Assembly: GCA_900110395.1 (NCBI GenBank) | Contig: FODP01000006.1 | Location: 230,821-294,820, forward strand | DNA length: 64,000 bases | Direction: 5' to 3' | From: Rhodospirillales bacterium URHD0017 | Lineage (GTDB): Bacteria > Pseudomonadota > Alphaproteobacteria > Reyranellales > Reyranellaceae | Position numbers and translations under genes: made by a program | In this document: piece after piece, positions 1 through 64,000 of the stretch | Numbering within the stretch: position 1 is the stretch's first letter | How the letters are laid out: each line of letters opens with the position of its first letter | Notes under the pieces: generated by a model | What the model was told of the DNA's origin: nothing | Seen by the model: only the letters and a program-made list of their open reading frames with translations | Database searches by the model: none

Positions 1-1441
1 GCCAGCGCAAGGCAGTGGGAAAGGCGAACTTGATCAGCAGGGCATAGACGACGAACGTCATGACAGTTCCGCCCAGGAGCTTGGGCAGCGAGATTTCCAC
101 GCCGTTGTTTCCGATGGCATAGATGAACGCCAGGACGACGCCTTCGCGGACGATCCAGGGCAGCGGCATGGCCATGAAGTAACGGCATGCCCCCGCGACG
201 ACCAGGCCGATCATGAACACGCCCACCAGCATGCCGGGAAAGCCGAGATCGACGTAGTTTTCGGACAGGTACCCGACGCTGATCGACGTCGCCGAGCGCA
301 TCTGCTCCGACGAATCGCCGCGCGCCAGCCGGACGAAGACCTCGGTGTCCGACAGGGCTTGCTTGCCGGGGAACAGGAAGCGCGGCTGGAAGACGTGCGC
401 CAACGCGTCGCTCCATTGGCGGAAGTCGCCCTGCTCGGGCGACACGAGCTTGACGCCGATCACCGAGCCAAAGATGTCGACATAGGCCAACGGGTTCAGC
501 AGCGCGTAGGAGGCCAGGCTCCAGTCGATATCGCCGGCCGAGACCACGCGGCCGCCGAGATAGCCGAGACGCGTATCCAGCGACATCTTGACGTTCTGAG
601 AATCGTCAGACCCCGTGGCGACTTCGCGATATTCCGACTTCACCGAGGTCCAGAACAAGGCGAGGACGACGAGCAGGATGGCCGCCGCGCCAACCAGGAT
701 ACTCGTTACCGCAGTCCAGCGGATGCGAACGGCGAGCGCCGAGATGAAGAGAATGATGAAGACGCTACGGAAGTCGCCAAGCAGGCCGGAGAATCCGATC
801 ACCAGCTCGACCATCACGGCCCCCAACAGGAAGCCGACGCCCTTGTTCACCGACAGAACGCCGCCGAACAGCATGAGCAGCGCGATGATCTTGATGCGGG
901 CCACCGCCTCCATCGGCTGGTCGATGGCGGGAATGAAGTCGACCAGGAGGCGTCCCACGGTCGAGATCAGGAGAGCGGCGAGATAGAACTGAAAGAGATC
1001 GGCCGGCCGCCAGGCGAGGTGGGCCGTGGCGTGGCGCGGCGTCGGCGGCCGGGCACTGCCCAGGACGGCCCGCATGGCGAGAGCCAGGACGATGACGCTG
1101 GCCAGCATGTACCAGTAGGCGTTGACGACCCAGGGGCCGAACAGGCCACGGCCCATCTCCTCGCCATCGGTCAGGCCGACCATGGTGCGGGCATAGATCT
1201 GCAGCCACTGCCAAAGCAGATAGTAGACCACGGCGGCGGGCAACGTGGGGGTGCCGGCGATGCGCAGGACCAGCCAGGGGACGAAGGCGCCGGCGGCGAA
1301 TTCGATCGGATCGGGGCTGAAGGGCGCCACCAAAACCAGCGCCAGGCCCAGGACCAGGAACGCACGACGCAGCAGCACGTGGTCCAAGCGTACTGGTACC
1401 CGCGCCAGCGGGGCCCGCACCGCGAGGCTCGTGATCGTCAT
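1..1441 (-). CDS. Polytopic membrane protein, O-antigen-polymerase-like (3' end outside window)
   Basis: An open frame starts at ATG 1441 (MTITSLAVRAPL) and runs without a stop off the left edge, giving 480 visible codons. The product is dominated by hydrophobic segments (for example LVLGLALVLVAPF, YWYMLASVIVLALAM, IKIIALLMLFGGVLS, ILVGAAAILLVVLALFW), roughly ten membrane spans, with one large polar loop in the middle. After that loop comes the segment SISVGYLSENYVDLGFPGM followed by further spans. This topology (many helices, one long periplasmic loop, then a G-Y-x-N-x-G-x-G-like motif) is the pattern of Wzy/oligosaccharide-repeat polymerases, but sequence identity within that group is always low, so the family is inferred. 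No neighbouring polysaccharide genes are visible on the right; any locus would lie to the left of the window. Confidence 0.7.
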   Translation of the reverse strand, partial: MTITSLAVRAPLARVPVRLDHVLLRRAFLVLGLALVLVAPFSPDPIEFAAGAFVPWLVLRIAGTPTLPAAVVYYLLWQWLQIYARTMVGLTDGEEMGRGLFGPWVVNAYWYMLASVIVLALAMRAVLGSARPPTPRHATAHLAWRPADLFQFYLAALLISTVGRLLVDFIPAIDQPMEAVARIKIIALLMLFGGVLSVNKGVGFLLGAVMVELVIGFSGLLGDFRSVFIILFISALAVRIRWTAVTSILVGAAAILLVVLALFWTSVKSEYREVATGSDDSQNVKMSLDTRLGYLGGRVVSAGDIDWSLASYALLNPLAYVDIFGSVIGVKLVSPEQGDFRQWSDALAHVFQPRFLFPGKQALSDTEVFVRLARGDSSEQMRSATSISVGYLSENYVDLGFPGMLVGVFMIGLVVAGACRYFMAMPLPWIVREGVVLAFIYAIGNNGVEISLPKLLGGTVMTFVVYALLIKFAFPTALRW

Positions 1442-1529
1442 TTAAGGGGTCGCGCGTCCAATACTATATCGTTGAATCTACACGACTTAGGCTGGTTGTG
1501 ACAGCGACAAGGACGCACGTCACAAAGCA

Positions 1530-1562
1530 TGAAAAAGGCGGCCCCGGGTGGGGCCGTCTTCG
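1530..1562 (-). terminator. Rho-independent terminator of the OmpA-like gene
   Basis: A perfect 7-bp stem (CGGCCCC at 1539-1545 pairing with GGGGCCG at 1550-1556, loop of four bases) is followed on the minus strand by five T residues (the A run at 1532-1536). It lies just downstream of the stop at 1587 and points the same way as that gene. Confidence 0.85.
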
Positions 1563-1586
1563 TTATTTGGTCAGGTGCCGGATCGC

Positions 1587-2618
1587 TTACTGGATGACGA
1601 TCTCGACGCGGCGGTTCTGCGGCTCGCGCACGCCGTCGGCGGTCTGGACCAGCAGGCCCTTCTCGCCCATGCCGATCACGCTGATCGCCTGCGCCGGCAC
1701 GCCGTTACGCACCAGGGCGTCCTTGACCGCATTGGCACGACGCAGCGACAGCGCCATGTTGTAGGCTTCCGGGCCCGACGTGTCGGTGTGGCCGGTCGCC
1801 GTGATGCGGGCGTTGCCCTTGCTCTTGAACGCAGCAGCAGCCTGCCCGATCGTCGTCAGCGCCTGCTGGGAGAGGTTCGAGCGGTCCCAGTCGAAGAACA
1901 CCATGAACGACGGCGGCGTCACCACCGGCGGCGGCGGCGGCGGCGGCGGCGGCGCGGCGCCGAACTTCATGTGCAGGCTCAGCATCGCGCTGATGTTGTT
2001 GTTGCTCGGGCTGGTGGTGATCGAATAGCCGAAACCAGACGCCGTGCCGGTGTGCACGAAGTTGGGCGTGGTCGTGCCCATGTAGCGGCCTTCCAGGTTG
2101 ATACGGAAGGTCGAGTCGAGGTTGTAGCCGACGCCGACCATCGCCTGGTAGGCGAACTGGGTGCTGTTGACCGACACGCCGAGGGCGCCCGCGTTCAGGA
2201 ACGCGGCACCGGCACCGGCGCCGATATAGGGCACGAGCGCGTTTCCGGCCATGAAGTCGTAGTAGATGTTGCCCATCACGTTGATCTGCTGGAACACGAT
2301 GCCCGCGCTGCCGGGGGTGCCGCCGAACGTGATGTTGCCGTTGTTGGCGCGGTAGGCGCCTTCGAGCTCGATGCGCGGACCGAGGAAGTCGTAGCCGACG
2401 ACGCCACCGAGGACGTAGCCGGTGTTCCACGACGCGTTCGTCTGGAACGAGCCGGTGAAGAACGGCGCAACGGTGGCCGTCGAGTTGAACGAGCTGTTGA
2501 AGATCCAGTTCAGGCCGCCTTCGAGGCCAACGTAGACGCCACCGGGCTGGAGCGACTGCGCCTGAGCAGCAAACGGAGCCGCGGCAAGCAGCGCAGCACC
2601 AACGACCATCCTCTTCAT
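1587..2618 (-). CDS. OmpA-family outer-membrane beta-barrel protein
   Basis: 343 residues. Residues 1-20 (MKRMVVGAALLAAAPFAAQA) are a Sec signal peptide with an AQA cleavage site. Residues about 21-215 are an aromatic/glycine-rich eight-strand barrel-type domain, then a run of nine prolines makes a linker, and residues about 235-343 are an OmpA C-terminal peptidoglycan-binding domain (FFDWDRSNL, TGHTDTSG, NRRVEI). The family anchors the outer membrane to peptidoglycan. The start is supported by a GGGGAGA ribosome site at 2625-2631. The gene is monocistronic, with its own terminator. The barrel is longer than the classical E. coli OmpA barrel but typical for alphaproteobacterial OmpA/porin-like proteins. 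Family assignment is secure; the specific role is not known. Confidence 0.93.
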   Translation of the reverse strand: MKRMVVGAALLAAAPFAAQAQSLQPGGVYVGLEGGLNWIFNSSFNSTATVAPFFTGSFQTNASWNTGYVLGGVVGYDFLGPRIELEGAYRANNGNITFGGTPGSAGIVFQQINVMGNIYYDFMAGNALVPYIGAGAGAAFLNAGALGVSVNSTQFAYQAMVGVGYNLDSTFRINLEGRYMGTTTPNFVHTGTASGFGYSITTSPSNNNISAMLSLHMKFGAAPPPPPPPPPVVTPPSFMVFFDWDRSNLSQQALTTIGQAAAAFKSKGNARITATGHTDTSGPEAYNMALSLRRANAVKDALVRNGVPAQAISVIGMGEKGLLVQTADGVREPQNRRVEIVIQ

Positions 2619-2631
2619 CTGGTATCTCCCC

Positions 2632-2879
2632 GACTGTGTTGCCTTTGAGGCGCTTTAACGACGAACGTACGTTGGAATTTATACCTTTTTGAGCCCACGG
2701 CGGCAATCACGCGGCAACCGCAAGCCGAGTCTTGTGATTTTTATGCAACACCTTAGCGAGAGGCCCTGTTTTCCTGCCTGCGGGCGCATGAGCGGGGCTC
2801 ATGACGGGGTTACTTCCCCTCGATGGCGCCCTACCGGGGAGGGGATTTAAGGTCGCAACCCACCTTGGAGGACCCGCCC
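2632..2879. promoter_or_regulatory. Divergent intergenic region between ompA-like gene and yghU
   Basis: About 250 bp without a gene. It must hold the promoters of both neighbours. It contains a perfect short hairpin, CATGAGC-GGG-GCTCATG at 2787-2803, of unknown role, and the TTGGAGGA ribosome site for the gene starting at 2880. I could not assign -35/-10 boxes with confidence. Confidence 0.4.
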
Positions 2880-3755
2880 ATGAGCAGCACAGCCGACTAC
2901 ACCCCGCCCCCCGTCTGGACCTGGAACAAGGCGAATGGCGGCCGCTTCGCCAATATCAACCGGCCGATCGCCGGGTCGACCCACGACAAGGAGCTGCCGG
3001 TGGGCCGCCACCCCTTCCAGCTCTACTCGCTGGGCACACCCAACGGGCAGAAGGTCACCATCATGTTCGAGGAGCTGCTGGCCAAGGGCCACAAGGGCGC
3101 CGAGTACGATGCCTGGCTGATCAAGATCGGCGAGGGCGAGCAGTTCGGCTCGGGGTTCGTGGCGGCCAATCCCAATTCCAAGATCCCCGCCCTGATCGAC
3201 CGCAGCGGGCCCAAGCCGGTCCGCGTGTTCGAATCGGGAGCGATGCTGCTCTACCTCGCCGAGAAGTTCGGCGAGTTCGTCCCGAAGGTGACGGACCCGG
3301 CACGCGCCGAGTGCCTGTCGTGGCTGTTCTGGCAGATGGGCAGCGCGCCCTACCTGGGCGGCGGCTTCGGCCACTTCTATGCCTATGCGCCGACCAAGAT
3401 CGAATACGCCATCGACCGCTTCGCGATGGAGACCAAGCGGCAGCTTGACGTGCTCGACCGGCGGCTCGCCGAGAGCAAGTTTCTGGCGGGCGACGACTAC
3501 ACCATCGCCGACATCGCGGTGTGGCCGTGGTACGGCGGCCTGGCCAAGGGCCTGCTCTACGGCGCTGGCGAGTTTTTGGCCGTGACGGAATACAAGAACG
3601 TCCAGCGCTGGGCCGACACGATCGGCGCGCGGCCGGCGGTGAAGCGCGGGCGCATCGTCAACCGCATGCAGGGCGATCCGGCGGCCCAGCTGCGCGAGCG
3701 GCACGATGCGAGCGACTTCGAGTTGAAGACCCAGGACAAGATGGCGGCCGACTGA
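2880..3755 (+). CDS. yghU: YghU-type glutathione-dependent disulfide oxidoreductase (GST family)
   Basis: 291 residues from ATG 2880, chosen because TTGGAGGACC sits 6-8 bases upstream; an earlier in-frame ATG at 2823 lacks a ribosome site. The N-terminal thioredoxin-fold half carries the YghU/Ure2p-like segments (PPPVWTWNKANGGRFANINRP, LYSLGTPNGQKVTIMFEELL, NPNSKIPAL, ESGAMLLYLAEKFG), and the C-terminal half is all-helical (FLAGDDYTIADIAVWPWYGGL is the GST N-capping/hydrophobic staple region). Length matches E. coli YghU (about 288). Known members bind two glutathione molecules and reduce organic hydroperoxides or disulfides. It converges on the DUF899 gene across a palindromic repeat. Confidence 0.93.
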   Translation: MSSTADYTPPPVWTWNKANGGRFANINRPIAGSTHDKELPVGRHPFQLYSLGTPNGQKVTIMFEELLAKGHKGAEYDAWLIKIGEGEQFGSGFVAANPNSKIPALIDRSGPKPVRVFESGAMLLYLAEKFGEFVPKVTDPARAECLSWLFWQMGSAPYLGGGFGHFYAYAPTKIEYAIDRFAMETKRQLDVLDRRLAESKFLAGDDYTIADIAVWPWYGGLAKGLLYGAGEFLAVTEYKNVQRWADTIGARPAVKRGRIVNRMQGDPAAQLRERHDASDFELKTQDKMAAD

Positions 3756-3776
3756 GGGTCCTTCGTCGATCACCGC

Positions 3777-3882
3777 CTCATGCTCCTCTCCCCGCTAGGG
3801 GGAGAGGTTGGGTGAGGGGGCTACACCCGTCGATTCCCCCTCACCTAGCCTCTCCCCCTAGCGGGGGAGAGGAACATGAGGG
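3777..3882. repeat. Large inverted pair of GC-rich palindromes
   Basis: Two palindromes face each other: CCTCTCCCC (3785-3793)/GGGGAGAGG (3799-3807), and CCTCTCCCCC (3849-3858)/GGGGGAGAGG (3863-3872). The two units plus flanks (GGTTGGGTGAGGGGG and its near-complement) are reverse complements of one another, so the whole interval is one imperfect inverted repeat with arms of about 45 bp. A third copy of the unit is at 54721-54742. It sits between two convergent genes and may act as a bidirectional terminator. Confidence 0.85.
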
Positions 3883-3913
3883 ATGCGAAGGAAGACGCCT
3901 TCCAGAGTCAGCA

Positions 3914-4654
3914 TCAGCCGCCGCAGCACGACTTCGCCGGCGCGCTCTCATAGCGATCATGATGACGCACCCAGGCCATGGTGAAGTCGAGCCCGTCCTC
4001 GTCGCGGCCCTTGGGCGTGAGGTCGAGCAGGTTGTAGGTGTGCATCATCACCTCCACGCCGCGGCCGTAGGTCGAGTAGGTGTGGAAGACCACGCCGGCG
4101 TCATCCTTCCAGAAGACGCTGACGCCGGGCATTTCCTGGCCGGGAGGCTTTGAGCCGAAATTGTAGTCGCCCGTGCCGTTCTCCTTCTCCTCGGCCGTGA
4201 AGGTGACGTGGAAGTCCCGGTTGAAGTCGGTGCCGTGCGAGGACACCCAGGGGAACTTCCAGCCCATGCGCTTGCGGAAGCGCTCGATGTCGGCGAGCGG
4301 CGCCAGCGAGACGGCGACGAAGCTCGTGTCGCGCTGCGCCAGGTGTACCAGCGTGGGATCGGTGTGGTCGGCCATGTAGGAGCAGCTCTTGCAGCCCTGC
4401 TCCCAGCCCGGGGGCAGCATGAAGTGCTGCATCACGAGCTGATGGCGGCCGTCGAAGAAGTCGGCCAGCCGGCGCGGCCCCTGCGGCGTGTCGAAGACGT
4501 AGTCCTTGTCCACGCGCACCCACGGCAGGGCGCGGCGCTCGCGGGCGATCTGATCGCGCAGGTGCGTCAGCTCCTTCTCGCGCTCGAGCAGCGCCTTGCG
4601 CGCGGCGAGCCAGTGCTGGGGGGAAACGGCGGAAGGGTTGGCGGTGGTGGTCAT
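3914..4654 (-). CDS. DUF899 family thioredoxin-like protein
   Basis: 246 residues. The start at 4654 is preceded by AAGGAGGACATC. The protein shows the DUF899 layout: an N-terminal helical stretch (ALLEREKELTHLRDQIARERRALP), then a thioredoxin-fold region with FDGRHQLVMQHFMLPPGW, the CKSCSYMAD cysteine pair, SLAPLADIERFRKRMGW and a C-terminal DFTMAWVRHHDRY block. The C-terminus ends in the Cys pair CCGG. Biochemical role in the family is not established; the CxxC suggests redox activity. It is separated from the upstream dioxygenase operon by about 80 bp on the same strand and has its own strong ribosome site. Confidence 0.9.
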   Translation of the reverse strand: MTTTANPSAVSPQHWLAARKALLEREKELTHLRDQIARERRALPWVRVDKDYVFDTPQGPRRLADFFDGRHQLVMQHFMLPPGWEQGCKSCSYMADHTDPTLVHLAQRDTSFVAVSLAPLADIERFRKRMGWKFPWVSSHGTDFNRDFHVTFTAEEKENGTGDYNFGSKPPGQEMPGVSVFWKDDAGVVFHTYSTYGRGVEVMMHTYNLLDLTPKGRDEDGLDFTMAWVRHHDRYESAPAKSCCGG

Positions 4655-4734
4655 GATGTCCTCCTTGAGACTGTCGGGACAAATCTGGGCCCGCCGCCAA
4701 AAGGGTGGGAGTTACAAGTGTGGCGGGATTCCCC

Positions 4735-5805
4735 TCAGCTGGGGGGCGGGGGGCGGGCGCCGTCGCGCTGGACCTGCATGTTGGCCAGGAAGGCGACCAG
4801 GGGATGGATGCCCATCGCCACCATGGCGGGCACGTCGAGCTGCACCAGCGCCGTGCTCTGTTCCGGGGTCAGGGCAAAGCGGGCGGCAAAGCCGTTGGCG
4901 TCGGCGAGGAAGTGGGCCCGCGCCGGCGCCTCATGGGCGAGGCCATGCAAAGCGGTCGTCAGCCCGACCAGCTCCGGCTTGATCGACGGATAGTGCAGGT
5001 CGCGCGCCGCACCGCCACCCTCGAACCAGGCGACCGAGGCGTAGTTGTGATGCCAGCTCGGATCGAGCGAAACGATGTCGGGCTTGCGCTCGCCCAGCGC
5101 ACCGGCGGCGCAGGCCCAGCACCGCAGCTCGATGTTGCCTTTGTCGTCGAGCTCGTCCTCGTCGTAGCCGATCAGGGACTTGAGGTTGCCCGCCGCGATG
5201 CGGGCGAGCGCTGCGCGATCCCAGTCGAGCTCCGGATTGGCGTAGCGATCGGTCCCGGGAAAATGCGACATGCCTCCGCTCGCCAGCACCACGGTCCTGA
5301 GGCCGAGCGCCGTCACCGACCGCGCAATCGCCTCGCCGAAGGCATAGCAGCGCGCCATGGTGGGCTGCGGCGCGAGATAGGCGTTGATGTAGATCGGCAG
5401 CACGGGATCGCTGTGGCCGATATGGCTGAGCGGTATCCCCATGGCATAGTCGAACTTCGCCGTGCTGGTGAAGGCAGGGTCGAAGCCCTGCTTGTAGAGC
5501 TGGCGGACGAGTTCCAGGCCGATCGCTCCGGGGATCTCCCACTTGAAGTCACGGCCGGCGAAGTGGCCGTGCGCGGCGGCGCCGACATGCACGGTGAAGG
5601 GCGGCGCGACGGCGTGGAAGAACTGCTCGGCATGGTCGTTGGAGAAGATGATCCAGAGATCGGGCCTGAGCGCGCGCAGCCTGCTGCCGATCTCCGCCGC
5701 CGTGGCGCGCACCCGCTCGACGGTGCCGCGATCCTCCGTCGGCGGCAGGGTGAAGAACTGAGGCGCATGAGGCAGCAGCGCCCCGCCGACGACGGTCGTG
5801 ACCAT
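4735..5805 (-). CDS. Class III extradiol dioxygenase (LigB-type) with LigA-like C-terminal tail
   Basis: 356 residues. The N-terminal about 275 residues form a LigB domain: GGALLPHAPQFF near the start (metal-binding His), IIFSNDHAEQFF, GIPLSHIGHSDPVLPIYIN and VVLASGGMSHFPG. The family opens catechol-type rings beside the hydroxyls using Fe(II). The last about 80 residues (LADANGFAARFALTPEQ, then MVAMGIHPLVAFLANM) resemble LigA, the small subunit of protocatechuate 4,5-dioxygenase, so both subunits appear to be fused as in gallate-dioxygenase-type enzymes. RBS GGGGGAGATG precedes ATG 5805. It lies 24 bp after the subunit-3-like gene on the same strand and is probably co-transcribed with it and the GMC oxidoreductase. 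Substrate unknown. Confidence 0.85.
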   Translation of the reverse strand: MVTTVVGGALLPHAPQFFTLPPTEDRGTVERVRATAAEIGSRLRALRPDLWIIFSNDHAEQFFHAVAPPFTVHVGAAAHGHFAGRDFKWEIPGAIGLELVRQLYKQGFDPAFTSTAKFDYAMGIPLSHIGHSDPVLPIYINAYLAPQPTMARCYAFGEAIARSVTALGLRTVVLASGGMSHFPGTDRYANPELDWDRAALARIAAGNLKSLIGYDEDELDDKGNIELRCWACAAGALGERKPDIVSLDPSWHHNYASVAWFEGGGAARDLHYPSIKPELVGLTTALHGLAHEAPARAHFLADANGFAARFALTPEQSTALVQLDVPAMVAMGIHPLVAFLANMQVQRDGARPPPPS

Positions 5806-5829
5806 GGCTTCATCTCCCCCCGGACCCGG

Positions 5830-6237
5830 TCACGCCTGCCGCCAGAACGGCTTGCGCTGGCGGGTCGTCTGGAGAATCTCCGGGTCGAACGGCGCCAACG
5901 GGAAGCCTTCCGGCTGCAGCGCGCCGCCCCGCCAGCCCACTCGCCTGTGCACGCGCGGGTCGCCGTAGTAGGCGAGATAGACGAGCTCCAGGACGGCAGT
6001 GAAGGCGGCGCCGTCCGCCGCCTCGAGGTCGCGCAACAACGCGTCCTGTTGCGAAGCCGGCAGGTCGGCGGACCATTTCGGCGCAAGTTTTTCGATGAAG
6101 GTCGCGAGCGCGCGCTGGTACGGCGCGTGCCGCCGCGCCAGCGACTCCACTTCCGGCGCCAAGCCCATCGTGCCCGCGCCCGGCAGATCGTCGATCGGCG
6201 GGACCAGGCGGTCCATCACGGCGCTCAGGGTCATCAT
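5830..6237 (-). CDS. Gluconate 2-dehydrogenase subunit-3-like protein
   Basis: 135 residues. The pattern LSAVMDRLVPP...GAGTMGL, FTAVLELVYLAYYGDPRVHRRVGWRGGALQPEGFP is that of the subunit-3 family, small partners of GMC-type flavin dehydrogenases. The start codon overlaps the stop of the GMC oxidoreductase gene by 4 bp (ATGA), which indicates translational coupling and a two-subunit enzyme. No Tat signal (usual in periplasmic members) is visible, so this pair may be cytoplasmic. Identity of family is fairly sure; substrate cannot be told. Confidence 0.85.
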   Translation of the reverse strand: MMTLSAVMDRLVPPIDDLPGAGTMGLAPEVESLARRHAPYQRALATFIEKLAPKWSADLPASQQDALLRDLEAADGAAFTAVLELVYLAYYGDPRVHRRVGWRGGALQPEGFPLAPFDPEILQTTRQRKPFWRQA

Positions 6238-7832
6238 GGATGTTGTGCCTTGCGGATATGGTCGGCAGCCCGCAGCGCGATCGCCTGCAGCGTGGGGGTC
6301 GGATTGACCGAGGCGCCGGTCACGAACACGCTGCCATCGACGACGTACAGATTGTCGACGTCGTGCGCCCGGCCGCTGTGGTCGACGACCGAGCGGCGCG
6401 GATCGTCGCCCATGCGGGCGGTGCCCATGAGATGCCAGCCCGAGGGCCGCAGCTGCGGCGTCGCTTTCACCGTGTGGGCGCCGGCCGCGTTCAGCACCTT
6501 CTCGGCCTGGCGGCAGGCATGCGCCATCATGCGGGCCGAGTTTTTAGACAGGCGATAGGACACTTTCGGCGCGGCGATGCCGTTGGAGTCCGTCAGCGAG
6601 GCAGAAAGCTCGACGCGATTGTGTTCCTCGGGCAGGTCCTCGCCCAGCGCGATCACGGTGGTCGAATTGCCGAAGCGCATGGCGAAGTCGGCGTGATGGC
6701 GCTCGCCCCAGGCGACCGGGGCCATGGCGAAGCCCAGCGCCGTCCGCGCCGGGCCGGTGCTGCGATTCATCTGGAAGGTGTAGCCGCGCACGAAGCCGCG
6801 CGTGCTGTCGGTCTCGTAGAACTCCTGCGACAGCAGGATGTTGCCGAGCGGACCGCGCCAGGTTGGATCGCTGCCATCGTCGAAGAAGCCGGTAATGGCG
6901 GCGCATGGGTGGAACATCAGGTTGCGGCCGACCAGCCCGCTCGAATTGGCGAGCCCGTTGGGATGACGTTCGCTCGTGGACAGCAGCAGCAGGCGCGGCG
7001 TGCCGATGCCGTTGGCGGCCAGGACCACCAGGCGCGCCGGCTGGGACTGGACGGTGCCGGCGGCATCGAAGTAGCGCGCGCCGGTGGCCCGTCCGCTCGA
7101 ATCGGTGGTGACCTCGAACACCCGCGCGCCGGTGCGCAGCTCGACGCCGTTGGCGATCGCCGCCGGCCAGTAGGTCACATCGGTCGAGGCCTTGGCCTGC
7201 ACGGTGCAGCCGAGGCCGTTGGGGCCGCAGTTGTTGCAGGCCTCCCGGCCGCGATAGGGCACCGAATTGATGTAGGAGTCCGACGGCCACCAGTGCCAGC
7301 CGAGGCTGTCGAAGCCGCGCGCCAGCCGTTCGCCGTCCGGCCCGAGCGGCAGCGACGGCATGGGCCGCGGCGCGCGCGGCGGATTGGCGGGATCTCCGGC
7401 CGTGCCGGAGCAGCCCATCCACTGGTCGTTGAGGTCGTAGTAGGCCTCGAGGTCGACGTACGACAGCGGCCAGTCATCGGCGACGCCGTCCTGGCTGCGG
7501 ACGCGAAAGTCGGAGGGATGGAAGCGCGGCGCATGCGCGGTCCAGTGGACGGTGCTGCCGCCGACCGCGTTGAACATCAGGGGCGTGACGTCGGACGCCG
7601 TGTCGTCGACCGGATAATCTTCCGGCAGCGCGCGCACGTTGGGATTGAAGCTGAAGCTGGTGGCGCCGCGGAACTCCCAGTCGGGGAAGGAAGTCGAATA
7701 CTCGCCGGGCTTGTGCCAGCGGCCCTGCTCGAGACAGACGATGCGGAGACCGGCGTCGGACAGTCGCCAGGCCACTGCCGCCCCCGAGGCGCCGGCGCCA
7801 ATGATCAATATGTCGGCCCGATCGTGTGTCAT
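6234..7832 (-). CDS. GMC-family FAD-dependent oxidoreductase
   Basis: 532 residues from ATG 7832; an upstream in-frame ATG (7946) would add 38 residues unlike the family, whereas MTHDRADILIIGAGASGAA puts the FAD dinucleotide fold (GxGxxG) at the usual distance from the start. Other landmarks: NAVGGSTVHWTAHAPRFHPSDF (flavin-attachment region of the family), a Cys-rich NNCGPNGLGCTVQAKAS segment, VVLAANGIGTPRLLLLS, and the C-terminal His/Asn active-site region LRPSGWHLMGTARMGDD ... VVDGSVFVTGASVNPTPTLQAIALRAAD. With its overlapping small subunit it resembles gluconate/sorbitol-type dehydrogenases; the downstream ring-cleavage dioxygenase suggests use on an aromatic or cyclic alcohol. Confidence 0.92.
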   Translation of the reverse strand: MTHDRADILIIGAGASGAAVAWRLSDAGLRIVCLEQGRWHKPGEYSTSFPDWEFRGATSFSFNPNVRALPEDYPVDDTASDVTPLMFNAVGGSTVHWTAHAPRFHPSDFRVRSQDGVADDWPLSYVDLEAYYDLNDQWMGCSGTAGDPANPPRAPRPMPSLPLGPDGERLARGFDSLGWHWWPSDSYINSVPYRGREACNNCGPNGLGCTVQAKASTDVTYWPAAIANGVELRTGARVFEVTTDSSGRATGARYFDAAGTVQSQPARLVVLAANGIGTPRLLLLSTSERHPNGLANSSGLVGRNLMFHPCAAITGFFDDGSDPTWRGPLGNILLSQEFYETDSTRGFVRGYTFQMNRSTGPARTALGFAMAPVAWGERHHADFAMRFGNSTTVIALGEDLPEEHNRVELSASLTDSNGIAAPKVSYRLSKNSARMMAHACRQAEKVLNAAGAHTVKATPQLRPSGWHLMGTARMGDDPRRSVVDHSGRAHDVDNLYVVDGSVFVTGASVNPTPTLQAIALRAADHIRKAQHP

Positions 7833-8030
7833 GCCCAGTGCCCCCAATCCGTCCGATTCAACGGTCGGGAGCGGCGGAGAGCAAGCTATTGATGCAATGT
7901 TATCTTTTTGTTCGAATGGGGCAGCAGCCGCCTCGCCGCTTGCCATACCAATTGTATCAATCGTCTCAAATTAGACCTGTCAGCGCCTCTGAAGTAAAAT
8001 CCCTCCACCCTCGCATCCTGGAGTCTTTCA

Positions 8031-8930
8031 ATGGCGCGTTCCTCGTGGAAGGGCTACCTCAAGCTGTCGTTGGTCTCGTGCGCCGTCGCGCTCTACAACG
8101 CCTCGTCGGCGTCGGAGCGCGTGTCGTTCAACACGCTGAACCGCAAGACCGGCAACCGGCTGAAGCAGAACATGGTCGATTCGGTGAGCGGCGAGCCGGT
8201 CGATACGGCTGACCGCGTAAAAGGCTACCAGGTCAGCAAGGGCCAGTACGTCATGGTCGAGGACAGCGAGATCGAGGCGCTCAAGCTCGAAAGCACCCGG
8301 ACGATCGAGATCGAGACCTTCGTGCCGGTGGCCGAGATCGACGACATCTATCTCGACAGCCCCTACTACCTCGCCCCCGACGACAAGGTCGCCGAGGAGG
8401 CGTTCGCCGTCATCCGCGAGGCCATGACGCGCAAGAAGATGGCCGGCATCGGCCGCATCGTGCTCGCCCGCCGCGAGCGCATGCTGATGCTGCAGCCGCG
8501 CGACAAGGGCATGCTGGCGACGACCCTGCGCTATCCCTACGAGGTGCGCCAGGGCAGCGAGATCTTCAACGAGATCAGCGACGTCAAGCTGCCGGGCGAG
8601 ATGCTCGACATCGCCCAGGAGATCATCTCGCGCATGTCCGGCCACTTCGAGCCCGACAGCTTCAGCGACCGCTACGAGGAAGCGGTCGTCTCGATGCTGA
8701 AGGCCAAGCAGGCCGGCCAGACCTTCTCGGTGCCGGAGCCCAGCCAGCCGGCCAACGTCGTCAACATCATGGACGCGCTGAAGAAGAGCCTGCAGGTGGC
8801 AGGCGGCGACAGCGCCCTGCGCCGGCCGCGGGCGCCGTCGAAGAAGGCGGAGGAAGCGCCCGCGGCCAAGGAGTCCGCGCGCAAGCCGGCCGCGAAGAAA
8901 CCCGCCGCGCGCAAGGCGGCGCGCGGGTAG
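8031..8930 (+). CDS. ku: Ku protein, non-homologous end joining
   Basis: 299 residues. Typical bacterial Ku homodimer core: RSSWKGYLKLSLVSCAVALYNA at the N-terminus, FNTLNRKTGNRLKQ, VKGYQVSKGQYVMVEDSEIEAL, YLAPDDKVAEEAFAVIREAM, GIGRIVLARRERMLMLQPRDKGM and LRYPYEVR. The last about 45 residues are a Lys/Ala/Arg-rich tail (EEAPAAKESARKPAAKKPAARKAARG), the kind that bridges DNA and recruits LigD. It threads onto broken DNA ends. LigD is about 10 kb away on the same strand, and a MerR/TPR protein gene follows after 11 bp. Confidence 0.96.
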   Translation: MARSSWKGYLKLSLVSCAVALYNASSASERVSFNTLNRKTGNRLKQNMVDSVSGEPVDTADRVKGYQVSKGQYVMVEDSEIEALKLESTRTIEIETFVPVAEIDDIYLDSPYYLAPDDKVAEEAFAVIREAMTRKKMAGIGRIVLARRERMLMLQPRDKGMLATTLRYPYEVRQGSEIFNEISDVKLPGEMLDIAQEIISRMSGHFEPDSFSDRYEEAVVSMLKAKQAGQTFSVPEPSQPANVVNIMDALKKSLQVAGGDSALRRPRAPSKKAEEAPAAKESARKPAAKKPAARKAARG

Positions 8931-8941
8931 CGGCGGAGACC

Positions 8942-10099
8942 GTGCCCCTCGGCCATCATCAGCTCAGAGGGGAGACAGTCTTTCTCGTCGGCCGCATCCA
9001 GGGACTGACGCGGCGGCGCCTCGACATGCTGGTGAAGCTGCGCGAGGCAAAGCTCGCGACGCGGCCCGGCCGCAGCGTCAGCCTGATCGCCTTCGGCCAT
9101 TCGGCGTCGGCGCGCGCGCTCGACGACGGGCGCGTCGCCCTGCCGCCCGGCCTGCCGGCGACGGCGCCGCTGATCAGCGAGAACGTGCTGCGCCGCGCGC
9201 TCGGCCTGCTGCCGCCGCCGGACGACGTCGACCGCAGCATGGGCCGCGACGAGATCGAGCGGCTGGCCGGGCTGTCGCCCAACCTCCTCTCCTGCCTGGT
9301 GCTGTTCGACGTGCTGGAGCCGGTCGACGATCAATTCGCCTGGCGCGACCTCGTCGCCGCGCGCGAGGCGGCGCGTCTGCTGAAGCGCGGCGTGGCGATC
9401 GGCGACGTGCTGGAAGCGGCGGTGGCGCTGCGCCGGCGCGGCACCAACCTCGCCGAGGCGAGATTGACCGAAGGGCCCACGGGCGAGCTTCTGCGCCAGG
9501 TCGGCGGCCAGCTCGCCGAGTTCTCGGGCCAGCTCACCATGTTCGGCAAGGAGGGCCAGCAGAAGCCGCGCAGCATCGACGATCTTCTCGGCGAGGCCGA
9601 GGACGCCGAGCTCGCGGGCGACCACGCCGCGGCCGAGAGCCTCTACACCACGGCGATGCGCGCCGACACCGCCGATCCCGTGCTGCCCTTCAACCTCGGC
9701 AACGTCTTCCAGGCGCAAGGCCGCGGTCCGGAGGCCAAGGTGGCGTGGCAGATCGCGGTGGCGCGCGATCCCGCCTTCGCCGAGGCCTGGTACAACCTCG
9801 CCCTCGCGGCCGAGGACGAGGAGCAGAGCGACCTCGCCATCGCCGAATACCGCCGCGCCGTGAAGGCGCAGCCCGACTGGGGCGATGCGCACTTCAACCT
9901 GGCGCTGCTGCTCACCAAGGTCGAGCGCTGCGACGAGGCGCTGGCGGCGTGGCAGCGCTTCCTCGAGGTCGAGCCGTCGGGCCAGCACGCCGCCACCGCG
10001 CAGAAGGCGATCGCGCTCTGCCGCATGAAGATCCAGCAGGACAAGGCGGCCTCCTCCGCTCCTGCGGAGCTACGGCGGCCAGGACCTCCGGGAGCGTAG
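8942..10099 (+). CDS. Multi-domain protein: BRCT-like head, MerR-type helix-turn-helix, TPR repeats
   Basis: 385 residues from GTG 8942, with GGCGGAGA just upstream (tight spacing, so the start is uncertain). Residues about 10-60 (ETVFLVGRIQGLTRRRLDML ... GRSVSLIAFGHSA) look like a short BRCT-type fold. Residues about 95-165 (MGRDEIERLAGLSPNLLSCLVLFDVLEPVDDQFAWRDLVAAREAARLL) match the MerR DNA-binding pattern. Residues about 215-365 hold at least three TPR units (DPVLPFNLGNVFQAQGR, FAEAWYNLALAAEDEEQ, GDAHFNLALLLTKVERCDEAL). It follows Ku by 11 bp, so it is probably co-expressed. The last 14 codons lie inside a 27-bp-arm inverted repeat. MerR and TPR parts are fairly sure, the BRCT assignment is tentative. 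Confidence 0.75.
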   Translation: MPLGHHQLRGETVFLVGRIQGLTRRRLDMLVKLREAKLATRPGRSVSLIAFGHSASARALDDGRVALPPGLPATAPLISENVLRRALGLLPPPDDVDRSMGRDEIERLAGLSPNLLSCLVLFDVLEPVDDQFAWRDLVAAREAARLLKRGVAIGDVLEAAVALRRRGTNLAEARLTEGPTGELLRQVGGQLAEFSGQLTMFGKEGQQKPRSIDDLLGEAEDAELAGDHAAAESLYTTAMRADTADPVLPFNLGNVFQAQGRGPEAKVAWQIAVARDPAFAEAWYNLALAAEDEEQSDLAIAEYRRAVKAQPDWGDAHFNLALLLTKVERCDEALAAWQRFLEVEPSGQHAATAQKAIALCRMKIQQDKAASSAPAELRRPGPPGA

Positions 10100-10145
10100 G
10101 GGCCACGGCGAAAGCGGCCCTGGCCGCCGTAGCTCCGCAGGAGCG
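10057..10145. repeat. Perfect 27-bp inverted repeat overlapping a gene 3' end
   Basis: Arms at 10057-10083 and 10119-10145 are exact reverse complements; each arm also contains the near-palindrome CTCCTGCGGAG. The 35-bp loop is GC-rich. The left arm supplies the final codons and stop region of the TPR protein, and the right arm ends 10 bp before the stop of the convergent uspA gene, so the element may also terminate transcription from both sides. Confidence 0.95.
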
Positions 10146-10154
10146 AAGGCGGCG

Positions 10155-10607
10155 CTACCACACCACCAACACCGGCACGCTTCCATCCGCCAGGACCTGC
10201 GACGTCTGACTGCCCAACAGCAGCTTCCTGAGGCCGCGACGCCCATGAGAGGCCATGACGATCAGGTCGCAGCCTCGGGACTTTGCCGTTTCGATAATCG
10301 CCGTGGCCGGGTGCGCATTCGGGACATGCAAGAGTTCGGCAGACAGCCCGATCTGCGCCGCCATGGCTCGAGCTTCATCGAGCACCTTGCCCGCACTTTC
10401 CTTGCAGGCTGCGTCAAAGCGATCAAACTCTTCCTGCGAGGGAACCCATCCCGCGGCGACTCCGCCGCCATAGTCGACCGGCAGCGCTTCCGTCACGGTG
10501 ATGACTGTCGCTTTGGCGTTCAGGGCCTTTGCCAAGGCAATCCCATGCTCGACGCCTTTTCTCGCGACGTCCGATCCATCCGTGCTCATGAGAATATTGG
10601 CGTACAT
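10155..10607 (-). CDS. Universal stress protein, UspA family
   Basis: 150 residues from ATG 10607 (AAGGAGGCGCGA just upstream). Single Usp domain: MYANILMSTDGSDVARKGVEHGIALA at the N-terminus and DLIVMASHGRRGLRKLLLGSQTSQVL at the C-terminus, which holds the G-x2-G-x-G(S) ATP-binding loop. It follows a class III cyclase gene by 29 bp on the same strand and is likely in one operon with it. Usp proteins of this type bind ATP, and some bind cAMP, so a link with the cyclase is plausible but inferred. Confidence 0.93.
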   Translation of the reverse strand: MYANILMSTDGSDVARKGVEHGIALAKALNAKATVITVTEALPVDYGGGVAAGWVPSQEEFDRFDAACKESAGKVLDEARAMAAQIGLSAELLHVPNAHPATAIIETAKSRGCDLIVMASHGRRGLRKLLLGSQTSQVLADGSVPVLVVW

Positions 10608-10636
10608 TCGCGCCTCCTTGCTCGTCGAACCTCTTC

Positions 10637-11470
10637 TCACTCGCGACCCGTTCCGCGCTTGTCCTTTCCCTCCGGCCCAAGTCTGCGCCGATTGATTGTC
10701 CGCAGGATGACAATGAACAGCAATGCGGCGACCGGCCAATGGAACCAGATCCGGTGCAGGCCCGTGAACGCATTGATCACGACCAGAAAGCCCGCAATCG
10801 TCAGGGGCGTTGCAATGGCGCGGTCCGTCAGCCAATCGGAGATGACCTGCGTGAGCGTGGCCGGCTCGTGTCTCTCGCGGATCCGCGAAGCGCCGTCCTC
10901 CGAGGATGCCGTCGCATCCGCCCGGGCAGCGGGGCGTCCGACAGCTTCACCGGCCATGGCCACGCGATAGCTGGTCACGGGAGCAACATTCTTCACCTGT
11001 TGCTGACCGAGATAGTCGAAGCCAAGCGACAGCTTGTTGTGAACCTGATCGTAGACGGAGCGGGAGATGACGACGCCACCGGGCTCGGCGAGTTCGTGCA
11101 GTCGCGCCGCGATGTTGACCCCGTCGCCATAGATGTCGGAGCCATCCACCATCACATCGCCCAGATTGATGCCGATGCGAAATCGCATGCGCTCGACGTG
11201 CGGCGGGTCCGACTCCTGGCTGGAGATTTCCTTCTGGATCTCGACCGCACACTGCACGGCCTCGACAACGCTGGCGAACTCGGCGATCACGGCATCGCCC
11301 CAGGTATTCACGATCCGCCCGTCATGGCGTTCCACCAATCCCGCCATGGCGGTGCGGTAGCGGCGCAGCGTCGCCAACGTTCCCGTCTCGTCAGCTTCCA
11401 TGAGGCGGGAGTATCCATGCACATCGGCGCACAGCACCGTGGTCAGCCGCCGCTTTACCTGGTCGGTCAT
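10637..11470 (-). CDS. Class III adenylate/guanylate cyclase with C-terminal 2TM domain
   Basis: 277 residues. The catalytic domain (1-170) has both metal aspartates: D16 in LCADVHGYS and D59 in NTWGDAVIAEF, and the transition-state Asn/Arg pair in YGDGVNIAARL. The C-terminal part (about 205-265: ITDRAIATPLTIAGFLVVINAF and IWFHWPVAALLFIVILRTI) is a two-helix membrane domain of the 2TM family, so the enzyme is probably membrane-tethered with a cytoplasmic catalytic head. Class III enzymes act as dimers; whether ATP or GTP is used cannot be decided here. Upstream of uspA on the same strand. Confidence 0.88.
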   Translation of the reverse strand: MTDQVKRRLTTVLCADVHGYSRLMEADETGTLATLRRYRTAMAGLVERHDGRIVNTWGDAVIAEFASVVEAVQCAVEIQKEISSQESDPPHVERMRFRIGINLGDVMVDGSDIYGDGVNIAARLHELAEPGGVVISRSVYDQVHNKLSLGFDYLGQQQVKNVAPVTSYRVAMAGEAVGRPAARADATASSEDGASRIRERHEPATLTQVISDWLTDRAIATPLTIAGFLVVINAFTGLHRIWFHWPVAALLFIVILRTINRRRLGPEGKDKRGTGRE

Positions 11471-11573
11471 CGCCCAGTCTCATCCGTCGCAAAAGGCATG
11501 AAGCATCGACTCCAGCACTGCCACCGTGCGACTACAGCCGCGCGAGGGCCGGTCCGAGGAAGCGCACGGGCAA

Positions 11574-12320
11574 TCAGGTCGCGTAGTCGGGGCTTTCGCG
11601 GTCGAGGCGGCGCCGCAGCGCGGCCCAGGGGCGCTGGCCCTTGCTCTCGAAGCTGCCGAACTGCTGGGCGGTGTGCTCGGCCACGGCGGCCGGCGGCACC
11701 ACGACCTTCTGGCCGCCCTGGGTGGCGGCGACCTGCAGACGGCAGGCCTGCTCGAGATAGTACATTTCGTAGAAGGCGTCGCCGACGGTGCGGCCCGTGG
11801 TCAAGAGGCCGTGATGGCGCAGGATCATGGCGTTGTTGGGCCCAAGATCGCGCACCAGCCGGTCGCGCTCGTCGAGATCGAGCGCGATGCCTTCATAGTC
11901 GTGGTAGCTGGTGCGGCCGAAGAACTGCATCGACATCTGGTTCAAGGGCAGCAGGCCCTGCTCCTGCGCCGCCACCGCCATGCCCGCCGTGGTGTGGCTG
12001 TGCATGACGCACTGCGCGTCGTCGCGCGCCATGTGGACCGCCGAATGGATGGTGAAGCCGGCATTGTTGATGCGGGCCTCGTCGAGCGGCTCGATGGCGT
12101 GGCCTTCGGGATCGACCGCGATCAGGCTCGACGCCGTGATCTCGTCGAACAGGTGACCGAACGGGTTGAGCAGGAAGCGATGGTCCTCGCCCGGCAGGCG
12201 CACCGACAGGTGCGTGAAGATCAGGTCGTCCATGCCGAAATGGGCAAACAGGCGGTAGGCCGCCGCGAGGTCGCAGCGCAGCTCCCATTCGCGGGGATCG
12301 ATGTTGCGTCGGTCGGTCAT
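11574..12320 (-). CDS. Class II aldolase/adducin family protein
   Basis: 248 residues from ATG 12320 (GTGAGGACA upstream; a GTG 12 bp earlier is possible). Family marks: THLSVRLPG, LLNPFGHLFDEITAS, CVMHSHTTAGMAVAA (zinc-binding HSH), LGPNNAMILRHHGLLTTGRTVGDAF (second metal His pair). Members are zinc-dependent L-fuculose-phosphate-type aldolases or decarboxylases, but many long-form members like this one have unknown substrates. It stands divergent to the 3-hydroxyanthranilate dioxygenase gene across 114 bp. Confidence 0.9.
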   Translation of the reverse strand: MTDRRNIDPREWELRCDLAAAYRLFAHFGMDDLIFTHLSVRLPGEDHRFLLNPFGHLFDEITASSLIAVDPEGHAIEPLDEARINNAGFTIHSAVHMARDDAQCVMHSHTTAGMAVAAQEQGLLPLNQMSMQFFGRTSYHDYEGIALDLDERDRLVRDLGPNNAMILRHHGLLTTGRTVGDAFYEMYYLEQACRLQVAATQGGQKVVVPPAAVAEHTAQQFGSFESKGQRPWAALRRRLDRESPDYAT

Positions 12321-12434
12321 TGTCCTCACCACCGGTCGGTCGGGCGATGATAGACGGCTGATGGCCCGCGCGCCATGCTGCGGGCGCCATCATTGCCGGG
12401 CACAAGCCGGCCCGGCGCAAGGCGGAGGATGACG

Positions 12435-12968
12435 ATGAAGCAGCTTCCGGTAGTCGACCTCGAAGCCATCACCAGGGAGCTCGCCGAGAGCGGCATGCGC
12501 GTCAAGGTGCTGTGGCAGGAGGGAGGCTCACTCGCCTTCGTTGCCCGTGGGCGCGAATATCGCAGCGAGTTTCACATCAACGCCAGCGACGAAGTCACCT
12601 ACATGATCAAGGGGCGGATGGATCTTCATTACCGCACGCCGGACGGCAAGGAAGAGATCGCCGTCCTGCACGCCGGATCGACCAACTGGATGCCGCCGGG
12701 CGTGCCGCATTCGCCGCGCTTTCCGCCGGATGCCTTTGCGCTGATCGTCGAGCGCGAGCGGCAGGCCGGCGAGATCGACAAGTTCCATTGGTATTGCCAG
12801 AGCTGCGGCACCTTCCTTCACGAGGAGACCTTCGTGGTCAGCGACTATCGTGCAGATCCGGTGTCGCAGGCCTACCGGCGCTTCTTCGACAACGAGCAGG
12901 CGCGAACCTGCAAGACGTGCGGCACGGTGATGCCGAACGCGATGGCGGCACCACAGACGGCGAGCTGA
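12435..12968 (+). CDS. 3-hydroxyanthranilate 3,4-dioxygenase
   Basis: 177 residues from ATG 12435 (GGAGG 6 bases upstream; an ATG at 12429 overlaps this site). Cupin fold: SEFHINASDEVTYMIKGRMDLHYRTPDG carries the His and Glu iron ligands, and PPGVPHSPRFPPD the third His. The C-terminus has two CxxC pairs (YCQSCG and CKTCG) forming the rubredoxin-like iron site typical of bacterial enzymes. It opens 3-hydroxyanthranilate to 2-amino-3-carboxymuconate semialdehyde (kynurenine route to quinolinate/NAD or to catabolism). No other kynurenine genes are in view. Confidence 0.93.
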   Translation: MKQLPVVDLEAITRELAESGMRVKVLWQEGGSLAFVARGREYRSEFHINASDEVTYMIKGRMDLHYRTPDGKEEIAVLHAGSTNWMPPGVPHSPRFPPDAFALIVERERQAGEIDKFHWYCQSCGTFLHEETFVVSDYRADPVSQAYRRFFDNEQARTCKTCGTVMPNAMAAPQTAS

Positions 12969-12994
12969 ACCGGCACAAGCTCGAGAACGAAGCC

Positions 12995-13381
12995 CTACTT
13001 CAGCGCCGCGCCCGCCGGCGGTCCGCCCTCGAGATACTGCGTCGCCATGTGCGCGCCCTGCCGCGGCAGAAAGGCGATGAAGCGCGCGCCCTCGGGGCTG
13101 ACCACGGTGAAGGCATGCGGCCTGCGGGCGGGAATGGAGATCGTCTGATCCTTGCCGACCATTAAACGGGCGTCGCCGATCAGCAGATCAAGCGTTCCCT
13201 CGAGGACGACGATCACCTCGTCGACTTCCTCGTGGAAGTGCAGCGGCGCGCCGGCGCCCTTTTCCAGCACGCCGAGGCTGGAACTCACCGAAACGCCCTC
13301 GGCCTCGCCGGCCAGGACATAGTTGCGATAGCCCGGACGCCACGGGATCTCCCGCGCCTCCGCGTTCTTCACCACTGGCAT
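12995..13381 (-). CDS. Small cupin-domain protein
   Basis: 128 residues from ATG 13381, preceded by AGGAGGCCGAC. A single conserved cupin barrel: GAPLHFHEEVDEVIVVLEGTLDLLIGD (metal-site H-x-H-x4-E pattern) and ISIPARRPHAFTVVSPEGARFIAFL. The metal ligands are intact, so it can bind a metal; function not known. It faces an alpha/beta hydrolase gene divergently, with a 60-bp shared upstream region that holds a small palindrome. Confidence 0.88.
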   Translation of the reverse strand: MPVVKNAEAREIPWRPGYRNYVLAGEAEGVSVSSSLGVLEKGAGAPLHFHEEVDEVIVVLEGTLDLLIGDARLMVGKDQTISIPARRPHAFTVVSPEGARFIAFLPRQGAHMATQYLEGGPPAGAALK

Positions 13382-13407
13382 GTCGGCCTCCTGTGATGCG
13401 GAAATCA

Positions 13408-13423
13408 TCGACAGTATAGTCGA
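13408..13423. promoter_or_regulatory. Candidate operator palindrome between cupin and hydrolase genes
   Basis: TCGAC-AGTATA-GTCGA, a 5-bp inverted repeat with a 6-bp A/T-rich spacer, lies in the only 60 bp shared by two divergent genes. It could serve as a regulator site; no regulator gene is adjacent, and the short arms make this weak evidence. Confidence 0.3.
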
Positions 13424-13441
13424 CACCCGAGGAGAACGCCC

Positions 13442-14395
13442 ATGACATCTCGAATCGATCCCGACCTGGAGAAGATCCTGCCGCTGCTGCCGCTACGGGA
13501 CGCAGCGACGCTCACGCCCAAGCGGGCGCGAGACGAACTGGTAGCGCTGGCCGAATCGCGCAAGGACGTGCCGCTGCCCGAGTTGGCGAGGGCCGAGGAC
13601 ATCACGGTCGATGGCGCCGCCGGCCCAATCGCCGCGCGGCTGTACGCGACCGGCAAGACGCCGGCGCCGACAATCGTCTACTTCCATGGCGGCGGCTGGG
13701 TCGCGGGCGACCTCTTCACGCACGAGCGCCAGGCGCGAACCCTGGCGCTCGAGGCCGACGCCGTTGTCGTCAGCGTCGACTACCGCCGGCCGCCCGAGAC
13801 GCCGTTTCCCGGTGCCTTCGAGGATTGCCTGGCGGCGACCAAGTGGGCGGCGGCGAACGTGAGCAAGCTCGGCGGCGATGCGGCGCGGCTTGCCGTGGCC
13901 GGCGACAGCGCCGGCGGCAACCTCGCCGCTGCCGTCGCGCAGGCCTGCCGCAACGGCGGGCCCCGCCTCGCCGCACAGCTCCTGATCTATCCGGCCACCG
14001 ATCTTGCCGGCAATTACGGCTCAGCCGCGGAGAATGCCAGGTTTCCGTCACGCCAGCAGAACGCCGAGGGTTATTTCCTGACCGGCGATGCCATGCGCTT
14101 CTTCGCCGGCCATTACCTGCCGCGGCTGAAGGACGGCGAGGATCCGCGCGCCTCGCCCTTGCGCAACGGCAATCTCGCGGGCCTGCCGCCCGCGGTGATC
14201 ACCACCGCCGAGTTCGACCCGCTGCGCGACGAGGGCGAAGCCTATGCCGAGGCGCTGAAGCGGGCCGGCGTGGAAGTCGCCTATTTCCGCGAGGCCGGCA
14301 TGGTGCACGGCTATTTCGGCATGGGCGCGGCGTCGAAGGCGGCGGAGGCGGCGCGCCAGCGCGCCACGGCGGCGTTCAAGGCGATGCTGGGCTGA
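13442..14395 (+). CDS. Alpha/beta hydrolase, hormone-sensitive-lipase (family IV) type
   Basis: 317 residues. RBS GAGGAGAACGCC precedes ATG 13442. Oxyanion-hole motif YFHGGGWVAGDL, nucleophile elbow GDSAGGNLAAAV, acid residue in TTAEFDPLRDEGEAYAEAL and catalytic His in MVHGYFGM define the bacterial HSL family of esterases, usually active on short acyl esters. Length is normal (about 310). Divergent from a cupin gene; no further pathway context. Confidence 0.93.
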   Translation: MTSRIDPDLEKILPLLPLRDAATLTPKRARDELVALAESRKDVPLPELARAEDITVDGAAGPIAARLYATGKTPAPTIVYFHGGGWVAGDLFTHERQARTLALEADAVVVSVDYRRPPETPFPGAFEDCLAATKWAAANVSKLGGDAARLAVAGDSAGGNLAAAVAQACRNGGPRLAAQLLIYPATDLAGNYGSAAENARFPSRQQNAEGYFLTGDAMRFFAGHYLPRLKDGEDPRASPLRNGNLAGLPPAVITTAEFDPLRDEGEAYAEALKRAGVEVAYFREAGMVHGYFGMGAASKAAEAARQRATAAFKAMLG

Positions 14396-14404
14396 TCGTT
14401 GCCG

Positions 14405-15478
14405 CTAGGCGTCAACGAGGCCCTTGAGCTTGTCGATCTTTTCCCCGACGTCGCCGAACCCCAGATAGCCGATGGCTCCGGAAACACCCACGTTCGGAGA
14501 GCCGTTATTGATCCCTATCATGCCGACCATCGAGTGACAGGACGAGGCCACTATTGCGGGCACGGCAACGACTCCATAACCGCCGGTCAGCACGGTGGCG
14601 CCGTATGCATAAACCAGGCCCGACCCCACGCTCAGCAGCATGATCGTCCCGTATCCCCCCGGGTTGACGCCGGACACGAACACGCCCTGATAGATGAGAC
14701 AAAAGCCGGTTATGTCGTTCAGCGTCAGGGCATCCCTGCCGTAAAGCCGGTTGCGAATGATTGAGCCCACGGAGGGCATGTCCGTGGTCGAACGTTCGGC
14801 TGCCGCCGGGATCGGGCTCAGGCCCACGCCGATTGCGGCATAGTTGAGCTTCATCACCGTTCTGTTCGACGTCTCCTCCAGGTGGAGCACGCCTGCTGTC
14901 ACGCCGCCCTTCGACAGCGAGATGCTCACGCCTTCGGACGTCTTGAACCGGTAACCAAATTCGATGAACTCGGGAATGGGGTCATCGGGCACCGGGATGT
15001 CCCAGATGGGCACGACGGGATCCGGTTTCGGGTCTCGCAGCACCTTCGTCCTGCCCGGCGGCACCGTGCCCGTCCGCAGCATCAGCAGCCGTTCGGTGTT
15101 GGCGCCGACCCAGCCGTCGGCCTTCACCTTTTCATGCATGGCCTGGAAATCCTTGACCGCCTGTTCGGTATGCGCCCCCCAGATGCCGTCGGCGACGATG
15201 GGCTTGCCCTTGGTCTTGACGCCTTCGCCGGAAATCAGCAGGGCGGTCTGTATCCAGCGAACGTAGCCCGCATGCTTCCGGTTGGCCTTGATGAGGGCGT
15301 CCTGCGTCGGCCGGTCGACCTGGGCGTGCACGACAAGCTTCTGCTTCATCTGGAACGTGATCAGCCAGCTCCGGTAGTCGGGGAAGATGTTGGCGTCATC
15401 GGCCAGGGAGGCGCCGAGCAGCCGGTTCAGCGATCCCTTCACCCAGCGGATGTATTCAGACTTCGTGGGCTTCGCCAT
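14405..15478 (-). CDS. Peptidoglycan-binding-domain protein with glycine-rich hydrophobic C-terminus
   Basis: 357 residues from ATG 15478 (GGAGGAGGACGACG upstream). Two tandem PG-binding-like helical modules: residues about 5-65 (YIRWVKGSLNRLLGASL ... QVDRPTQDALIKANR, degenerate) and 68-135 (YVRWIQTALLISGEG ... DGIWGAHTEQAVKDFQAMHEKVKADGWVG, canonical). A Pro/Asp-rich linker follows, then about 180 residues rich in Gly, Ala and Val with hydrophobic stretches (YGTIMLLSVGSGLVYAYGATVL, YGVVAVPAIVASS). No signal peptide is visible, so export would need another route. The C-terminal half matches nothing I recognise. Confidence 0.75.
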   Translation of the reverse strand: MAKPTKSEYIRWVKGSLNRLLGASLADDANIFPDYRSWLITFQMKQKLVVHAQVDRPTQDALIKANRKHAGYVRWIQTALLISGEGVKTKGKPIVADGIWGAHTEQAVKDFQAMHEKVKADGWVGANTERLLMLRTGTVPPGRTKVLRDPKPDPVVPIWDIPVPDDPIPEFIEFGYRFKTSEGVSISLSKGGVTAGVLHLEETSNRTVMKLNYAAIGVGLSPIPAAAERSTTDMPSVGSIIRNRLYGRDALTLNDITGFCLIYQGVFVSGVNPGGYGTIMLLSVGSGLVYAYGATVLTGGYGVVAVPAIVASSCHSMVGMIGINNGSPNVGVSGAIGYLGFGDVGEKIDKLKGLVDA

Positions 15479-15654
15479 CGTCGTCCTCCTCCATGGGTTG
15501 CAGATCCATTGTGCGCGTTCGCCCCCCTCGCCCTCCATCATCCAGAAGTACTGGTTGGATGACGTCCGTCACAAATCGGCCTCATGCTTTCGTCCTGGGA
15601 CCGACGTGCACTTGCCGCCGAGCGAGCTTGCGCGACCTGCAACCGGTCTTTGCG

Positions 15655-16308
15655 ATGAAGATCCTTGTCGTCGACGATCACGTGCTGATCCGCGAAGCCT
15701 TGCGCGGCCTGTTCAAGGAGCTGAGGCCCGAGGCCACGGTGCTCGAGGCGCCCGATGCGGCGCGCACGATGCAGCTGCTCGCCGAGCAACCCGACATCGC
15801 CTTGGTCCTGCTCGATCTCAGCCTGCCCGACCGAGACGGCCTCGCCCTGCTCGCGGAGGTGCACGGCCGCCATCCGGGCATCCCGGTGGTCGTGCTGTCA
15901 GGCTTTGCCGATCGCGCCAACGTCGTGCGGGCGCTCGACCATGGCGCCCTCGGCTTCATCCCGAAATCGGCCGGCCGCGAGGTGATGACCAGCGCGCTCA
16001 GCCTGGTGTTCTCCGGCGGCGTCTACATCCCGCCCGAGATTCTCGGCCCCGGGCCGAACGCGGGCAGGGCCAAGGCAACGCCGGGCGACCTCGGGCTGAC
16101 CGAACGCCAGGTCGACGTGCTGGCGCTGATGATGCAAGGCAAGAGCAACAAGGCGATCTGCCGGCGGCTCGACCTCGCTGAACCGACGGTCAAGAACCAC
16201 GTCACCGCCATCCTCAAGGCGTTGGGCGTTTCGAACCGAACCGAGGCGGTGCTGGCCGTGTCGGCGCGGGGCTGGCAGTTCAGCGGGCGGCACGCAGGAG
16301 CCGATTGA
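15655..16308 (+). CDS. LuxR/NarL-family response regulator
   Basis: 217 residues from ATG 15655 (MKILVVDDHVLIREAL); no strong ribosome site, but the receiver domain begins exactly here. Receiver 1-120 with D7/D8 and phospho-acceptor D54 in LVLLDLSLPDRDG; HTH 145-205 (LTERQVDVLALMMQGKSNKAICRRLDLAEPTVKNHVTAILKALGV). It overlaps the 3' end of the convergent hybrid kinase gene by 29 bp; this tail-to-tail pairing suggests a cognate two-component system. Confidence 0.93.
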   Translation: MKILVVDDHVLIREALRGLFKELRPEATVLEAPDAARTMQLLAEQPDIALVLLDLSLPDRDGLALLAEVHGRHPGIPVVVLSGFADRANVVRALDHGALGFIPKSAGREVMTSALSLVFSGGVYIPPEILGPGPNAGRAKATPGDLGLTERQVDVLALMMQGKSNKAICRRLDLAEPTVKNHVTAILKALGVSNRTEAVLAVSARGWQFSGRHAGAD

Positions 16309-18060
16309 CCATCGACCTGAGTGCCATCGGGCTCACGGGCTTGTGCAGCAGCGGCAGGCCGCGGGCGTCGGCCTCGCGCATGCGCTCGCTCGTCGTGTCG
16401 CCGCTGATGAGGAAAGCGGGGATGGCATCGCCGAACGCGCCGCGCAGCCTTTCGATGACCTCGACACCGGTCGTTCCGTTCGCCAGGAAATAGTCCGAGA
16501 TCACGAGGTCCGGCCCCTCCTGGTGGTCGGCGAGACCAGCCAGCGCCGCGTCGCTCGAATCGGCCGTGACGACCCGGCATCCCCACCCCTGCAACAGGCC
16601 GCGCATGCCGTCGAGGACCAGCGCATCGTCATCGACCACGACGACGAGCTTGTCGCGCGCGGGATTGGCGATCGCATCGAGAGTCACCGTCGCTTCGACC
16701 GGCCGCTCTCGGGCCGGCCCCCACGGCACGGAAACCGCAAAGCGCGAGCCCTTGCCGGGCCGCGATGCCAGGTCGATCGGATGGCCGAGCAGGCGGCACA
16801 GACCATCGACGATCGACAGTCCGAGGCCCAACCCGGCGCGCCCGCCGGGCGCCGGCGCGTCGACCTGGTAGAATTCACCGAAGATGCTGCGGTGCTGGTC
16901 CTCGGCGAGGCCGATGCCGCTGTCCCACACCTCGATACGCACGCTGTCGCCGCGCCGCCGGCAGCCGACGAGCACGCCGCCGCGGGACGTGTAGCGTATG
17001 GCATTCGACACCAGGTTGAGCAGGATCCGCTCGAGCAGGATGGCATCGGTGCGCACCCAGGCGCGGCTCGGCAGGACGCGGAGCCGCAGGCCCTTCTCGC
17101 GGGCCGCGGCGGCGAACGTGGTCTCGATGCGGTCGAGCAGGTGACCGACCGGGAATTCCGCGACGTCGGGGGCGAGCACGCCGGCATCGAGCTTGGAGAT
17201 GTCGAGCAGGGCGTTGAACAGCTCGTTCATGGAATCGATGGCCGCATCGATGCGGGCAACCAGCCGGGCGCGATCCGCCGGGTCGGTCTGGTCACGCAGC
17301 TGGGCGGCGAACAGGTTCAAGGCGTGCAGCGGCTGACGCAGGTCGTGGCTGGCCACCGCGAGAAAACGCGACTTGGCGAGATTGGCGCGCTCGACCTCGC
17401 GGTTGCGTTCGGCCAGCTCGCGGTTGCGCTCGGCCAGCGTCATGCGCAGCCTGATCGACTCCTCGAAGGTCCTCTGGATATAGCGCGCGAAGTTGATGAA
17501 CAGGAAAAAGGTGACGATGGCCGCCAGCGCAATGCCCCAGTGCAGCGGATCGCCCTCCAGTCCGTAGCGGATCGCGGTCGCCGCGACGAACGGCGTGACG
17601 AAGGCAAGATAGGCGGGCAGATAGACCGCGAGCGTCACCAGCCCGGACACCACGGCACCGAGCAGCATGGTGACCAGGAAGAGCTGGTACTCGATGTGGC
17701 CGGGCACATAGAACAGGAAGCAGGCGGCCGCCCAAATGCTGCCGCCGACGGCCAGCGCCCCTGCACGCGCCACATCCAGGCGCGATGGTCGGTGTCGGTC
17801 GCGGCGCGCCGGCGCCAAGCCCGCGCCATGGCCGCACGCGCGAGCGAGTAGACGCCGAAGACGGTCAGCCAGCTCAGCAGCACGACATGCGGGACGTGGT
17901 CCCACAGCACCCAGACCAGGATCAGGGCGGCGGCCACGCCGGTCAGGATGAGCCGCTGGCCCTCGATGTAGAGCACGCGCAGCTGCTCGGCGAGAACGGC
18001 CTTGTCGGCTTCCGGCGACAGCGCGGGATCGCCGGGTGTGGGCGCCGCCGTACGCCGCAC
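16280..18060 (-). pseudogene. Hybrid sensor histidine kinase, interrupted by a frameshift
   Basis: Read from GTG 18060, residues encode an N-terminal membrane-sensor start (ILTGVAAALILVWVLWDHVPHVVLLSWLTVFGVYSLARA...DHRAWMWRVQG). The continuation (ALAVGGSIWAAACFLFYVPG...) is in another frame, and joins exactly if one base is restored in the CCCC run at 17758-17761. After the shift come further membrane spans, a coiled linker (RNRELAERNREVERANLAKSRF), the phospho-His box FLAVASHDLRQPLHAL, an HATPase domain (LVSNAIRYT, GIGLAEDQ, GLGLSIVDGL) and a C-terminal receiver (VVVVDDDALVLDGM, DLVISDYFL, LLHKPVSP). Everything but the one base looks intact, so a sequence error is as likely as a real pseudogene. 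The frame downstream alone is open from 17905. Confidence 0.85.
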
Positions 18061-18067
18061 CGGGGGG

Positions 18068-18093
18068 CTCGCGTTACGGGCTCGCGTTACGGG
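18068..18093. repeat. 13-bp tandem direct duplication at a stop codon
   Basis: CTCGCGTTACGGG occurs twice back to back (18068-18080, 18081-18093). The second copy contains the TAA stop (minus strand) of the DUF2277 gene. It looks like a recent slippage duplication just upstream of the hybrid kinase start. Confidence 0.9.
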
Positions 18094-18359
18094 CGGGCGA
18101 AGCGCAGCGCCGAACGCGCGCGCGCCTTCTCGGCCTCGATCTCGCGATCGCGCGGCGCTGCCGTTGTCACCAGCTCATCGATCAGGTGGCGCGCGGCGTG
18201 CGCTACCTCGGCGACCGCGCGGTTGAAGGCCTCCTCGTTGGCCTTGGACGGGCGGTTGAATCCCGAGAGCTTGCGCACGAATTGCAGCGACGAGGCCTGG
18301 ATCTCCTCGTCGGTGGCGGGCGGCTTGAAGTTGTAGAGGTTCTTGATGTTGCGGCACAT
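18087..18359 (-). CDS. DUF2277 family protein
   Basis: 90 residues, complete. The start MCRNIKNLYNFKPPATDEEIQASSLQFVRKLSGF is the hallmark of DUF2277, followed by a helical LIDEL segment and a charged tail. Function unknown. It is directly upstream of the hybrid kinase (27 bp) on the same strand and may be co-transcribed with it. Confidence 0.9.
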   Translation of the reverse strand: MCRNIKNLYNFKPPATDEEIQASSLQFVRKLSGFNRPSKANEEAFNRAVAEVAHAARHLIDELVTTAAPRDREIEAEKARARSALRFARP

Positions 18360-18449
18360 GAGACGCCTCTCAAACGGGTGGCAGGAGATGCTGGCATGCC
18401 GCCGGCCCGCCTGCCACCCGAGAGACGCAGTGACGCAGTCAAGGACCGA

Positions 18450-18638
18450 TCAGAGATCGGCGGCCTTCTTCACGGCATCCTTGGCCTTGCCGACGGCCTT
18501 CTGCAGGTCGCCCTTGGCTTCCTGGAGCTTGCCCTCGCCCTTCAGCGCGGGATCGTCGGTTGCCTCGCCAACGCCTTGCTTGACCTTGCCGATCGCCTCG
18601 TTGGCCGTGCCCTTGACCTTGTCGGACGTGCTGCCCAT
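18450..18638 (-). CDS. CsbD-family stress protein
   Basis: 62 residues: [20 protein letters not shown] ... [24 protein letters not shown], a small, Lys/Ala/Gly-rich, probably disordered or helical protein of the CsbD family, which is often induced by general stress. An AGGAGATC ribosome site lies just upstream of ATG 18638. Confidence 0.92.
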
Positions 18639-18748
18639 GGGAGATCTCCTTTGTTCGGGGGAAGAGGCCCATTCAACGACCGGCGCGCGCTGTCGTTCCT
18701 CCGGTCGCGTGGTTCCATCCGATCGGGAACCGCTCTAGGCTTGCGTTC

Positions 18749-21700
18749 GTGGCCAAGTCCCTCGACGCCTACAACGCCAAGCGCGACTTCTCCAAGACGC
18801 CCGAGCCGCCGGGCAAGCCGGCGGCGAAGCCGGGCAACGCCTACGTCATCCAGAAGCATGCTGCGCGGCGCCTGCATTATGACTTCCGGCTCGAACTCGA
18901 CGGCGTGCTGAAGAGCTGGGCGGTGCCGGAAGGGCCGAGCCTGATCGCCGGCAAGAAGCGGCTGGCGGTGCTGACCGAGGACCATCCGCTCGACTATGGC
19001 GGCTTCGAAGGCGTCATCCCCGAAGGCCAGTACGGCAGCGGCACCGTCATGATCTGGGACCAGGGCACCTGGACGCCCGACTTCGATCCCGCGTTCGGCT
19101 ATCGCAAAGGGCATCTGAAGTTCCACCTGGCCGGCAAGAAGCTGAAAGGCCAGTGGCATCTCGTGCGCATGAAGCCCCCCTTGCGCGAAAGAGGGCCGCG
19201 CGAGAAGAGCGAGAACTGGCTGCTATTCAAGTCCGACGACGAGGCGGCGCGGCCGGCCGACGCGCCGGACATCCTGGCCGAGAAGCCGCACTCGGCCGCG
19301 ACCGGCCGCAGCATCGAGGCGATCGGCCGCGAGCAGGATCGCGTGTGGGCGTCGGGGCAAGGTGAAGTCACCGAGGCCAGGAAGAAGCGCCGACGTAAGA
19401 CGCCCGTCGATCCCGCTGCTCTGCCGAAGGCGAAGAAGGCGGCGATGCCGGGCTTCATCGAGCCGACCCTGCCGACGGCGACCGAGACGGCGCCTTCAGG
19501 CGGCGGCTGGCTGCACGAGATCAAGCACGACGGCTATCGCCTGCAGGCTCACCTGGAAAATGGGCGGGTGAAATTGTTCAGCCGGCAGGGCCTCGACTGG
19601 ACCGAGCGCTTTCCCGTCGTCGTGCCGGCGCTCGCCGAGGTGCCGGCCAAGGTCGCCATCATCGACGGCGAGGTGCTGGTGCAGACGGCGGCCGGCGTCG
19701 CGAGCTTCGCCATGCTGGTCGACGCCCTGAAGAGCGGCGGCGGCGACATGCTGTTCTATGCCTTCGACCTGCTCTATCTCGACGGCTTCGATCTCAGCGA
19801 GGCGCCGCTTGGTGCGCGCAAGGCGGCGCTGGCCGAGCTTCTGGCCGACGCGGGCGATGCCGGACGCCTGCGCTACAGCGACCACATCGCGGGCGATGGC
19901 GATGCGGTGTTCAGGCATGCGAGCCGGCTCGGCCTCGAAGGCATCATCTCCAAGCAGGCGGCGTCGCCCTATCGTTCGGGACGGGTGAAGACGTGGCTGA
20001 AAGTGAAGTCGAGCCAGAGCGACAGCTTCGTGATCGCGGGCTTCGTGCCCTCGACGGTGGACCCCAAGTCGGTCGGCGCGCTGGTGCTGGGCGAGTATGC
20101 CGGCAGCCGGCTGGTGCCCGTCGGCCATTGCGGCTCCGGCTTCACCGCGGCGAGCGCACGCGAGGTGTGGCGGCGGCTCGATCCCTTGCGCACCACCACG
20201 CCGCCCTTGAAGGACGAAACCGCGTCGCCCAAGGGCGTACGCTGGGTCGAGCCGGTGCTGTCGGCCGAGATCGAATATCGCGGCCGCACCGGCGGCGGGC
20301 TGATACGCCACGCGGTTTTCCGCGAGCTGGTCGAAGGCAAGGTCGCCAACGACCGGCCACGCGAGGCCGCGCCCAGGCCAAGGAGCAAGGCGAAGGGCGA
20401 TGCCGAGCCGACGGTGCGGCTTACGAATCCCGGCCGCCTGCTGTGGCCCGACCAGGGCATCACCAAGCAGGGCCTGGCCGAGTTCTACGGCGAGATCGCC
20501 GACTGGATCCTGCCGCACCTCGTCGGTCGGCCGCTCAGCCTCCTGCGCCATCCCGAAGGCATCAACGAGAAGGGCTTCTTCCAGAAGCATGCGTGGGCGG
20601 GACTCGGCGGCAGCGTGCGCCAGGTGGCGGTGCCCAACGACGAGCAGCCGATGCTGGTGATCGACGATCTGCCGGGCCTGCTCGAGCTGGTTCAGGCCAG
20701 CGTGATCGAGATCCATCCGTGGGGCGCCAGGGCCGAGCGGCCGGAACTGCCCGATCGCGTCACCATCGATCTCGATCCCGGCGACAAGGTGCCGTGGCAG
20801 CGCGTGATCGACGCCGCGCACGACGTGCGTCGCCGGCTGGCGGCGCTGAAGCTGGAAAGCTTCGTGAAGACCACCGGCGGCAAGGGCCTGCACGTGGTGT
20901 TTCCGCTGACGCCGCAGGCAGCCCCTTCGCCAGCAAACTGGGACACCATAAAGACCTTCGCCCAGTCGATCGCCTCGGCCATGGCCGCCGACCGGCCCGA
21001 TCTCTACACCGACAACATGGCCAAGAGCGGCCGACGCGGCCGCATCTATGTCGATTATCTGCGCAACGGCATGGGCGCCACCGCCATCGGCGCCTATTCC
21101 ACGCGCGCACGCGAGGGCGCGCCGGTGTCGGTGCCGCTCGCCTGGGACGAGCTCGGTGAGAACATTCGGTCGAACCATTTCACGCTGCTCAATCTGCCCA
21201 AGCGACTGGCGTTCCTCGATCACGATCCGTGGGAGGGCATCGCCGCGCTGAAGCAGACGCTGCCGGGCGCCGCGGGCATCGCACCATCGAAGGCCGAGCT
21301 CGCCGCCTACTGGAAGAAGGTCGGCAAGCAGGCGCTGGTCCATCTCGCGCGGCGGCCCCTCAGGCTTTCAGGCAATACGCTTGGCAAGCCACCCAAGGTG
21401 GTGCGCAAGGCGGGCGACGACCGTTTCTGGATCGACAGCGTCGATGGCCTCCTGGGCCTGGTCGAGATGGGCGCCGTCGAGCTTTCAGCCACCAACGCCA
21501 CGATCGACGATCCCGAGCGGCCGGACATGATGGTGTTCAGTGTCGCCAATGCCGACACTGCCCTGCGCCTCAGCACGCTCCTGCGAGCCGAGGGGTTGGA
21601 GAGCTGGCCCAAGCTCACCGGCGGGCGCGACCTGCACGTCATGGTGCCGATCGAGCCCGACCTCGATGCCGAGGAAGCGCTGCGCTACAGCGAGCAGCTG

Positions 21701-21877
21701 GCCGGTCGGCTCGCCAAGGCCAACATCGATTGCCGCTACAATAAGCCAGGAGCGACGGCCATTGCCGCCTTCTCGCCCCGTGCCCTGCCCGGCTTCCCGA
21801 TCGCAGCGCCAGTGGAGTGGGAGCAGGTGCGGCGCGGCATCGCGCCCGACGCCTTCACGATCAAGAAGCGCCCCTGA
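18749..21877 (+). CDS. ligD: ATP-dependent DNA ligase LigD with extra C-terminal polymerase-like module
   Basis: 1042 residues from GTG 18749. Order: 3'-phosphoesterase domain about 25-185 (IQKHAARRLHYDFRLELDG, EDHPLDYGGFEGVIPEGQYG); ATP-dependent ligase domain about 235-530 with nucleotidylated Lys in HEIKHDGYR; polymerase/primase domain about 556-830 with the catalytic pair in TIDLDPGD (about 672) and KTTGGKGLHVVFPL. The last about 195 residues (847-1042) repeat parts of the polymerase domain in degenerate form: FWIDSVDGLLGLVEMGAVEL and WPKLTGGRDLHVMVPIEPD match MLVIDDLPGLLELVQASVIEI and the GGKGLH block, but the metal aspartates are replaced (MMVFSVANAD). Usual LigD proteins are about 800-900 residues. 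With Ku it performs NHEJ end processing and sealing. Confidence 0.95.
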   Translation: MAKSLDAYNAKRDFSKTPEPPGKPAAKPGNAYVIQKHAARRLHYDFRLELDGVLKSWAVPEGPSLIAGKKRLAVLTEDHPLDYGGFEGVIPEGQYGSGTVMIWDQGTWTPDFDPAFGYRKGHLKFHLAGKKLKGQWHLVRMKPPLRERGPREKSENWLLFKSDDEAARPADAPDILAEKPHSAATGRSIEAIGREQDRVWASGQGEVTEARKKRRRKTPVDPAALPKAKKAAMPGFIEPTLPTATETAPSGGGWLHEIKHDGYRLQAHLENGRVKLFSRQGLDWTERFPVVVPALAEVPAKVAIIDGEVLVQTAAGVASFAMLVDALKSGGGDMLFYAFDLLYLDGFDLSEAPLGARKAALAELLADAGDAGRLRYSDHIAGDGDAVFRHASRLGLEGIISKQAASPYRSGRVKTWLKVKSSQSDSFVIAGFVPSTVDPKSVGALVLGEYAGSRLVPVGHCGSGFTAASAREVWRRLDPLRTTTPPLKDETASPKGVRWVEPVLSAEIEYRGRTGGGLIRHAVFRELVEGKVANDRPREAAPRPRSKAKGDAEPTVRLTNPGRLLWPDQGITKQGLAEFYGEIADWILPHLVGRPLSLLRHPEGINEKGFFQKHAWAGLGGSVRQVAVPNDEQPMLVIDDLPGLLELVQASVIEIHPWGARAERPELPDRVTIDLDPGDKVPWQRVIDAAHDVRRRLAALKLESFVKTTGGKGLHVVFPLTPQAAPSPANWDTIKTFAQSIASAMAADRPDLYTDNMAKSGRRGRIYVDYLRNGMGATAIGAYSTRAREGAPVSVPLAWDELGENIRSNHFTLLNLPKRLAFLDHDPWEGIAALKQTLPGAAGIAPSKAELAAYWKKVGKQALVHLARRPLRLSGNTLGKPPKVVRKAGDDRFWIDSVDGLLGLVEMGAVELSATNATIDDPERPDMMVFSVANADTALRLSTLLRAEGLESWPKLTGGRDLHVMVPIEPDLDAEEALRYSEQLAGRLAKANIDCRYNKPGATAIAAFSPRALPGFPIAAPVEWEQVRRGIAPDAFTIKKRP

Positions 21878-21878
21878 C

Positions 21879-24800
21879 TCACAGCGGCGCGTGATGGTGC
21901 TCGAACAGCGAGTGCGCCGCGCGCCAGCCGTCGGCGTAGGCACCGACGATCTGGTCGTTGTCATAAGCCTGGCGCAGCCAGGTGCCGTCGGGCAGGCGCA
22001 GGTGCGACCACGGCGCGCTGCTGGGACCGAGCAGGCCCTGCACCGACGCCGCATCGTGGGCCGAGACCTGCCAGTCGAGTGAGATGCCACGCTCGCTGAC
22101 GGTGATGACCTCGCCGGAATTCCAGGTCACCCGCCAGGTGTCGGGCGACACCGCCGTCAGCGTGCCGCCCGAGAAGGCGTGGTTGGCGTCGGGCGTCAGC
22201 ACGGTGTCGGCCTTGCCGTCGACATGCAGCGTGATCGGCTTGCCGACTTCGAAGATCACCGCGGTGTCGCCGAACTGGGCGGCGAGCCCGGTCGTCCAGC
22301 TCGCGGTGCCGTGCTGGCCATCGGTCTGGATTTGGACCTGCCAGGCGTTGCCGCCGGCATTGCCACGCGCGGCGACGAACTCGCCAACCGCCTGGAACTC
22401 GTAGGCGAAGCCGTCGAGGCTGACGATATGGACGTCGCCGAAGCCGCCCGACACGAAGGTCCCGCCAAGACCGTCCGAGTGCGCCGAGAAGCTGGTCCGG
22501 CTGTAGGGACCGCCGATGTTGAGGAAGATCTGGCCGAACGGCGTGTCGAGCGTCAGCACGCCGCCGCCCCAACTCGGGTTGGTCGCCTGGACGCCGGCGA
22601 GATCGAGCACGTCGTCCGAGCCGAAACCGGTGATGGTGCCGTGGAAGGCACGCGCATCGTTCAGCACCGCCGTCGAGTGGTTGCCGAAGCTGAGGGTCTG
22701 GCCCGACTCGACGGCGGCCTGCAAGGTCAGGGTCGCGTTGGTGCCGATGCCGAGCGTGCCGGTGCCCTCGACCGAGCCGTAGAGCAGGAGATTGCCGCCC
22801 ACGGCGGTGATCGAGCCGTCGTTGTCGATATCGGTCAGGGCCACCGTCTTGTTGCCGCCGCCCATGCCCGACACCGTGCCGGTGCCCGAGATCGAGCCGC
22901 CGGCCGCGACGTCGATGTTGGCGGCGCGCAGGGTGGCGTGGGTGCCGCCCAGCGTGACCTGGCCGTGGCCGCCGACATCGAGCGTGCCGTTGGTCGCGAA
23001 CAGCGCGCCCTCGTCGGTGCCCTGGCCCACGATCATCTGGCCGGTCCCTGAGCCGCCGCTGACCACGGCATCGCCGTAGACCAGCAGCGAGCTGTAGGCG
23101 CCGACGCGGACGAGTCCCGCGCCGGCGGCGCCGACGATCAGGTTCCCGGTGTTGTTGGCGAGCTGGCCTTGCGCGGCGCCGACGGCGACCTCGCTGCCGT
23201 TCAGCAGCACCAGGCTGCCGGTGCCGCCATTGCCCACGACCAGCGTGCTGGAGGCCGAGAAGACGTTGGCGACCAGCAGCTCGCCGCCGTCGAGCGTGAG
23301 CGTGCCCTGGCCGCCCGCCTGGTTGCCGATCGTGGCATCGTAAGCCGTCACCTGCCCGGTGATGCCGCGGTTCATGCCGTTGATCAGCAGCGTGCCCGTG
23401 CCGACGTCGCCGACCGTGAGCAGGCCGTTGTTGGTCCATTCGCCGCCGTTGACGATGACGCTGCCGCGCGAGCCGGCCGACTGGCCGATGTCGGCGCCGG
23501 TGTCGAACATGCTCGAGGCGACGCCGATCAGCTCGAGCGTGCCGGTGCCGGCGCCGCCCACCACCACCGTGCCGTTGGCCGAGATCTGCTCGAGGTTGAT
23601 GACCGTGCCGGTGCTGCCGCTCTGCTGTCCGATGACGAGGTTGGCGGCGCTCGACGCGGTGCCGACGGCAAGCATGCCGCCGGCCAGCATCATCAGGCCG
23701 CTGCCCGTGCCGCCGACGATCACCTGCTGCTGGGCGTTCAGCACCGCGCCGCCGGTGAGCGTCATCGCGCCGCCACCGTCGACGGAGACGGCAAGCCCGC
23801 CAATGCCCTGGGCCGTGACATGGCCGGTAAGCAGGGTCGTTCCGGTGTCGAAGATCTGGCCGACCGCGCCGTTGCCCGTCGCCGTATGATTGCCGGCGCC
23901 GAACAGGGCGACGTTGCCGCCGCCCGGCGGCGTGCCGCCGACGTTCCAGTTGGTGGCAGACGCGAAGTCGGTGCTGCCGGGCGCGGGACTCCACAGGAAG
24001 GCGCCCGAGACGTTGGTGTTGGTGACGTCGATGGTGGCCGCGCCGGAGCGCGCCGAGGTGTCGGTGACGGTGATGGCGATGTGGTCGGCCGCCGTGCTGC
24101 GCGCCTCGTCGGTCAGCGTCTGCAGGTACTGCTCGACCTGCGCCAAGGTCGTACCGAATGTCAGGGCCGACGTGGTTGCGACATTGGCAATGGTGACCTT
24201 GGTGCCGCCGCCGGCACTGACGGTGTCGAAGCCCGAGACCCGGACGATGCCGCTGGTGCTCTCGACGACGACCGAGTAGGTCGTCGTGGCGGCACTGGCG
24301 CCGGCCGCGAGCGGCGCCTGCAGGACGACATCGGGCACCACTGCGCGGACGCCGACGGTGCCGTGCAGCGCCCCCGTCGCCGCCGCCGAGGCGCCGCCGG
24401 GCACGAAAACGCCCGGCTGAATGCCGCCGAGCGGCGCCACGAAGCTGATGGTGACCGATGACCCGGACGTGACGGCCTGGACGTTGAGCCCGTTCAGGTG
24501 GCCATCCGGGTCCGGCATCTGGAACTTGAGCGGCAGCAGGCCGCCGGGCCGGTTCACGGTCAGCTCGCCGGCGGTATAGGTCGGCGTGCCGGAGATCGCG
24601 ATGTTCTCCAGCACCAGCCGGTCGGCGAAGGTGAAGTTGTTGATGCTGCTCGAGGTGGTGAAGTTGGCCGGATCCTTCAGCACCAGCATGCTGGGCGAGT
24701 AGGGATACTGCGCGAGCTGGGTGGCGCTGTTGGCGACGAAGTTGACGGCCTGTGTGGTGACCGTGCCGTTCAGGACCAGCGTGGCGCCGGCGTCGACGAT

Positions 24801-26768
24801 GAGGGTGCCGGCGCCAATGAGGTTGTCGGAGACGACCAGCCGCTGCGCCCCCAGCGTGTAGTCTGCCACTGCCTCGATCGTGCCGGTGTTGGTGATGGTG
24901 TTGCTGGCGGTGGCGTTGAGCGTGCCGTTGGCCCTGATCGTGCCGCCGGCGTTGTTGATCGCGGCGGCGGCGAGCGTGCCGGAGAAGAAGGCATCGGCCC
25001 CGCTCTGTACCGAGAATGTGCCGCCGATCGTGAGGCTCGCGGTGCTGTAGGCGCTGGGCGACAGCGCCGCCAGCAACGAGCTGTTGCCGCTGACATCGAG
25101 GTTGCCGCTGAGCGAGTACTGGCTCTGCACGCCGCCCACGACCAGCACGCCGCCGCTGCCGAGCTGGCCCGCGACATCGAGGTTGCCCCCTTGCCCCTGG
25201 CCGACCACGCGGGCGGTTCCGTCGCTGAAGCTGAAGAGCTGGTTGGCCGGCAGCAGGCCGGGCGTGACGCTGGGCGGCGCGATCGGGGGTGACGTCTGCA
25301 CGCCGACGTCGCGCACGACGGTGTTGCCGTTGCTGTCGGTCGCGACGATATGCACCACGTCGGTGCCCGAGCGCACCGTGTCGGTGAGATGCGCCAGGAC
25401 CGTGTTCACCGTCGACAGCGAGCCGTTGAAGTTGAGCGTCGTGCCGCTGGTCGCGCCGAAGAAGGCGCCGAGACCGTCGATGCCCAGCGTGCCGCCGCCG
25501 AGCGACGTGAGCGTGACGCTGTAGGACGTGGCCGACGAGTTGCTGGCGACCAGCACGGCATCGGTGCCGGTGAAAGCGACCCGGCCGGGCGCGCCGCTGA
25601 CGGCGCCGGGCGCGATGAAGGCCAGCGCCCCTCCGTCGTCCGGCGCGCCGGTGGTCGGCGGCGGGCTGCCGGCGGCGAGGGTCGAGGCCAGGCCCTGGAG
25701 CTGGGCCGGCGTGAAGCTCAGGAAGCCGTTGGGCGTGTTGGCCGTGGTCGGGAAGTCCCACAGCTCGATGTTGCCGGCGTTCAGCTGGACGCCCTGGGCG
25801 ACGGTGCTCTGCCAGCCCGGGTAGCCCGCGAGGATGATCGGCGCCGCCGTCTGGAAGCTGTTGCTGACCGAACCCGGCTTGACCATGGCGTCGTTGGCGA
25901 GTTGGCCATAGACGACGTCGTCGGGCGAATAGAGCGGGTCGCGCAACGCGTGATTGCCGGCCTGGACGATGCGGCCCGAGTTACGCGCCTGCTGCAGGAC
26001 GGCCAGCGTGAAGTTGCCGCCGTTCAGCTCATTGCCGCTGTCGAACAGGTGGAAGCTGTTCATCGTGTAGTCGAGCGGCGTCGTCGACCATTGGTAATAG
26101 TCGGCGATCGCCGCGCGCAGGGTCAGCATCTCGGCGGCGTCGTGGTAGCCGCCCATTTGCAGCTGGGCGATCTGGTTCACCGTGCCGTCGGCGGGATTGG
26201 TCGACACGGCCGCGCCCGTCTTCAACGGCACGAAAGGTTCGTCGGTGGCGTAGGCGCCGGCCGTCTGCGACATGCCACGGATAATCGACAGGCCGTCGTA
26301 CTTGGTGGCGAGCGCGCTCTGCAGGTTCTGCCAGGCGTTGATGTAGTCGGCGCTCCAGAAGCGGCCGATCGTCTGGGTGGCATAGGAGCCGGGATCGACC
26401 GCGTTCTGGCCGGTCACCGTGATCGCCGCGCCGTTGATCTCCTTGACCCAATCGGGCGCGGTGAAGCCACCCCATACCCGGAGCTTGATGCCGAGGTCGG
26501 TGTGGTAAATGCTGTTGAACTGGTTGACCTGCTGGATCGCGCTGTCGATGAACGAGGTGTCGACCGTGCCTTCGTTCGTCTCCAGCTGCGCCCAGGTGAC
26601 GTTCAGCACGATCTCGCTGAAGCTGGTGGCGTACTGCGCCAGCTCGAAAGGATTGAAGACCGGCAGCGTGGGCGGCGTGGTGGTATAATAGGTATCGTAA
26701 AAGCTGATATTGCCCATATCCACGAGGCCGGTCTGGGCGGCCTTGAAGCCGTCGAACGGCAGGCTCAT
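21879..26768 (-). CDS. Large beta-repeat protein with TIM-barrel-like head and VWD tail
   Basis: 1629 residues from ATG 26768 (CGGAGAAC upstream). Residues 1 to about 385 resemble a glycosidase-type TIM barrel (SEIVLNVTWAQLETNEGTVD, IKLRVWGGFTAPDWVKEING, DSGNELNGGNFTLAV, NIELWDF). Residues about 400-1000 carry Ig/cadherin-like and beta-helical stretches. About 1000-1440 are autotransporter-type strand repeats (for example VVGGAGTGTLELIG, LTVGDVGTGTLLINGM, VVGNGGTGSLVLLNGSEV). Residues about 1446-1600 are a von Willebrand type D domain (VHIVSLDGFAYEFQAVGEF), followed by YADGWRAAHSLFEHHHAPL. No signal peptide and no RTX nonapeptides are seen, so the export path is unclear. Probably a cell-surface or secreted adhesin/carbohydrate-active protein; enzymatic activity is unproven. 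Confidence 0.85.
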   Translation of the reverse strand: MSLPFDGFKAAQTGLVDMGNISFYDTYYTTTPPTLPVFNPFELAQYATSFSEIVLNVTWAQLETNEGTVDTSFIDSAIQQVNQFNSIYHTDLGIKLRVWGGFTAPDWVKEINGAAITVTGQNAVDPGSYATQTIGRFWSADYINAWQNLQSALATKYDGLSIIRGMSQTAGAYATDEPFVPLKTGAAVSTNPADGTVNQIAQLQMGGYHDAAEMLTLRAAIADYYQWSTTPLDYTMNSFHLFDSGNELNGGNFTLAVLQQARNSGRIVQAGNHALRDPLYSPDDVVYGQLANDAMVKPGSVSNSFQTAAPIILAGYPGWQSTVAQGVQLNAGNIELWDFPTTANTPNGFLSFTPAQLQGLASTLAAGSPPPTTGAPDDGGALAFIAPGAVSGAPGRVAFTGTDAVLVASNSSATSYSVTLTSLGGGTLGIDGLGAFFGATSGTTLNFNGSLSTVNTVLAHLTDTVRSGTDVVHIVATDSNGNTVVRDVGVQTSPPIAPPSVTPGLLPANQLFSFSDGTARVVGQGQGGNLDVAGQLGSGGVLVVGGVQSQYSLSGNLDVSGNSSLLAALSPSAYSTASLTIGGTFSVQSGADAFFSGTLAAAAINNAGGTIRANGTLNATASNTITNTGTIEAVADYTLGAQRLVVSDNLIGAGTLIVDAGATLVLNGTVTTQAVNFVANSATQLAQYPYSPSMLVLKDPANFTTSSSINNFTFADRLVLENIAISGTPTYTAGELTVNRPGGLLPLKFQMPDPDGHLNGLNVQAVTSGSSVTISFVAPLGGIQPGVFVPGGASAAATGALHGTVGVRAVVPDVVLQAPLAAGASAATTTYSVVVESTSGIVRVSGFDTVSAGGGTKVTIANVATTSALTFGTTLAQVEQYLQTLTDEARSTAADHIAITVTDTSARSGAATIDVTNTNVSGAFLWSPAPGSTDFASATNWNVGGTPPGGGNVALFGAGNHTATGNGAVGQIFDTGTTLLTGHVTAQGIGGLAVSVDGGGAMTLTGGAVLNAQQQVIVGGTGSGLMMLAGGMLAVGTASSAANLVIGQQSGSTGTVINLEQISANGTVVVGGAGTGTLELIGVASSMFDTGADIGQSAGSRGSVIVNGGEWTNNGLLTVGDVGTGTLLINGMNRGITGQVTAYDATIGNQAGGQGTLTLDGGELLVANVFSASSTLVVGNGGTGSLVLLNGSEVAVGAAQGQLANNTGNLIVGAAGAGLVRVGAYSSLLVYGDAVVSGGSGTGQMIVGQGTDEGALFATNGTLDVGGHGQVTLGGTHATLRAANIDVAAGGSISGTGTVSGMGGGNKTVALTDIDNDGSITAVGGNLLLYGSVEGTGTLGIGTNATLTLQAAVESGQTLSFGNHSTAVLNDARAFHGTITGFGSDDVLDLAGVQATNPSWGGGVLTLDTPFGQIFLNIGGPYSRTSFSAHSDGLGGTFVSGGFGDVHIVSLDGFAYEFQAVGEFVAARGNAGGNAWQVQIQTDGQHGTASWTTGLAAQFGDTAVIFEVGKPITLHVDGKADTVLTPDANHAFSGGTLTAVSPDTWRVTWNSGEVITVSERGISLDWQVSAHDAASVQGLLGPSSAPWSHLRLPDGTWLRQAYDNDQIVGAYADGWRAAHSLFEHHHAPL

Positions 26769-26896
26769 GGACAGTTCTCCGCTGAGGACGTCCAAAAACT
26801 AGCAGGTGGGCGGGCTGGTGTAATCGTCGGTCTCAATGAAAACGCCCTGGCAACGGCGCGCGCCTGCGGACGTTTATCCGACAAGAGGATCTGAGC

Positions 26897-27067
26897 ATGA
26901 CCCTTTGTTTTCGTGCATTTCTTGTCCTCGCCGCGGCCGCCTCTCTCGCCGGCTGCGGTGTCGCGGCCGCGCCGGTTCGCGGCACCAGCGCCGTCGTCAA
27001 GGTGGTGCCGGTGGCGGGCGACGTGGTCGCCGCCCCGCTCGACGTGACGGCGGGTGTGATCGACTGA
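26897..27067 (+). CDS. Tiny lipoprotein (56 residues)
   Basis: ATG 26897 is preceded by AGAGGATC; stop TGA 27065-27067. The product begins MTLCFRAFLVLAAAASLAGC, a lipoprotein signal peptide with lipobox LAGC, and continues with a short Val/Ala-rich mature part (GVAAAPVRGTSAVVKVVPVA, then GDVVAAPLDVTAGVID). This looks like the short NF038104-type lipoproteins found in alphaproteobacteria. Role unknown. Divergent from the VWD protein gene. Confidence 0.8.
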   Translation: MTLCFRAFLVLAAAASLAGCGVAAAPVRGTSAVVKVVPVAGDVVAAPLDVTAGVID

Positions 27068-27167
27068 CGTCGCGTCAGTTCTGCAAATCAGGACATTGAA
27101 CCGCAGTACGCGCGCGCAGGCTTCACCCCGGACTGAGCTGGCCTGGCTTCTCGGGGGAGACAGCGCG

Positions 27168-27528
27168 ATGGTCCGCCGTGGCAAGCGTTCCGCTCTTGCG
27201 TGCGTCGCCGCCGGCCTGCCCGTTGACTATGTGGGCGCCGGAGGCCGCCTGGCGCTCAACACCGTGCTTCGGCCTGCGCCTCACCAACACCATCGTCGCC
27301 GCCCAAGTGAACCTGTGGCAGCACTTCGGCGGCCTGGACACGATCACCTTCGGCACGACCACCATCGCCACCAATCTTCTGGCCACGGCGCTGGAATTCT
27401 CGGGCGGCGTGTCGACGGCGCTGGGCGGCTGGGCCGATTTCTATGCCAAGGTGAGCTACACGACCGGCATCGACGCCAACAGCCAGAGTGCGCTCAGCGG
27501 TCGGCTGGGCTTTCGTGTGGTGTGCTGA
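27168..27528 (+). pseudogene. Collapsed autotransporter remnant (linker plus last barrel strands)
   Basis: ATG 27168 has a good ribosome site (GGGGGAGA) and its frame encodes LPVDYVGAGGRLALNTVL, the pertactin-like linker that precedes autotransporter barrels. About 30 bp later a different frame encodes the end of a barrel: VAAQVNLWQHFGGLDTITFG ... GGVSTALGGWADFYAKVSYTTGI ... GRLGFRVVC, ending at 27528. The barrel start (over 150 residues) is missing, so an out-of-frame internal deletion is the simplest reading. It lies next to the large beta-repeat protein, whose repeats are of autotransporter passenger type. Confidence 0.75.
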
Positions 27529-27534
27529 TGCTGC

Positions 27535-27798
27535 CTAGTGCGGCACAAACCTGATGAGCGCTACGGTGAGGCCGACCTGGGCAAACACCATGCCGGCCAT
27601 CCAGCGCAACATGTCGTGCTTCGCCGTCTGGATCTCGACGGTGAGGTCCGCCTTGACCGCGGTGATGTCGGCTTTGAGCTCGACCTTGATCGCTGCGAGC
27701 TCGGTCTTGACCGCTGCGACATCGGTCTTGGTGGCAACTTCTTCGCGCAAGGCTTGATCCAAACCCTCGGCCAAGGCCCGCGCCTCGCGCTCGCCCAC
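27535..27798 (-). CDS. DUF1640-like coiled-coil protein with C-terminal membrane helix, damaged start
   Basis: 87 residues from GTG 27798. The pattern AEGLDQALREEVATKTDVAAVKTELAA...KADLTVEIQ is a long heptad coiled coil, followed by one membrane helix (MLRWMAGMVFAQVGLTVALI): the DUF1640/CCDC90-like layout. In-frame codons upstream still encode the family's N-terminus, TLTFDKLAYVDRLQAAG, but the position where the family starts (M-A-T) is GTA at 27855-27853, not ATG, and an in-frame TGA lies six bases further up. So either translation starts at the internal GTG or the gene has lost its start. It overlaps no other gene. Confidence 0.65.
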   Translation of the reverse strand: MGEREARALAEGLDQALREEVATKTDVAAVKTELAAIKVELKADITAVKADLTVEIQTAKHDMLRWMAGMVFAQVGLTVALIRFVPH

Positions 27799-27973
27799 GC
27801 CGGCGGCCTGGAGCCGGTCGACATAGGCCAGCTTGTCGAAGGTCAGCGTGGCTACGTCTCAAGCCTAAGGGAGCCACGCCGCGGCTTCAATATATCCTGC
27901 GATGTGCAGCACATGCTCTGACAGGTAGCATACGATATGAGAAGGACAACCAACTGTCGGTTGAAGCGCGGCG

Positions 27974-28765
27974 TCAGGCGTAGCTGGCGGTGACGCTGCC
28001 ATAAGGACCAAAATCGGCGACATACGTCTCGCCTGCCTTTGGCCGCAGCATTCCGGTGAGCGTGCCGGTGCTGATCATCTGGCCCGCCTTCATCCCGATG
28101 CCGGTGCGGGACAGCTCGTTGGCCAACCAGGTGAGCGGCACCATCGGATGGTCGAGTGCGGCCGCCGCCGTGCCGCGGCGGCGGACCACGCCATTACACA
28201 GGAGCACGACTTCCTGGCCCGCGATGTCGCGTGTGCGCCAGTCCTCGATCGCCGGGCCATGGCAGAGCGTGCCACAGCCCGCGCCATCGGCCAGCACGGC
28301 GCTGAGCGGCGGGAACTTGTCGTCATGCACGAAGCGGCATTCGGCGAGCTCGATGCCGGGATGAAGCGACGCCACCGCCTCGGTGACCTCTTCTATCGTG
28401 TACGGCTTTTGCCGCGGCGGCAGGTCGGCGCCGAGCCGCGCCTGGTATTCGGCCTCGGGGATCGGGCTGCATTGCCTGGCGTGCTCAACCGTCACCGGCG
28501 AGAGATTGACGCCGGGTGCGAAGACGCGGCCGTAGATCGGCGAATCGGTGCGAAGCTCGCGCTGCATCTCGGCCTTCGCGGCGGCGATCTTCCAGCCCGC
28601 CACCGGCCAGCCGAGGTCTTCCTCGACCAGGCGCGCGACGCGGTAGGCCGTCTCCTTGTCGGGCGGCACGAGTGCGGCCTCGAGTCCGCTCTGCTGGCGC
28701 CCGTCGCGGCGGAGCGCCGCGAGCAACCGGGCAAGGTCGCGTTGCTGCTTGTGGTCCATGGTCAT
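27974..28765 (-). CDS. 2-keto-4-pentenoate hydratase / fumarylacetoacetate-hydrolase family protein
   Basis: 263 residues from ATG 28765 (28759 and 28792 are other possible starts; no strong ribosome site). Features of the MhpD-like group: AYRVARLVEEDLGWPVAGWKIAAAK near the N-terminus, SPIYGRVFAPG, PEAEYQARLG (metal-binding Glu pair), GIELAECRFV, and at the C-terminus PLTWLANELSRTGIGMKAGQMISTGTLTG. Enzymes of this group hydrate 2-oxopent-4-enoate or decarboxylate oxalocrotonate in meta-cleavage pathways. It is alone here, but an extradiol dioxygenase lies in the same window at 4.7-5.8 kb. Confidence 0.88.
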   Translation of the reverse strand: MTMDHKQQRDLARLLAALRRDGRQQSGLEAALVPPDKETAYRVARLVEEDLGWPVAGWKIAAAKAEMQRELRTDSPIYGRVFAPGVNLSPVTVEHARQCSPIPEAEYQARLGADLPPRQKPYTIEEVTEAVASLHPGIELAECRFVHDDKFPPLSAVLADGAGCGTLCHGPAIEDWRTRDIAGQEVVLLCNGVVRRRGTAAAALDHPMVPLTWLANELSRTGIGMKAGQMISTGTLTGMLRPKAGETYVADFGPYGSVTASYA

Positions 28766-28851
28766 GGCGGCGGGCTTAAGCTCGCACGCCACACCAGGGC
28801 AAACGATTTGTTTGCGTCGATCCGTGAATCGGGCTCAAGCCAACGGTGCGT

Positions 28852-29538
28852 TCACCACTTGGCCATGAACTGCCGGATCGGTTCGGCACCGGGATTGGTG
28901 AAGCGGCGGTCGAGCACGATTGCCTTGGTGTTGGCGCCGGAGCCGTAATAGAGCGCGTTCCAGTCGTTGTCGGGATCGAGGAAGCTGCCCTCGAGCGAGG
29001 CGCCGGCGAACAGGCCCAGCGAGCTTGCGAAGGCAATGATGTCGGCACCGCCCGCCGCGGTCGAGCCGCCTTCGACGCCGATGCCGACCACCGCCAGGGC
29101 GACGCCCGCTTCGGCGCCGAACTTGAACTTGTGATCGAGGATCGCCTGCAGGCCCTTCTCGGTCTTGATGATGAACACCACCTCGGAGACCTTGGCGCCG
29201 ATCTGCAGGCCGACGCTGCCCGAACCCATGGCGTAGAACGCAGGCGGGCTCCAGTCCCGCGGCGCGCCGCGCGCCATCAGGGTGCCGCGGCCACCGGCCA
29301 GACCGAAGATCAGGCCGCCCTGCAGCAACTCGGGCACGATCAGCACGCCGCGCGCGCCCTGGATGTACTTGGCGGCGTCGGGGTAGTCCTTGCCGGTCAG
29401 GATCTTGCGCGCGGATTCGAGGCTCGAATCGACCAACGCCTGGCGCTTGGCATCGGCACGCGCCGGATAGGCGGAAAGAAGGGGGGCGGCAAACGCGGCC
29501 GCGGTGCCCGCAAGCACGGTTCGGCGGTCGAGCTTCAT
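28852..29538 (-). CDS. SYLF (Ysc84-like) lipid-binding domain protein
   Basis: 228 residues. N-terminal MKLDRRTVLAGTAAAFAAPLLSAYPARA is a Tat/Sec-type signal. The rest is a SYLF domain: ARKILTGKDYPDAAKYIQGARGVLIVPELLQGGLIFGLAGGRGTLMAR, SPPAFYAMGSGSVGLQIGAKVSEVVFII, FGAEAGVALAVVGIG and a C-terminal ALYYGSG. The fold binds phosphoinositides or other lipids in eukaryotes; bacterial members are exported and of unknown function. Ribosome site AAGGAGCATA lies upstream of ATG 29538. Confidence 0.92.
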   Translation of the reverse strand: MKLDRRTVLAGTAAAFAAPLLSAYPARADAKRQALVDSSLESARKILTGKDYPDAAKYIQGARGVLIVPELLQGGLIFGLAGGRGTLMARGAPRDWSPPAFYAMGSGSVGLQIGAKVSEVVFIIKTEKGLQAILDHKFKFGAEAGVALAVVGIGVEGGSTAAGGADIIAFASSLGLFAGASLEGSFLDPDNDWNALYYGSGANTKAIVLDRRFTNPGAEPIRQFMAKW

Positions 29539-29657
29539 TCTTTATGCTCCTTGGTCCTGTGGCCGACGCGGGGGAGCGCCAGATGGCCACCACGGGCCGA
29601 TAGTAGCACATTTCGTGACTAATTTCAGGCAGATACAGCATTTGCCTCAGAAAGGAC

Positions 29658-30224
29658 TCAAGCCCGGACCGGACGGTCTTTCATGAGCAACGGCAAGCCG
29701 GCGGCCATCAGAATCACCCGGTCGGCCCGCTCGGCCATGCGCATGTTCAGCCGACCCTGGGCGTCGCGAAAGGCGCGACCCAGCGGGGTCTCGGGGACGA
29801 GGCCGAGACCGACCTCGTTGCTGACGAACACGACCGGTGCGCCGTAGCCGTCGAGCGCCATGACAAGCTCGTCCGTCGCCTCGTCGAGATCGGCCTCGGC
29901 GTGCATCAGGTTGGAGAGCCAGAGCGTCAGGCAATCGACCAGCACCGGCTGGGCGTGCGTCGCGCCCGTCTGCAGAGCCTCGGCGAGCTTCAACGGCTCC
30001 TCGATAGTGGTCCAGGCGGCGCCGCGGCGGGCGCGATGGGCCATGATGCGGGTCGCCATCTCGACGTCGCCCGCCTCGGCGGTGGCGATGTAGACCGCGG
30101 GCCGCGGCGTGGCGCCGAACAGGCTGCCGGTCACAAGCTTCTCGGCGTGCGTGCTCTTGCCGGAGCGCGCGCCACCCAGCACCAGCGTCACCGACGGCAG
30201 CGGAAAGGTCGAGATGTGTTCCAT
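29658..30224 (-). CDS. cobP: Adenosylcobinamide kinase / adenosylcobinamide-phosphate guanylyltransferase
   Basis: 188 residues (equivalent to CobU of enterobacteria). P-loop TLVLGGARSGKSTHAEKL, the AYIATAEAGD-like strand (VYIATAEAGDVEMATRI), HRARRGAAWTTIEEP with the guanylylated His, LVDCLTLWLSNLM and VSNEVGLGLVPETPLGRAFRDAQGRLN. It phosphorylates adenosylcobinamide and adds GMP, the first steps of the nucleotide loop. Last gene of the minus-strand run cobS, cobC, methyltransferase, cobP; a perfect inverted repeat separates it from the methyltransferase gene. Confidence 0.95.
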   Translation of the reverse strand: MEHISTFPLPSVTLVLGGARSGKSTHAEKLVTGSLFGATPRPAVYIATAEAGDVEMATRIMAHRARRGAAWTTIEEPLKLAEALQTGATHAQPVLVDCLTLWLSNLMHAEADLDEATDELVMALDGYGAPVVFVSNEVGLGLVPETPLGRAFRDAQGRLNMRMAERADRVILMAAGLPLLMKDRPVRA

Positions 30225-30236
30225 CAGGTCTCGCCG

Positions 30237-30293
30237 GAGCGCGGACCTCCAGGTCCGCTCATGATCATGATGCGGACCTGGAGGTCCGCGCTC
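30237..30293. repeat. Perfect 22-bp inverted repeat
   Basis: Arms 30237-30258 and 30272-30293 are exact reverse complements around a 13-base loop (TCATGATCATGAT, itself largely palindromic). Each arm contains GCGGACCTCCAGGTCCGC, again a near-palindrome. It fills the gap between the methyltransferase stop and the cobP start, and may form a strong mRNA hairpin within the operon. Confidence 0.95.
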
Positions 30294-30302
30294 CCATGAT
30301 TG

Positions 30303-31169
30303 TTAAGCCGCATTCGCCTGGACCAGCCAGCACGCGCCCGGCAGGCGCACGCCGTCGGGTCCCTCGTGCGGGGCGAGGGCCTGGGCGATGGCCTGCCTGG
30401 CCTTGTCGATGGCGGCAGGTTCGGCGCCGGCGAAGGCTCTGGCCAGCGGACCAAAGCGGCCGGCGCCGGCCACGACGTCGGCGACGCTGGGTCCCATCCA
30501 GATCTGCCGGTCGATCGGCTCGAGGCGCAGTTTTTGAAAGCCCGCTTCGCCCAGGATGCGCTCAACGCGTGCGCGTTCGCCGAACGAGAACTGGCCGGGA
30601 TCTTCCGGGCCGGGGCGCGCCAGCGGCGGCAGGAAGGGTTGCGCCGCGCGGGCCGGCGCCGTGCCCCAGGGATTCTCCTGCGGCGTGCGCCAGGCGATGA
30701 AGACGAGACGACCCGCGGGCTTCAATGCGCGCCGGATGTTGCGGAAGGCCGCGACCGGATCGGCGAAGAACATGACGCCGAAGCGCGAGAAGACGAGATC
30801 GTAGGACTCGGCCTTGAAAGGATGCGTCGCGGCATCACCCACCACGAACGTGGCGTTCTCCAATCGATGCGCGCGCGCCTGCGCGACGTGCTCCGCACGC
30901 GCGTACCCGACCAGGGTCTCGGAGATGTCGACGCCCAGCACGTGCCCGGAGATGCCGACCGCATGGGCGAGCGCCGCCGTCGTCCCGCCGGTGCCGCAGC
31001 CGATGTCGATGACGTGCTCGCCATGCCGCGGTGCAGCTGCTGCCAAACCGATGTCGCCAATATCCGCGAGGGAGCGCTGGATGCGCTCGTAGGCGGCGAG
31101 CCAGCCGTCGCCGCCCGGGCCGTTCCAATAGGCCGCCTGCTCGGCGGCGAGCTCGCCTTTCGTCTTCAC
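30303..31169 (-). CDS. Class I SAM-dependent methyltransferase
   Basis: 288 residues. SAM-binding motif I VIDIGCGTGGTTAALAHAVG, motif II region VLGVDISETLVGYAR, then FVVGDAATHPFKAESYDLVFSRFGVMFFADPVAAFRNIRRALKPAGRLVFIAW, as in UbiE-like enzymes. Its start overlaps the cobC-like stop by 4 bp (ATGA), so it is translationally coupled to the cobalamin genes. Substrate unknown; a role in corrinoid or lower-ligand chemistry is only suggested by position. Confidence 0.88.
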   Translation of the reverse strand: MKTKGELAAEQAAYWNGPGGDGWLAAYERIQRSLADIGDIGLAAAAPRHGEHVIDIGCGTGGTTAALAHAVGISGHVLGVDISETLVGYARAEHVAQARAHRLENATFVVGDAATHPFKAESYDLVFSRFGVMFFADPVAAFRNIRRALKPAGRLVFIAWRTPQENPWGTAPARAAQPFLPPLARPGPEDPGQFSFGERARVERILGEAGFQKLRLEPIDRQIWMGPSVADVVAGAGRFGPLARAFAGAEPAAIDKARQAIAQALAPHEGPDGVRLPGACWLVQANAA

Positions 31170-31849
31170 GCCAGCGCCGCGGCCTTGGCCCCGCTTGGCT
31201 TATGAGCTGGCAGCGCGCGCGGCATGTAGTTCACGAAGGCGACACGCCAGGCATGCGCCGGGTCGGCTTGCTCGAAATGCTCGATCAGGGTGAGCGAGAC
31301 GTTGTCGATCTCGAAGCGAACCGCCGCCTCGGGATGCAGGTCGAAGGCGTGCGCGAGCGCGGCGCGGATGGTGCCGCCATGCGCCGTCGCCACGATGTCG
31401 CGGCCGCGATGCTCTTCGGTCAGGCGATCGATACTGCGCACCGTGCGATCGCGCAGATCGACGAAGCTCTCGCCGCCGGGCGGGCGGTATTCCGGCGGAC
31501 CGAGCCAGAACAGGTGGTTGTTGGCCTTTTCGGCGATCTCGACATAGGTGAGGCCCTGCCAGTCGCCGAAATGCTGCTCGGCGAGGTTGGGGTCGATCAG
31601 GAGTTCGTTCATGTCGGCGCCGTGGCTGGCCAGCGTCTCTGCCGTCTTGCGCGCCCGCAGCAGGTTGGAGGCGTACCACACCGCGCCCTTGGGCAGCAGG
31701 CGGGCCTGATGCTCGAACAGCGCATGGTTGGTGACGTCGCAGTCCTTGTCGGTCTGGCCGTAGCAGCGTGCTTCGGGATTGGGCACCGGGGCGTGCCGAA
31801 CCCACCACCAACGCGTGATCTGACCGGTGATCTTGGCGGCTGTCGCCAT
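31166..31849 (-). CDS. cobC: Histidine phosphatase, probable alpha-ribazole phosphatase
   Basis: 227 residues. Phosphoglycerate-mutase-like signature WWWVRHAPVPNPEARCYGQTD (RHx catalytic His), later EQHFGDWQGLTYVEI (E-x2-F-G-x-W of CobC types), PPGGESFVDLRDRTVRSI and the second His in DIVATAHGGTIRAAL. CobC removes the 5'-phosphate of alpha-ribazole phosphate in cobalamin assembly. The gene symbol rests on the family motif plus its place between cobS and cobP. Confidence 0.85.
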   Translation of the reverse strand: MATAAKITGQITRWWWVRHAPVPNPEARCYGQTDKDCDVTNHALFEHQARLLPKGAVWYASNLLRARKTAETLASHGADMNELLIDPNLAEQHFGDWQGLTYVEIAEKANNHLFWLGPPEYRPPGGESFVDLRDRTVRSIDRLTEEHRGRDIVATAHGGTIRAALAHAFDLHPEAAVRFEIDNVSLTLIEHFEQADPAHAWRVAFVNYMPRALPAHKPSGAKAAALA

Positions 31850-31874
31850 GAAATGACTTCTCCTCTTTCATGGT

Positions 31875-31938
31875 CCTGAGCGAAGCGAAGGACCTCATCG
31901 CCGCTTGCAACGGCATGAGATCCTTCGCTTCGCTCAGG
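31875..31938. repeat. 18-bp inverted repeat hairpin
   Basis: CCTGAGCGAAGCGAAGGA at 31875-31892 pairs exactly with TCCTTCGCTTCGCTCAGG at 31921-31938; inner CTCAT/ATGAG extends the stem. It lies between cobS and cobC. Sequences of this type are common dispersed intergenic repeats in alphaproteobacteria (general knowledge, not checked). Confidence 0.95.
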
Positions 31939-31951
31939 ATGACAGATGGTC

Positions 31952-32752
31952 TTACCGGCTGATGAACAGCGCCGCCACCACCAGGAAGGCGATCTCGGCA
32001 CACTGCTGGACGGCGCCCAGCGTGTCGCCGGTGTAGCCGCCGATGCGCTCGGCGACCCAGCGCGAGGCGAACCAGGCCGCGGCCATGGCGGCGATCGGCG
32101 CCAGGAGGGCCACGAAGAAGCCCTTGCCCAGGAGCAGCAGGAAGGCCAGCGCGGCGCCGATGCCGATGGCCAGCCAGACGTCGTTGTCGGTCGGCTTGCC
32201 GACCCTCGAGCCCAGCCCGTCGGCATGCACCGGCGAATAGGCCAGCAGCGGATAGGCAATGGCCGCCCGTGACAGCGCGTGGGCGGCGATCAGCACGACC
32301 AGGCCGGTGGCGCTGCTGAACGAAGCGAGGCACGCGACCTTGACCAGCACCGACAACGCAAGCGCCAGCATGCCGAAGGTGCCGTTGCGGCTGTCGCGCA
32401 TGATCTCCAGCCGACGGTCGGCATCGAGCCCGTGCGGCCCCAGCCCATCGGCCGTGTCGGCGAGACCATCTTCGTGCAGGGCTCGCGTGAACAGGATCGC
32501 CGCACCCACGGCGACGACGGCGGCCAGCCACCCTGGGCCCAGGCCGCGCATGATGGCGAACACCAGCCCGGCCGCGAGCCCGACGCCCGCGCCGACGAAG
32601 GGCAGCACGGGCAGCACGTCGGCGAGCTGCCAGCGCGGCGCGCCGACATCGAGCTTGAGGCCGGTGAAGAACGTGGCTTGCTCCTTGAAGGCCTGCAGCC
32701 ATTCGTCGAAGGAGGAAGGCCGGGCGACCGGCGGCTCGCTGGGACTGGTCAT
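31952..32752 (-). CDS. cobS: Adenosylcobinamide-GDP ribazoletransferase
   Basis: 266 residues from ATG 32752, where similarity to the family starts; the same frame stays open further up but that part lies over cobT. Integral membrane enzyme with about six spans; family marks FTGLKLDVGAPRWQLADVLPVLPFVGAGVG, TRALHEDGLADTADGLGPHG, LEIMRDSRNGTFGMLALAL, ALSRAAIAYPLLAYSPVHADGLGS. It joins alpha-ribazole to adenosylcobinamide-GDP. Start-to-start distance to divergent cobT is 33 bp, so the two genes share one small promoter region. Confidence 0.94.
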   Translation of the reverse strand: MTSPSEPPVARPSSFDEWLQAFKEQATFFTGLKLDVGAPRWQLADVLPVLPFVGAGVGLAAGLVFAIMRGLGPGWLAAVVAVGAAILFTRALHEDGLADTADGLGPHGLDADRRLEIMRDSRNGTFGMLALALSVLVKVACLASFSSATGLVVLIAAHALSRAAIAYPLLAYSPVHADGLGSRVGKPTDNDVWLAIGIGAALAFLLLLGKGFFVALLAPIAAMAAAWFASRWVAERIGGYTGDTLGAVQQCAEIAFLVVAALFISR

Positions 32753-32785
32753 GATGGGGCAAATATAGGATGGTCCGCGCCCGCT

Positions 32786-33817
32786 ATGAACGCCCCCACT
32801 ACGCCTTCTTTCGACGAAATGCGCCGCGTCCTGGGCGACCTGCCAGGCCCCGACCAGGAGGCGCAGACCAAGGTCGTGCAACGCCAGACCGAGCTCACCA
32901 AGCCGCCGGGCTCGCTCGGCCGGCTGGAGGAGATCGCCGAATGGCTGGCAGCCTGGCAGGGCCGCGCCAGCCCGCGGGTCGAGCGGCCGCGCATCGCGGT
33001 GTTCGCCGGCACCCACGGCGTGGCGGCGCGTGGCGTGTCGGCCTATCCGCCGGAAGTCACCGGCCAGATGGTGAAGAACTTCCTGAGCGGCGGGGCGGCG
33101 ATCAACCAGCTCGCCGGCAGCATCGACGCCGACCTGCGCATCTACGAGCTCGACCTCGACCATCCGACGGACGACTTCACCAAGGGCCCGGCGATGAGCG
33201 AGGCGCGCACGGCCAACGCCATGGCCTACGGCATGATGGCGGCCGAGCCCGGCATCGACGTGCTGTGTCTCGGCGAGATGGGCATCGCCAACACGACGAC
33301 GGCGGCGACGCTCAGCGCCGCGCTGTTCGGCGGCACCGGCGCGGACTGGGCGGGGCCGGGCACCGGCGTGCATGGCAAGGCGCTCGCTCACAAGATCACC
33401 GTCATCGACGAGGCTCTGGCGCACCATCGCGCGCTCATCAGCCAGCACGACCCGCTTGCCCTTTTGGCCGCCGTCGGCGGCGAGGAATTCGCCGCCATCG
33501 CCGGCGCCGTGCTGGCCGCCCGCATGGGCCGCATCCCGGTGCTTCTGGACGGCTATGCCTCCACGGCCGCAGCGGCGGTGCTGTACGCGATCGACCGTCA
33601 CGCCCTCGACCATTGCCTGGTGGCGCATCGCTCGGCCGAGCCCGGCCACACGCGGCTCCTCGAGGCGATCGGCCAGCGGCCGCTGCTCGATTTCGGCATG
33701 CGCCTGGGCGAGGCCTCGGCCGCAGCGCTGGCGGTGCCGCTCCTGAAGGCGGCCGCTGCCTGCCACAACGGCATGGCGACCTTTGCGCAGGCGGGCGTAA
33801 GCTCGAAGAATGCTTAG
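32786..33817 (+). CDS. cobT: Nicotinate-nucleotide--dimethylbenzimidazole phosphoribosyltransferase
   Basis: 343 residues from ATG 32786. Clear CobT motifs: LTKPPGSLGRLEEIAEWLAAWQG, VFAGTHGVAARGVSAYPPEVTGQMV, GGAAINQLA, CLGEMGIANTTTAAT, VLLDGYASTAAAAVLYAIDR and EPGHTRLLEAIGQRPLLDFGMRLGEASAAALAVPLL (catalytic Glu region). It makes alpha-ribazole phosphate, the lower-ligand donor that CobC and CobS then use. The stop overlaps the next gene by 8 bp. Confidence 0.95.
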   Translation: MNAPTTPSFDEMRRVLGDLPGPDQEAQTKVVQRQTELTKPPGSLGRLEEIAEWLAAWQGRASPRVERPRIAVFAGTHGVAARGVSAYPPEVTGQMVKNFLSGGAAINQLAGSIDADLRIYELDLDHPTDDFTKGPAMSEARTANAMAYGMMAAEPGIDVLCLGEMGIANTTTAATLSAALFGGTGADWAGPGTGVHGKALAHKITVIDEALAHHRALISQHDPLALLAAVGGEEFAAIAGAVLAARMGRIPVLLDGYASTAAAAVLYAIDRHALDHCLVAHRSAEPGHTRLLEAIGQRPLLDFGMRLGEASAAALAVPLLKAAAACHNGMATFAQAGVSSKNA

Positions 33818-34274
33818 ACGCTCGCTAATAGCGGCTTTGCCGCTGCTCGCCGCCTTCCCTGCCCTCGCCCATCCGCCGCGCCAGCCCGACAACGCCGAGG
33901 CGCAAAGCCTCATCGAGGAGATCAAGGCCTTCCGCGAGAAGGTCGCCAAGGCGGTGACGACCAAAGACTTCCCGACCCTGCGTGCGGTCTACGCCGACGC
34001 CTTCACCCACACCCACGGCTCGGGGAAGCTCGACAACAAGGATGCGCGCCTCGTTTCAGCGATGGCGGGCGAACCGATGATCGAGAACGCGCCGGGGACC
34101 GAGCTCAGCTATCGCGTGTTCGCGGGCCCGACGGTGATCGTCACCGGCAAGAGCCCGATCCTGAACGCGAAAGAGAAGAAGACCTACGACTTCCGCTGGG
34201 TATGCGTGTACGTCACTGGCAAGGACGGCTGGCTGCTCGCCGCGAGCCAGGCGACACGACTGCCGGCAGGTTGA
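33810..34274 (+). CDS. Exported NTF2-like (DUF4440-type) protein
   Basis: 154 residues. Signal peptide MLRRSLIAALPLLAAFPALA. The mature part has the SnoaL/DUF4440 pattern: an N-terminal helix pair (EEIKAFREKVAKAVTTKDFPTLRAVYADAFTHTHGSG) then strands (YRVFAGPTVIVTGKSPI, RWVCVYVTGKDGWLLAASQATRL). Periplasmic; ligand unknown. Overlaps cobT by 8 bp, so it is co-transcribed with it, which by itself does not prove a cobalamin role. Confidence 0.85.
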   Translation: MLRRSLIAALPLLAAFPALAHPPRQPDNAEAQSLIEEIKAFREKVAKAVTTKDFPTLRAVYADAFTHTHGSGKLDNKDARLVSAMAGEPMIENAPGTELSYRVFAGPTVIVTGKSPILNAKEKKTYDFRWVCVYVTGKDGWLLAASQATRLPAG

Positions 34275-34289
34275 CTGCTCCAGTTCTCG

Positions 34290-34592
34290 TCAGTGGTCCT
34301 CGTCAGTGCAGGACGCACCGCCACAGTGCATCACGCCTCCTGCGACCCTGTCGAGCGCGTCATCCGACAACGCGTCCGTCGGCTTGGGCGGCAACACCAG
34401 GTGGAAATGTGTCGCGGTGTTCTCAAGGACCGTCACCTTCGCGCCGGCTGGCACGGTGATACCGGCGCCCTTCAGAGTGCCTTGGGGATCGGCCAGCAAC
34501 TTTGCCTTGAAGGCAGGATCCCGCCATGTCCGGGCAACCACCTTGCCGTAGACCTCGCGCGTCTTGTCCTGCTGAGCCATCGCCGCCCCCAT
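34290..34592 (-). CDS. NHLP-type (nitrile-hydratase-like leader) RiPP precursor peptide
   Basis: 100 residues from ATG 34592; ATG 34580 (96 residues, GGGGGCGG upstream) is an alternative. The body resembles the nitrile hydratase alpha-subunit N-terminal region (YGKVVARTWRDPAFKAKLL, DPQGTLKGAGITVPAGAKV) and then has the leader pattern TVLENTATHFHLVLPPKP ... LSDDALDRVAGG, ending in a double-Gly. This is the TIGR03793-type leader used for diverse peptide natural products. The candidate core after AGG is VMHCGGASCTDEDH, with two Cys, one Ser and one Thr. It lies 10 bp after selD on the same strand. No modification enzyme or peptidase-transporter is in the window, so it is an orphan precursor. Family call is good; product is unknown. 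Confidence 0.82.
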   Translation of the reverse strand: MGAAMAQQDKTREVYGKVVARTWRDPAFKAKLLADPQGTLKGAGITVPAGAKVTVLENTATHFHLVLPPKPTDALSDDALDRVAGGVMHCGGASCTDEDH

Positions 34593-34602
34593 TCGCGTTC
34601 GA

Positions 34603-35709
34603 CTATGCCGTCACCTCGATGACGCCCGGCTTGTCGACGACCGTGATGCTGCCGATCACGGCGGCCGCCAGCGTTCCGCGCTTCTTGAGATCGGCGACAA
34701 GGCCCGCGAGCTTGTCCTGCGGCACGGCAATCAGCAGGCCACCCGACGTCTGCGCATCGGCCAGCAACAGACGCTGCGGCTCGGTCAGGCTGTCGGCGAA
34801 GCGTGCGTTGGGCGCGGCGTATTCGAGATTGCGCTTGGTGCCGCCGGGGCAGAGGCCGTCCTTCAGGAAGCCCGTCACCTTGTCGAACACCGGCACTGCG
34901 GCATAGGAGAGCTTGGCACCGATCGGCGTGCCGGCGGCCGCCGACGAGGCGCGCAGCATGTTGCCGAGATGACCCAGGAGGCCGAAGCCGGTGATGTCGG
35001 TGGCAGCGTGTGCACCCGCCGCGTTCATCGCTTCGGCAGCGTCGCGGTTGAGCGTCGTCATCGACTTGATGGCGGCGGCGAGCACGCTCTCGGGCGCGGC
35101 GTTGCGTTTCACTGCCGTGGTCAGCACGCCGGTGCCGATCGGCTTGGTCAGCACCAGCGCGTCGCCAGGCCGTGCGCCGGCATTGGAGACGACCTTGCGC
35201 GGATCGATGGTGCCAGTGACGAACAGGCCGAACTTCGGTTCCTCGTCGACGATCGAATGGCCGCCGGAGATGGCGATGCCGGCCTCCTTGCAGATCGCCG
35301 CGGCGCCCTCGAGCACCTGGCGCAGCGGCACGGTGCCCAGCGTGTCGACCGGCCAGGCGACGAAGCTCAGCGCGTTCAAGGGTGTGCCGCCCATGGCGTA
35401 GATGTCGGAGAGCGCGTTGGCGGCGGCGATGCGGCCGTAGTCGTAGGCGTCGTCGACGATGGGCGGGAAGATGTCGACGGTCTCGACCAGGGCGAGGTCG
35501 TCGCGCAGCTTGATGATGGCGGCATCGTCGGACGTGTCGTGCCCGACCAGCACGCGCGGGTCGGCGGCGACAGGCAGGCCAGCCAGCGCCTTGTGCAGGT
35601 CGGCCTGGCTGATCTTGGCGGCGCAGCCGGCGAACCGGGCGAGCTCGGTGAGCCGCGGCACGGCGCTTTCGGCAGAGACAGGCTTGGGCTGCGGCGTGGC
35701 GACGTTCAT
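34603..35709 (-). CDS. selD: Selenide, water dikinase (selenophosphate synthetase)
   Basis: 368 residues. RBS GAGAGG precedes ATG 35709. Active-site loop FAGCAAKISQADL keeps C29 and K32 in the C-x2-K spacing of E. coli SelD (C17, K20), though the second Cys of the usual GCGCK is Ala. Also VGHDTSDDAAIIKL, ALVETVDIFPPIVDDAYDYGRIAAANALSDIYAMGG (metal Asp), ISGGHSI, and ATDITGFGLLGHLGNML. It makes selenophosphate from selenide and ATP for selenocysteine, 2-selenouridine or other Se products. No selA, selB, selU or selenoneine genes are seen nearby. A RiPP precursor gene follows 10 bp downstream. Confidence 0.95.
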   Translation of the reverse strand: MNVATPQPKPVSAESAVPRLTELARFAGCAAKISQADLHKALAGLPVAADPRVLVGHDTSDDAAIIKLRDDLALVETVDIFPPIVDDAYDYGRIAAANALSDIYAMGGTPLNALSFVAWPVDTLGTVPLRQVLEGAAAICKEAGIAISGGHSIVDEEPKFGLFVTGTIDPRKVVSNAGARPGDALVLTKPIGTGVLTTAVKRNAAPESVLAAAIKSMTTLNRDAAEAMNAAGAHAATDITGFGLLGHLGNMLRASSAAAGTPIGAKLSYAAVPVFDKVTGFLKDGLCPGGTKRNLEYAAPNARFADSLTEPQRLLLADAQTSGGLLIAVPQDKLAGLVADLKKRGTLAAAVIGSITVVDKPGVIEVTA

Positions 35710-35783
35710 GGCTACCTCTCGAACTGGGCCGGGATGATCGGACGCGAACCCCCTTCACACAAGGCAGGGCGGTTCCCTCTTAT

Positions 35784-35806
35784 TTGCAAATGACTATCAC
35801 TTGCGA
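35784..35806. promoter_or_regulatory. Fur-like inverted repeat between selD and nitroreductase
   Basis: TTGCAAATGA-CTA-TCACTTGCGA: two imperfect half-sites (TTGCAAATGA and the complement of TCACTTGCGA) around three bases. Alphaproteobacterial Fur/Mur boxes have the form TGCAAATGATAATCATTTGCA. The site is 75 bp from the selD start and 30 bp from the nitroreductase start. The match is by eye. Confidence 0.55.
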
Positions 35807-35835
35807 ATCGCCGGCGCCTGTCCAATATTGAGGGA

Positions 35836-36447
35836 ATGGACCATGCCCTCGCCCCCACTGCGGCCCAGCGCGACGAGCGCCTCCGCGCCGTCGAGCTGCT
35901 GCTGTCGCGGCAATCCGTGAGCCTCCTGCAAGAGCCGGCGCCCGAAGGCGCCGAGCTCGACTTGATCCTCGATGCCGGTCTACGCGCGCCCGATCATGGG
36001 CGGCTGCGGCCCTGGCGCTTCGTGCTGATCCGCGGCGAGCAGCGCGCCGCTTGGGCCGACCGCCTCGCGCAGGCGGCGCTGGCGCGCGATCCCCTGAATG
36101 GCCCGGCGATGGCCGAAAAGTCCCGCGCCTGGGTGGCGCGCACGCCGCTCATCATCGCCGTCGGCGCCGAGGTGAAGGAAGGCAAGATTCCCGAGATCGA
36201 GCAGACTCTGTCGGTTGGCGCCGCCGCCATGAACATGCTGAACGCCATCCATCTCCTGGGCTACGGCGGCATGTGGGTGACCGGCGCCAACAGCTACGAT
36301 CCGCAGGTCAACACGTGGCTGGGCTTCGAGGCGCCGAGCCGTCTGGTCGGCTTTCTAGGCGTCGGCACGCCGAGGCCGATGCCCGCCGACGCGCCCAGGA
36401 TCGCGCGTCCCTCGCGCGCGCAACACGCGAGGGACTGGATCGCCTGA
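35836..36447 (+). CDS. Nitroreductase family protein, YdjA-type
   Basis: 203 residues. FMN-reductase fold with the YdjA pattern: AVELLLSRQSVSLLQEPAPEGAELDLILDAGLRAPDHGRLRPWRFVLIRGEQR, then EIEQTLSVGAAAMNMLNAIHLLGYGGMWVTGANSYDP and FLGVGTPRPMP. E. coli YdjA binds FMN and reduces nitro compounds poorly, so the natural substrate is unknown. GAGGGA lies immediately before ATG 35836. Divergent from selD across a Fur-like box. Confidence 0.88.
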   Translation: MDHALAPTAAQRDERLRAVELLLSRQSVSLLQEPAPEGAELDLILDAGLRAPDHGRLRPWRFVLIRGEQRAAWADRLAQAALARDPLNGPAMAEKSRAWVARTPLIIAVGAEVKEGKIPEIEQTLSVGAAAMNMLNAIHLLGYGGMWVTGANSYDPQVNTWLGFEAPSRLVGFLGVGTPRPMPADAPRIARPSRAQHARDWIA

Positions 36448-36562
36448 AACGCGTCCATAGATGTAGTCGATAATACGATCGATTTTCCTGATCGTTCGCC
36501 CGCAGTTGCGGGTTGAACCCCTATGGAGTTAGGGTCCCGCAGGGTGATCAAGGAGAAAAATC

Positions 36563-38275
36563 TTGCCTGAAGGCCATGCTGCTGCGCCCCAGCCGCGTCA
36601 CCCCGGCTCGAGTCGACGCAGGGGTCGCACCGCGCCCAAGGGCCGGCAAAGCGAGCCTGCCGCCCTTGCCGACGTGCAGGCGCTGCTCGGCAAGGTCGAG
36701 CGCCGGCGCGACCTGCTGATCGAGTTCCTCCATCTCATCCAGGACAAGTACGGCCATCTCTCTGCGCGCCACTTGATGGCGCTCGCCGAGGAGATGCGCC
36801 TGGCGCAGGCCGAGGTCTACGAGGTCGCGACCTTCTACGCGCACTTCGACGTGGTGAAGGAAGGCGAGACGCCGCCCGCGCCGCTCACCATCCGGGTTTG
36901 CGACAGCCTGTCCTGCGCCATGGCCGGGGCCGAGGCGTTGCTTGCCGAGCTGCAGACCAAGGTCGGAGCGGAGGTGCGCGTCGTGCGCGCGCCTTGCGTC
37001 GGGCGCTGCCAGTCGGCACCGGCTGCCGAGGTCGGGCACAACTTCATCGACAATGCCGACGTCGCCAAGGTGGCGAAGGCGGTCGTCGAGCACCGGCATC
37101 ATCCGGAGATACCGTCCTACATCGATCTCGCGGCCTATCGCGCGGCCGGCGGCTACAAGACCCTGCAGTGCCTGCGCGTCGGACAGCTCAGCCGTGACAA
37201 GCTGGTCGAGATCGTCGACAAGGCGGGCCTGCGCGGCTGCGGCGGCGCCGGTTTCCCGACGGCGCGCAAGTGGAAGTCCGTGCTGGCCGAGCCCGGCCCG
37301 CGCCTGATGGCGGTCAACGCCGACGAAGGCGAGCCCGGCACCATCAAGGACCGCTACTTCCTCGAGACCGATCCGCATCGCGTGCTGGAAGGCATGCTGA
37401 TGGCCGCGCACCTCGTGGACACGCCAGCCGTCTATTTCTACCTGCGCGACGAGTATCCCGCCTGCCGCGAGATCCTGACCCGCGAAATCGCCGCCCTGGA
37501 GGCCGCCGGCCTGCTGGCCGGCGTGAAGGTGCATCTGCGCCGCGGCGCCGGAGCGTACATCTGCGGCGACGAGTCGGCGATGATTGAGAGCATCGAGGGC
37601 AAGCGCGGGCTGCCGCGGCATCGTCCGCCGCTGCCTTTCCAGGTCGGCATCTTCGGCCGGCCGACTCTCATCAACAATGTCGAGACGCTGTACTGGGTCC
37701 GCGACTTGGTCGAGCGCGGCCCCGAATGGTGGACGGGGCAGGGGCGCAACGGCCGCAAGGGCCTGCATACCTATTCCGTGTCGGGCCGCGTGCGCGAGCC
37801 GGGCGTGAAGATCGCCCCGGCCGGCGTCACCGTGCGCGAGCTCATCGACGAATACTGCGGCGGCATGCTGCCCGGCCACGCCTTCAAGGCCTATGTGCCG
37901 GGCGGCGCGTCGAGCGGCATCCTGCCGGCCTCGCTGGGCGATGTGCCGCTCGACTTCGGCATGCTCGAGCCCCATGGCAGCTTCATCGGCTCGGCGGCCG
38001 TCATCATCCTTTCCGACAAGGACGACATCAAGGAAGCTGCACTGAACGTCATGCGTTTCTTCAGGGACGAGAGCTGCGGCCAGTGCACGCCCTGCCGCGT
38101 GGGCACGGAGAAGGCGGTCAAGCTGATGGCGGCGCGCGGCTGGGACAAGAAGCTCCTGAACGAGCTCTCGGTCGCCATGCGCGACGCCTCGATCTGCGGG
38201 CTCGGCCAAGCGGCGCCCAACTCGATGACCTCGGTGATGAAGTTCTTTCCCTCCGACGTAGGGATCGTGCGATGA
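36563..38275 (+). CDS. fdsB: NAD-dependent formate dehydrogenase, fused gamma-beta subunit (FdsG-FdsB)
   Basis: 570 residues from TTG 36563 with AAGGAGAAAAATC upstream. Residues about 40-185 are a NuoE/FdsG-like [2Fe-2S] thioredoxin-fold domain (VYEVATFYAHFD, VCDSLSCAMAG, APCVGRCQSAPAAEV). Residues about 190-570 are NuoF/FdsB-like: GLRGCGGAGFPTARKW (NADH site), NADEGEPGTIKDRYFLE (FMN), GAGAYICGDESAMIESIEG, and the 4Fe-4S motif ESCGQCTPCRVG. It passes electrons from the catalytic subunit to NAD+. The stop overlaps the fdsA start by 4 bp. In Rhodobacter-type systems FdsG and FdsB are separate; here they are one polypeptide. Confidence 0.93.
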   Translation: MPEGHAAAPQPRHPGSSRRRGRTAPKGRQSEPAALADVQALLGKVERRRDLLIEFLHLIQDKYGHLSARHLMALAEEMRLAQAEVYEVATFYAHFDVVKEGETPPAPLTIRVCDSLSCAMAGAEALLAELQTKVGAEVRVVRAPCVGRCQSAPAAEVGHNFIDNADVAKVAKAVVEHRHHPEIPSYIDLAAYRAAGGYKTLQCLRVGQLSRDKLVEIVDKAGLRGCGGAGFPTARKWKSVLAEPGPRLMAVNADEGEPGTIKDRYFLETDPHRVLEGMLMAAHLVDTPAVYFYLRDEYPACREILTREIAALEAAGLLAGVKVHLRRGAGAYICGDESAMIESIEGKRGLPRHRPPLPFQVGIFGRPTLINNVETLYWVRDLVERGPEWWTGQGRNGRKGLHTYSVSGRVREPGVKIAPAGVTVRELIDEYCGGMLPGHAFKAYVPGGASSGILPASLGDVPLDFGMLEPHGSFIGSAAVIILSDKDDIKEAALNVMRFFRDESCGQCTPCRVGTEKAVKLMAARGWDKKLLNELSVAMRDASICGLGQAAPNSMTSVMKFFPSDVGIVR

Positions 38276-41046
38276 GCGGCATCAAATTCAGCATCGACGG
38301 GCGGGAAGTCGAAGCCCGCGACGGCGAGACCATCTGGCAGGTCGCCAGCCGCCACGACGTCGGCATTCCCCACCTCTGCTACTCGACGGCGCCGAGCTAC
38401 CGGCCCGACGGCAACTGCCGCGCCTGCATGGTCGAGATCGAGGGCGAGCGCGTGCTGGCTGCCTCCTGCCTGCGCAAGCCGACGGAAGGCATGAAGGTCG
38501 GTGTCGTCACCGAGCGTGCCGAGAAGGCGCGTCGCATGGTGTTCGAGCTTTTGGTCGCCGACCAGCCGGCGCGTGAGACCGCGCACGATCCCGATTCCAA
38601 GTTCTGGAACTGGGCCGACAAGGTTGGCGTCAGCACCAGCCGCTTCCCCGCCGCCGAGCACCCGGCGACCGACATCAGCCATCCGGCGATGTCGGTCAAC
38701 CTCGACGCCTGCATCGAGTGTAATCTCTGCGTCCGCGCCTGCCGTGAGGTCCAGGTCAACGATGTGATCGGCATGGCGGGCCGCGGCCACGGCGAGAAGA
38801 TCGTCTTCGACTTCGACGATCCGATGGGCGACAGCTCGTGCGTGGCCTGTGGCGAGTGCGTGCAGGCCTGCCCGACCGGCGCGCTGATGCCGTCGTCGCT
38901 GCTCGACAGGAAGACCCAGGAGCGCACCGGGTGGGCCGACCGCACGGTCGACAGCCTCTGCCCGTTCTGTGGCGTCGGCTGCCAGCTCACCTACCACATC
39001 AAGGACGACAAGATCCTCCACGTCACCGGCAAGGACGGCCCGGCGAACCATGAACGGCTCTGCGTGAAGGGCCGGTTCGGCTACGACTACGCCAACCATC
39101 CCGAGCGGCTGACCGTGCCGCTGATCCGCAAGGACGGCGTGCCGAAATCGGCCGACGACGAGGTCGATCCCGCCAACCCGTGGACGCACTTCCGCGAGGC
39201 CACCTGGGAAGAGGCGATGCAGCGCGCAGCCGCCGGCCTGCTCGAGATCCGCGAGCGCAAGGGTGGGCCGGGCCTGGCGGGCTTCGGCTCGGCCAAGGGC
39301 TCCAACGAGGAGGCCTATCTCTTCCAGAAGCTTGTGCGCACCGGCTTCGGCACCAACAACGTCGACCACTGCACGCGGCTCTGCCACGCCTCGTCGGTCG
39401 CCGCCCTGTTCGAGGGCATCGGCTCGGGCGCCGTGACGGCGCCGTTCTCGGCAGCGCTCGATGCCGAGACCATCATCGTGATCGGCGCCAACCCGACCAG
39501 CAATCATCCGGTTGCCGCCACCTTCATCAAGAACGCCGTCAAGCGCGGCGCCAAGCTGATCGTCGCCGACCCGCGCGGGCAAGGCCTGTCGCGCCACGCA
39601 ACCGTCAACCTGCGCTTCAAGCCGGGCAGCGACGTGGCACTGCTGAACGCCATGCTGCACACCATCATCACCGAGGGCCTGACCGACCGGCAGTACATCG
39701 CGGGCTTCACCGAAGGCTTCCCCGAGCTCGCCGAGCGCATCAAGGATTTCTCGCCGGAGAAGATGGAGGCGGTGTGCGGCGTGCCCGCCGAGACCCTGCG
39801 CACCGTGGCGCGCATGTACGCGCGCTCCAAGGCCTCGATCATCTTCTGGGGCATGGGCATCTCCCAGCACGTGCATGGCACCGACAATGCGCGCTGCCTG
39901 ATCGCGCTGGCGCTGGTCACCGGCCAGGTCGCGCGGCCGGGCACGGGACTGCATCCGCTGCGCGGCCAGAACAACGTGCAGGGCGCGTCCGACGCCGGCC
40001 TGATCCCGATGTTCTTCACCGACTACCGGCCGGTCGAGCTGGAGTCCGCGCACGACTACTTCGAGAAGACCTGGGGCACCGAGCTCGATCCCAAGCGCGG
40101 GCTGACCGTGGTCGAGATCATGAACGCGATCCACGCCGGCGAGATCGAGGGCATGTACATCATGGGCGAGAATCCGGCGATGTCGGATCCCGACGTTCAT
40201 CACGCCCGCATGGCGCTCGCCAAGCTGAAGCACCTCGTGGTGCAGGACATCTTCCTGACCGAGACGGCGTGGCATGCCGACGTCGTGCTGCCGGCCTCGG
40301 TGTTCCCGGAGAAGACCGGCACCTTCACCAACACCGACCGCCGCGTGCAGCTTGGCCGCACGGCGCTGCCGCTGCCCGGCAAGGCGCGGCTCGACCTCGA
40401 CATCATCATCGATCTGGCCAACCGGCTGGGCTGCGGCTGGACCTATGACGGCGTCGGCGCCGTCTACACCGAGATGGCCGATACCATGCCGTCGCTGAAG
40501 AACATCAGCTGGGAACGGCTGGTGCGCGAGGGCGCGGTGACCTATCCGGCCGATGCGCCCGACAAGCCCGGCAACGAGATCCTGTTCGCTGCCGGCTATC
40601 CGACCAAGAGCGGCCGCGGCAAGATCGTGCCGGCCAACATCCGGCCGCCCGACGAGCTGCCGGACGAGCAGTATCCCTACGTTCTGTCGACCGGCCGGGT
40701 GCTCGAGCATTGGCATACCGGCGCCATGACCCGTCGCAGCCAGGTACTCGACGAGCTCGAGCCCGAGGCGATGGCCCACCTGCCGCCGCGCGAGCTGGAG
40801 CGGCTGGGCATCGAGCCCGGCGACATGATCCGGGTGTCGACGCGGCGCGGCGTCATCGAGCTGAAAGTGCGCATCGATTCGGACGTGCCCGACGGCATGG
40901 TGTTCATCCCGTTCTGCTACGCCGAGGCTGCGGCCAACATCCTGACCAACCCCGCGCTCGATCCGTTCGGCAAGATTCCCGAATTCAAGTTCTGCGCCGC
41001 GCAGGTCGAAGCGATAAAGGCCGTCGCCGAAGCAGCCGACGACTGA
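38272..41046 (+). CDS. fdsA: NAD-dependent formate dehydrogenase, catalytic alpha subunit
   Basis: 924 residues from ATG 38272. N-terminal [2Fe-2S] domain (CYSTAPSYRPDGNCRACMVEIEG), two 4Fe-4S ferredoxin motifs (CIECNLCVRACREVQ, CVACGECVQACPTG), then the Mo/W-bis-MGD domain starting SLCPFCGVGCQLTYHI ... LCVKGRFGYDY. The metal ligand is Cys371 with His372 in HCTRLCHASSV (TGC codon), the place held by selenocysteine in E. coli FDH-H. C-terminal dinucleotide-binding domain ends the chain. Formate is oxidised to CO2. Co-transcribed with fdsB and moeA. Neither the chaperone/sulfurtransferase gene (fdhD/fdsC) nor fdsD is in the window. Confidence 0.95.
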   Translation: MSGIKFSIDGREVEARDGETIWQVASRHDVGIPHLCYSTAPSYRPDGNCRACMVEIEGERVLAASCLRKPTEGMKVGVVTERAEKARRMVFELLVADQPARETAHDPDSKFWNWADKVGVSTSRFPAAEHPATDISHPAMSVNLDACIECNLCVRACREVQVNDVIGMAGRGHGEKIVFDFDDPMGDSSCVACGECVQACPTGALMPSSLLDRKTQERTGWADRTVDSLCPFCGVGCQLTYHIKDDKILHVTGKDGPANHERLCVKGRFGYDYANHPERLTVPLIRKDGVPKSADDEVDPANPWTHFREATWEEAMQRAAAGLLEIRERKGGPGLAGFGSAKGSNEEAYLFQKLVRTGFGTNNVDHCTRLCHASSVAALFEGIGSGAVTAPFSAALDAETIIVIGANPTSNHPVAATFIKNAVKRGAKLIVADPRGQGLSRHATVNLRFKPGSDVALLNAMLHTIITEGLTDRQYIAGFTEGFPELAERIKDFSPEKMEAVCGVPAETLRTVARMYARSKASIIFWGMGISQHVHGTDNARCLIALALVTGQVARPGTGLHPLRGQNNVQGASDAGLIPMFFTDYRPVELESAHDYFEKTWGTELDPKRGLTVVEIMNAIHAGEIEGMYIMGENPAMSDPDVHHARMALAKLKHLVVQDIFLTETAWHADVVLPASVFPEKTGTFTNTDRRVQLGRTALPLPGKARLDLDIIIDLANRLGCGWTYDGVGAVYTEMADTMPSLKNISWERLVREGAVTYPADAPDKPGNEILFAAGYPTKSGRGKIVPANIRPPDELPDEQYPYVLSTGRVLEHWHTGAMTRRSQVLDELEPEAMAHLPPRELERLGIEPGDMIRVSTRRGVIELKVRIDSDVPDGMVFIPFCYAEAAANILTNPALDPFGKIPEFKFCAAQVEAIKAVAEAADD

Positions 41047-41059
41047 TCCGGAGCACCGC

Positions 41060-42310
41060 ATGGCGCAGCTCTCGGACGATTGCTTTGCCTTCGGCGGCAG
41101 CCTTCTGGGCATCGACGCCGCGCGGCAGATGATCTTCGAGCGCGTCCGGCCGGTTGGCGGGATCGAACGGGTGCCATTGCGCCGCGCCCTGGGACGCACC
41201 CTCGCCGAAGACATCACCGCGCCGATCGCCGTGCCCGGCTTCGACAATTCGGCGGTCGACGGCTACGCCGTGCGCTTCGACGACCTCGATCCGCACGGGC
41301 CGACGACCTTGCGCTGCGTCGACCGCATCGCGGCAGGCCACGATCCCGCGGCGGCGCTGACGGCCGGGCTGGCGGCGCGCATCTTCACCGGGGGCGCGCT
41401 GCCCGCGGGCGCCGACGTCGTGATCATGCAGGAGGATTGCCAGCGCGACGGCGATCTTGTGACCATCCGGCCCGGCATCAAGCGCCATGCCAACACGCGG
41501 CAGGCCGGCGAGGACATGCCGCTGGGGTCGCTCGCCCTGAAGGCGGGGCGCCGGCTCGGTCCCGCCGAGCTCGGGGTGCTGGCGGCGCTCGGCCTCGCCG
41601 AGGTGCCGGTGCGCCGGCGGCTGTCGATTGCGCTCCTGTCGACCGGCGACGAGGTGCGCGAGCCCGGCCAGCCGCTGGGCAGCCGACAGATCTACGACGC
41701 CAACCGCTTCATCCTGGCCGGGATGCTGGAACGCCTCGGCGTCGATGTGGCGGACCTCGGCATCGTGCCCGACGATGCCGCGACCCTCGCCGACACGCTG
41801 CGACAGGCAGCCGAGACGACCGACCTCATCATCACCTCGGGTGGCGTGTCGACCGGCGAGGAGGACCACGTCCGCACGGCCATCGCCAATCACGGCTCGC
41901 TCTACTTCTGGCGGCTGGCGATCAAGCCCGGCCGTCCCGTCGCCATGGGGCAGATCGGCGCGACGCCGCTCGCCGGCCTGCCCGGCAATCCGGTGGCGGC
42001 CTTGCTGACCTTCGCCCTGGTGGCGCGCCCGATGATCGAGGCGCTGTCGGGCACCGAGCCGCATGTCGCGCGGCGCTTCCCGGCGATCGCCGACTTCCCC
42101 TACAAGAAGAAGACCGGCCGTCGCGAGTATGTGCGGGTGTCGCTGGAGGGAACGGCCGGCCTACCGAAGCTGCGGCGCTATCACAAGGAAGGGGCGGGAA
42201 TGCTGACGTCCCTGACCGAAACCGACGGCCTTGCCGAGCTCACAGAGGAGACGACCCGGCTGCAGCCCGGTGCCGAGGTCGCCTTCGTCCCCTACAGCGA
42301 ACTGATCTGA
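41060..42310 (+). CDS. moeA: Molybdopterin molybdenumtransferase
   Basis: 416 residues, 13 bp after fdsA. MoeA marks: LGRTLAEDITAPIAVPGFDNSAVDGYAVRFDDL, RIFTGGALPAGADVVIMQED, the MPT-binding SIALLSTGDEVREPGQPLGSRQIYDANRFIL, TSGGVSTGEEDH and PGRPVAMGQIGATPLAGLPGNPVAALLTF. It inserts the metal oxyanion into molybdopterin, so its place after formate dehydrogenase and before the TupBCA importer makes functional sense. It overlaps the convergent DUF2325 gene by 19 bp. Confidence 0.95.
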   Translation: MAQLSDDCFAFGGSLLGIDAARQMIFERVRPVGGIERVPLRRALGRTLAEDITAPIAVPGFDNSAVDGYAVRFDDLDPHGPTTLRCVDRIAAGHDPAAALTAGLAARIFTGGALPAGADVVIMQEDCQRDGDLVTIRPGIKRHANTRQAGEDMPLGSLALKAGRRLGPAELGVLAALGLAEVPVRRRLSIALLSTGDEVREPGQPLGSRQIYDANRFILAGMLERLGVDVADLGIVPDDAATLADTLRQAAETTDLIITSGGVSTGEEDHVRTAIANHGSLYFWRLAIKPGRPVAMGQIGATPLAGLPGNPVAALLTFALVARPMIEALSGTEPHVARRFPAIADFPYKKKTGRREYVRVSLEGTAGLPKLRRYHKEGAGMLTSLTETDGLAELTEETTRLQPGAEVAFVPYSELI

Positions 42311-43550
42311 GCGTCGCCGACCGTCCGCGTGAGCGCCGCCACGAAGGAACTGGTGCCGCTGCTGCGCAGCGGCACATAGCGCTTGGCAGTCTGGCGACAT
42401 AGGCGCTTCACGATCGTCACCGCCTCGTGGCTGACGCAGTCGACCGGGAACATGACGATGTCGGTGCGGCTCACCAGGCCGGCCAGAAGGCCGCGGCGGT
42501 CGTCGACGCCGCCGTCGTGGTGCAGGAACGTGGCGCCGAGCTGTTCGCTCAGCGCCCGCAAATGGCCCAACCGATCGGTGCGGCCGCCGACATAGAGCAG
42601 CGACAGGCCGGCCAGCGAGGACGGCGCGGCTTCGCTCTCGGCCGTCTCAGATTCAAAGCCGGCTTCGACGGCCGCCAGCTCCTCGCGCAGCGCAGCTTCC
42701 TGCCGGCGCAGGGAGACGTGCTGCTCGCGCTCCCGGGCAAGCTCGTCGGCGATATGCGCCAGCCGCTCCTCGACCGCAACACGACGGTTGCCCTCCGACC
42801 GCAGGCGCTGCTCCAGGCTTGCGACCAGTCCTTCGAGGGTGCCGCGATCCGAGGCATCGTCCTGCTGCCTGGCCGCGGCGGCCTCGCCGATGCGGCGGGC
42901 CAGCAGGCCGTTCAGCTCCTGAATCTTCGCGTCGCGCGAGACGAGGCCGTCGCGCAGCTGGTCCTGCTGGCGAGCAAGCTTGGCGCGCAGGCGGTCGTTC
43001 TCGGCTTCGAGCTCGGCCAGCCGGCGGATGCCGACGCGATTGGCCGCTCCCACCAGATGCGAAAGCATGTGGACCTCGCCAAAGATCTCACGCACCAGCG
43101 CATCGTTCGCTGCTGGATGCGTCATCGCCGCCCAATAGCCGCCGGGAATGTCGCCGCGCTTGACGGCGGCGCGCCACTCGGCGCGCAGCTCGTCGACCGT
43201 GCCCGCCCTGTCGAAGCGCGCGATGAGGGTGCGATGCTTGCGGTCCAGCGCCTTGTGCAGAAGCTTGGCCGCGCCGTCGCGCTGGCCGGCGAGCGTGACG
43301 CCGCGGCGGTGAAGATCGTGCTCGGATGAACCGTCGGCCGACGCCCCGGCCTTGGACAGGACTTGGCGCAGCTCGGCCGTCGACAGGCAGGTGCCGACGA
43401 TCGAGCAGTGGAAGTGATTGGACAGTTGCCAGATCCGGTACGCCGCGGCCGGCCTTCGCTCGCAGTCTCCAGCTGCGGGACGATCATGCGAGGTGGCAGC
43501 GGCGACAGGCGCATACCGCTCAGCGGATCGAAGCGAGGGATGGCGGTCAT
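42292..43550 (-). pseudogene. DUF2325 coiled-coil protein, interrupted by a frameshift
   Basis: Read from ATG 43550, the frame encodes TAIPRFDPLSGMRLSPLPPRMIVPQLETASEGRPRR; then from about 43446 the homologous continuation YRIWQLSNHFHCSIVGTCLSTAELRQVL is in another frame, as if one base is missing in the segment 43438-43448. The rest is normal: a helical domain (TLIARFDRAGTVDELRAEWRAAVKRGDIPGGYWAAMTHP), a long coiled coil (about 150 residues), and a C-terminal DUF2325 Rossmann-like domain (LSLLYVGGRTDRLGHLRAL, FLHHDGGVDDR, RYVPLRSSGTSSFVAAL). Family members are widespread near metal or Mo genes; function unknown. Sequence error or a real mutation are both possible. Confidence 0.8.
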
Positions 43551-43720
43551 GGACAAGACCCGGTTCGATATATTCAAATAGATATAACGATAGTGTCAGA
43601 AGCCGATCGCATCGGCAAGCCTGCCCGTTGGGCGGGAGATCGGCAGCAGGTTGGCCATCTGGCGTCGCCTCGTCTCTCGACGCATAATCGCAGCCGGCGT
43701 CGAATTGCCGGGATGAGGCG

Positions 43721-44122
43721 ATGGCAAAGGGTACCGTCAGGAAGCCAACAAAAGCCGCCGCGAAGACGTCGCTGCACCTGCGCATCGACTTCGGCGGCGA
43801 ACGTTCGCTCGGACCGGGCAAGATCCGCCTGCTCGAACTGATCAACGAAACCGGATCGATCTCGGCGGCCGGCCGGGCGCTCGCCATGTCCTACCGGCAG
43901 GCGTGGCTCCTGATCGACGAGCTGAACCACATGTTCCGCGAGCCGGTGGTCACCGCCCAGACCGGCGGCGGCGGTGGCGGTGGCGCAGCCGTCACCGAGA
44001 CAGGCAATGACATCGTGCGCCTGTATCGCGAGATGGAGCGCCGAGCCTACGGCACCGCGACGCCGGAGATACGCTCCCTCACCCGACTGCTGACCCCGGC
44101 AGCTTCTGCCAAGATCCACTAG
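43721..44122 (+). CDS. ModE-type winged-helix regulator (DNA-binding domain only)
   Basis: 133 residues. The ModE N-terminal domain is clear: LRIDFGGERSLGPGKIRLLELINETGSISAAGRALAMSYRQAWLLIDELNHMFREPVV, then a Gly-rich wing (TGGGGGGGAAVTETG). The two molybdate-binding Mop domains of full-length ModE are absent, so it cannot sense the oxyanion the E. coli way; such short forms are common next to molybdate or tungstate transporters. It is 24 bp upstream of tupB on the same strand and probably controls that operon. Confidence 0.88.
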   Translation: MAKGTVRKPTKAAAKTSLHLRIDFGGERSLGPGKIRLLELINETGSISAAGRALAMSYRQAWLLIDELNHMFREPVVTAQTGGGGGGGAAVTETGNDIVRLYREMERRAYGTATPEIRSLTRLLTPAASAKIH

Positions 44123-44146
44123 ACGACGGCACGGCCAAGCAGGTCC

Positions 44147-44839
44147 ATGGCCGAGAACGCGTCTGCGCTCCAGCTGCTGCTCACGGGCGATCCTGCGCTG
44201 CTCGCCATCGTGCGGCTGTCGCTTGCCGTCAGTCTGAGCGCCGTCGCCTGCGCGGCCCTGCTCGGCATTCCGCTCGGCGCCCTGCTCGCCCTCACCCGTT
44301 TCCCCGGCCGTGGGGCGGTGATCGTCACCGTGAATGCCATGATGGGCCTGCCACCGGTCATGGTGGGCCTTGCCCTTTACCTCGCCCTGTCGCGCTCCGG
44401 ACCCCTCGGAAGCTGGGGCCTGCTGTTCACACCACTGGCGATGGTGGCCGCCCAGACCGTCCTGGTGCTGCCGATCATCGCCGCGCTGACGCGCCAGACC
44501 ATCGAGGATCTTTGGCTGGAGTATCGCGACGAACTCGCCGCCATGAATGTCGGCGTCATGGGTCGCATCGGCACGTTGGTGTGGGATGCCCGCTTCAGCC
44601 TGGTGACGGCCGTGCTGGCAGGCTTCGGGCGCGCCGCCGCCGAGGTCGGCGCCGTGATCATCGTCGGCGGCAACATCGATGGCTTCACGCGTGTCATGAC
44701 GACGGCGATCGCGCTCGAGACGTCCAAAGGCAGCCTGCCGCTGGCCGTCGGGCTCGGCGTGATCCTGCTGGCGATCATCATCATCATCAACACGGTTGCC
44801 TGGACGGTGCGGCGTGCCGGCGAACGCATGAGCGGCTGA
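44147..44839 (+). CDS. tupB: Tungstate ABC transporter permease
   Basis: 230 residues, about five to six membrane spans. The cytoplasmic EAA-type loop (DELAAMNVGVMGRIGTLVWDARFSLVTAVLAGFGRAAAEVGAVIIVGGNI) is that of TupB/WtpB-like permeases. The next two genes overlap it and each other by a few bases in the order permease, ATPase, binding protein (tupBCA). Assignment to tungstate rather than molybdate rests on the TupA-type binding protein. Confidence 0.9.
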   Translation: MAENASALQLLLTGDPALLAIVRLSLAVSLSAVACAALLGIPLGALLALTRFPGRGAVIVTVNAMMGLPPVMVGLALYLALSRSGPLGSWGLLFTPLAMVAAQTVLVLPIIAALTRQTIEDLWLEYRDELAAMNVGVMGRIGTLVWDARFSLVTAVLAGFGRAAAEVGAVIIVGGNIDGFTRVMTTAIALETSKGSLPLAVGLGVILLAIIIIINTVAWTVRRAGERMSG

Positions 44840-45528
44840 TGGAGGCCGTGATCACCTTCAGCGAGGTCAGCGTCGTCATCGGCAGTGTCACGCTGCTCGA
44901 TCGCCTGAACCTGACCTTGGGGCCGGGACAGCCGACCGTCGTCATCGGACCCAACGGCTCGGGCAAGACGACGCTGTTGCGCGCCGCCATGGGCCTGGTC
45001 ACGCCCGATCGCGGCAGCATCTCCGGCGTGGCCAAGCATCGCGCCATCATGTTCCAGCATCCCGTGATGCTGCGCCGGAGCGTGGCGGCCAACCTCGACT
45101 ATGCGCTGAAGGCGGCAGGCGTCTCCCGAGCCGGGCGGCAAGCGCGTCTTGGCGAGCTGCTGGCGCTCGTCGGTCTCGCCGATCTCGCCGGCCGGCCGGC
45201 GCGCCGCCTGTCGGGCGGCGAGCGGCAGCGGCTGGCGCTGGCCCGCGCGCTCGCCCGCGATCCCGACGTGCTGTTCCTCGACGAGCCGACGGCGAGCCTC
45301 GACCCCGCCGCGACCAAGGCCTTTGAGGACTTGATCCGGACCATCGCAGCGCGTCAGATCAAGGTCGTGATGGCGACGCACGATCTCGGCGAAGCAAGAC
45401 GCCTCGCCGGCGACGTCGTGCTGCTGCACCGCGGCCGCCTCGTCGAGGCGGGCGCCGCCCCACAATTCTTCGAAGCACCGCGCACCGACGACGCGCGGCG
45501 CTTCCTGGCTGGAGAGCTGTTGCTATGA
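44839..45528 (+). CDS. tupC: Tungstate ABC transporter ATP-binding protein
   Basis: 229 residues from ATG 44839, overlapping the tupB stop by one base. Complete ABC ATPase: Walker A VIGPNGSGKTTLL, Q-loop IMFQHPVMLRRSV, signature LSGGERQRLALARAL, Walker B DVLFLDEPTASLD and H-loop MATHDLGEA. No C-terminal TOBE/Mop domain, as usual for TupC. It powers tungstate import with TupB and TupA. Confidence 0.92.
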   Translation: MEAVITFSEVSVVIGSVTLLDRLNLTLGPGQPTVVIGPNGSGKTTLLRAAMGLVTPDRGSISGVAKHRAIMFQHPVMLRRSVAANLDYALKAAGVSRAGRQARLGELLALVGLADLAGRPARRLSGGERQRLALARALARDPDVLFLDEPTASLDPAATKAFEDLIRTIAARQIKVVMATHDLGEARRLAGDVVLLHRGRLVEAGAAPQFFEAPRTDDARRFLAGELLL

Positions 45529-46355
45529 CCTCGATCACCCGCCGCTTGTTCGTTGCCGTGCTGGCGCTCCTGATGCCGGGGCTGGCCGACGCGCAGGACA
45601 ACACCATCGTCGTCGCCTCGACGACCTCGACCGAGGATTCCGGCCTGTTCCGCCACATCCTGCCGCTGTTCAGGGCCAAGACCGGTATCGAGGTCAAGGT
45701 GGTGGCGCAGGGCACCGGGCAGGCGCTCGACACGGCGCGGCGCGGCGATGCCGACGTCGTGTTCGTCCATGCCAAATCCGCCGAAGAGGCCTTCCTCGCC
45801 CAGGGCTTCGGCGTGAAGCGCTACCCCGTGATGTACAACGACTTCGTCCTGGTCGGCCCCAAGAAGGACCCGGCGGGCGTCGCCGGCACGAAGGACATCG
45901 TGGCGGCACTGAAGGCGCTGCATGACAAGCAGATCAGCTTCGTCTCGCGCGGCGATCGCTCGGGCACCCACCTTGCCGAGCTGGCGCTGTGGAAGGCAGC
46001 GGGCATCGACCCCGCGGCCAATACCGGCGCCTGGTACAAGTCGATCGGCCAGGGCATGGGCGCCGCGCTCAACACCGCGGTGGCGCTCGATGCCTATGTG
46101 CTGTCCGACCGCGGCACCTGGCTCGCCTTCGGCAACAAGAGCGACCTCGACATCGCCGTGCAGGGCGACAAGCGGCTGTTCAACCAGTACGGCGTCATGC
46201 TGGTCAATCCGCAGAAGCATCCGCACGTCAAGGCGGCGGCCGGCCAGCAATTCATCGATTGGCTGGTATCGCCCGAAGGCCAGCGGGCGATCGCCGACTA
46301 CCGCATCAACGGCTCTCAGCTCTTCTATCCCAACGCCCAGGATCCCAGCGCCTGA
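45525..46355 (+). CDS. tupA: Tungstate-binding periplasmic protein
   Basis: 276 residues, overlapping tupC by 4 bp. Signal peptide MTSITRRLFVAVLALLMPGLADA. The mature N-terminus holds the TupA motif VVASTTSTEDSGLFRHILPLF (TTS loop binds the oxyanion), followed by VVAQGTGQALDTARRGDADVVFVHAKSAEE, YNDFVLVGPKKDPAGV and FVSRGDRSGTHLAELALW. TupA proteins prefer tungstate over molybdate. Its 3' end overlaps the convergent chimeric gene by 31 bp. Confidence 0.92.
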   Translation: MTSITRRLFVAVLALLMPGLADAQDNTIVVASTTSTEDSGLFRHILPLFRAKTGIEVKVVAQGTGQALDTARRGDADVVFVHAKSAEEAFLAQGFGVKRYPVMYNDFVLVGPKKDPAGVAGTKDIVAALKALHDKQISFVSRGDRSGTHLAELALWKAAGIDPAANTGAWYKSIGQGMGAALNTAVALDAYVLSDRGTWLAFGNKSDLDIAVQGDKRLFNQYGVMLVNPQKHPHVKAAAGQQFIDWLVSPEGQRAIADYRINGSQLFYPNAQDPSA

Positions 46356-47422
46356 GCCGCGACGGATTCAGGAGCGCGGCGCCACGACGGGCGGCCGCTC
46401 TCGGTGCGCTCGACCACGACGTCGACTCCATAGGCGGCCGACAGGATCGGCCCGGTGACCGTGTCCTGCGGCGGGCCATAAGCTGCGAGCCGGCCGTCGG
46501 CGATCACGGCGACGCGGGTGGCAAGCTCGCGCGCCTGATCGGGATCGTGGGTCGAGAACACGACGCCGTAAATCTGCGCCTTGAGCGCGCGCACGCGCTC
46601 CAGCACCAGAAGTCGGTTGCCGAGATCGAGGCTGGCCGTCGGCTCGTCCATCACCAGCAGCGGCGCGTCCTGGGCGAGCACGCGGGCGACCAGGCCGAGC
46701 TGGCGCTGGCCGCCCGAAATGCGGTTGGCCTCGGCCGCGGCGAGATCGGCGATGCCGAGCTCGGCCAGCGCCGCCCGCGCCCGTTCATGATCCCGCCGGC
46801 TGGGCGCCGAGAACGGGCCGAGATGCGCGGTGCGCAGGCCCAGGTCATGGAGTTCGCCTACACGGCCCGCGCCGTTGGGACCGAGCAGGCAGAGGACGAG
46901 CCCGATCCAGCCGATGACGCCGGACACCGAGACGGCGGTGGCGGTGATGAGCGTGGCCGATGTGATCACGACGCCGCGCACGAAGCGCACATTGACGCCC
47001 AGCGCCTTGGCCTCGTCGTCGCCCAGCGACAGCACGCCGATGCGCCAGCGCAGCAGGCCGAGCGGCACAAGGCCCAGGATCACCAGCGGTGCCACGACCT
47101 GCACGTCGCTCACCTTGATGCCGGACAGGCTGCCCAGCAGCCAGAAGGTGATGGCGGGAAGCTGGTTGTCGGGATCGGCGAGAATCTTCACCAGCGAGAT
47201 GCCGGCTCCGGCAAGTGATCCGACCACGATGCCGGCCAAGACCAACACCAGGATCTCGTAGGCGTCCTGGCCGACCTTCAAGCTGAGCTCGTCGACTGCC
47301 TCGTTGGTGATCGAGGCGGTGACGGTGGTGCCGTTAACGTCGAGCCGCACGTGCGCGGTGGTGTCGCCCTTCTTGACCTCGACGATCCGGCCTTTCAGCC
47401 GGTTCCTGGCGCTGATCTTCAT
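46325..47422 (-). CDS. Chimeric ORF: molbindin + FecCD permease fragment + ABC ATPase fragment
   Basis: 365 residues in one open frame from ATG 47422 (GGAGG upstream). Residues 1-55 (MKISARNRLKGRIVEVKKGD ... LSLKVGQDAY) are a Mop/molbindin domain lacking its last strand. Residues 56-176 (LVLAGIVVGSLAGAGISLVKIL, PAITFWLLGSLSGI, VLSLGDDEAKALGVNV, SGVIGWIGLV) are the middle of a FecCD/MolB-type permease, with its first and last spans missing. Residues 177-365 are an ABC ATPase whose Walker A is broken (LGPNGAGRVGEL, no K-T/S-T), with about 60 residues missing after it, but with signature ISGGQRQLGLVARVL, Walker B LLVMDEPTASLD and FSTHDPDQ intact. It looks like a molbindin-molB-molC gene set fused by deletions that kept frame. 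It probably cannot transport. Confidence 0.8.
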   Translation of the reverse strand: MKISARNRLKGRIVEVKKGDTTAHVRLDVNGTTVTASITNEAVDELSLKVGQDAYEILVLVLAGIVVGSLAGAGISLVKILADPDNQLPAITFWLLGSLSGIKVSDVQVVAPLVILGLVPLGLLRWRIGVLSLGDDEAKALGVNVRFVRGVVITSATLITATAVSVSGVIGWIGLVLCLLGPNGAGRVGELHDLGLRTAHLGPFSAPSRRDHERARAALAELGIADLAAAEANRISGGQRQLGLVARVLAQDAPLLVMDEPTASLDLGNRLLVLERVRALKAQIYGVVFSTHDPDQARELATRVAVIADGRLAAYGPPQDTVTGPILSAAYGVDVVVERTESGRPSWRRAPESVAAQALGSWALG

Positions 47423-47489
47423 GGCGGCCTCCGCAACACAGGCGTTGTATCCAATTGCCTATATCGCCGCGCGGCCGCCCGAAAGCAAA

Positions 47490-48044
47490 TCAGCGCTTGG
47501 CGCCCGGCAGGAAGTCGTCGAGCGGCACGCCGAAGCTGTTGAGCGCCCATGACACGAGATTGTACTGGCCGACGGTGAAGACGGCGTCCATGAGCTGCTC
47601 GGTCGAATACTTCTTCGACAGCGCGGCCCAGGTCGCGTCGGAAACCACGGAGTTCTCGTGGAGATCGTCGGCGACCTGCAGCAGCGCCGCTTCGTGCGCG
47701 CTCCAGCCCTTGGCCTTGGGGCCTTCCTTCAGGTTCGCGATGTCGGCGTCGGTGAGGCCGCCGCGCTTGGCGATCAGTTCGTGCTGGGCGAATTCGTACT
47801 CGGCCTGGTTCAGCCAGCCGATGCGCAGGATCAGAAGCTCACGGTCGCGGAACGGCAGGGTCTGCTTGCTGAGGACATGGCCGGCGAACGGCGTCCAGCG
47901 CTTCACCAGCGCCGGGTGATGGGCCAGCACCTTGAAGATGTTGAAGACCTGGCCGTTCATGGCGTTCTTCTCGACCGTCGTGCGGTCCTCCGCCGTCATG
48001 GTCGACAGATCGCGCATGGGAATGCGCTGCTTGCGCTTGATCAC
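47490..48044 (-). CDS. Carboxymuconolactone decarboxylase/AhpD-like protein
   Basis: 184 residues from GTG 48044, chosen for the AAGGAGAAACCCG site upstream. CMD-fold pattern: NIFKVLAHHPALVKRWTPFAGHVL, LPFRDRELLILRIGWLNQAEYEFAQHELIAKRGGLTDADI, and a second helix pair (EQLMDAVFTVGQYNLVSWALNSFGV). The catalytic CxxC of AhpD is not present; the position reads LNQAEYEFAQH, as in the many CMD-domain proteins of unknown function. Stand-alone gene. Confidence 0.88.
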   Translation of the reverse strand: MIKRKQRIPMRDLSTMTAEDRTTVEKNAMNGQVFNIFKVLAHHPALVKRWTPFAGHVLSKQTLPFRDRELLILRIGWLNQAEYEFAQHELIAKRGGLTDADIANLKEGPKAKGWSAHEAALLQVADDLHENSVVSDATWAALSKKYSTEQLMDAVFTVGQYNLVSWALNSFGVPLDDFLPGAKR

Positions 48045-48116
48045 CGGGTTTCTCCTTGGGTACAGGACCGGCAATCTAGCGCGTTGCTGGACGGAAGCGA
48101 CTCCTCGCCTTCCGCA

Positions 48117-48578
48117 TCACGGCTTCAGCTCGACCACCATCTCGATCTCGACCGCCATGCCGCCGCTCAAGGTCGCCAGGCCGACGGCCGCGCGCGCGCC
48201 TCGGCCGGCCTCGCCGAAGACCTCGACCATGAGATCGGAGAAGCCGTTGATCACCTTGGGCTGCTCGATGAAGTCGGGCGCGGCATTGACCATGCCCAGC
48301 GCCTTGACGACGCGGGCGACGCGATCGAGCGAGCCCGTGAGCGTGCGCATGCGCGCCAGCATGGCGAGACCGGCGACGCGCGCCGCGTCATAGCCTGCCG
48401 CGACATCGAGATCGGCGCCGAGCTTGCCCAGCACGTAGCTGCCGTCGGCGCGCTGCGGACCGCAGCCCGACAGGAACAGGAGATTGCCGGTCTGCACGCC
48501 GGCGACGTAGTTGCCGGCCGACCTGGGCGGCGGCGGCAGGTCGAGGCCCAGCTCCTTCACCCGTAGCTCAGCACTCAT
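48117..48578 (-). CDS. RidA/YjgF family protein
   Basis: 153 residues from ATG 48578 (AAGGAGGAAATCTCGCC upstream). LGLDLPPPPRSAGNYVAGVQTGNLLFLSGCGPQ and the C-terminal AVGLATLSGGMAVEIEMVVEL mark the YjgF_endoribonc/RidA-like subgroup with the long central loop. RidA deaminates reactive enamines and imines; this subgroup is not characterised and the RidA catalytic Arg is not evident. It overlaps the exporter gene start by 11 bp and so is in one operon with it. Confidence 0.88.
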   Translation of the reverse strand: MSAELRVKELGLDLPPPPRSAGNYVAGVQTGNLLFLSGCGPQRADGSYVLGKLGADLDVAAGYDAARVAGLAMLARMRTLTGSLDRVARVVKALGMVNAAPDFIEQPKVINGFSDLMVEVFGEAGRGARAAVGLATLSGGMAVEIEMVVELKP

Positions 48579-49470
48579 GGCGAGATTTCCTCCTTGTCGC
48601 CAGCACATGACCGAACACGGCCACGAGCACGATCGAACCACCGACGCAGGTCATGAGCACCGGCACCTCGCCCAGGACCAGCCAAACGAGGGCGGGAGCG
48701 AGCGGCGTCTCCAGCGCCCCGATCAGTGCCGAGCGGGTGGCCGAGACCGAGCGCAAGCCGAGGGTGAGCAAGAGTTGGCCCAGGCCGAACTGCGTCGTGC
48801 CGAACAGGACCAGCCAGCCGAAGTCGACGGCCGTCACTGACGCGGCCGACGCCCACGGCCACACGACGAGGGCGCACAGGAAGGCCGACAGCGCGGCCGC
48901 GGGCAGCATGCAGACGTCGCGGTGGTGACGCATCACCACCATCATCGCCGAGATCAGGACCGTCATGGCGAGCGCCAGCCCGTTGCCCAGCAGGCGGCCA
49001 GAGCCCAGCATCGGCACGACCATGACGACGACGCCCAGCAGCGCCACGCCGCTGGCCAGCAGCGTGGCGCGCCGTTCGCGCACGCCGGTCCACGCCCAGG
49101 CCATGGTGGCCGTCATGAACGGCGCCGTGGCGTTGATCACCAGGACATCGGCCACCGACGTCTCGCGCAACGCGTTGATGAAGCAGATGGTGGCCGCGGT
49201 CGAGCAGCCCGCCGCGACCAGGCCGGGCCGGCCGATGCGACGCAGGGCGGCCATGGCCAGCGGACCGTCGCGCCACACGACGTAGCCCGCAATCAGCAGG
49301 CCGCCGAACAGGCCGCGCCAGAACAGCATGGTCCAGACATCCGTCTCGACCAGGCGGGTGAAGAGACCGGCGGTGCTGAAGGCGAACGCCGAGGCCAGCA
49401 CCAGCACCCTGCCCCGCCACTGGCCGGCCGGCGCGCGCCGACCCAGGAAGGAATCCGCCATGGTGCTCAT
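48568..49470 (-). CDS. EamA/DMT-superfamily transporter
   Basis: 300 residues with ten predicted membrane spans in two EamA repeats (first from GRVLVLASAFAFSTAGLFTRLV, second from AVDFGWLVLFGTTQFGLGQLLLTLGLRSVSATRSALIGALETPLAPALVWLVLGE). The EamA family exports metabolites such as amino acids. Divergent from a WYL-type regulator across a 48-bp gap containing a perfect operator-like palindrome, so this gene and the downstream RidA-like gene are probably its targets. Confidence 0.9.
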   Translation of the reverse strand: MSTMADSFLGRRAPAGQWRGRVLVLASAFAFSTAGLFTRLVETDVWTMLFWRGLFGGLLIAGYVVWRDGPLAMAALRRIGRPGLVAAGCSTAATICFINALRETSVADVLVINATAPFMTATMAWAWTGVRERRATLLASGVALLGVVVMVVPMLGSGRLLGNGLALAMTVLISAMMVVMRHHRDVCMLPAAALSAFLCALVVWPWASAASVTAVDFGWLVLFGTTQFGLGQLLLTLGLRSVSATRSALIGALETPLAPALVWLVLGEVPVLMTCVGGSIVLVAVFGHVLATRRKSRHEC

Positions 49471-49490
49471 GACAAGACCCTAGCGAACGC

Positions 49491-49514
49491 CTCCTGACAG
49501 CGTTATGTCAGGAG
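49491..49514. promoter_or_regulatory. Palindromic operator between EamA exporter and WYL regulator
   Basis: CTCCTGACA (49491-49499) and TGTCAGGAG (49506-49514) are exact reverse complements with a 6-base spacer. TGACA-N6-TGTCA palindromes fit the kind of site bound by YafY/WYL regulators. The right half includes the AGGAG ribosome site of the regulator itself, so binding would directly block its own expression. Confidence 0.75.
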
Positions 49515-49518
49515 CGTC

Positions 49519-50214
49519 ATGCGCCGTGCCGACCGCCTGTTCGACGTCATCCAAGTCCTCCGCACCGCCAGGAAGCCGGTGACGGCGGCGGCGCTTGCCG
49601 AGGAGCTGGAGGTCACGGTGCGCACGATCTACCGCGACGTGGCGACCCTGCAGGCGCGCCGCGTGCCGATCGAGGGCGCGCCGGGCCTGGGCTATGTCCT
49701 GCGCAAGGGCTTCGACCTGCCGCCCCTGATGTTCACCATCGACGAGATCGAGGCGATCGCGGTCGGGGCGCGCATGGTGCAGCGCGTCCGCGACTCCGAA
49801 CTGCAACATGCGGCGGCGCGGGTGCTCGACAAGGTGACGGTGGTGCTGCCGGAAAGCCTGCGCGGCCATGTCACCGACGCGCCGGTCTATGTCTCGCGCG
49901 GTATTGCCGTCGAGCCCAAGGTCGACATGGCCCAGGTACGCGCCGCCATCCGCGACCGCCGCAAGCTGCGCATCGCCTATGCCGACGAGAAAGGCCTTCA
50001 CACGCGGCGCACCATCTGGCCGCTCGCCATGGCCTATTACGTCGATGTCAGCGTGGTCGGCGCCTGGTGCGAGCTGCGAAAGGACCTGCGCAACTTCCGG
50101 GTCGAGCGCATCGCCAGCTCACGCCTGCTGGCGGCGCGCTTCCAGGATCACAATGGCCGGCTGCTCGCCCGGTGGCTGGCCCAGCCCAAGGAGCGCCCGG
50201 TATCGCGGGTATGA
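49519..50214 (+). CDS. YafY-type transcriptional regulator (HTH + WYL domain)
   Basis: 231 residues. N-terminal winged helix MRRADRLFDVIQVLRTARKPVTAAALAEELEVTVRTIYRDVATLQARRVPIEGAPGLGYVLRKG (DeoR-like HTH), a linker (LMFTIDEIEAIAVGARMV), and a WYL domain (KLRIAYADEKGLHTRRTIWPLAMAYYVDVSVVGAWCELRKDLRNFRVERI), in which the name residues W-Y-L are only partly kept. AGGAG, part of the palindrome, precedes ATG 49519. Likely controls the divergent EamA exporter. Confidence 0.93.
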   Translation: MRRADRLFDVIQVLRTARKPVTAAALAEELEVTVRTIYRDVATLQARRVPIEGAPGLGYVLRKGFDLPPLMFTIDEIEAIAVGARMVQRVRDSELQHAAARVLDKVTVVLPESLRGHVTDAPVYVSRGIAVEPKVDMAQVRAAIRDRRKLRIAYADEKGLHTRRTIWPLAMAYYVDVSVVGAWCELRKDLRNFRVERIASSRLLAARFQDHNGRLLARWLAQPKERPVSRV

Positions 50215-50393
50215 GGGTCGAGCCGCGCTGCCGCCAGCCGGGCGAGACCAGGCTTGGCGAACGCGGCGCCGTCGAGCTCGAGGAACGGCGGGGCAATGGC
50301 ATGGAAACGGAAGGCATCACCCTCCTTGAGGACGACACCGGCAAGCTTGCCCCACACTTCGACGACGAATGGTTCGGCGATGGGCTGCATCAT
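50148..50393 (-). CDS. Small conserved-looking protein of unknown function
   Basis: 81 residues from ATG 50393 (ATG ATG), with a very good AGGAGG site nine bases upstream. Sequence MQPIAEPFVVEVWGKLAGVVLKEGDAFRFHAIAPPFLELDGAAFAKPGLARLAA reads like a small beta-alpha fold rather than antisense noise; the last 20 residues are low in hydrophobics and overlap the regulator gene's 3' end by 67 bp. I do not recognise the family. Confidence 0.6.
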   Translation of the reverse strand: MMQPIAEPFVVEVWGKLAGVVLKEGDAFRFHAIAPPFLELDGAAFAKPGLARLAAARLDPHTRDTGRSLGWASHRASSRPL

Positions 50394-50566
50394 AGGCTGA
50401 ACCTCCTGCTCGACCTTGAGATGGTCATGATCCGACGATCAGGCAATGGCGAAGGCTGCCGAATCTCTCCGTTCGTCGAGCAAATAACGTGCGTGCGGCA
50501 TCAATATGGCGCTCGGAATTTTCTACGCTGGCGCCGTCGTCGACATGACGAAAGAATGAAGTCGCG

Positions 50567-53500
50567 ATGAAATTTCGACTGACCCGGGCAAGGTTTTTAC
50601 GCACCGCTGCTGCAGCAGGTGCGGGTGCATTGCCGTCGTCAGTGCAGGCACGCGGTGAGGAGCTGCTCGAAGTCACCGACAGCGAGACCGCGACCATCGA
50701 CGGCCGCGACTGGGACACGCCGATCGTGGGCGGCCGCACGGTCGATGCCGTGCATCGCTCGGTGCTGCTGCGCTTTCCCGATGCCGCCGACACCATTGCC
50801 ATCCTGCTGCGCAAGGGAAAGCTCCTGATCAAGGCGGAGCTGTCGTTGCAGTACGACGGCTATGAGATCGTACCGAGCGGCTACACCTGCCGTGAAAACC
50901 TCGGGCGCAAATTGTGGACCGAGGATCCGCCGACTTGGCATGTCCACGCCTGGCCATTGCGCCGGCCGTGGATCGCCGACAAGGCGACCGGCCCGACCTT
51001 CAATGCCAGCGTCAACGGCCGCCGCTACTGGACGCGCTACGGCGCCACCGACCTCGAGCGCGACCGCCATGCCGACCTGATGGCGCCGCAGGAGCTGTCA
51101 GTGACGGCACGCGAGGCGCGCTTCGACATCACCCGTCTGCTCGCGACCGACGTCCTGACCCGCGAGGCCGGGGCACGGCTGTTGATGCTCGAGCAGTGCG
51201 GCTTCCTGTTGCGCAAGGTCGAGACCTACGATTCGCGCTATCGCCAGGCCGACGCCTATGAATGGGCGATGCCGACCGGTGGCCATGGGCTCAGCTTCAC
51301 CAACCCGCGCCTGCTGCTGACCTGCCGGCCGATCACCGGCACCGTCGCCGTCACCATGCCGGCGCGGCTCGACCGCAAGGCGTTGCTCACCGCCGACGGC
51401 TCGCGACCGACCGCCGTGATGTTCACGCCGCAGGGGATCGTCGAGCGCGCGACGCGCGCCCTCGCACCCGACCTGAAGGGGCGAGCCGACTGGCAGCTCG
51501 CGCGCATCGGCGAGCTGCACAAGGTCGGCGGCGACCAGGTCAGCAACTGGTCCAACGTCGCGGGCGACGACGGTTACAAGGCCTATCAGAAGCGCCTGCG
51601 CGAGGTGCTGGCGATGCCGCCGCGCTACTGGCTGGGCTGGGAGATCGCCGAGCAGTTGCTGGTCTGGTACGTCTTCCGCGACCTGCTGCCGGCGCCGGTG
51701 CAGGACCACGTGAAGAACTACTGGCGGGCCTGGCTGCAGCCCGACCTCGAGACCAGCGCCTTCCTCCATCCGCAGAGCCGCGACGCCATCGACTACTGGC
51801 GGCGCAATCACGACTGGCGCGGCCGCGCCTCGTTCTTCCGCGACGGCTACAACTTCGCGGTCAGCACCCAGAACTTCAATCACACCGCCGCGATGGGCGC
51901 GCTTCTGGGCGGCGCCATGATCGACGGGGCCTGGCCCATGGCCGACGGCCGCCACGGGCTGGAGACATTGCCCCTGCGCTTCTGGGCATTCCTGGACGGC
52001 ACCACGCAGGAGATGCTCGACCACTATTACCTGTCGATCACGCTCAGCGCGCAGAAGATGTTCGCCGATTACGCGCCGGCGCCGATCGACCGTCTGATGG
52101 GCCGCATCCTGGTCGACCGCACCATGGAGATGCTTGTCAGCGTCCATCATCCCAAGCTGCGCCGCTTCGTGTCCTCGTCGGGCCGGGCGCGCATCAGCGG
52201 CGTGCTGGTCGAGCAGGACGGCGTCTACGGCGCCATCCATGCATCGTCCAGGAAGGGCACGGCGAACTACCTCGACAAGCCCGCAAACGCGACGGCCGAA
52301 GGCATGCCGGTGTGGGGCTACGATTTCCCGCCCGGGCGCGCGGCGATCCAGAGCCTGCATTCGCCGTGGACGCCCGACTGGGTGGCGGGCCTGATCGACG
52401 ACAAGCCGGTGCCGTTCGAGGAGACCTCGGCCGAGACCATCCGCGGCAACTTCAAGCCGCCGCTGTGGCGGCGCGCCTGGCTCGGCGCCTGGCATGGGCT
52501 GGCCAGCACGGACATCCGCGACCGCACCGTCGACGTCCTGGGCCAATGGGTGCGCGAGCCCAAGGTGGCGACGAGCCTGAACGATCTCGGCACGGTCACC
52601 GTGCGCTATGCCGCGAACGGACCGGATCTCACGACGACACGCGATGGCATGCCGGGCGCGGCCGGCCTCACGCTCACCTACCAGAGCCGCAACCGCGCCA
52701 TCATCTTCGCCAAGCCGCACACCAATCGCGACAAGTTTTTAGCAACGCTGGGCGAGCAAGGCGTGAGCAGGCTCGCAACCGTTGTCGGCCTATGGAACTT
52801 CTCGCAGCCCAGGACGTGGGCGCTCTATGCCGACGGCAAAAAGATCGAGTCCTTCCCGCACCGGCTGAAGGCCGGCCAGCGCATCCTCATCCGTGACGGC
52901 GTGAGCTATCTCGCAATCCTGCCGTTGCCCGCATCCGATCTCGGCCGCGACGTCGAGATCGAGATCGCGGCCGGCATCGCCGGCAAGGCCGAGCCGAACG
53001 GGGCGATGGTTGCGCCGGCACTCACCATCTCGATGTTCAATCTCCGGCGCGACCAGCCGATCGCGCCCAAGAGCCTCGACCTCAGGGCCGTCACCACGCG
53101 CACCTATGGCGGGCTGGTGCTGGAGATGGGCGACGCCCAGCAGCATGGCAGCTTCGAGGCCTTCGTCCGCCACATCGACACGGCCGAACTCACGGCGACC
53201 TGGAACGAGGGCAAGCGCCAGCTCGACGTCGCCTATCGCAGCGGCGGCGATCTTCTGGAGGCAGGTTTCACCACGGATTTCGGGCAATCGAACAACGGTC
53301 ATTTCCCGATCGATCCCGGCGCGCAGGAACGCGCCATCCCCTATCGGCGACTGAACGGCGCCTGGCCTTACCTGCCGGCCGGGCTGGAACGCGACACGAG
53401 CTGGGCGCAGCAGGGCACGACCGGCCGCCTGGCGAAGGCCGGCGCCGTGCTGGTCACCGAGTCCGGCCGCAAAGCCTACCTGATCGCCGATCCGGTGAGT

Positions 53501-53788
53501 GGCGCGGTGGTGGGCTACAACCCACTGCCCGACCTGCAGGCCTTCAGCCTCACCGCTCGCGACGGCGTCAACCTGAAGGCTGACGGCAAGGTGGGATTGC
53601 TGCGCGTCGAATACCGGCCGTGGGAGAAAGTCTGCGACATCAGCCATGCGCTGAAACCCGGGCAGGAGGAGTATGCCGCGCGCTTCTTCACGATCTCGGG
53701 ACTTGCCGAGGCACCGCGAGTGACCCTGAATGGACGTCCCGCCGATGTCCGGGTCGCCGGACAGGCCTTCCAGATTTCGTTGGCGTGA
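50567..53788 (+). CDS. Large exported protein of unknown function
   Basis: 1073 residues. The N-terminus MKFRLTRARFLRTAAAAGAGALPSSVQA is a Tat-like signal (R-x-R-F-L). The mature protein has an N-terminal beta-rich part (about 40-330), an alpha-helical middle with many aromatic/His residues (about 350-560: YWLGWEIAEQLLVWYVFRDLL, NFNHTAAMGALLGGAM, LDHYYLSITLSAQKMFADY), then long beta-rich segments to the end. Helical core followed by beta-sandwiches is the layout of polysaccharide lyases and alpha/alpha-barrel glycosidases, but no catalytic motif is recognisable. An aldo/keto reductase gene with its own signal peptide follows directly (1-bp gap). Confidence 0.75.
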   Translation: MKFRLTRARFLRTAAAAGAGALPSSVQARGEELLEVTDSETATIDGRDWDTPIVGGRTVDAVHRSVLLRFPDAADTIAILLRKGKLLIKAELSLQYDGYEIVPSGYTCRENLGRKLWTEDPPTWHVHAWPLRRPWIADKATGPTFNASVNGRRYWTRYGATDLERDRHADLMAPQELSVTAREARFDITRLLATDVLTREAGARLLMLEQCGFLLRKVETYDSRYRQADAYEWAMPTGGHGLSFTNPRLLLTCRPITGTVAVTMPARLDRKALLTADGSRPTAVMFTPQGIVERATRALAPDLKGRADWQLARIGELHKVGGDQVSNWSNVAGDDGYKAYQKRLREVLAMPPRYWLGWEIAEQLLVWYVFRDLLPAPVQDHVKNYWRAWLQPDLETSAFLHPQSRDAIDYWRRNHDWRGRASFFRDGYNFAVSTQNFNHTAAMGALLGGAMIDGAWPMADGRHGLETLPLRFWAFLDGTTQEMLDHYYLSITLSAQKMFADYAPAPIDRLMGRILVDRTMEMLVSVHHPKLRRFVSSSGRARISGVLVEQDGVYGAIHASSRKGTANYLDKPANATAEGMPVWGYDFPPGRAAIQSLHSPWTPDWVAGLIDDKPVPFEETSAETIRGNFKPPLWRRAWLGAWHGLASTDIRDRTVDVLGQWVREPKVATSLNDLGTVTVRYAANGPDLTTTRDGMPGAAGLTLTYQSRNRAIIFAKPHTNRDKFLATLGEQGVSRLATVVGLWNFSQPRTWALYADGKKIESFPHRLKAGQRILIRDGVSYLAILPLPASDLGRDVEIEIAAGIAGKAEPNGAMVAPALTISMFNLRRDQPIAPKSLDLRAVTTRTYGGLVLEMGDAQQHGSFEAFVRHIDTAELTATWNEGKRQLDVAYRSGGDLLEAGFTTDFGQSNNGHFPIDPGAQERAIPYRRLNGAWPYLPAGLERDTSWAQQGTTGRLAKAGAVLVTESGRKAYLIADPVSGAVVGYNPLPDLQAFSLTARDGVNLKADGKVGLLRVEYRPWEKVCDISHALKPGQEEYAARFFTISGLAEAPRVTLNGRPADVRVAGQAFQISLA

Positions 53789-53789
53789 C

Positions 53790-54698
53790 ATGACCCTGAC
53801 GCGCTCCGCCCTGCTGGGACTTGCCGGCGCCACTGTGTTGGCGGCGGGACGCGTGGGCGCGCAAACCGGAGCCCGCATGCACCAGCGCAAGATCCCTTCC
53901 TCCGGCGAGATGCTGCCCGTGGTCGGCGGCGGCACCTGGCGGACCTTCGACGTCGGCCGCCGGCCCGAGGAGCGCGCGCCGCTCGCCGAGGTGCTTGCCG
54001 TGCTGTTCGAGGCCGGCGGCTCGGTGATCGACACCTCGCCCATGTACGGCGCGGCCGAGGGCGTGGTCGGCGACCTGCTGGCGGCTGCCGGCACGCGCAA
54101 CAAAGCCTTCATCGCCACAAAGGTATGGACGTCGGGCCGCGACAGCGGCATCGAGCAGATGACGCGGTCGCTGTCGCTGCTCAAGACCGACCATGTCGAG
54201 CTGATGCAGATCCACAACCTGCTCGACTGGCGCGCCCATCTGCCGACCCTGCGCGCCTGGAAGGTCGACAAGCGCATCCGCTATCTCGGCATCACGCACT
54301 ACACGCAGAGCGCCCACGACGAGCTCGAAGCGGTGATGCGTGCCGAGAAATGGGACTTCGTGCAGCTGAACTACGCGCTCGACGACCGCGCCGTCGAACG
54401 CCGCCTGCTGCCGCTCGCTGCCGAGCGGGGCATCGCGGTGCTCGTCAACCAGCCGTTCGGCGGCGGCGGCCTGTTGCGCAAGCTTTTACCGCGCAAGCTG
54501 CCGGACTGGGCGGGCGAGATCGGCTGCACGAGCTGGGCGCAGGTGCTGCTGAAGTTCGTGCTGGCCAACCCGGCGGTGACCTGCGTCATCCCCGGCACCG
54601 GCAAGCCCGAGCACATGCGCGACAACGTGCAGGCTGGCCTGGGCGTCTATCCCGACGCCGCGATGCTCAAGACGATGGTCGCCGACGTCGGCGTTTAA
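53790..54698 (+). CDS. Exported aldo/keto reductase family protein
   Basis: 302 residues from ATG 53790, one base after the previous stop. N-terminal MTLTRSALLGLAGATVLAAGRVGA is a signal-like segment. The AKR (alpha/beta)8 core shows DTSPMYGAAEGVVGDLL (catalytic Asp/Tyr: D and Y present), FIATKVWT (Lys), HVELMQIHNLLDWRAHLPTL (His), and CVIPGTGKPEHMRDN near the C-terminus. Secreted or periplasmic AKRs of this type occur beside polysaccharide-active enzymes; substrate unknown. Translational coupling to the 1073-residue protein suggests one function. Confidence 0.9.
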   Translation: MTLTRSALLGLAGATVLAAGRVGAQTGARMHQRKIPSSGEMLPVVGGGTWRTFDVGRRPEERAPLAEVLAVLFEAGGSVIDTSPMYGAAEGVVGDLLAAAGTRNKAFIATKVWTSGRDSGIEQMTRSLSLLKTDHVELMQIHNLLDWRAHLPTLRAWKVDKRIRYLGITHYTQSAHDELEAVMRAEKWDFVQLNYALDDRAVERRLLPLAAERGIAVLVNQPFGGGGLLRKLLPRKLPDWAGEIGCTSWAQVLLKFVLANPAVTCVIPGTGKPEHMRDNVQAGLGVYPDAAMLKTMVADVGV

Positions 54699-54720
54699 GG
54701 GAGCGCGGGCCTCACCCAGC

Positions 54721-54742
54721 CTCTCCCCCTGGCGGGGGAGAG
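54721..54742. repeat. GC-rich palindrome, third copy of the 3.8-kb family
   Basis: CTCTCCCCC (54721-54729), TGGC, GGGGGAGAG (54734-54742): a perfect 9-bp stem, nearly identical to the two units at 3785-3807 and 3849-3872 and again preceded by CCTCACCCAGC. It lies between the convergent aldo/keto reductase and dinB genes, so it may end both transcripts. Confidence 0.9.
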
Positions 54743-54753
54743 GAGCACGATCC

Positions 54754-55833
54754 CTAAAACTCCAGCGTCATCTGCGGCTCGGGTGCGGGCTCGCCGCGCG
54801 GCGCGAGGTTGTGCAGCGAGACGCCGAGCAGGCGCACGTGCTTCTCCAGTGGATAGATCGTGCGCACCAGGTCGATGCTGGTGCGTTCCAGGATCTCGCG
54901 GCTGGTCACCGGCTCGTTGAGGGTTCGGCTGCGCGTCACGATCTGGAAATCGGCGTACTTGATCTTGACCGTGACGGTGCGGCCGAGGATTCCGGTACGC
55001 TCGCAGTAGGACCAGACGTCGTCGAGCACCGAGGCAACGCCCTGCTCGATGTCGGCCGGCCGGCCGAGGTCTTCCATGAACGTCGTCTCCGAGCCGACCG
55101 ACTTGCGCGGCCGGTTGGGCACGACGCGGCGGTCGTCCTGGCCGCGGGCGATGGCGAAGTACCAAGTGCCGGCCTTGCCGAAATACTCCTCCAAGAACTC
55201 CATCGACTGGTTCCTGAGGTCGGCGCCGGTGTGGATGCCGAGGCGGTTCATCTTCTCCGCCGTCTTGGGGCCGATGCCGTGGAACTTGGCGACGGGCAAT
55301 TCCTCGACGAAGGTCGCGCCCTTCTCCGGCGGGATCACCGTCTGGCCGTTGGGCTTGCGATGGTCGGAGGCGAGCTTGGCCAGAAACTTGTTGTAGGAGA
55401 TGCCGGCCGAGGCGGTGAGGCCAGTGCGCTCGAGGATGCGGGCGCGGATCTCGCGGGCGATGTCGCTCGCCAGCGGCATGTTCCTGAGGTTCGTCGTGAC
55501 GTCGAGATAGGCCTCGTCGAGCGACAGCGGTTCAACGAGCGGCGTGTATTCCAGGAAGATCTCGCGGATCTGGCGCGACACCTCCTTGTAGACGTCGAAG
55601 CGCGGCGGCACGAACACCAGCTCTGCACAAAGCCGCTTGGCGGTGACCGAGGGCATGGCCGAGCGCACGCCGAACTTGCGTGCCTCGTAGGATGCCGCCA
55701 TGACCACGCCGCGCTGGCGGCCGCCCACCGCCACGGGCTTGCCGCGCAGCTCGGGATCGTCACGCTGCTCCACGGACGCGTAGAAAGCGTCCATGTCGAT
55801 ATGGATGATCTTGCGGATCTCCATGTCAGCCAT
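54754..55833 (-). CDS. dinB: DNA polymerase IV
   Basis: 359 residues. Y-family polymerase: IIHIDMDAFYASVEQRDDPELRGKPVAVGG (catalytic Asp), SYEARKFGVRSAMPSVTAKRLC, VEPLSLDEAYLDVT (SLDEA with catalytic Asp-Glu), SAGISYNKFLAKLASDHRKPNGQTVI, an HhH thumb (KFHGIGPKTAEKMNRLGIHTGADL) and a little-finger domain. The C-terminal ...EPQMTLEF looks like a beta-clamp-binding tail. Translesion, error-prone synthesis. A complete gene. Confidence 0.96.
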   Translation of the reverse strand: MADMEIRKIIHIDMDAFYASVEQRDDPELRGKPVAVGGRQRGVVMAASYEARKFGVRSAMPSVTAKRLCAELVFVPPRFDVYKEVSRQIREIFLEYTPLVEPLSLDEAYLDVTTNLRNMPLASDIAREIRARILERTGLTASAGISYNKFLAKLASDHRKPNGQTVIPPEKGATFVEELPVAKFHGIGPKTAEKMNRLGIHTGADLRNQSMEFLEEYFGKAGTWYFAIARGQDDRRVVPNRPRKSVGSETTFMEDLGRPADIEQGVASVLDDVWSYCERTGILGRTVTVKIKYADFQIVTRSRTLNEPVTSREILERTSIDLVRTIYPLEKHVRLLGVSLHNLAPRGEPAPEPQMTLEF

Positions 55834-55904
55834 GCTCCCAGCCTAACCCTCCTCGCTCCCTCTTTATACGGGAGAAGGCTATGATCCTGTCAGCAAGGAG
55901 AAAC

Positions 55905-57281
55905 ATGCCGATGGCCGAGGCGAGCAACGACGAGATCCGCATCCTCACGCCGTCGGGCATGCTGGGCTACGGCTTCCCGGTCGACCATTTCAAGCTCGGC
56001 CTGGCGCAGAAGCCGCACGCCATCACCATCGATTCCGGCTCGACCGATTCCGGGCCACAGAAGCTCGGGCTGGGCGAAATGACGTGCAGCCGCGAGGCCT
56101 ATGTGAAGGACATCTAGGTCCTGCTCGAGGCCCAGCACGCGACCAAGATCCCCGTGCTGATCTCCTCGGCGGGCGGCGACGGCACCAACCTGCATGTCGA
56201 CGTCTTCCGCGACATCATCGCCGAGATCGCCAAGCGCCGCGGCTGGCGCTTCAAGCTGGCTTCCATCTATGCCGATATCGACAAAGGCCACATCAGTCGT
56301 GAACTCAAGGCCGGCCGCGTCGAGCCGCTGGGACCGGTGCCGCCGCTCGACCCGCGCGAGATCGAGGCCGCCACCGTGGTCGTGGCGCAGATGGGCGCCG
56401 AGCCATTCCTCAAGGCGCTCGACAAAAGCGAAGGCGTCGACGTGGTGGTGAGCGGGCGGGCCTACGACCCCTCGCCGACGGCGGCCATGGCGATCCGCGC
56501 CGGCTTCGATCCGGCGCTCGCCTGGCACATGGGCAAGATCATGGAATGCGGCGCGCTCTGCGCCGAGCCGGTTGGCCGCAACGTCATGGGCTATCTCAGG
56601 CGCGATCATTTCGAGATCGAGCCGCTCAATCCCAACGAGCGCTGTACCACGGCCTCGGTGGCAGCCCACACGCTCTACGAAAAGACCCATCCGTTCCGGC
56701 TGGCCGGGCCCGGGGGCATGCTCGACCTGTCGCAGTGCAGGTACGAGCAGGTGACCGACCGGCGCGTGCGCGTCTCGGGCAGTCGCTTCGAGCCCAGCAA
56801 GCACTACACGGTGAAGCTCGAGGGGGCCAAGACCTCGGGCTATCGCAGCATCTTCATCGCCGGCGCCCGCGATCCGATCTTCATCGCCCAGATCGACGAC
56901 ATTCTGGCCAAGGTCATCGCCGGCACGCGCGCCTACTTCGCCGAGGTGCCGGAGGAGGCCTATCGCATCATCCCCCACATCTACGGCAAGAACGGCGTGA
57001 TGGGTGAGCTGGAACCCGTGAAGACGCCGGCACACGAGCTTTGCATCATCGTCGAAGTCGCAGCAGCCACGCAGTCGCTCGCCACCGCGATCTGCGGCAA
57101 GGCGCGCACCAGCCTGATGCACGCACCCTATCCCGGCCGTATCGCCACCGCCGGTAACCTTGCCTCGCCGTTCACGCCACTCGAAATCCCGCTGGGCCAG
57201 GCCTGCGAGTTCAATGTCTATCACCTGATGACGGTCGACAGCCCGACGGCGCTGTTCCCGATCAAGGTCGAGGAGATCTGA
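55905..57281 (+). pseudogene. AtuA-family (DUF1446) protein, interrupted by an in-frame amber codon
   Basis: From ATG 55905 (AAGGAG upstream) the frame encodes RILTPSGMLGYGFPVDHFKLGL, ITIDSGSTDSGPQKLGLGEM, SREAYVKDI and then TAG at 56115-56117. The same frame continues without another stop to 57281 with the rest of the family: VLLEAQHATKIPVLISSAGGDGTNLHVDVFRDII, VVSGRAYDPSPTAAMAIR, LDLSQCRYEQVTDRRVRVSGSRFEPS. One base change would restore a protein of about 458 residues. AtuA-type proteins occur with DUF4387 in acyclic-terpene and other catabolic loci. Alternative: translation restarts at an internal codon. Confidence 0.88.
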
Positions 57282-57283
57282 CC

Positions 57284-57613
57284 GTGGTCGACACGCCCCT
57301 GCGCGACATCGCCAAGGTGATCCGCAGCAAGAATGCCGGGCCGTTCGAGATCACCCTCGATATCGTGTTCAAGAGCCGCGAGGATTTCGAGGCGGTGAAG
57401 AAGAGCGGCGTGATCACCAGGGAGCTGGTGTCGCAGCTCTACAACGTGCCGACGCAGGCCATCATCACCTTCGGCTTCTTCGAGCTGGTGAACGCCGTGA
57501 AGATCACCCTGCCGCGGCCGCGTCCCCAGGGCGGCGTCGGCGAGACCGACATGCATGCCGCCCAGCAGCATGTGCCCTTGCAGGAGATTCGCGTGCCCTG
57601 GCCGGCATCATGA
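57284..57613 (+). CDS. DUF4387 family protein
   Basis: 109 residues from GTG 57284, 2 bp after the AtuA frame ends. LRDIAKVIRSKNAGPFEITLDIVFKSREDFEAVKKSGVITRELVSQLYNV is the DUF4387 signature, with FFELVNAVKITLPRPRPQGGVGETDMHAAQQHVPL at the C-terminus. It is the usual partner of AtuA/DUF1446 and sometimes fused to it. The pair was probably one operon; the partner's amber codon may leave this gene without a use. Confidence 0.92.
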   Translation: MVDTPLRDIAKVIRSKNAGPFEITLDIVFKSREDFEAVKKSGVITRELVSQLYNVPTQAIITFGFFELVNAVKITLPRPRPQGGVGETDMHAAQQHVPLQEIRVPWPAS

Positions 57614-57716
57614 TCGGCCGGCGCATCCTCGTGGCGGGCGCTACGTTCGCCCTCGCCGGGCGTGCCGAGGCGCAGGCGTGGCCTTCATCAAGTGCACGAG
57701 CATCAAGCTGGAATAG
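57610..57716 (+). pseudogene. Possible exported-protein remnant
   Basis: ATG 57610 overlaps the DUF4387 stop by 4 bp and encodes MIGRRILVAGATFALAGRAEAQAW, a plausible signal peptide with AEA/Q cleavage. After that, a shifted frame encodes VAFIKCTSIKLE and a TAG at 57714-57716, which reads like a C-terminus. This may be a gene that lost its middle. Evidence is thin; it could be chance. Confidence 0.3.
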
Positions 57717-57719
57717 CGC

Positions 57720-59288
57720 TCACGAACGCGACCAGAACTTCCACCACGGCTTGTCCGGCTCCAGGCTTTGCGGCGTCGGCATGGGCGGTTGCGGCTTCCG
57801 GTTGATGCCACCGATCGGATAGGGCGCCGGCAGGTCGCTGTCGCGCCAGCCGCCGCCCAGGGCCAGCACCAGGTTGGCGCTGGCGGTCAGCCGATTGAGG
57901 CGGATCGACAGCAACGTCTGCTCGGACGACAGCGCCGCGGTCTGCGTCTGCACCACCGTCGTGTAGGGCACGGTGCCCAGCTGGTACTGGTTGAGCGACA
58001 GCCGCTCGGCGAGGCGGGCGGCGGCGACGGCGGCGCGCTGCACCTTCTCCTGCTGCTCGAGCACGCGCTGCTGCACCAGCGCATCCTCGACCTGCTGGAA
58101 GGCCACCAGGATGGTCTGGCGATAGAGCGCCACCTGGGAATCGTAGCGCGCCCGCGCGCCCTCGACCTGCGCCCTGAGCGCGCCGCCGTCGATCAGCGTC
58201 GCCGCCAGCTGCGGGCCGACCGACCACACCGCGTTCGAGAGGGTGAGCAACGCATTCAGGCTGCTGCCGACCAGCGTGACGGCGCTGGCGAGCGAGATGC
58301 TGGGATAGTAGGCGGCGACGGCGACGCCGATCTGGGCATTGGCCGCCGCCATCTGGCGCTCGGCCGCGGCGATGTCGGGCCGCCGTTCCAGGAGCGTCGA
58401 GGGGATGCCGGGCTCGACGGTCGGTATCTCTGGCGGCACCGGCCCGGGCTCGACGCTGAGCTCGGAGGGCGCCTTGCCGGCCAAAATCGCCACCGCATGC
58501 TCGAAGGTGGCGCGGGTGATGTTCTCGGCGACCAGCTGGGCGCGCGTCTGCTCGAGCTGGGTCTGCGCCTGGGCGAGGTCGACGCGGCTCACGATGCCGG
58601 CGTCGAGCTGGTTCTGCACGATCTCGACCGAGCGCGTGTAGGCCGCCACCGACGCCTGGTAGACCCGCATGCGCTGCTCGGAGATGCGCATGGAGAAGTA
58701 GTTGATCGCCATGTTGGCCTGCGCCGACAACCGCGCATTGGCGAGGTCGGCGGCACTGGCCTGCGCGGCCGCCGAATCGCTCTCGACCTGGCGGCGGATG
58801 CGGCCCCACAGGTCGATCTCCCAGTTGAGCCCCGGCCCGGCGCTGAACTGGCCGACGCTGCCTGAGCTCGCATTGACCACTGTGCCCTGGATGGCGCGGC
58901 TCGACCCGCTGCCGCTGCCGCTCTGGGTGTAGCCGGCGTTGCCGGTGACGGTGGGATAGAGGCCCGACGCATCCTGGCGCACGAGCGCCCGCGCCTGACG
59001 ATAGGCCGCCTCGGCCTGGATCAGCGTCTGATTGGAGATGTCGATCTGCGCCGCCAGCCGGTCGAGCGTGTGATCGTCGTACATCGACCACCACGGGCCG
59101 CGATCGATGGCATCGCGTGGCATCGCCGGCTGGAAGCTGGCGGCCGCGCCGATCACCGGCCCGGTCGTCTCCTTGAAGGCGAGCGACGGCGGATCGGCGG
59201 GCGGCGGCCGCTTGTAGTCGGGACCCACCATGCAGCCGCTGGCCGTGACGACCGCGGCGAACGTCAGAACGTAACGCGATGACATCAT
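57720..59288 (-). CDS. NodT-type outer-membrane efflux lipoprotein (TolC family)
   Basis: 522 residues. Lipoprotein signal with TASGC then MVGPDYKRPPPADPP, the standard start of the NodT family. Two OEP repeats follow, with long helices (QTLIQAEAAYRQARALVRQDASGLYPTVTGNAGY, VDLAQAQTQLEQTRAQLVAENITRATFEHAVAILAGKAPSEL, RPDIAAAERQMAAANAQIGVAVAAYYP, QYQLGTVPYTTVVQTQTAALSSEQTLLSIRLNRL). It forms the outer-membrane channel for the RND pumps; its start overlaps the upstream RND stop by 4 bp. Confidence 0.93.
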   Translation of the reverse strand: MMSSRYVLTFAAVVTASGCMVGPDYKRPPPADPPSLAFKETTGPVIGAAASFQPAMPRDAIDRGPWWSMYDDHTLDRLAAQIDISNQTLIQAEAAYRQARALVRQDASGLYPTVTGNAGYTQSGSGSGSSRAIQGTVVNASSGSVGQFSAGPGLNWEIDLWGRIRRQVESDSAAAQASAADLANARLSAQANMAINYFSMRISEQRMRVYQASVAAYTRSVEIVQNQLDAGIVSRVDLAQAQTQLEQTRAQLVAENITRATFEHAVAILAGKAPSELSVEPGPVPPEIPTVEPGIPSTLLERRPDIAAAERQMAAANAQIGVAVAAYYPSISLASAVTLVGSSLNALLTLSNAVWSVGPQLAATLIDGGALRAQVEGARARYDSQVALYRQTILVAFQQVEDALVQQRVLEQQEKVQRAAVAAARLAERLSLNQYQLGTVPYTTVVQTQTAALSSEQTLLSIRLNRLTASANLVLALGGGWRDSDLPAPYPIGGINRKPQPPMPTPQSLEPDKPWWKFWSRS

Positions 59289-62200
59289 ACTGTTGCCGGA
59301 CCCGCTGTTCCCATAGCACGGGCAACGCGGCTGGGGCGATCCCGGTCGCGCTTCCGGAAGCGGTCGAGATAGAGGTAGATCACCGGCGTCGTATAGAGCG
59401 TCAGGATCTGGCTGACGAACAAGCCGCCGATGATCGAGATGCCGAGCGGCTGGCGCAGCTCGGCGCCGTCGCCGAAGCCGATGGCGAGCGGCAGGGCGCC
59501 CAGGATGGCGGCCATGGTGGTCATCAGGATGGGCCGGAAGCGCAGGACGGCGGCCTGATGGATCGCCTCGGCGGGATCGAGGCCGTCGGTGCGTTCACGC
59601 TCCAGCGCCACGTCGATCATCATGATGGCGTTCTTCTTGACGATGCCGATCAGCAGCAGCACGCCGATCATGGCGATCAGGCTGAACTCCACGTTGGTGA
59701 TCTTGAGCGCCAGCAGCGCGCCGATGCCGGCCGACGGCAGGGTCGACAGGATCGTGATGGGATGGATGTAGCTCTCGTAGAGGATGCCGAGCACGATATA
59801 GACGGCGGCGAGCGCCGCCAGCACCAGCAGGAGCTGGCTGCTCAGATTCTGCTGGAAGGCGCGCGCCGTGCCCTGGAACGAGCCATGGATGGTCGCCGGC
59901 ATGCCGATGTCATGCATGGTGGCGTTCACGAAGGCGACCGCGTCGCTCAGCGTCTTGCCCGGCACCAGGTTGAAGGAGACCGTGCTGGCGACGAACAGGC
60001 CCTGATGATTGACGGCAAGCGGCGTGGTGCCGAACTCGTACTTGGTGAGCTGTGACAGCGGAACCATCGTCTCGGCCGTGGTGCTGACGGCCGCCCCCGT
60101 CGAGGCCGAGCCGCGTCCCGAGACCGCGATCGCGTTGGTGCGCTGGTTGCGCACCGCTGCCGACGGATCGACGGCCCCCGCCGCAAGCGGCGCGGTCGAG
60201 ACGACGGCGCCGGTCGCCTGGGCGCCGCTGATCGCCCCGCCGGTCGTCGAGACATAGATGTCCTTCAGGCCCTCGGGATTCTCCCAATACTCGGGCGCCA
60301 CCTCCATGACGACGTGATACTGGTTGAGTGCATTGTAGATGGTCGAGACCTGTCGCTGGCCGAAGGCGTCGTACAGCGTCGAGGAGATCGAGCGCGTCGA
60401 CACGCCGAGCCGCGCCGCCGCATCGCGGTCGATGGTGAGGTTGACCTGCAGGCCACGCTGCTGCTGGTCGGAATCGACGTCGGTGATGACCGAGGAGTCC
60501 TGGCGCAACGCCTCCACCAGCTTGGGCGCCCAGGTATAGAGGTCGGGCAGCGAATCGGCCTGCAGGGTGAACTGGTACTGCGCATTGCCCTGGCGGCCGC
60601 CGACTCGGATGTCCTGCACCGCCGCCAGGAACAGGTTGGCGCCCGGCACCTGGGCGAGCTTGGGCCTGAGCCGGGCGATCACCTGGTCGGCCGAGATCTT
60701 GCGCTCGCTCAAGGGTTTCAGGGCGGCGAACACGAAGCCCGAGTTGGTCGAGAAGCCGCCGGTGAAGCCAGCCGCGCTCTCGACCGCCGGATCCTGCCGC
60801 ACGATCTCCATGAACTGCCTGAACTTCCGGCGCATCGCCTGGAAGGAGATGCTCTGGTCGGCGCGGATGCCGCCGACGATGCGGCCGGTGTCCTGCTGCG
60901 GGAAGAAACCCTTGGGGATGGTGACGTAGAGATCGATGTTCAGGATCACCGTCGCCAGGAACACCAGCATGGTCGCCAGCGGATGGCGCAGGACGAAACG
61001 CAGGCTGCTGCCGTACCAGCGCTGCAGGGCGGTGAAACCGCGCTCGCTCCAGCGGAAGAACCGGCCCGGCGGCCGCGCATGGTCGTGCGGCCGCAGCACG
61101 TAGGCGCACATCATCGGCGTCGTGGTGAGCGACACCACCATCGAGATCACGATGGCGAGGGAGAGCGTGACGGCGAATTCGCGGAACAGCCGGCCGACGA
61201 TGCCCTGCATCAGCAGGATGGGGATGAACACCGCGATCAGCGACACGCTCATCGACACCACGGTGAAGCCGACCTCGCGTGCGCCCTGCAGGGCGGCATC
61301 GATGCGGCCCATGCCGGCCTCGATGTGGCGCGACACGTTCTCCAGCACGATGATGGCGTCGTCGACCACGAAGCCCGCGGCGATCGCCATGGCCATCAGC
61401 GACAGGTTGTTGATGCTGTAGCCCAGAAGGTACATGCCGCCGAAGGTGGCGATCAGCGACACCGGCACGGCGACGGCGGCCACGAAGCCGGCGCGGGCCG
61501 AGCGCAGGAAGGCGAAGGTCACCAGCACGACCAGGATGATGCTGATCAGCAGCGCCTGCCCGACCTCCTTCAGCGAGGCCCGGATGGTGACGGTGCGATC
61601 GCCGACGACCTGCAGCTCGACGTCGTTGGGCAGAGCCGCCTGCAGCTCGGGCAGCAGCGCCCTGATGTCGTCGACGGTCTCGATGACGTTGGCGTTGGGC
61701 TGCAGGTAGATGATCACCAGCACCGAGCGCTTGCCGTTGGCCTGGCCCTCGTTGCGGATGTTCTCGGTGGAATTGATGACGTCGGCGACGTCGGACAGCC
61801 TGACCGGCGCGCCATTGCGCCAGGCGATGATCAGCGGCCGGTATTCGTCGGCCGTGGTCGCCTGGTCGTTGGAATAGATCTGGAAGCGCCGCTCGCCGTC
61901 CTCGAGTGCGCCCTTGGGCGAGTTGGCATTGGCGGCGGCAAGGGCCGCGCGCACGCTCTCCAGGCCGATCTGGTACTTGTTGAGCGCCGTCGGATTGATC
62001 TCGACGCGCACCGCCGGCAACGAGCTACCGCCCAGCACCACCTGGCCGACGCCGGTCACCTGGCTCAGCTTCTGCTGCAGGATGTTCGATGCCGCGTCGA
62101 ACAGGCGGCCCTGGCCAACGATGTCCGAGGTAACGGCCAGCACGACGGCCGGCGCGTCGGCCGGGTTGACCTTGCGGTACTGCGGGTTGGTCGGCAGGTC

Positions 62201-62563
62201 GCTCGGCATCTCCATGCGGGCGGCGTTGATCGCCGCCTGCACGTCGCGCGCCGCCCCGTCGATGCTGCGCGACAGGTCGAACTGCAGGGTGATTCGCGCA
62301 TTGCCGACCGTGCTCGCCGAGGTGATCTCGGTGACACCGGCGATGGCGCCGAGGGCGCGCTCCAAGGGCGTGGTCAGGCTGGTCGCCACGGTCTCGGGCG
62401 AGGCGCCTGGCAGGCTGGCCGAGACCTGGATGGTCGGGAAATCGACCTTGGGCAGCGGCAATACCGGCAGCTTCAGGAAGGCGACCAGCCCCGCCAGCGC
62501 AACGCCGATGGTCAGCAAGGTCGTGGCCACCGGCCGGGCGATGAAGGGCGCCGACAGGTTCAT
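59285..62563 (-). CDS. RND multidrug efflux pump, MdtC/MuxC-like
   Basis: 1092 residues from ATG 62563, where the family starts ([34 protein letters not shown]); the frame stays open upstream over the neighbouring gene. Twelve membrane spans, two large periplasmic loops, the proton-relay Asp pair in [18 protein letters not shown] and the [13 protein letters not shown] motif. A stretch of Ala/Gly/Ser/Thr at about residues 765-830 ([36 protein letters not shown]) is an insertion not usual in MdtC. Overlaps the MdtB-like gene and the outer-membrane gene by 4 bp each, indicating a heteromeric pump. Confidence 0.93.
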
Positions 62564-64000
62564 GTCAGCGGCCTCTCGCTGGCCGTCGGGTCCGCGCCCG
62601 GCCGCGCCACCGGATTGGCCGGCGTGTCGAGCGGCGCGCCGCGCAGGCGGCGGCCCAGCCGGTCGAAGGCGAGATAGATCACCGGCGTGGTGAAGAGCGT
62701 CAGCACCTGGCTCACGATCAGGCCGCCGACGATGGTGACGCCGAGCGGCGAGCGCAACTCCGAACCGGTGCCGCTGCCCAGCATCAGCGGCAGCGCGCCG
62801 ACCAGGGCGGCCACGGTGGTCATCAGGATCGGCCGGAAGCGCAGCAGGCAAGCCTGGTGGATGGCCTCCTGGGGTGTTTTGCCTTCATGGCGCTCCGCAT
62901 CGAGGGCGAAGTCGATCATCATGATGGCGTTCTTCTTGACGATGCCGATCAAGAGCACGATGCCGATGATGGCGACGACGCTGAGATCGTAACCGGCCAG
63001 CATCAGCGCCAGCAGCGCACCGATGCCGGCCGACGGCAGGGTCGACAGGATCGTGATGGGATGGATGTAGCTCTCATAGAGCACGCCCAGCACGATGTAG
63101 ACCGTGACGATGGCGGCCAGGATCAGCAGCAGCTGGCTGTCGAGCGACTTCTGGAAGGCGAGCGCCGCACCCTGGAAGTGCGTGGTCATGGAGAGCGGCA
63201 TGCCGATCTCCTGCTTCGCCGCCTGGATGGCGTCGACCGCCTGGCCCAGCGCATAGCCCGGCGCCAGGTTGAAGGAGATGGTGGTGGCCGGGAACTGGCC
63301 GAGCCGGTCCTGGCGCAGCGGCGCGGTGCGCTCCTCGAAGGTGGCGATCGACGACATCGGCACCTGCTTGCCGCCGGCGCCGGGCAGATAGAGGTTGGCG
63401 AGCGAATCGATGGAGCGGCCCATCGACGGCTCGACCTCGTAGATCACGCGGTACTGGTTGGACTGGCCATAGACCGTCGAGACGATGCGCTGGCCGAAGG
63501 CGTCGTAGAGCACGTTGTTGACCGAGGCGGCGGTGATACCGAAGCGCGCGGCGGCGTCACGGTCGATCTTGATGAACAGCGAGAGGCCCTTGGCCTGCAT
63601 GTCGGTGGTGGCGTCGACGATCTCGGGCAGCTGCTGCAGGCGGTCCATCAGGCGCGGCACCCAGACGTCGAAATCCTCGGGCTTGGTGCTCTGCAGGACG
63701 AACTGGTACTGCGTGCGGCTCACCGTCGAATCGATGGTGAGGTCCTGCGCCGGCTGCATATAGAGCGAGATGCCCTGCACCGACGCCGTCTCGCGCTGGA
63801 TACGGCGGATGATCTGGCTGGCCGACAGGCTGCGCTGGTTGCGCGGCTTGAGGTTGATCAGCATGCGGCCCGAGTTGAGGGTCGCGTTGGTGCCGTCGAC
63901 GCCGATGAAGGAGCTGAGGCTCTCGACGTCGGGATCCTGCAGGATGGCCGCCGCGAGCGTGTTCTGGCGCTTGGCCATGGCGTCGAAGGAGATCGACTGC
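62560..64000 (-). CDS. RND multidrug efflux pump, MdtB/MuxB-like (5' end outside window)
   Basis: 480 codons of the C-terminal half; the frame is open to the right edge of the window. Shows [22 protein letters not shown], the second periplasmic loop, then spans [56 protein letters not shown] and the last helices. It is a paralogue of the downstream RND gene, as expected for MdtB-MdtC or MuxB-MuxC pairs. The periplasmic adaptor (MdtA-like) would lie to the right of the window. Confidence 0.93.

Follow-up and report, generated by a model that had tools for sequence, protein, structure and literature searches.

Bacterial NHEJ is described, in the available portions of two sources, as the work of Ku plus LigD (PMC3102665, PMC12784961). 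The accessible part of a study of Sinorhizobium meliloti distinguishes two pathways, Ku2–LigD2 and Ku3/Ku4–LigD4 (PMC12844678), and the available text of PMC3102665 presents a mycobacterial Sir2-like protein as an NHEJ helper beyond Ku and LigD. A comparative survey of NHEJ checked the proximity of ku and ligD, and the words BRCT, TPR, tetratricopeptide and MerR do not occur in its main text (PMC7719229). No partner that brings a BRCT, TPR or MerR part to bacterial Ku is mentioned in the available parts of PMC12844678, PMC5124664, PMC7719229 and PMC10504179, and terms related to such a partner do not occur in PMC8656161. The domains of the protein reported here are individually known, and the protein itself is without description in the open full-text literature searched, closed literature lying outside the scope of the search.

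The window, a stretch of 64,000 nucleotides from Rhodospirillales bacterium URHD0017, a Reyranella-like alphaproteobacterium with Reyranella soli and Reyranella MAGs among its named close matches, contains a ku gene that is followed closely by an open reading frame (ORF) for a second protein, hereafter the partner. The earlier note, made from the sequence alone, had pointed to an ORF of 385 residues 11 bases 3′ of ku, and the exact spacer is found; the occurrence of ku together with a gene for a BRCT-like, MerR-type and TPR protein is confirmed. The features of the locus are as follows.

8031..8930, + strand: ku, encoding a bacterial Ku of 299 amino acids with a Lys/Ala-rich tail (PF02735, TIGR02772)
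8931..8941, + strand: 11-base spacer between the ku stop codon and the GTG start of the partner gene, read from the sequence
8942..10099, + strand: partner gene, GTG start, 385 amino acids, with a BRCT-like head followed by a MerR-type fold and then TPRs
8963..9232, + strand: BRCT-like head, residues 8–97 (hmmsearch against PDB sequences, hhalign against LigA BRCTs)
9227..9436, + strand: MerR-type fold with a shortened wing, residues 96–165
9524..9532, + strand: Ser-Gly-Gln, residues 195–197, between the helix–turn–helix (HTH) and the TPRs
9575..10054, + strand: TPR superhelix, residues 212–371 (Pfam, AlphaFold)
10059–10083 and 10119–10143 (span 10059..10143): arms of a perfect 25-base inverted repeat across the partner stop codon
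18749..21877, + strand: ligD, with 3′-phosphoesterase, ligase and primase–polymerase domains, 8.6 kb downstream

In the Pfam scan, Ku matches PF02735 with an E value of 2.5e-47, and in NCBIfam it scores 288.4 bits against the Ku_bact model TIGR02772, the cut-off of which is 150. A GGAG motif lies a short way 5′ of the GTG start of the partner gene. The upstream neighbour of ku, on the opposite strand, encodes a GMC-type oxidoreductase (6234–7946); 3′ of the pair, also on the opposite strand, are genes for a universal stress protein and then for a protein with an adenylate/guanylate cyclase domain. The last residues of the partner correspond largely to the left arm of the 25-base inverted repeat and are missing in the aligned relatives. 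The source genome has four ku genes, one that carries the partner and three that do not, and no second copy of the partner was found in it, the other 12 matches covering the TPR part only. The library models (Pfam, NCBIfam) name no family for the partner beyond TPR. All of its NCBIfam matches shown fall below their cut-offs, three of four scanned relatives have no above-cut-off match among those shown, and in the relative L130 the generic TPR model NF047558 passes its cut-off.

The position next to ku, from which the earlier note had connected the protein with NHEJ, is conserved in relatives. The partner with its BRCT-like head (the BRCT form) is immediately preceded by a co-directional ku in all 34 genomes in which it was found, each of them alphaproteobacterial; 17 of these come from a search of 101 genomes, 8 more from a sample of the class and 9 more from a sample of the phylum. 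In the search of 101 genomes, for which the best 19 candidates per genome were scored, full-length homologues are present in 17 genomes, 13 of the same genus including the source and four of other families, and in each of the 17 the immediate upstream neighbour is a ku with the same orientation. Homologues from the genus (12 genomes besides the source) are 73–90% identical in sequence to the partner, and those from the four other families approximately 29–34%. The class sample consisted of 387 evenly drawn genomes that were at least 90% complete, with the best eight candidates per genome scored. It contains the BRCT form in 13 genomes (E of 2.5e-12 or better) and ku in 58; the BRCT form adjoins ku in all 13, among the candidates scored no copy away from ku was found, and in nine of the 13 no ku other than the partner-linked one was found. 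One of the 13 (G258) is represented by an ORF of 228 residues with BRCT and TPR in which the HTH is undetected, and we therefore regard it as shortened or misassembled. In the phylum sample of 397 genomes (best seven candidates per genome scored), the BRCT form is found in 10 genomes (E of 1e-20 or better), all of the same class, and the nine that are new have ku upstream.

Counter to a dedicated role, NHEJ genes plainly occur without the partner. Of the 80 ku genes of the class sample, 13 are accompanied by it and 67 show none, the latter including L180 and L188, whose sequences stop within 300 bases downstream of ku so that a partner cannot show; in other classes, 37 of 41 ku loci are without it. 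Occurrence is patchy even within the source genus.

The neighbourhood of the pair frequently includes ligD. Among the 13 loci of the class sample, ligD is adjacent and co-directional in eight and is fused in frame with ku in one (L194), where phosphoesterase and ligase domains and Ku form a single ORF, which gives nine loci with co-directional adjacent or fused ligD; it is adjacent on the opposite strand in two more, so that, with strand disregarded, ligD is adjacent or fused in 11 of 13. At L001, which has short flanks, and at L191 there is no ligD within the span examined. The gene order is ligD–ku–partner at six loci and ku–partner–ligD at two. In the window, ligD does not adjoin the pair, being 8.6 kb away, which counts against a tight link. 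In two relatives a ligD begins downstream of the pair, at a distance of approximately 4.5 kb in L040 and 3.9 kb in L043, and none is found in the roughly 6 kb examined downstream of it at L039 and L041. In a Pararhizobium record, ligD, ku, the partner, an alpha/beta hydrolase gene and the gene for exodeoxyribonuclease III stand in a row; the partner, annotated only as a tetratricopeptide repeat protein, overlaps ku by one base. Two S. meliloti records annotate part of a row of this type, the unannotated ku or ligD being found by sequence, and the partner locus seen here in this species is on pSymB (match at NC_003078.1, 1490717–1491775). Of 83 well-covered plasmid records in the partner search, the five inspected (L126, L127, L128, L130 and L131) all contain ku. 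The association with ku and ligD is conserved, which places the partner with the bacterial NHEJ machinery by genomic context.

A shorter relative, consisting of a MerR-type HTH and TPRs with no BRCT match (the short form), follows ku in other classes. It is found after four of 41 ku genes (L197, L201, L207 and L234, from three genomes), in a census of 41 non-alphaproteobacterial ku loci that left out at least three genomes (G651, G751 and G780). At L197 the short form is positioned before ligD, and a weak HTH match in a further genome (G632) is also a short form. Plasmid copies occur in the Burkholderiales genera Paraburkholderia, Burkholderia, Caballeronia, Cupriavidus and Variovorax; that of Paraburkholderia largidicola has 272 amino acids. 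In the plasmid set of 33 records outside Sinorhizobium/Ensifer (H81–H113), taken from among the best 60 of 113 matches, ku lies directly upstream of the short form in 31, and in 32 with H84 included, in which ku is inferred across the origin of the record from a partial match at base 1. The remaining plasmid (H111) has upstream only two ku-like remnants, of 22 and 21 residues. Cupriavidus pinatubonensis (H151) carries the same ku, with no short form among the best 60 of 113 matches.

A quick tree built from 130 Ku rows, with the split ku of G276 excluded, was used to examine the history of the pair. It places all 23 BRCT-partnered Ku proteins within a single alphaproteobacterial branch, which comprises 68 rows and has an SH-aLRT support of 95 under midpoint rooting. 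The BRCT-partner label needs five changes on this tree, four of them forced by well-supported branches, and the short label needs two; the five changes indicate that the partner has been lost or gained several times. Distances between Ku proteins and between their partners correlate with r of 0.872 over 26 pairs, from loci picked among those available, with none of 2,000 permutations as high, and with r of 0.775 over 21 pairs for the BRCT form only; both values include shared species history.

These observations bear on the possibility that ku and the TPR gene are merely transferred together as a block and that the TPR protein is unrelated to end joining. The patchy distribution, the plasmid location in many species, the repeated label changes on the Ku tree and the plasmid on which the partner stands beside ku remnants only would all fit such co-transfer. 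However, linkage to ku has been kept across deep divergence, down to approximately 29–34% identity between partners, while the position of ligD shifts; both architectures show it, as does more than one class, and the BRCT content of the protein fits repair. We therefore consider co-transfer of an unrelated gene improbable. Two other possibilities were rejected. For an origin from phages or viruses, no match was found in phages, and none of 89 pattern matches in viral contigs was a confirmed relative. For a defence system, PADLOC was blank on the window protein, and its weak matches in two relatives, one each to the HTH part and the TPR part (E of 2.7e-5 and 4.3e-5), were not taken as meaningful.

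The C-terminal half of the partner carries the TPRs. Pfam TPR_1 matches with an E value of 1.5e-12 and further TPR models match as well, which identifies tandem TPRs, and AlphaFold predicts helices over residues 212–371, with pLDDT block means of 73–94 over residues 211–370; the TPR repeats that the note had read from the sequence are thus well founded. The Gly-Gln of the linker that precedes them is shared without exception by the 14 members aligned and is present in both aligned short forms.

The N-terminal segment, which had been said to resemble a BRCT fold, is supported as BRCT-like at the level of profiles. None of the libraries used, Pfam included, gives a BRCT match in the window protein taken alone, and PF00533 matches weakly in six of 14 family members, with a best E value of 0.0014, which is below the cut-off judged by other bit scores. 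When a profile of the heads was searched against all PDB sequences (hmmsearch, E of 10 or less), 20 of 20 matches were chains of BRCT proteins, namely LigA-type DNA ligases, RFC1, XRCC1, Rad4 and TopBP1, and the top match was a LigA chain with an E value of 1.4e-4; we take the matched stretches to be the BRCTs of those proteins. Alignment of 26 heads, in which one genome appears twice (L024 and L229), with 28 LigA BRCTs gave a probability of 98.7% over 81 columns, which is the whole head (hhalign), a comparison that is partly non-independent because the LigA rows were chosen by similarity to the head profile. Control profiles of Ku, HTH and TPR gave 0.0–0.2% against the heads. In the genome-wide search, further matches of the BRCT–HTH profile were mostly C-terminal BRCTs of LigA-like ORFs.

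Several such weak matches were rejected as partners. One (G263) has its BRCT at the end of an ORF truncated by the contig, in a genome without a ku match, and on both counts looks like LigA; the others are long LigA-like ORFs with a C-terminal BRCT, for which the KxDG motif was positive only in part. The exception among the weak BRCT matches is L114, a stand-alone BRCT protein of 105 residues.

The heads differ from LigA BRCTs at one position. The conserved Gly is present in 26 of 26 head rows, and the residue before it is mostly Val or Ile (Val in 17 of 26, including the head of the window protein, and Thr in one), in contrast to the LigA BRCTs compared, in which Thr precedes the Gly in 28 of 28 rows. 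A Ser or Thr at this position is, we presume, the phosphate-pocket residue of BRCT domains and the phosphate binder in LigA. Because the Thr is mostly lost, the head probably does not bind phosphate in the manner of LigA. BRCTs that do not bind phosphate exist, so the loss limits the function of the head rather than its fold. The available part of PMC10504179 connects the phosphate pocket of prokaryotic BRCTs with phosphates found at nicks or ends; it also describes studies in which LigAs without their BRCT showed reduced DNA binding.

The head might instead be another small alpha/beta domain that resembles BRCT without being one. The silence of Pfam on the window protein and the scarcity of Thr before the conserved Gly would suit this reading, as would the AlphaFold models, which are of low confidence in this region: with only seven close sequences, residues 1–209 of the full protein have pLDDT below 50, and the head alone has a mean pLDDT of 53.8. 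Set against this are the exclusively BRCT-protein matches in the PDB, the genome-wide matches, nearly all of which are C-terminal BRCTs of LigA-like ORFs, and the alignment over the whole head at a probability that the three control profiles do not approach. We regard a non-BRCT head as very unlikely.

Evidence for the MerR-type domain comes by way of the short relatives. Pfam MerR is not detected in the window protein. In short forms, MerR_1 matches in five of five (E of 0.1 or less; best E of 8.7e-10), above its cut-off in three (L234, L129 and L201), and the HTH region of the window family aligns with that of the short relatives at 97.1% probability (hhalign), which supports a MerR-type fold at about residues 96–165, where the note had put a MerR HTH (residues 95–165). 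The two forms differ in this domain. Counted across the initial 70 residues of the match, net charge is +5 to +10 in five of five short forms and −4 to +3 in 36 of 36 BRCT forms (−2 in the window protein). Of the 36 BRCT forms, 35 have a wing with a gap of four or five positions, and the wing is longer in the short forms; the exception among BRCT forms, L016, which belongs to the same genus, has five residues at this place. By the indirect measures of charge and wing, the BRCT form does not appear to have a basic DNA-reading HTH and wing, and because of the little or no net positive charge and the wing gap it is unlikely to read DNA. The MerR-type domain of the short form, being basic, probably still binds DNA.

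This difference is central to the main rival reading, in which the partner acts locally as a transcription regulator of the ku operon, its TPRs (and BRCT) sensing a damage signal and controlling expression of ku and ligD. Regulators are often encoded beside their targets, MerR_1 is recognized in every short form scanned, and one plasmid copy (H107) is annotated as a MerR family transcriptional regulator. Nevertheless, in the cases examined the partner gene follows ku and is read in the same direction, never divergently; in the BRCT form, the HTH bears little or no net positive charge and the wing is usually shortened; and the domain that has been added is a BRCT, which is typical of repair proteins. 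We consider the regulator reading unlikely overall. It applies above all to the short form, for which these counterpoints do not weaken it, and is less likely for the BRCT form itself. From its position and domains we infer that the partner is an accessory or regulatory NHEJ factor, as the earlier note proposed, and for the BRCT form the loss of net positive charge (36/36) and usually of part of the wing (35/36) favours the accessory role.

Our preferred reading, which we hold to be reasonably likely, is that the partner is a dedicated accessory protein of one Ku and acts with Ku and LigD at double-strand breaks. The close spacing suggests that the partner would be co-transcribed with its ku. 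The TPR superhelix and the BRCT-like head could serve as surfaces for protein contacts and so keep Ku, LigD or both in place at the break, and the partner might thereby steady synapsis or recruit LigD and end processors such as exodeoxyribonuclease III. In the BRCT form, the MerR-type domain would no longer read DNA and could have become a structural or dimerizing element, and in the short form the HTH may supply an extra DNA contact. The family may therefore touch DNA through its HTH in one branch and proteins through its BRCT in the other. More tentatively, and with somewhat less than even confidence, we propose that in part of the Pseudomonadota NHEJ has three components, the third being a Ku-dedicated scaffold that occurs as a MerR–TPR DNA binder or, in Alphaproteobacteria, as a BRCT form in which DNA reading was exchanged for a BRCT, an arrangement that would be eukaryote-like and independently acquired.

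Because relatives recur next to ku, the partner appears to be an additional component that has been missed in a repair system generally presented as two proteins. A further gene so tied to ku would change how the NHEJ pathway is modelled and could help to account for the several ku genes that some bacteria retain, and it is directly testable in tractable hosts such as S. meliloti.

Among known systems, the BRCT of LigA is like the partner head in that the two align over the whole head. However, the LigA BRCT stands at the end of a ligase and has Thr before the conserved Gly, whereas the head stands at the start of a protein without a recognized enzyme domain and mostly lacks this Thr. MerR-family HTH proteins share the MerR_1 match with the short forms; they usually carry an effector domain, in place of which the partner has TPRs, and the HTH of the BRCT form departs from them in its net charge (−4 to +3) and its usually shortened wing. 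XRCC1 and DNA ligase IV/XRCC4 are eukaryotic BRCT-bearing repair proteins, and they likewise place BRCTs near the ligation or end-joining machinery, a likeness that we offer as a functional analogy only. The mycobacterial NHEJ helper is by its title Sir2-like, and BRCT, MerR and TPR are unmentioned in the available part of its description (PMC3102665). Relative to the two-component system of Ku and LigD, the partner is encoded with ku, often with ligD as well, and adds one gene.

The partner gene, which lies 11 bases after ku and encodes a protein with a BRCT-like head, a MerR-type fold and TPRs, ends within the following sequence feature:

10059-10143: perfect 25-base inverted repeat, spanning the partner's stop codon

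The last residues of the partner are mostly encoded by this repeat, which may be a terminator. Its 22-base core has one further near copy in the genome. The window also encodes a LigD of 1,042 residues (18749-21877, forward strand), in which Pfam identifies two Prim-Pol stretches. In the stop-to-stop open reading frame (ORF), residues ~889-1034, past the main match, match part of the LigD sequence used as the query a second time.

Four ku genes are present in the window's own genome, on contigs C14, C21, C28 and C29. A ligD-like ORF was found within the fetched span of the copies on C28 and C14, and none was found within that of the copy on C21. In genome G276 (locus L089), ku is interrupted by an in-frame stop codon, and on a Paraburkholderia plasmid (L237) two short ku-like pieces (1874-2040, forward strand), with nothing more of ku, adjoin a short partner, which has the MerR-type helix-turn-helix and TPRs without BRCT. 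This arrangement looks as if ku had decayed and the short partner had stayed.

At L194, the phosphoesterase and ligase domains of LigD and, after them, Ku share a single ORF (4767-6920, reverse strand), and the partner gene comes after it; this ORF is either a natural fusion or a join introduced by assembly. In genome G258 (L233), the partner ORF carries BRCT with TPR close behind and no detected helix-turn-helix, the start of the BRCT overlapping the reading frame of ku. Elsewhere in the phylum, a stand-alone BRCT protein of 105 residues was observed (L114, 909-1223, reverse strand; Pfam BRCT E value 4e-6, above the cut-off).

On a Paraburkholderia largidicola plasmid (L129), two LigD-like ORFs (3381-5224, reverse strand) are oriented divergently to ku and span genes that the annotation lists as hypothetical proteins; integrase genes flank this locus, and a gene for an SOS-response-associated peptidase is close by. 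In the Pararhizobium ligD-ku-partner row (L130), the genes after the partner encode a hydrolase of the alpha/beta type (Abhydrolase_11) and a nuclease of the exoIII type (7076-8504), and in S. meliloti xth likewise lies downstream.

Follow-up and report, generated by a model that had tools for sequence, protein, structure and literature searches.

The tailed LigD gene and its domains

The window analysed here, a 64,000-nucleotide stretch from Rhodospirillales bacterium URHD0017 (Reyranellaceae), encodes a DNA ligase D (LigD) in which a complete set of phosphoesterase (PE), ligase (Lig) and polymerase (Pol1) domains is followed by a second, altered polymerase module, referred to below as the tail (Table 1). 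The position of the reading frame, its length of 1042 residues and the motifs quoted in a preliminary description of this DNA are as stated there, and the length is unusual, as was noted there. The start region of the protein (VAKSLDAY) is common to its orthologues. Pfam places the PE domain at residues 35-140, the ligase at 251-420 and 440-527, and the best LigD_Prim-Pol stretch at 572-828, with a second stretch matching the same family. Pfam and NCBIfam thus both give the three domains of a Pseudomonas-type LigD in one chain and in the usual order, and a partner Ku is encoded in the genome. On the opposite strand, a 1638-residue reading frame (21879-26795, -) ends one base past the LigD stop; it probably encodes a repetitive surface protein, and among close relatives it is present, shortened or not found.

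Table 1. Features of the tailed LigD gene and of the accompanying genes in the window
Feature	Position	Strand	Evidence
LigD, PE-Lig-Pol plus pseudo-Pol tail, 1042 aa, GTG start	18749..21877	+	ORF, Pfam, NCBIfam
PE (3'-phosphoesterase) domain, residues 1-170	18749..19258	+	PF13298 E=4.2e-42; TIGR02777
ATP-dependent ligase domain, residues 236-535	19454..20353	+	PF01068, PF04679; TIGR02779
Pol1, intact primase-polymerase domain, residues 546-830	20384..21238	+	PF21686 best stretch; catalytic residues present
Pol1 motif I, TIDLDPGD	20762-20785	+	
Pol1 motif II, KTTGGKGLHV	20867-20896	+	
Pol1 motif III, IYVDYLRN	21044-21067	+	
Tail, predicted pseudo-polymerase module, residues 831-1042 (212 residues)	21239..21874	+	domain matches, tree, residue table
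Tail motif I, lost: MMVFSVANAD	21527-21556	+	
Tail motif II, kept: KLTGGRDLHV	21611-21640	+	
Tail motif III, altered: NIDCRYN	21722-21742	+	
Ku of the clade accompanying the tailed LigD	8031..8930	+	PF02735 E=2.5e-47; synteny, tree, census
TPR protein, 385 aa, directly behind Ku; membership in the system uncertain	8942..10099	+	kept with Ku in relatives

Four ligases with a Pol domain and four Ku genes are encoded in the genome, which comprises 8.18 Mb in 62 contigs. Besides the tailed LigD, the ligases comprise a classic PE-Lig-Pol LigD (contig C28, beside a Ku gene) and two ligases of the Lig-Pol type, which lack the PE domain (contigs C14 and C59), the former with a Ku gene nearby. With two ligases of each class (Lig-Pol and PE-Lig-Pol) plus four Ku genes, the NHEJ set is large for a single genome.

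Homology and origin of the tail

The tail is homologous to the LigD polymerase domain far beyond chance. Searched alone, residues 831-1042 match LigD_Prim-Pol (Pfam, E=1.7e-29), which bears out the initial report of a second polymerase-like module, and TIGR02778 (NCBIfam ligD_pol, 1.1e-25). The P. aeruginosa LigD polymerase (2fao) matches the tail at 1.6e-12 by sequence and at 2.3e-21 as a profile, and the solved polymerase domains of an archaeal NHEJ polymerase (5dmu) and of mycobacteria are matched as well. A Foldseek search with a structure model of the tail (pLDDT 56) returned only LigD/PrimPol polymerases among the top 15 hits (best E 1.7e-6, TM-scores ≤0.43). Apart from the Foldseek ranking, no conclusion is drawn from this model or from that of Pol1 plus tail (pLDDT 49), because the known fold of Pol1 was also poorly modelled from the shallow alignment of nine sequences. 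With 29 K+R and 26 D+E, the tail has no marked basic character.

The preliminary description took the tail for a repeat of the protein's own polymerase (residues 556-830), and both are indeed LigD_Prim-Pol domains arranged in tandem. However, the tail shares 48-49% identity with the Pol domains of the C14 and C59 Lig-Pols, against 31-32% with Pol1. When 72 Pol domains were placed in a tree, the five Lig-Pol domains came out together with the 12 tails in one clade (support 100/100, branch 0.87), in which the tails make up one group (98/89) and the Lig-Pols another (97/93). This clade stands apart from every PE-Lig-Pol domain sampled, and the Pol1 domains of the tailed LigDs group together (100/97) amid the other PE-Lig-Pol domains. 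Internal tandem duplication would need strong convergence to account for such a tree; identity and tree together rule it out for practical purposes, leaving it only the slightest probability. The closer identity to the Lig-Pol domains and their grouping with the tails instead indicate acquisition by fusion from the Lig-Pol lineage, which happened once as far as the sampled genomes show. The nearest PE-Lig-Pol relative from outside the family in the tree sample (L085, genome G350) ends 15 residues past its Pol domain.

The tail sequence matches 574 plasmid records, many of them in rhizobia and all at less than 60% identity. Both rhizobial plasmid matches that were inspected (S. meliloti pSymB and Mesorhizobium pB1-1-8) are Lig-Pol genes, and it may be conjectured that plasmids spread the Lig-Pol donor. 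The S. meliloti record carries no annotation at the Lig-Pol locus.

Distribution in the Reyranellaceae

Genome sets sampled at one genome per species, rather than a full census, were surveyed for the tail, a check already proposed in the preliminary description. A Pol domain was found in 50 of the 75 Reyranellaceae genomes and a LigD with two Pol domains in 12 (nine Reyranella and three members of a sister genus). No other reading frame with two Pol domains was found in 385 alphaproteobacterial genomes (59 with a Pol domain) or in 398 Pseudomonadota genomes (97 with a Pol domain). An artefact of assembly or gene calling is ruled out by the single uninterrupted frame in 12 genomes. The single-Pol LigDs of the family that were examined are all orthologues of the classic enzyme, with 63-91% identity to the C28 protein and 37-45% to the tailed LigD, so no copy of the tailed LigD lineage (n=12) lacks the tail. 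The tailed LigD is a lineage-restricted variant, whose retained pseudo-polymerase came from a foreign source, the Lig-Pols. In the open-access literature, with subscription journals mostly outside the scope of the search, no earlier description of a LigD with two or with inactive polymerase domains was found.

Loss of the catalytic site

Residues are numbered as in P. aeruginosa LigD through alignment to 2fao (chain index + 531), an offset that gives what we take to be the P. aeruginosa positions of the residues checked. For K606, the P. aeruginosa position is confirmed by a review of the field (PMC8656161). In the tail encoded in the window, D669 is replaced by Ser, D671 by Ala and R762 by Tyr, and F603, F604 and K606 are deleted; T704, H710 and R776 are retained, and position 759 aligns with an Asp. 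The module was first described as dead through loss of its metal aspartates; D669 and D671 are indeed gone, but the Asp at 759 remains, so that two of the three are lost.

Among all 12 tails, equivalents of D669 and R762 are absent throughout and D671 is lost in most, while S/T704, H710 and R776 are kept in every tail and K566 of the 5'-phosphate pocket in 11. With respect to the motifs of the AEP domain, the window tail has FSVAN in place of motif I (hhhDhD), whose aspartates bind the catalytic metals (PMC8656161). Motif II (sxH, with S/T704 and H710) is found in 12 of 12 tails. For motif III (hD), an Asp aligns at 759 in 11, but the preceding stretch is deleted in ten and R762 is lost in all. 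Altogether, the tails conserve 53 invariant residues (n=12). The catalytic residues D669, D671, D759 and R762 are kept by all 12 Pol1 domains, which also retain S/T704 and H710, and by all five Lig-Pol domains. These residue losses predict a catalytically dead tail.

Erosion and selection

The tails differ in how much of the fold they retain. In two genomes of the sister genus (G456 and G458), the second Pol is full-length (E 9.4e-70 and 1.0e-64), with GLDP at motif I and DWLCN or DWQPN at motif III, and has neither the Asp669 nor the Arg762 equivalent. In G222, motif I and a stretch before motif III are gone and FFHKG is kept. Reyranella tails are without FF.K and the following loop, and the stretch after motif I is missing from them except in G006 and partly in G436; the G006 tail has kept its length but not the aspartates. 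In the GKG loop, residues are changed in Reyranella tails to R/Q/S and then E/D. Because the G456 and G458 domains already lack both of these residues at full length, the loss of catalysis probably preceded the shortening. The present-day sequences would be most simply explained by fusion first, loss of the catalytic residues next and deletions last.

Purifying selection acts on the tail, though less strictly than on the active domains. Pairwise dN/dS (Nei-Gojobori) is 0.17-0.28 for the tail in close pairs, compared with 0.08-0.15 for Pol1, and 0.41-0.48 compared with 0.23-0.27 in two more distant Reyranella pairs, the tail value being roughly 1.2-3 times that of Pol1. No stop or frameshift was found in the tail in 12 genomes of two genera. 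In a further genome (G002), the tailed LigD is gone save for a 63-residue PE remnant (L146, contig G002:C32, 11654-11842) beside the Ku and TPR genes; this genome has lost the whole LigD, not the tail alone, and the Ku has stayed.

The accompanying Ku and TPR genes

That the tail might go together with a particular Ku had been raised at the outset, and a dedicated Ku clade accompanies the tailed LigD without exception (12 of 12 genomes); among the 63 remaining genomes of the family, it occurs in only four. A branch of 2.4 (100/100) splits this clade from the Ku encoded next to classic LigD; one row of the tree, G447, is a wrongly cut fragment with a very long branch and was disregarded. Where they are linked to the tailed LigD, the Ku and TPR genes share its strand at a distance of roughly 3-25 kb; the exceptions are G436, with Ku and TPR on another contig, and G222, with Ku on another contig. 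Four genomes keep this Ku in the absence of the tailed LigD, so the Ku does not depend on it. Because the genomes share descent, the co-occurrence of Ku and LigD represents co-inheritance and is not independent evidence of binding. Ku and TPR form a conserved pair in 11 of the 12 tailed genomes and in four genomes without a tailed LigD; we know of no TPR partner of bacterial Ku.

Possible function of the tail

In M. tuberculosis, the LigD Pol works in pairs across the break and binds Ku (PMC8656161). The tail has lost its catalytic site yet has been kept in every known member, so that it probably serves a purpose other than catalysis, for instance docking or the holding of DNA ends, most likely together with Pol1 and the dedicated Ku. 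Tree and distribution show, within the sampled genomes, that a single fusion joined a Lig-Pol-type Pol to the C-terminal end of a PE-Lig-Pol LigD in a Reyranellaceae ancestor. The added domain then lost its catalytic residues, probably first, and later part of its fold; it is retained under purifying selection, in what we consider the probable account as a docking or end-holding module. Pol1 would carry out synthesis, and the pseudo-Pol would act as a built-in second Pol partner that holds phosphate or DNA and/or docks the dedicated Ku. One LigD would thus have both halves that an ordinary LigD is thought to obtain from two Pols across the break. Retention of the phosphate-contacting residues favours binding, while the loss of the template-stacking FF.K motif and of surface loops in Reyranella argues against ordinary synapsis, making a docking or scaffold role preferable in that genus. 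A bolder version, to which we give little credence, is that the Pol/pseudo-Pol pair replaces the second LigD at the break and docks Ku, forming a single-molecule machine for synapsis and fill-in; if true, the pair would resemble in its logic polymerases in which one subunit is catalytic and the other a scaffold.

Against a docking or end-holding module stand the lack of marked basic character in the tail, the four genomes that keep the Ku without this LigD, the faster evolution of the tail relative to Pol1 and its continued shrinking in Reyranella; the last two would also be seen if the extra Pol were a neutral, functionless remnant decaying in place and tolerated at the C-terminus. The stepwise loss, from full length in G456 and G458 through G222 to the further deletions in Reyranella, is in keeping with such decay. 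It is nonetheless unlikely, considering the intact frame in two genera, the dN/dS well below 1 even in the most divergent Reyranella pairs, the 53 invariant residues and the presence of the tail in all 12 copies, the one genome that dropped nearly the whole LigD having not dropped the tail by itself. Quite unlikely, too, is that the pseudo-Pol binds nucleotide or 5'-phosphate and thereby regulates Pol1 or the ligase by sensing, instead of serving as a dock for Ku or DNA ends: the residues kept are the phosphate-contacting ones, but the GKG-loop changes in Reyranella alter the pocket. The retention of motif II, of the nucleotide-phosphate residues S/T704, H710 and R776, and of the Asp at 759 in nearly all tails might also suggest that the tail is active after all, using altered metal ligands as a second polymerase or a terminal transferase. 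This is very improbable given the universal absence of D669 and R762, the loss of D671 from most tails and the deletion of FF.K from all Reyranella tails, the missing motif I aspartates being those that bind the catalytic metals.

Relation to known systems

The tailed LigD shares the three domains and their order with the Pseudomonas-type LigD (P. aeruginosa; 2fao for Pol), and all the catalytic residues checked are present in Pol1; ordinary members end after Pol, whereas the LigD of the window has a second, predicted dead Pol behind it. The Ku-binding synaptic homodimer of the M. tuberculosis LigD Pol (PMC8656161) suggests, as a model, how a second Pol partner might act. There the partners are identical and active, whereas here one would be dead, covalently linked and shortened in its surface loops. 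Prokaryotic PolX proteins without polymerase activity (PMC9226535) likewise represent a repair polymerase family with inactive members, although the family is a different one and, as far as described in the part of that source consulted, the inactive members are not arranged in tandem with an active one.

The coordination of two DNA ends by LigD with Ku is still unsolved, and at the time of review there was no experimental structure of wild-type LigD (PMC8656161). A LigD with one live and one predicted dead Pol, the latter graded from full-length to shortened, separates Pol catalysis from possible holding or docking.

The closest relatives of the tail are the Pol domains of the Lig-Pol NHEJ ligases (S. 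meliloti pSymB, Mesorhizobium pB1-1-8, C14 and C59). These are intact and lie behind a ligase domain only, whereas the tail has been shortened, apparently inactivated and fused to a complete LigD, an instance of domain reuse between two NHEJ ligase classes. In both Lig-Pols of the window genome (L047 on C14 and L048 on C59), the position of K566 is occupied by E or D. The genome that lost the tailed LigD, G002, also contains a broken Lig-Pol-like Pol gene with an internal stop (L125, contig G002:C42, 4373-5023), 41% identical to the C14 Pol, which is probably a Lig-Pol pseudogene.
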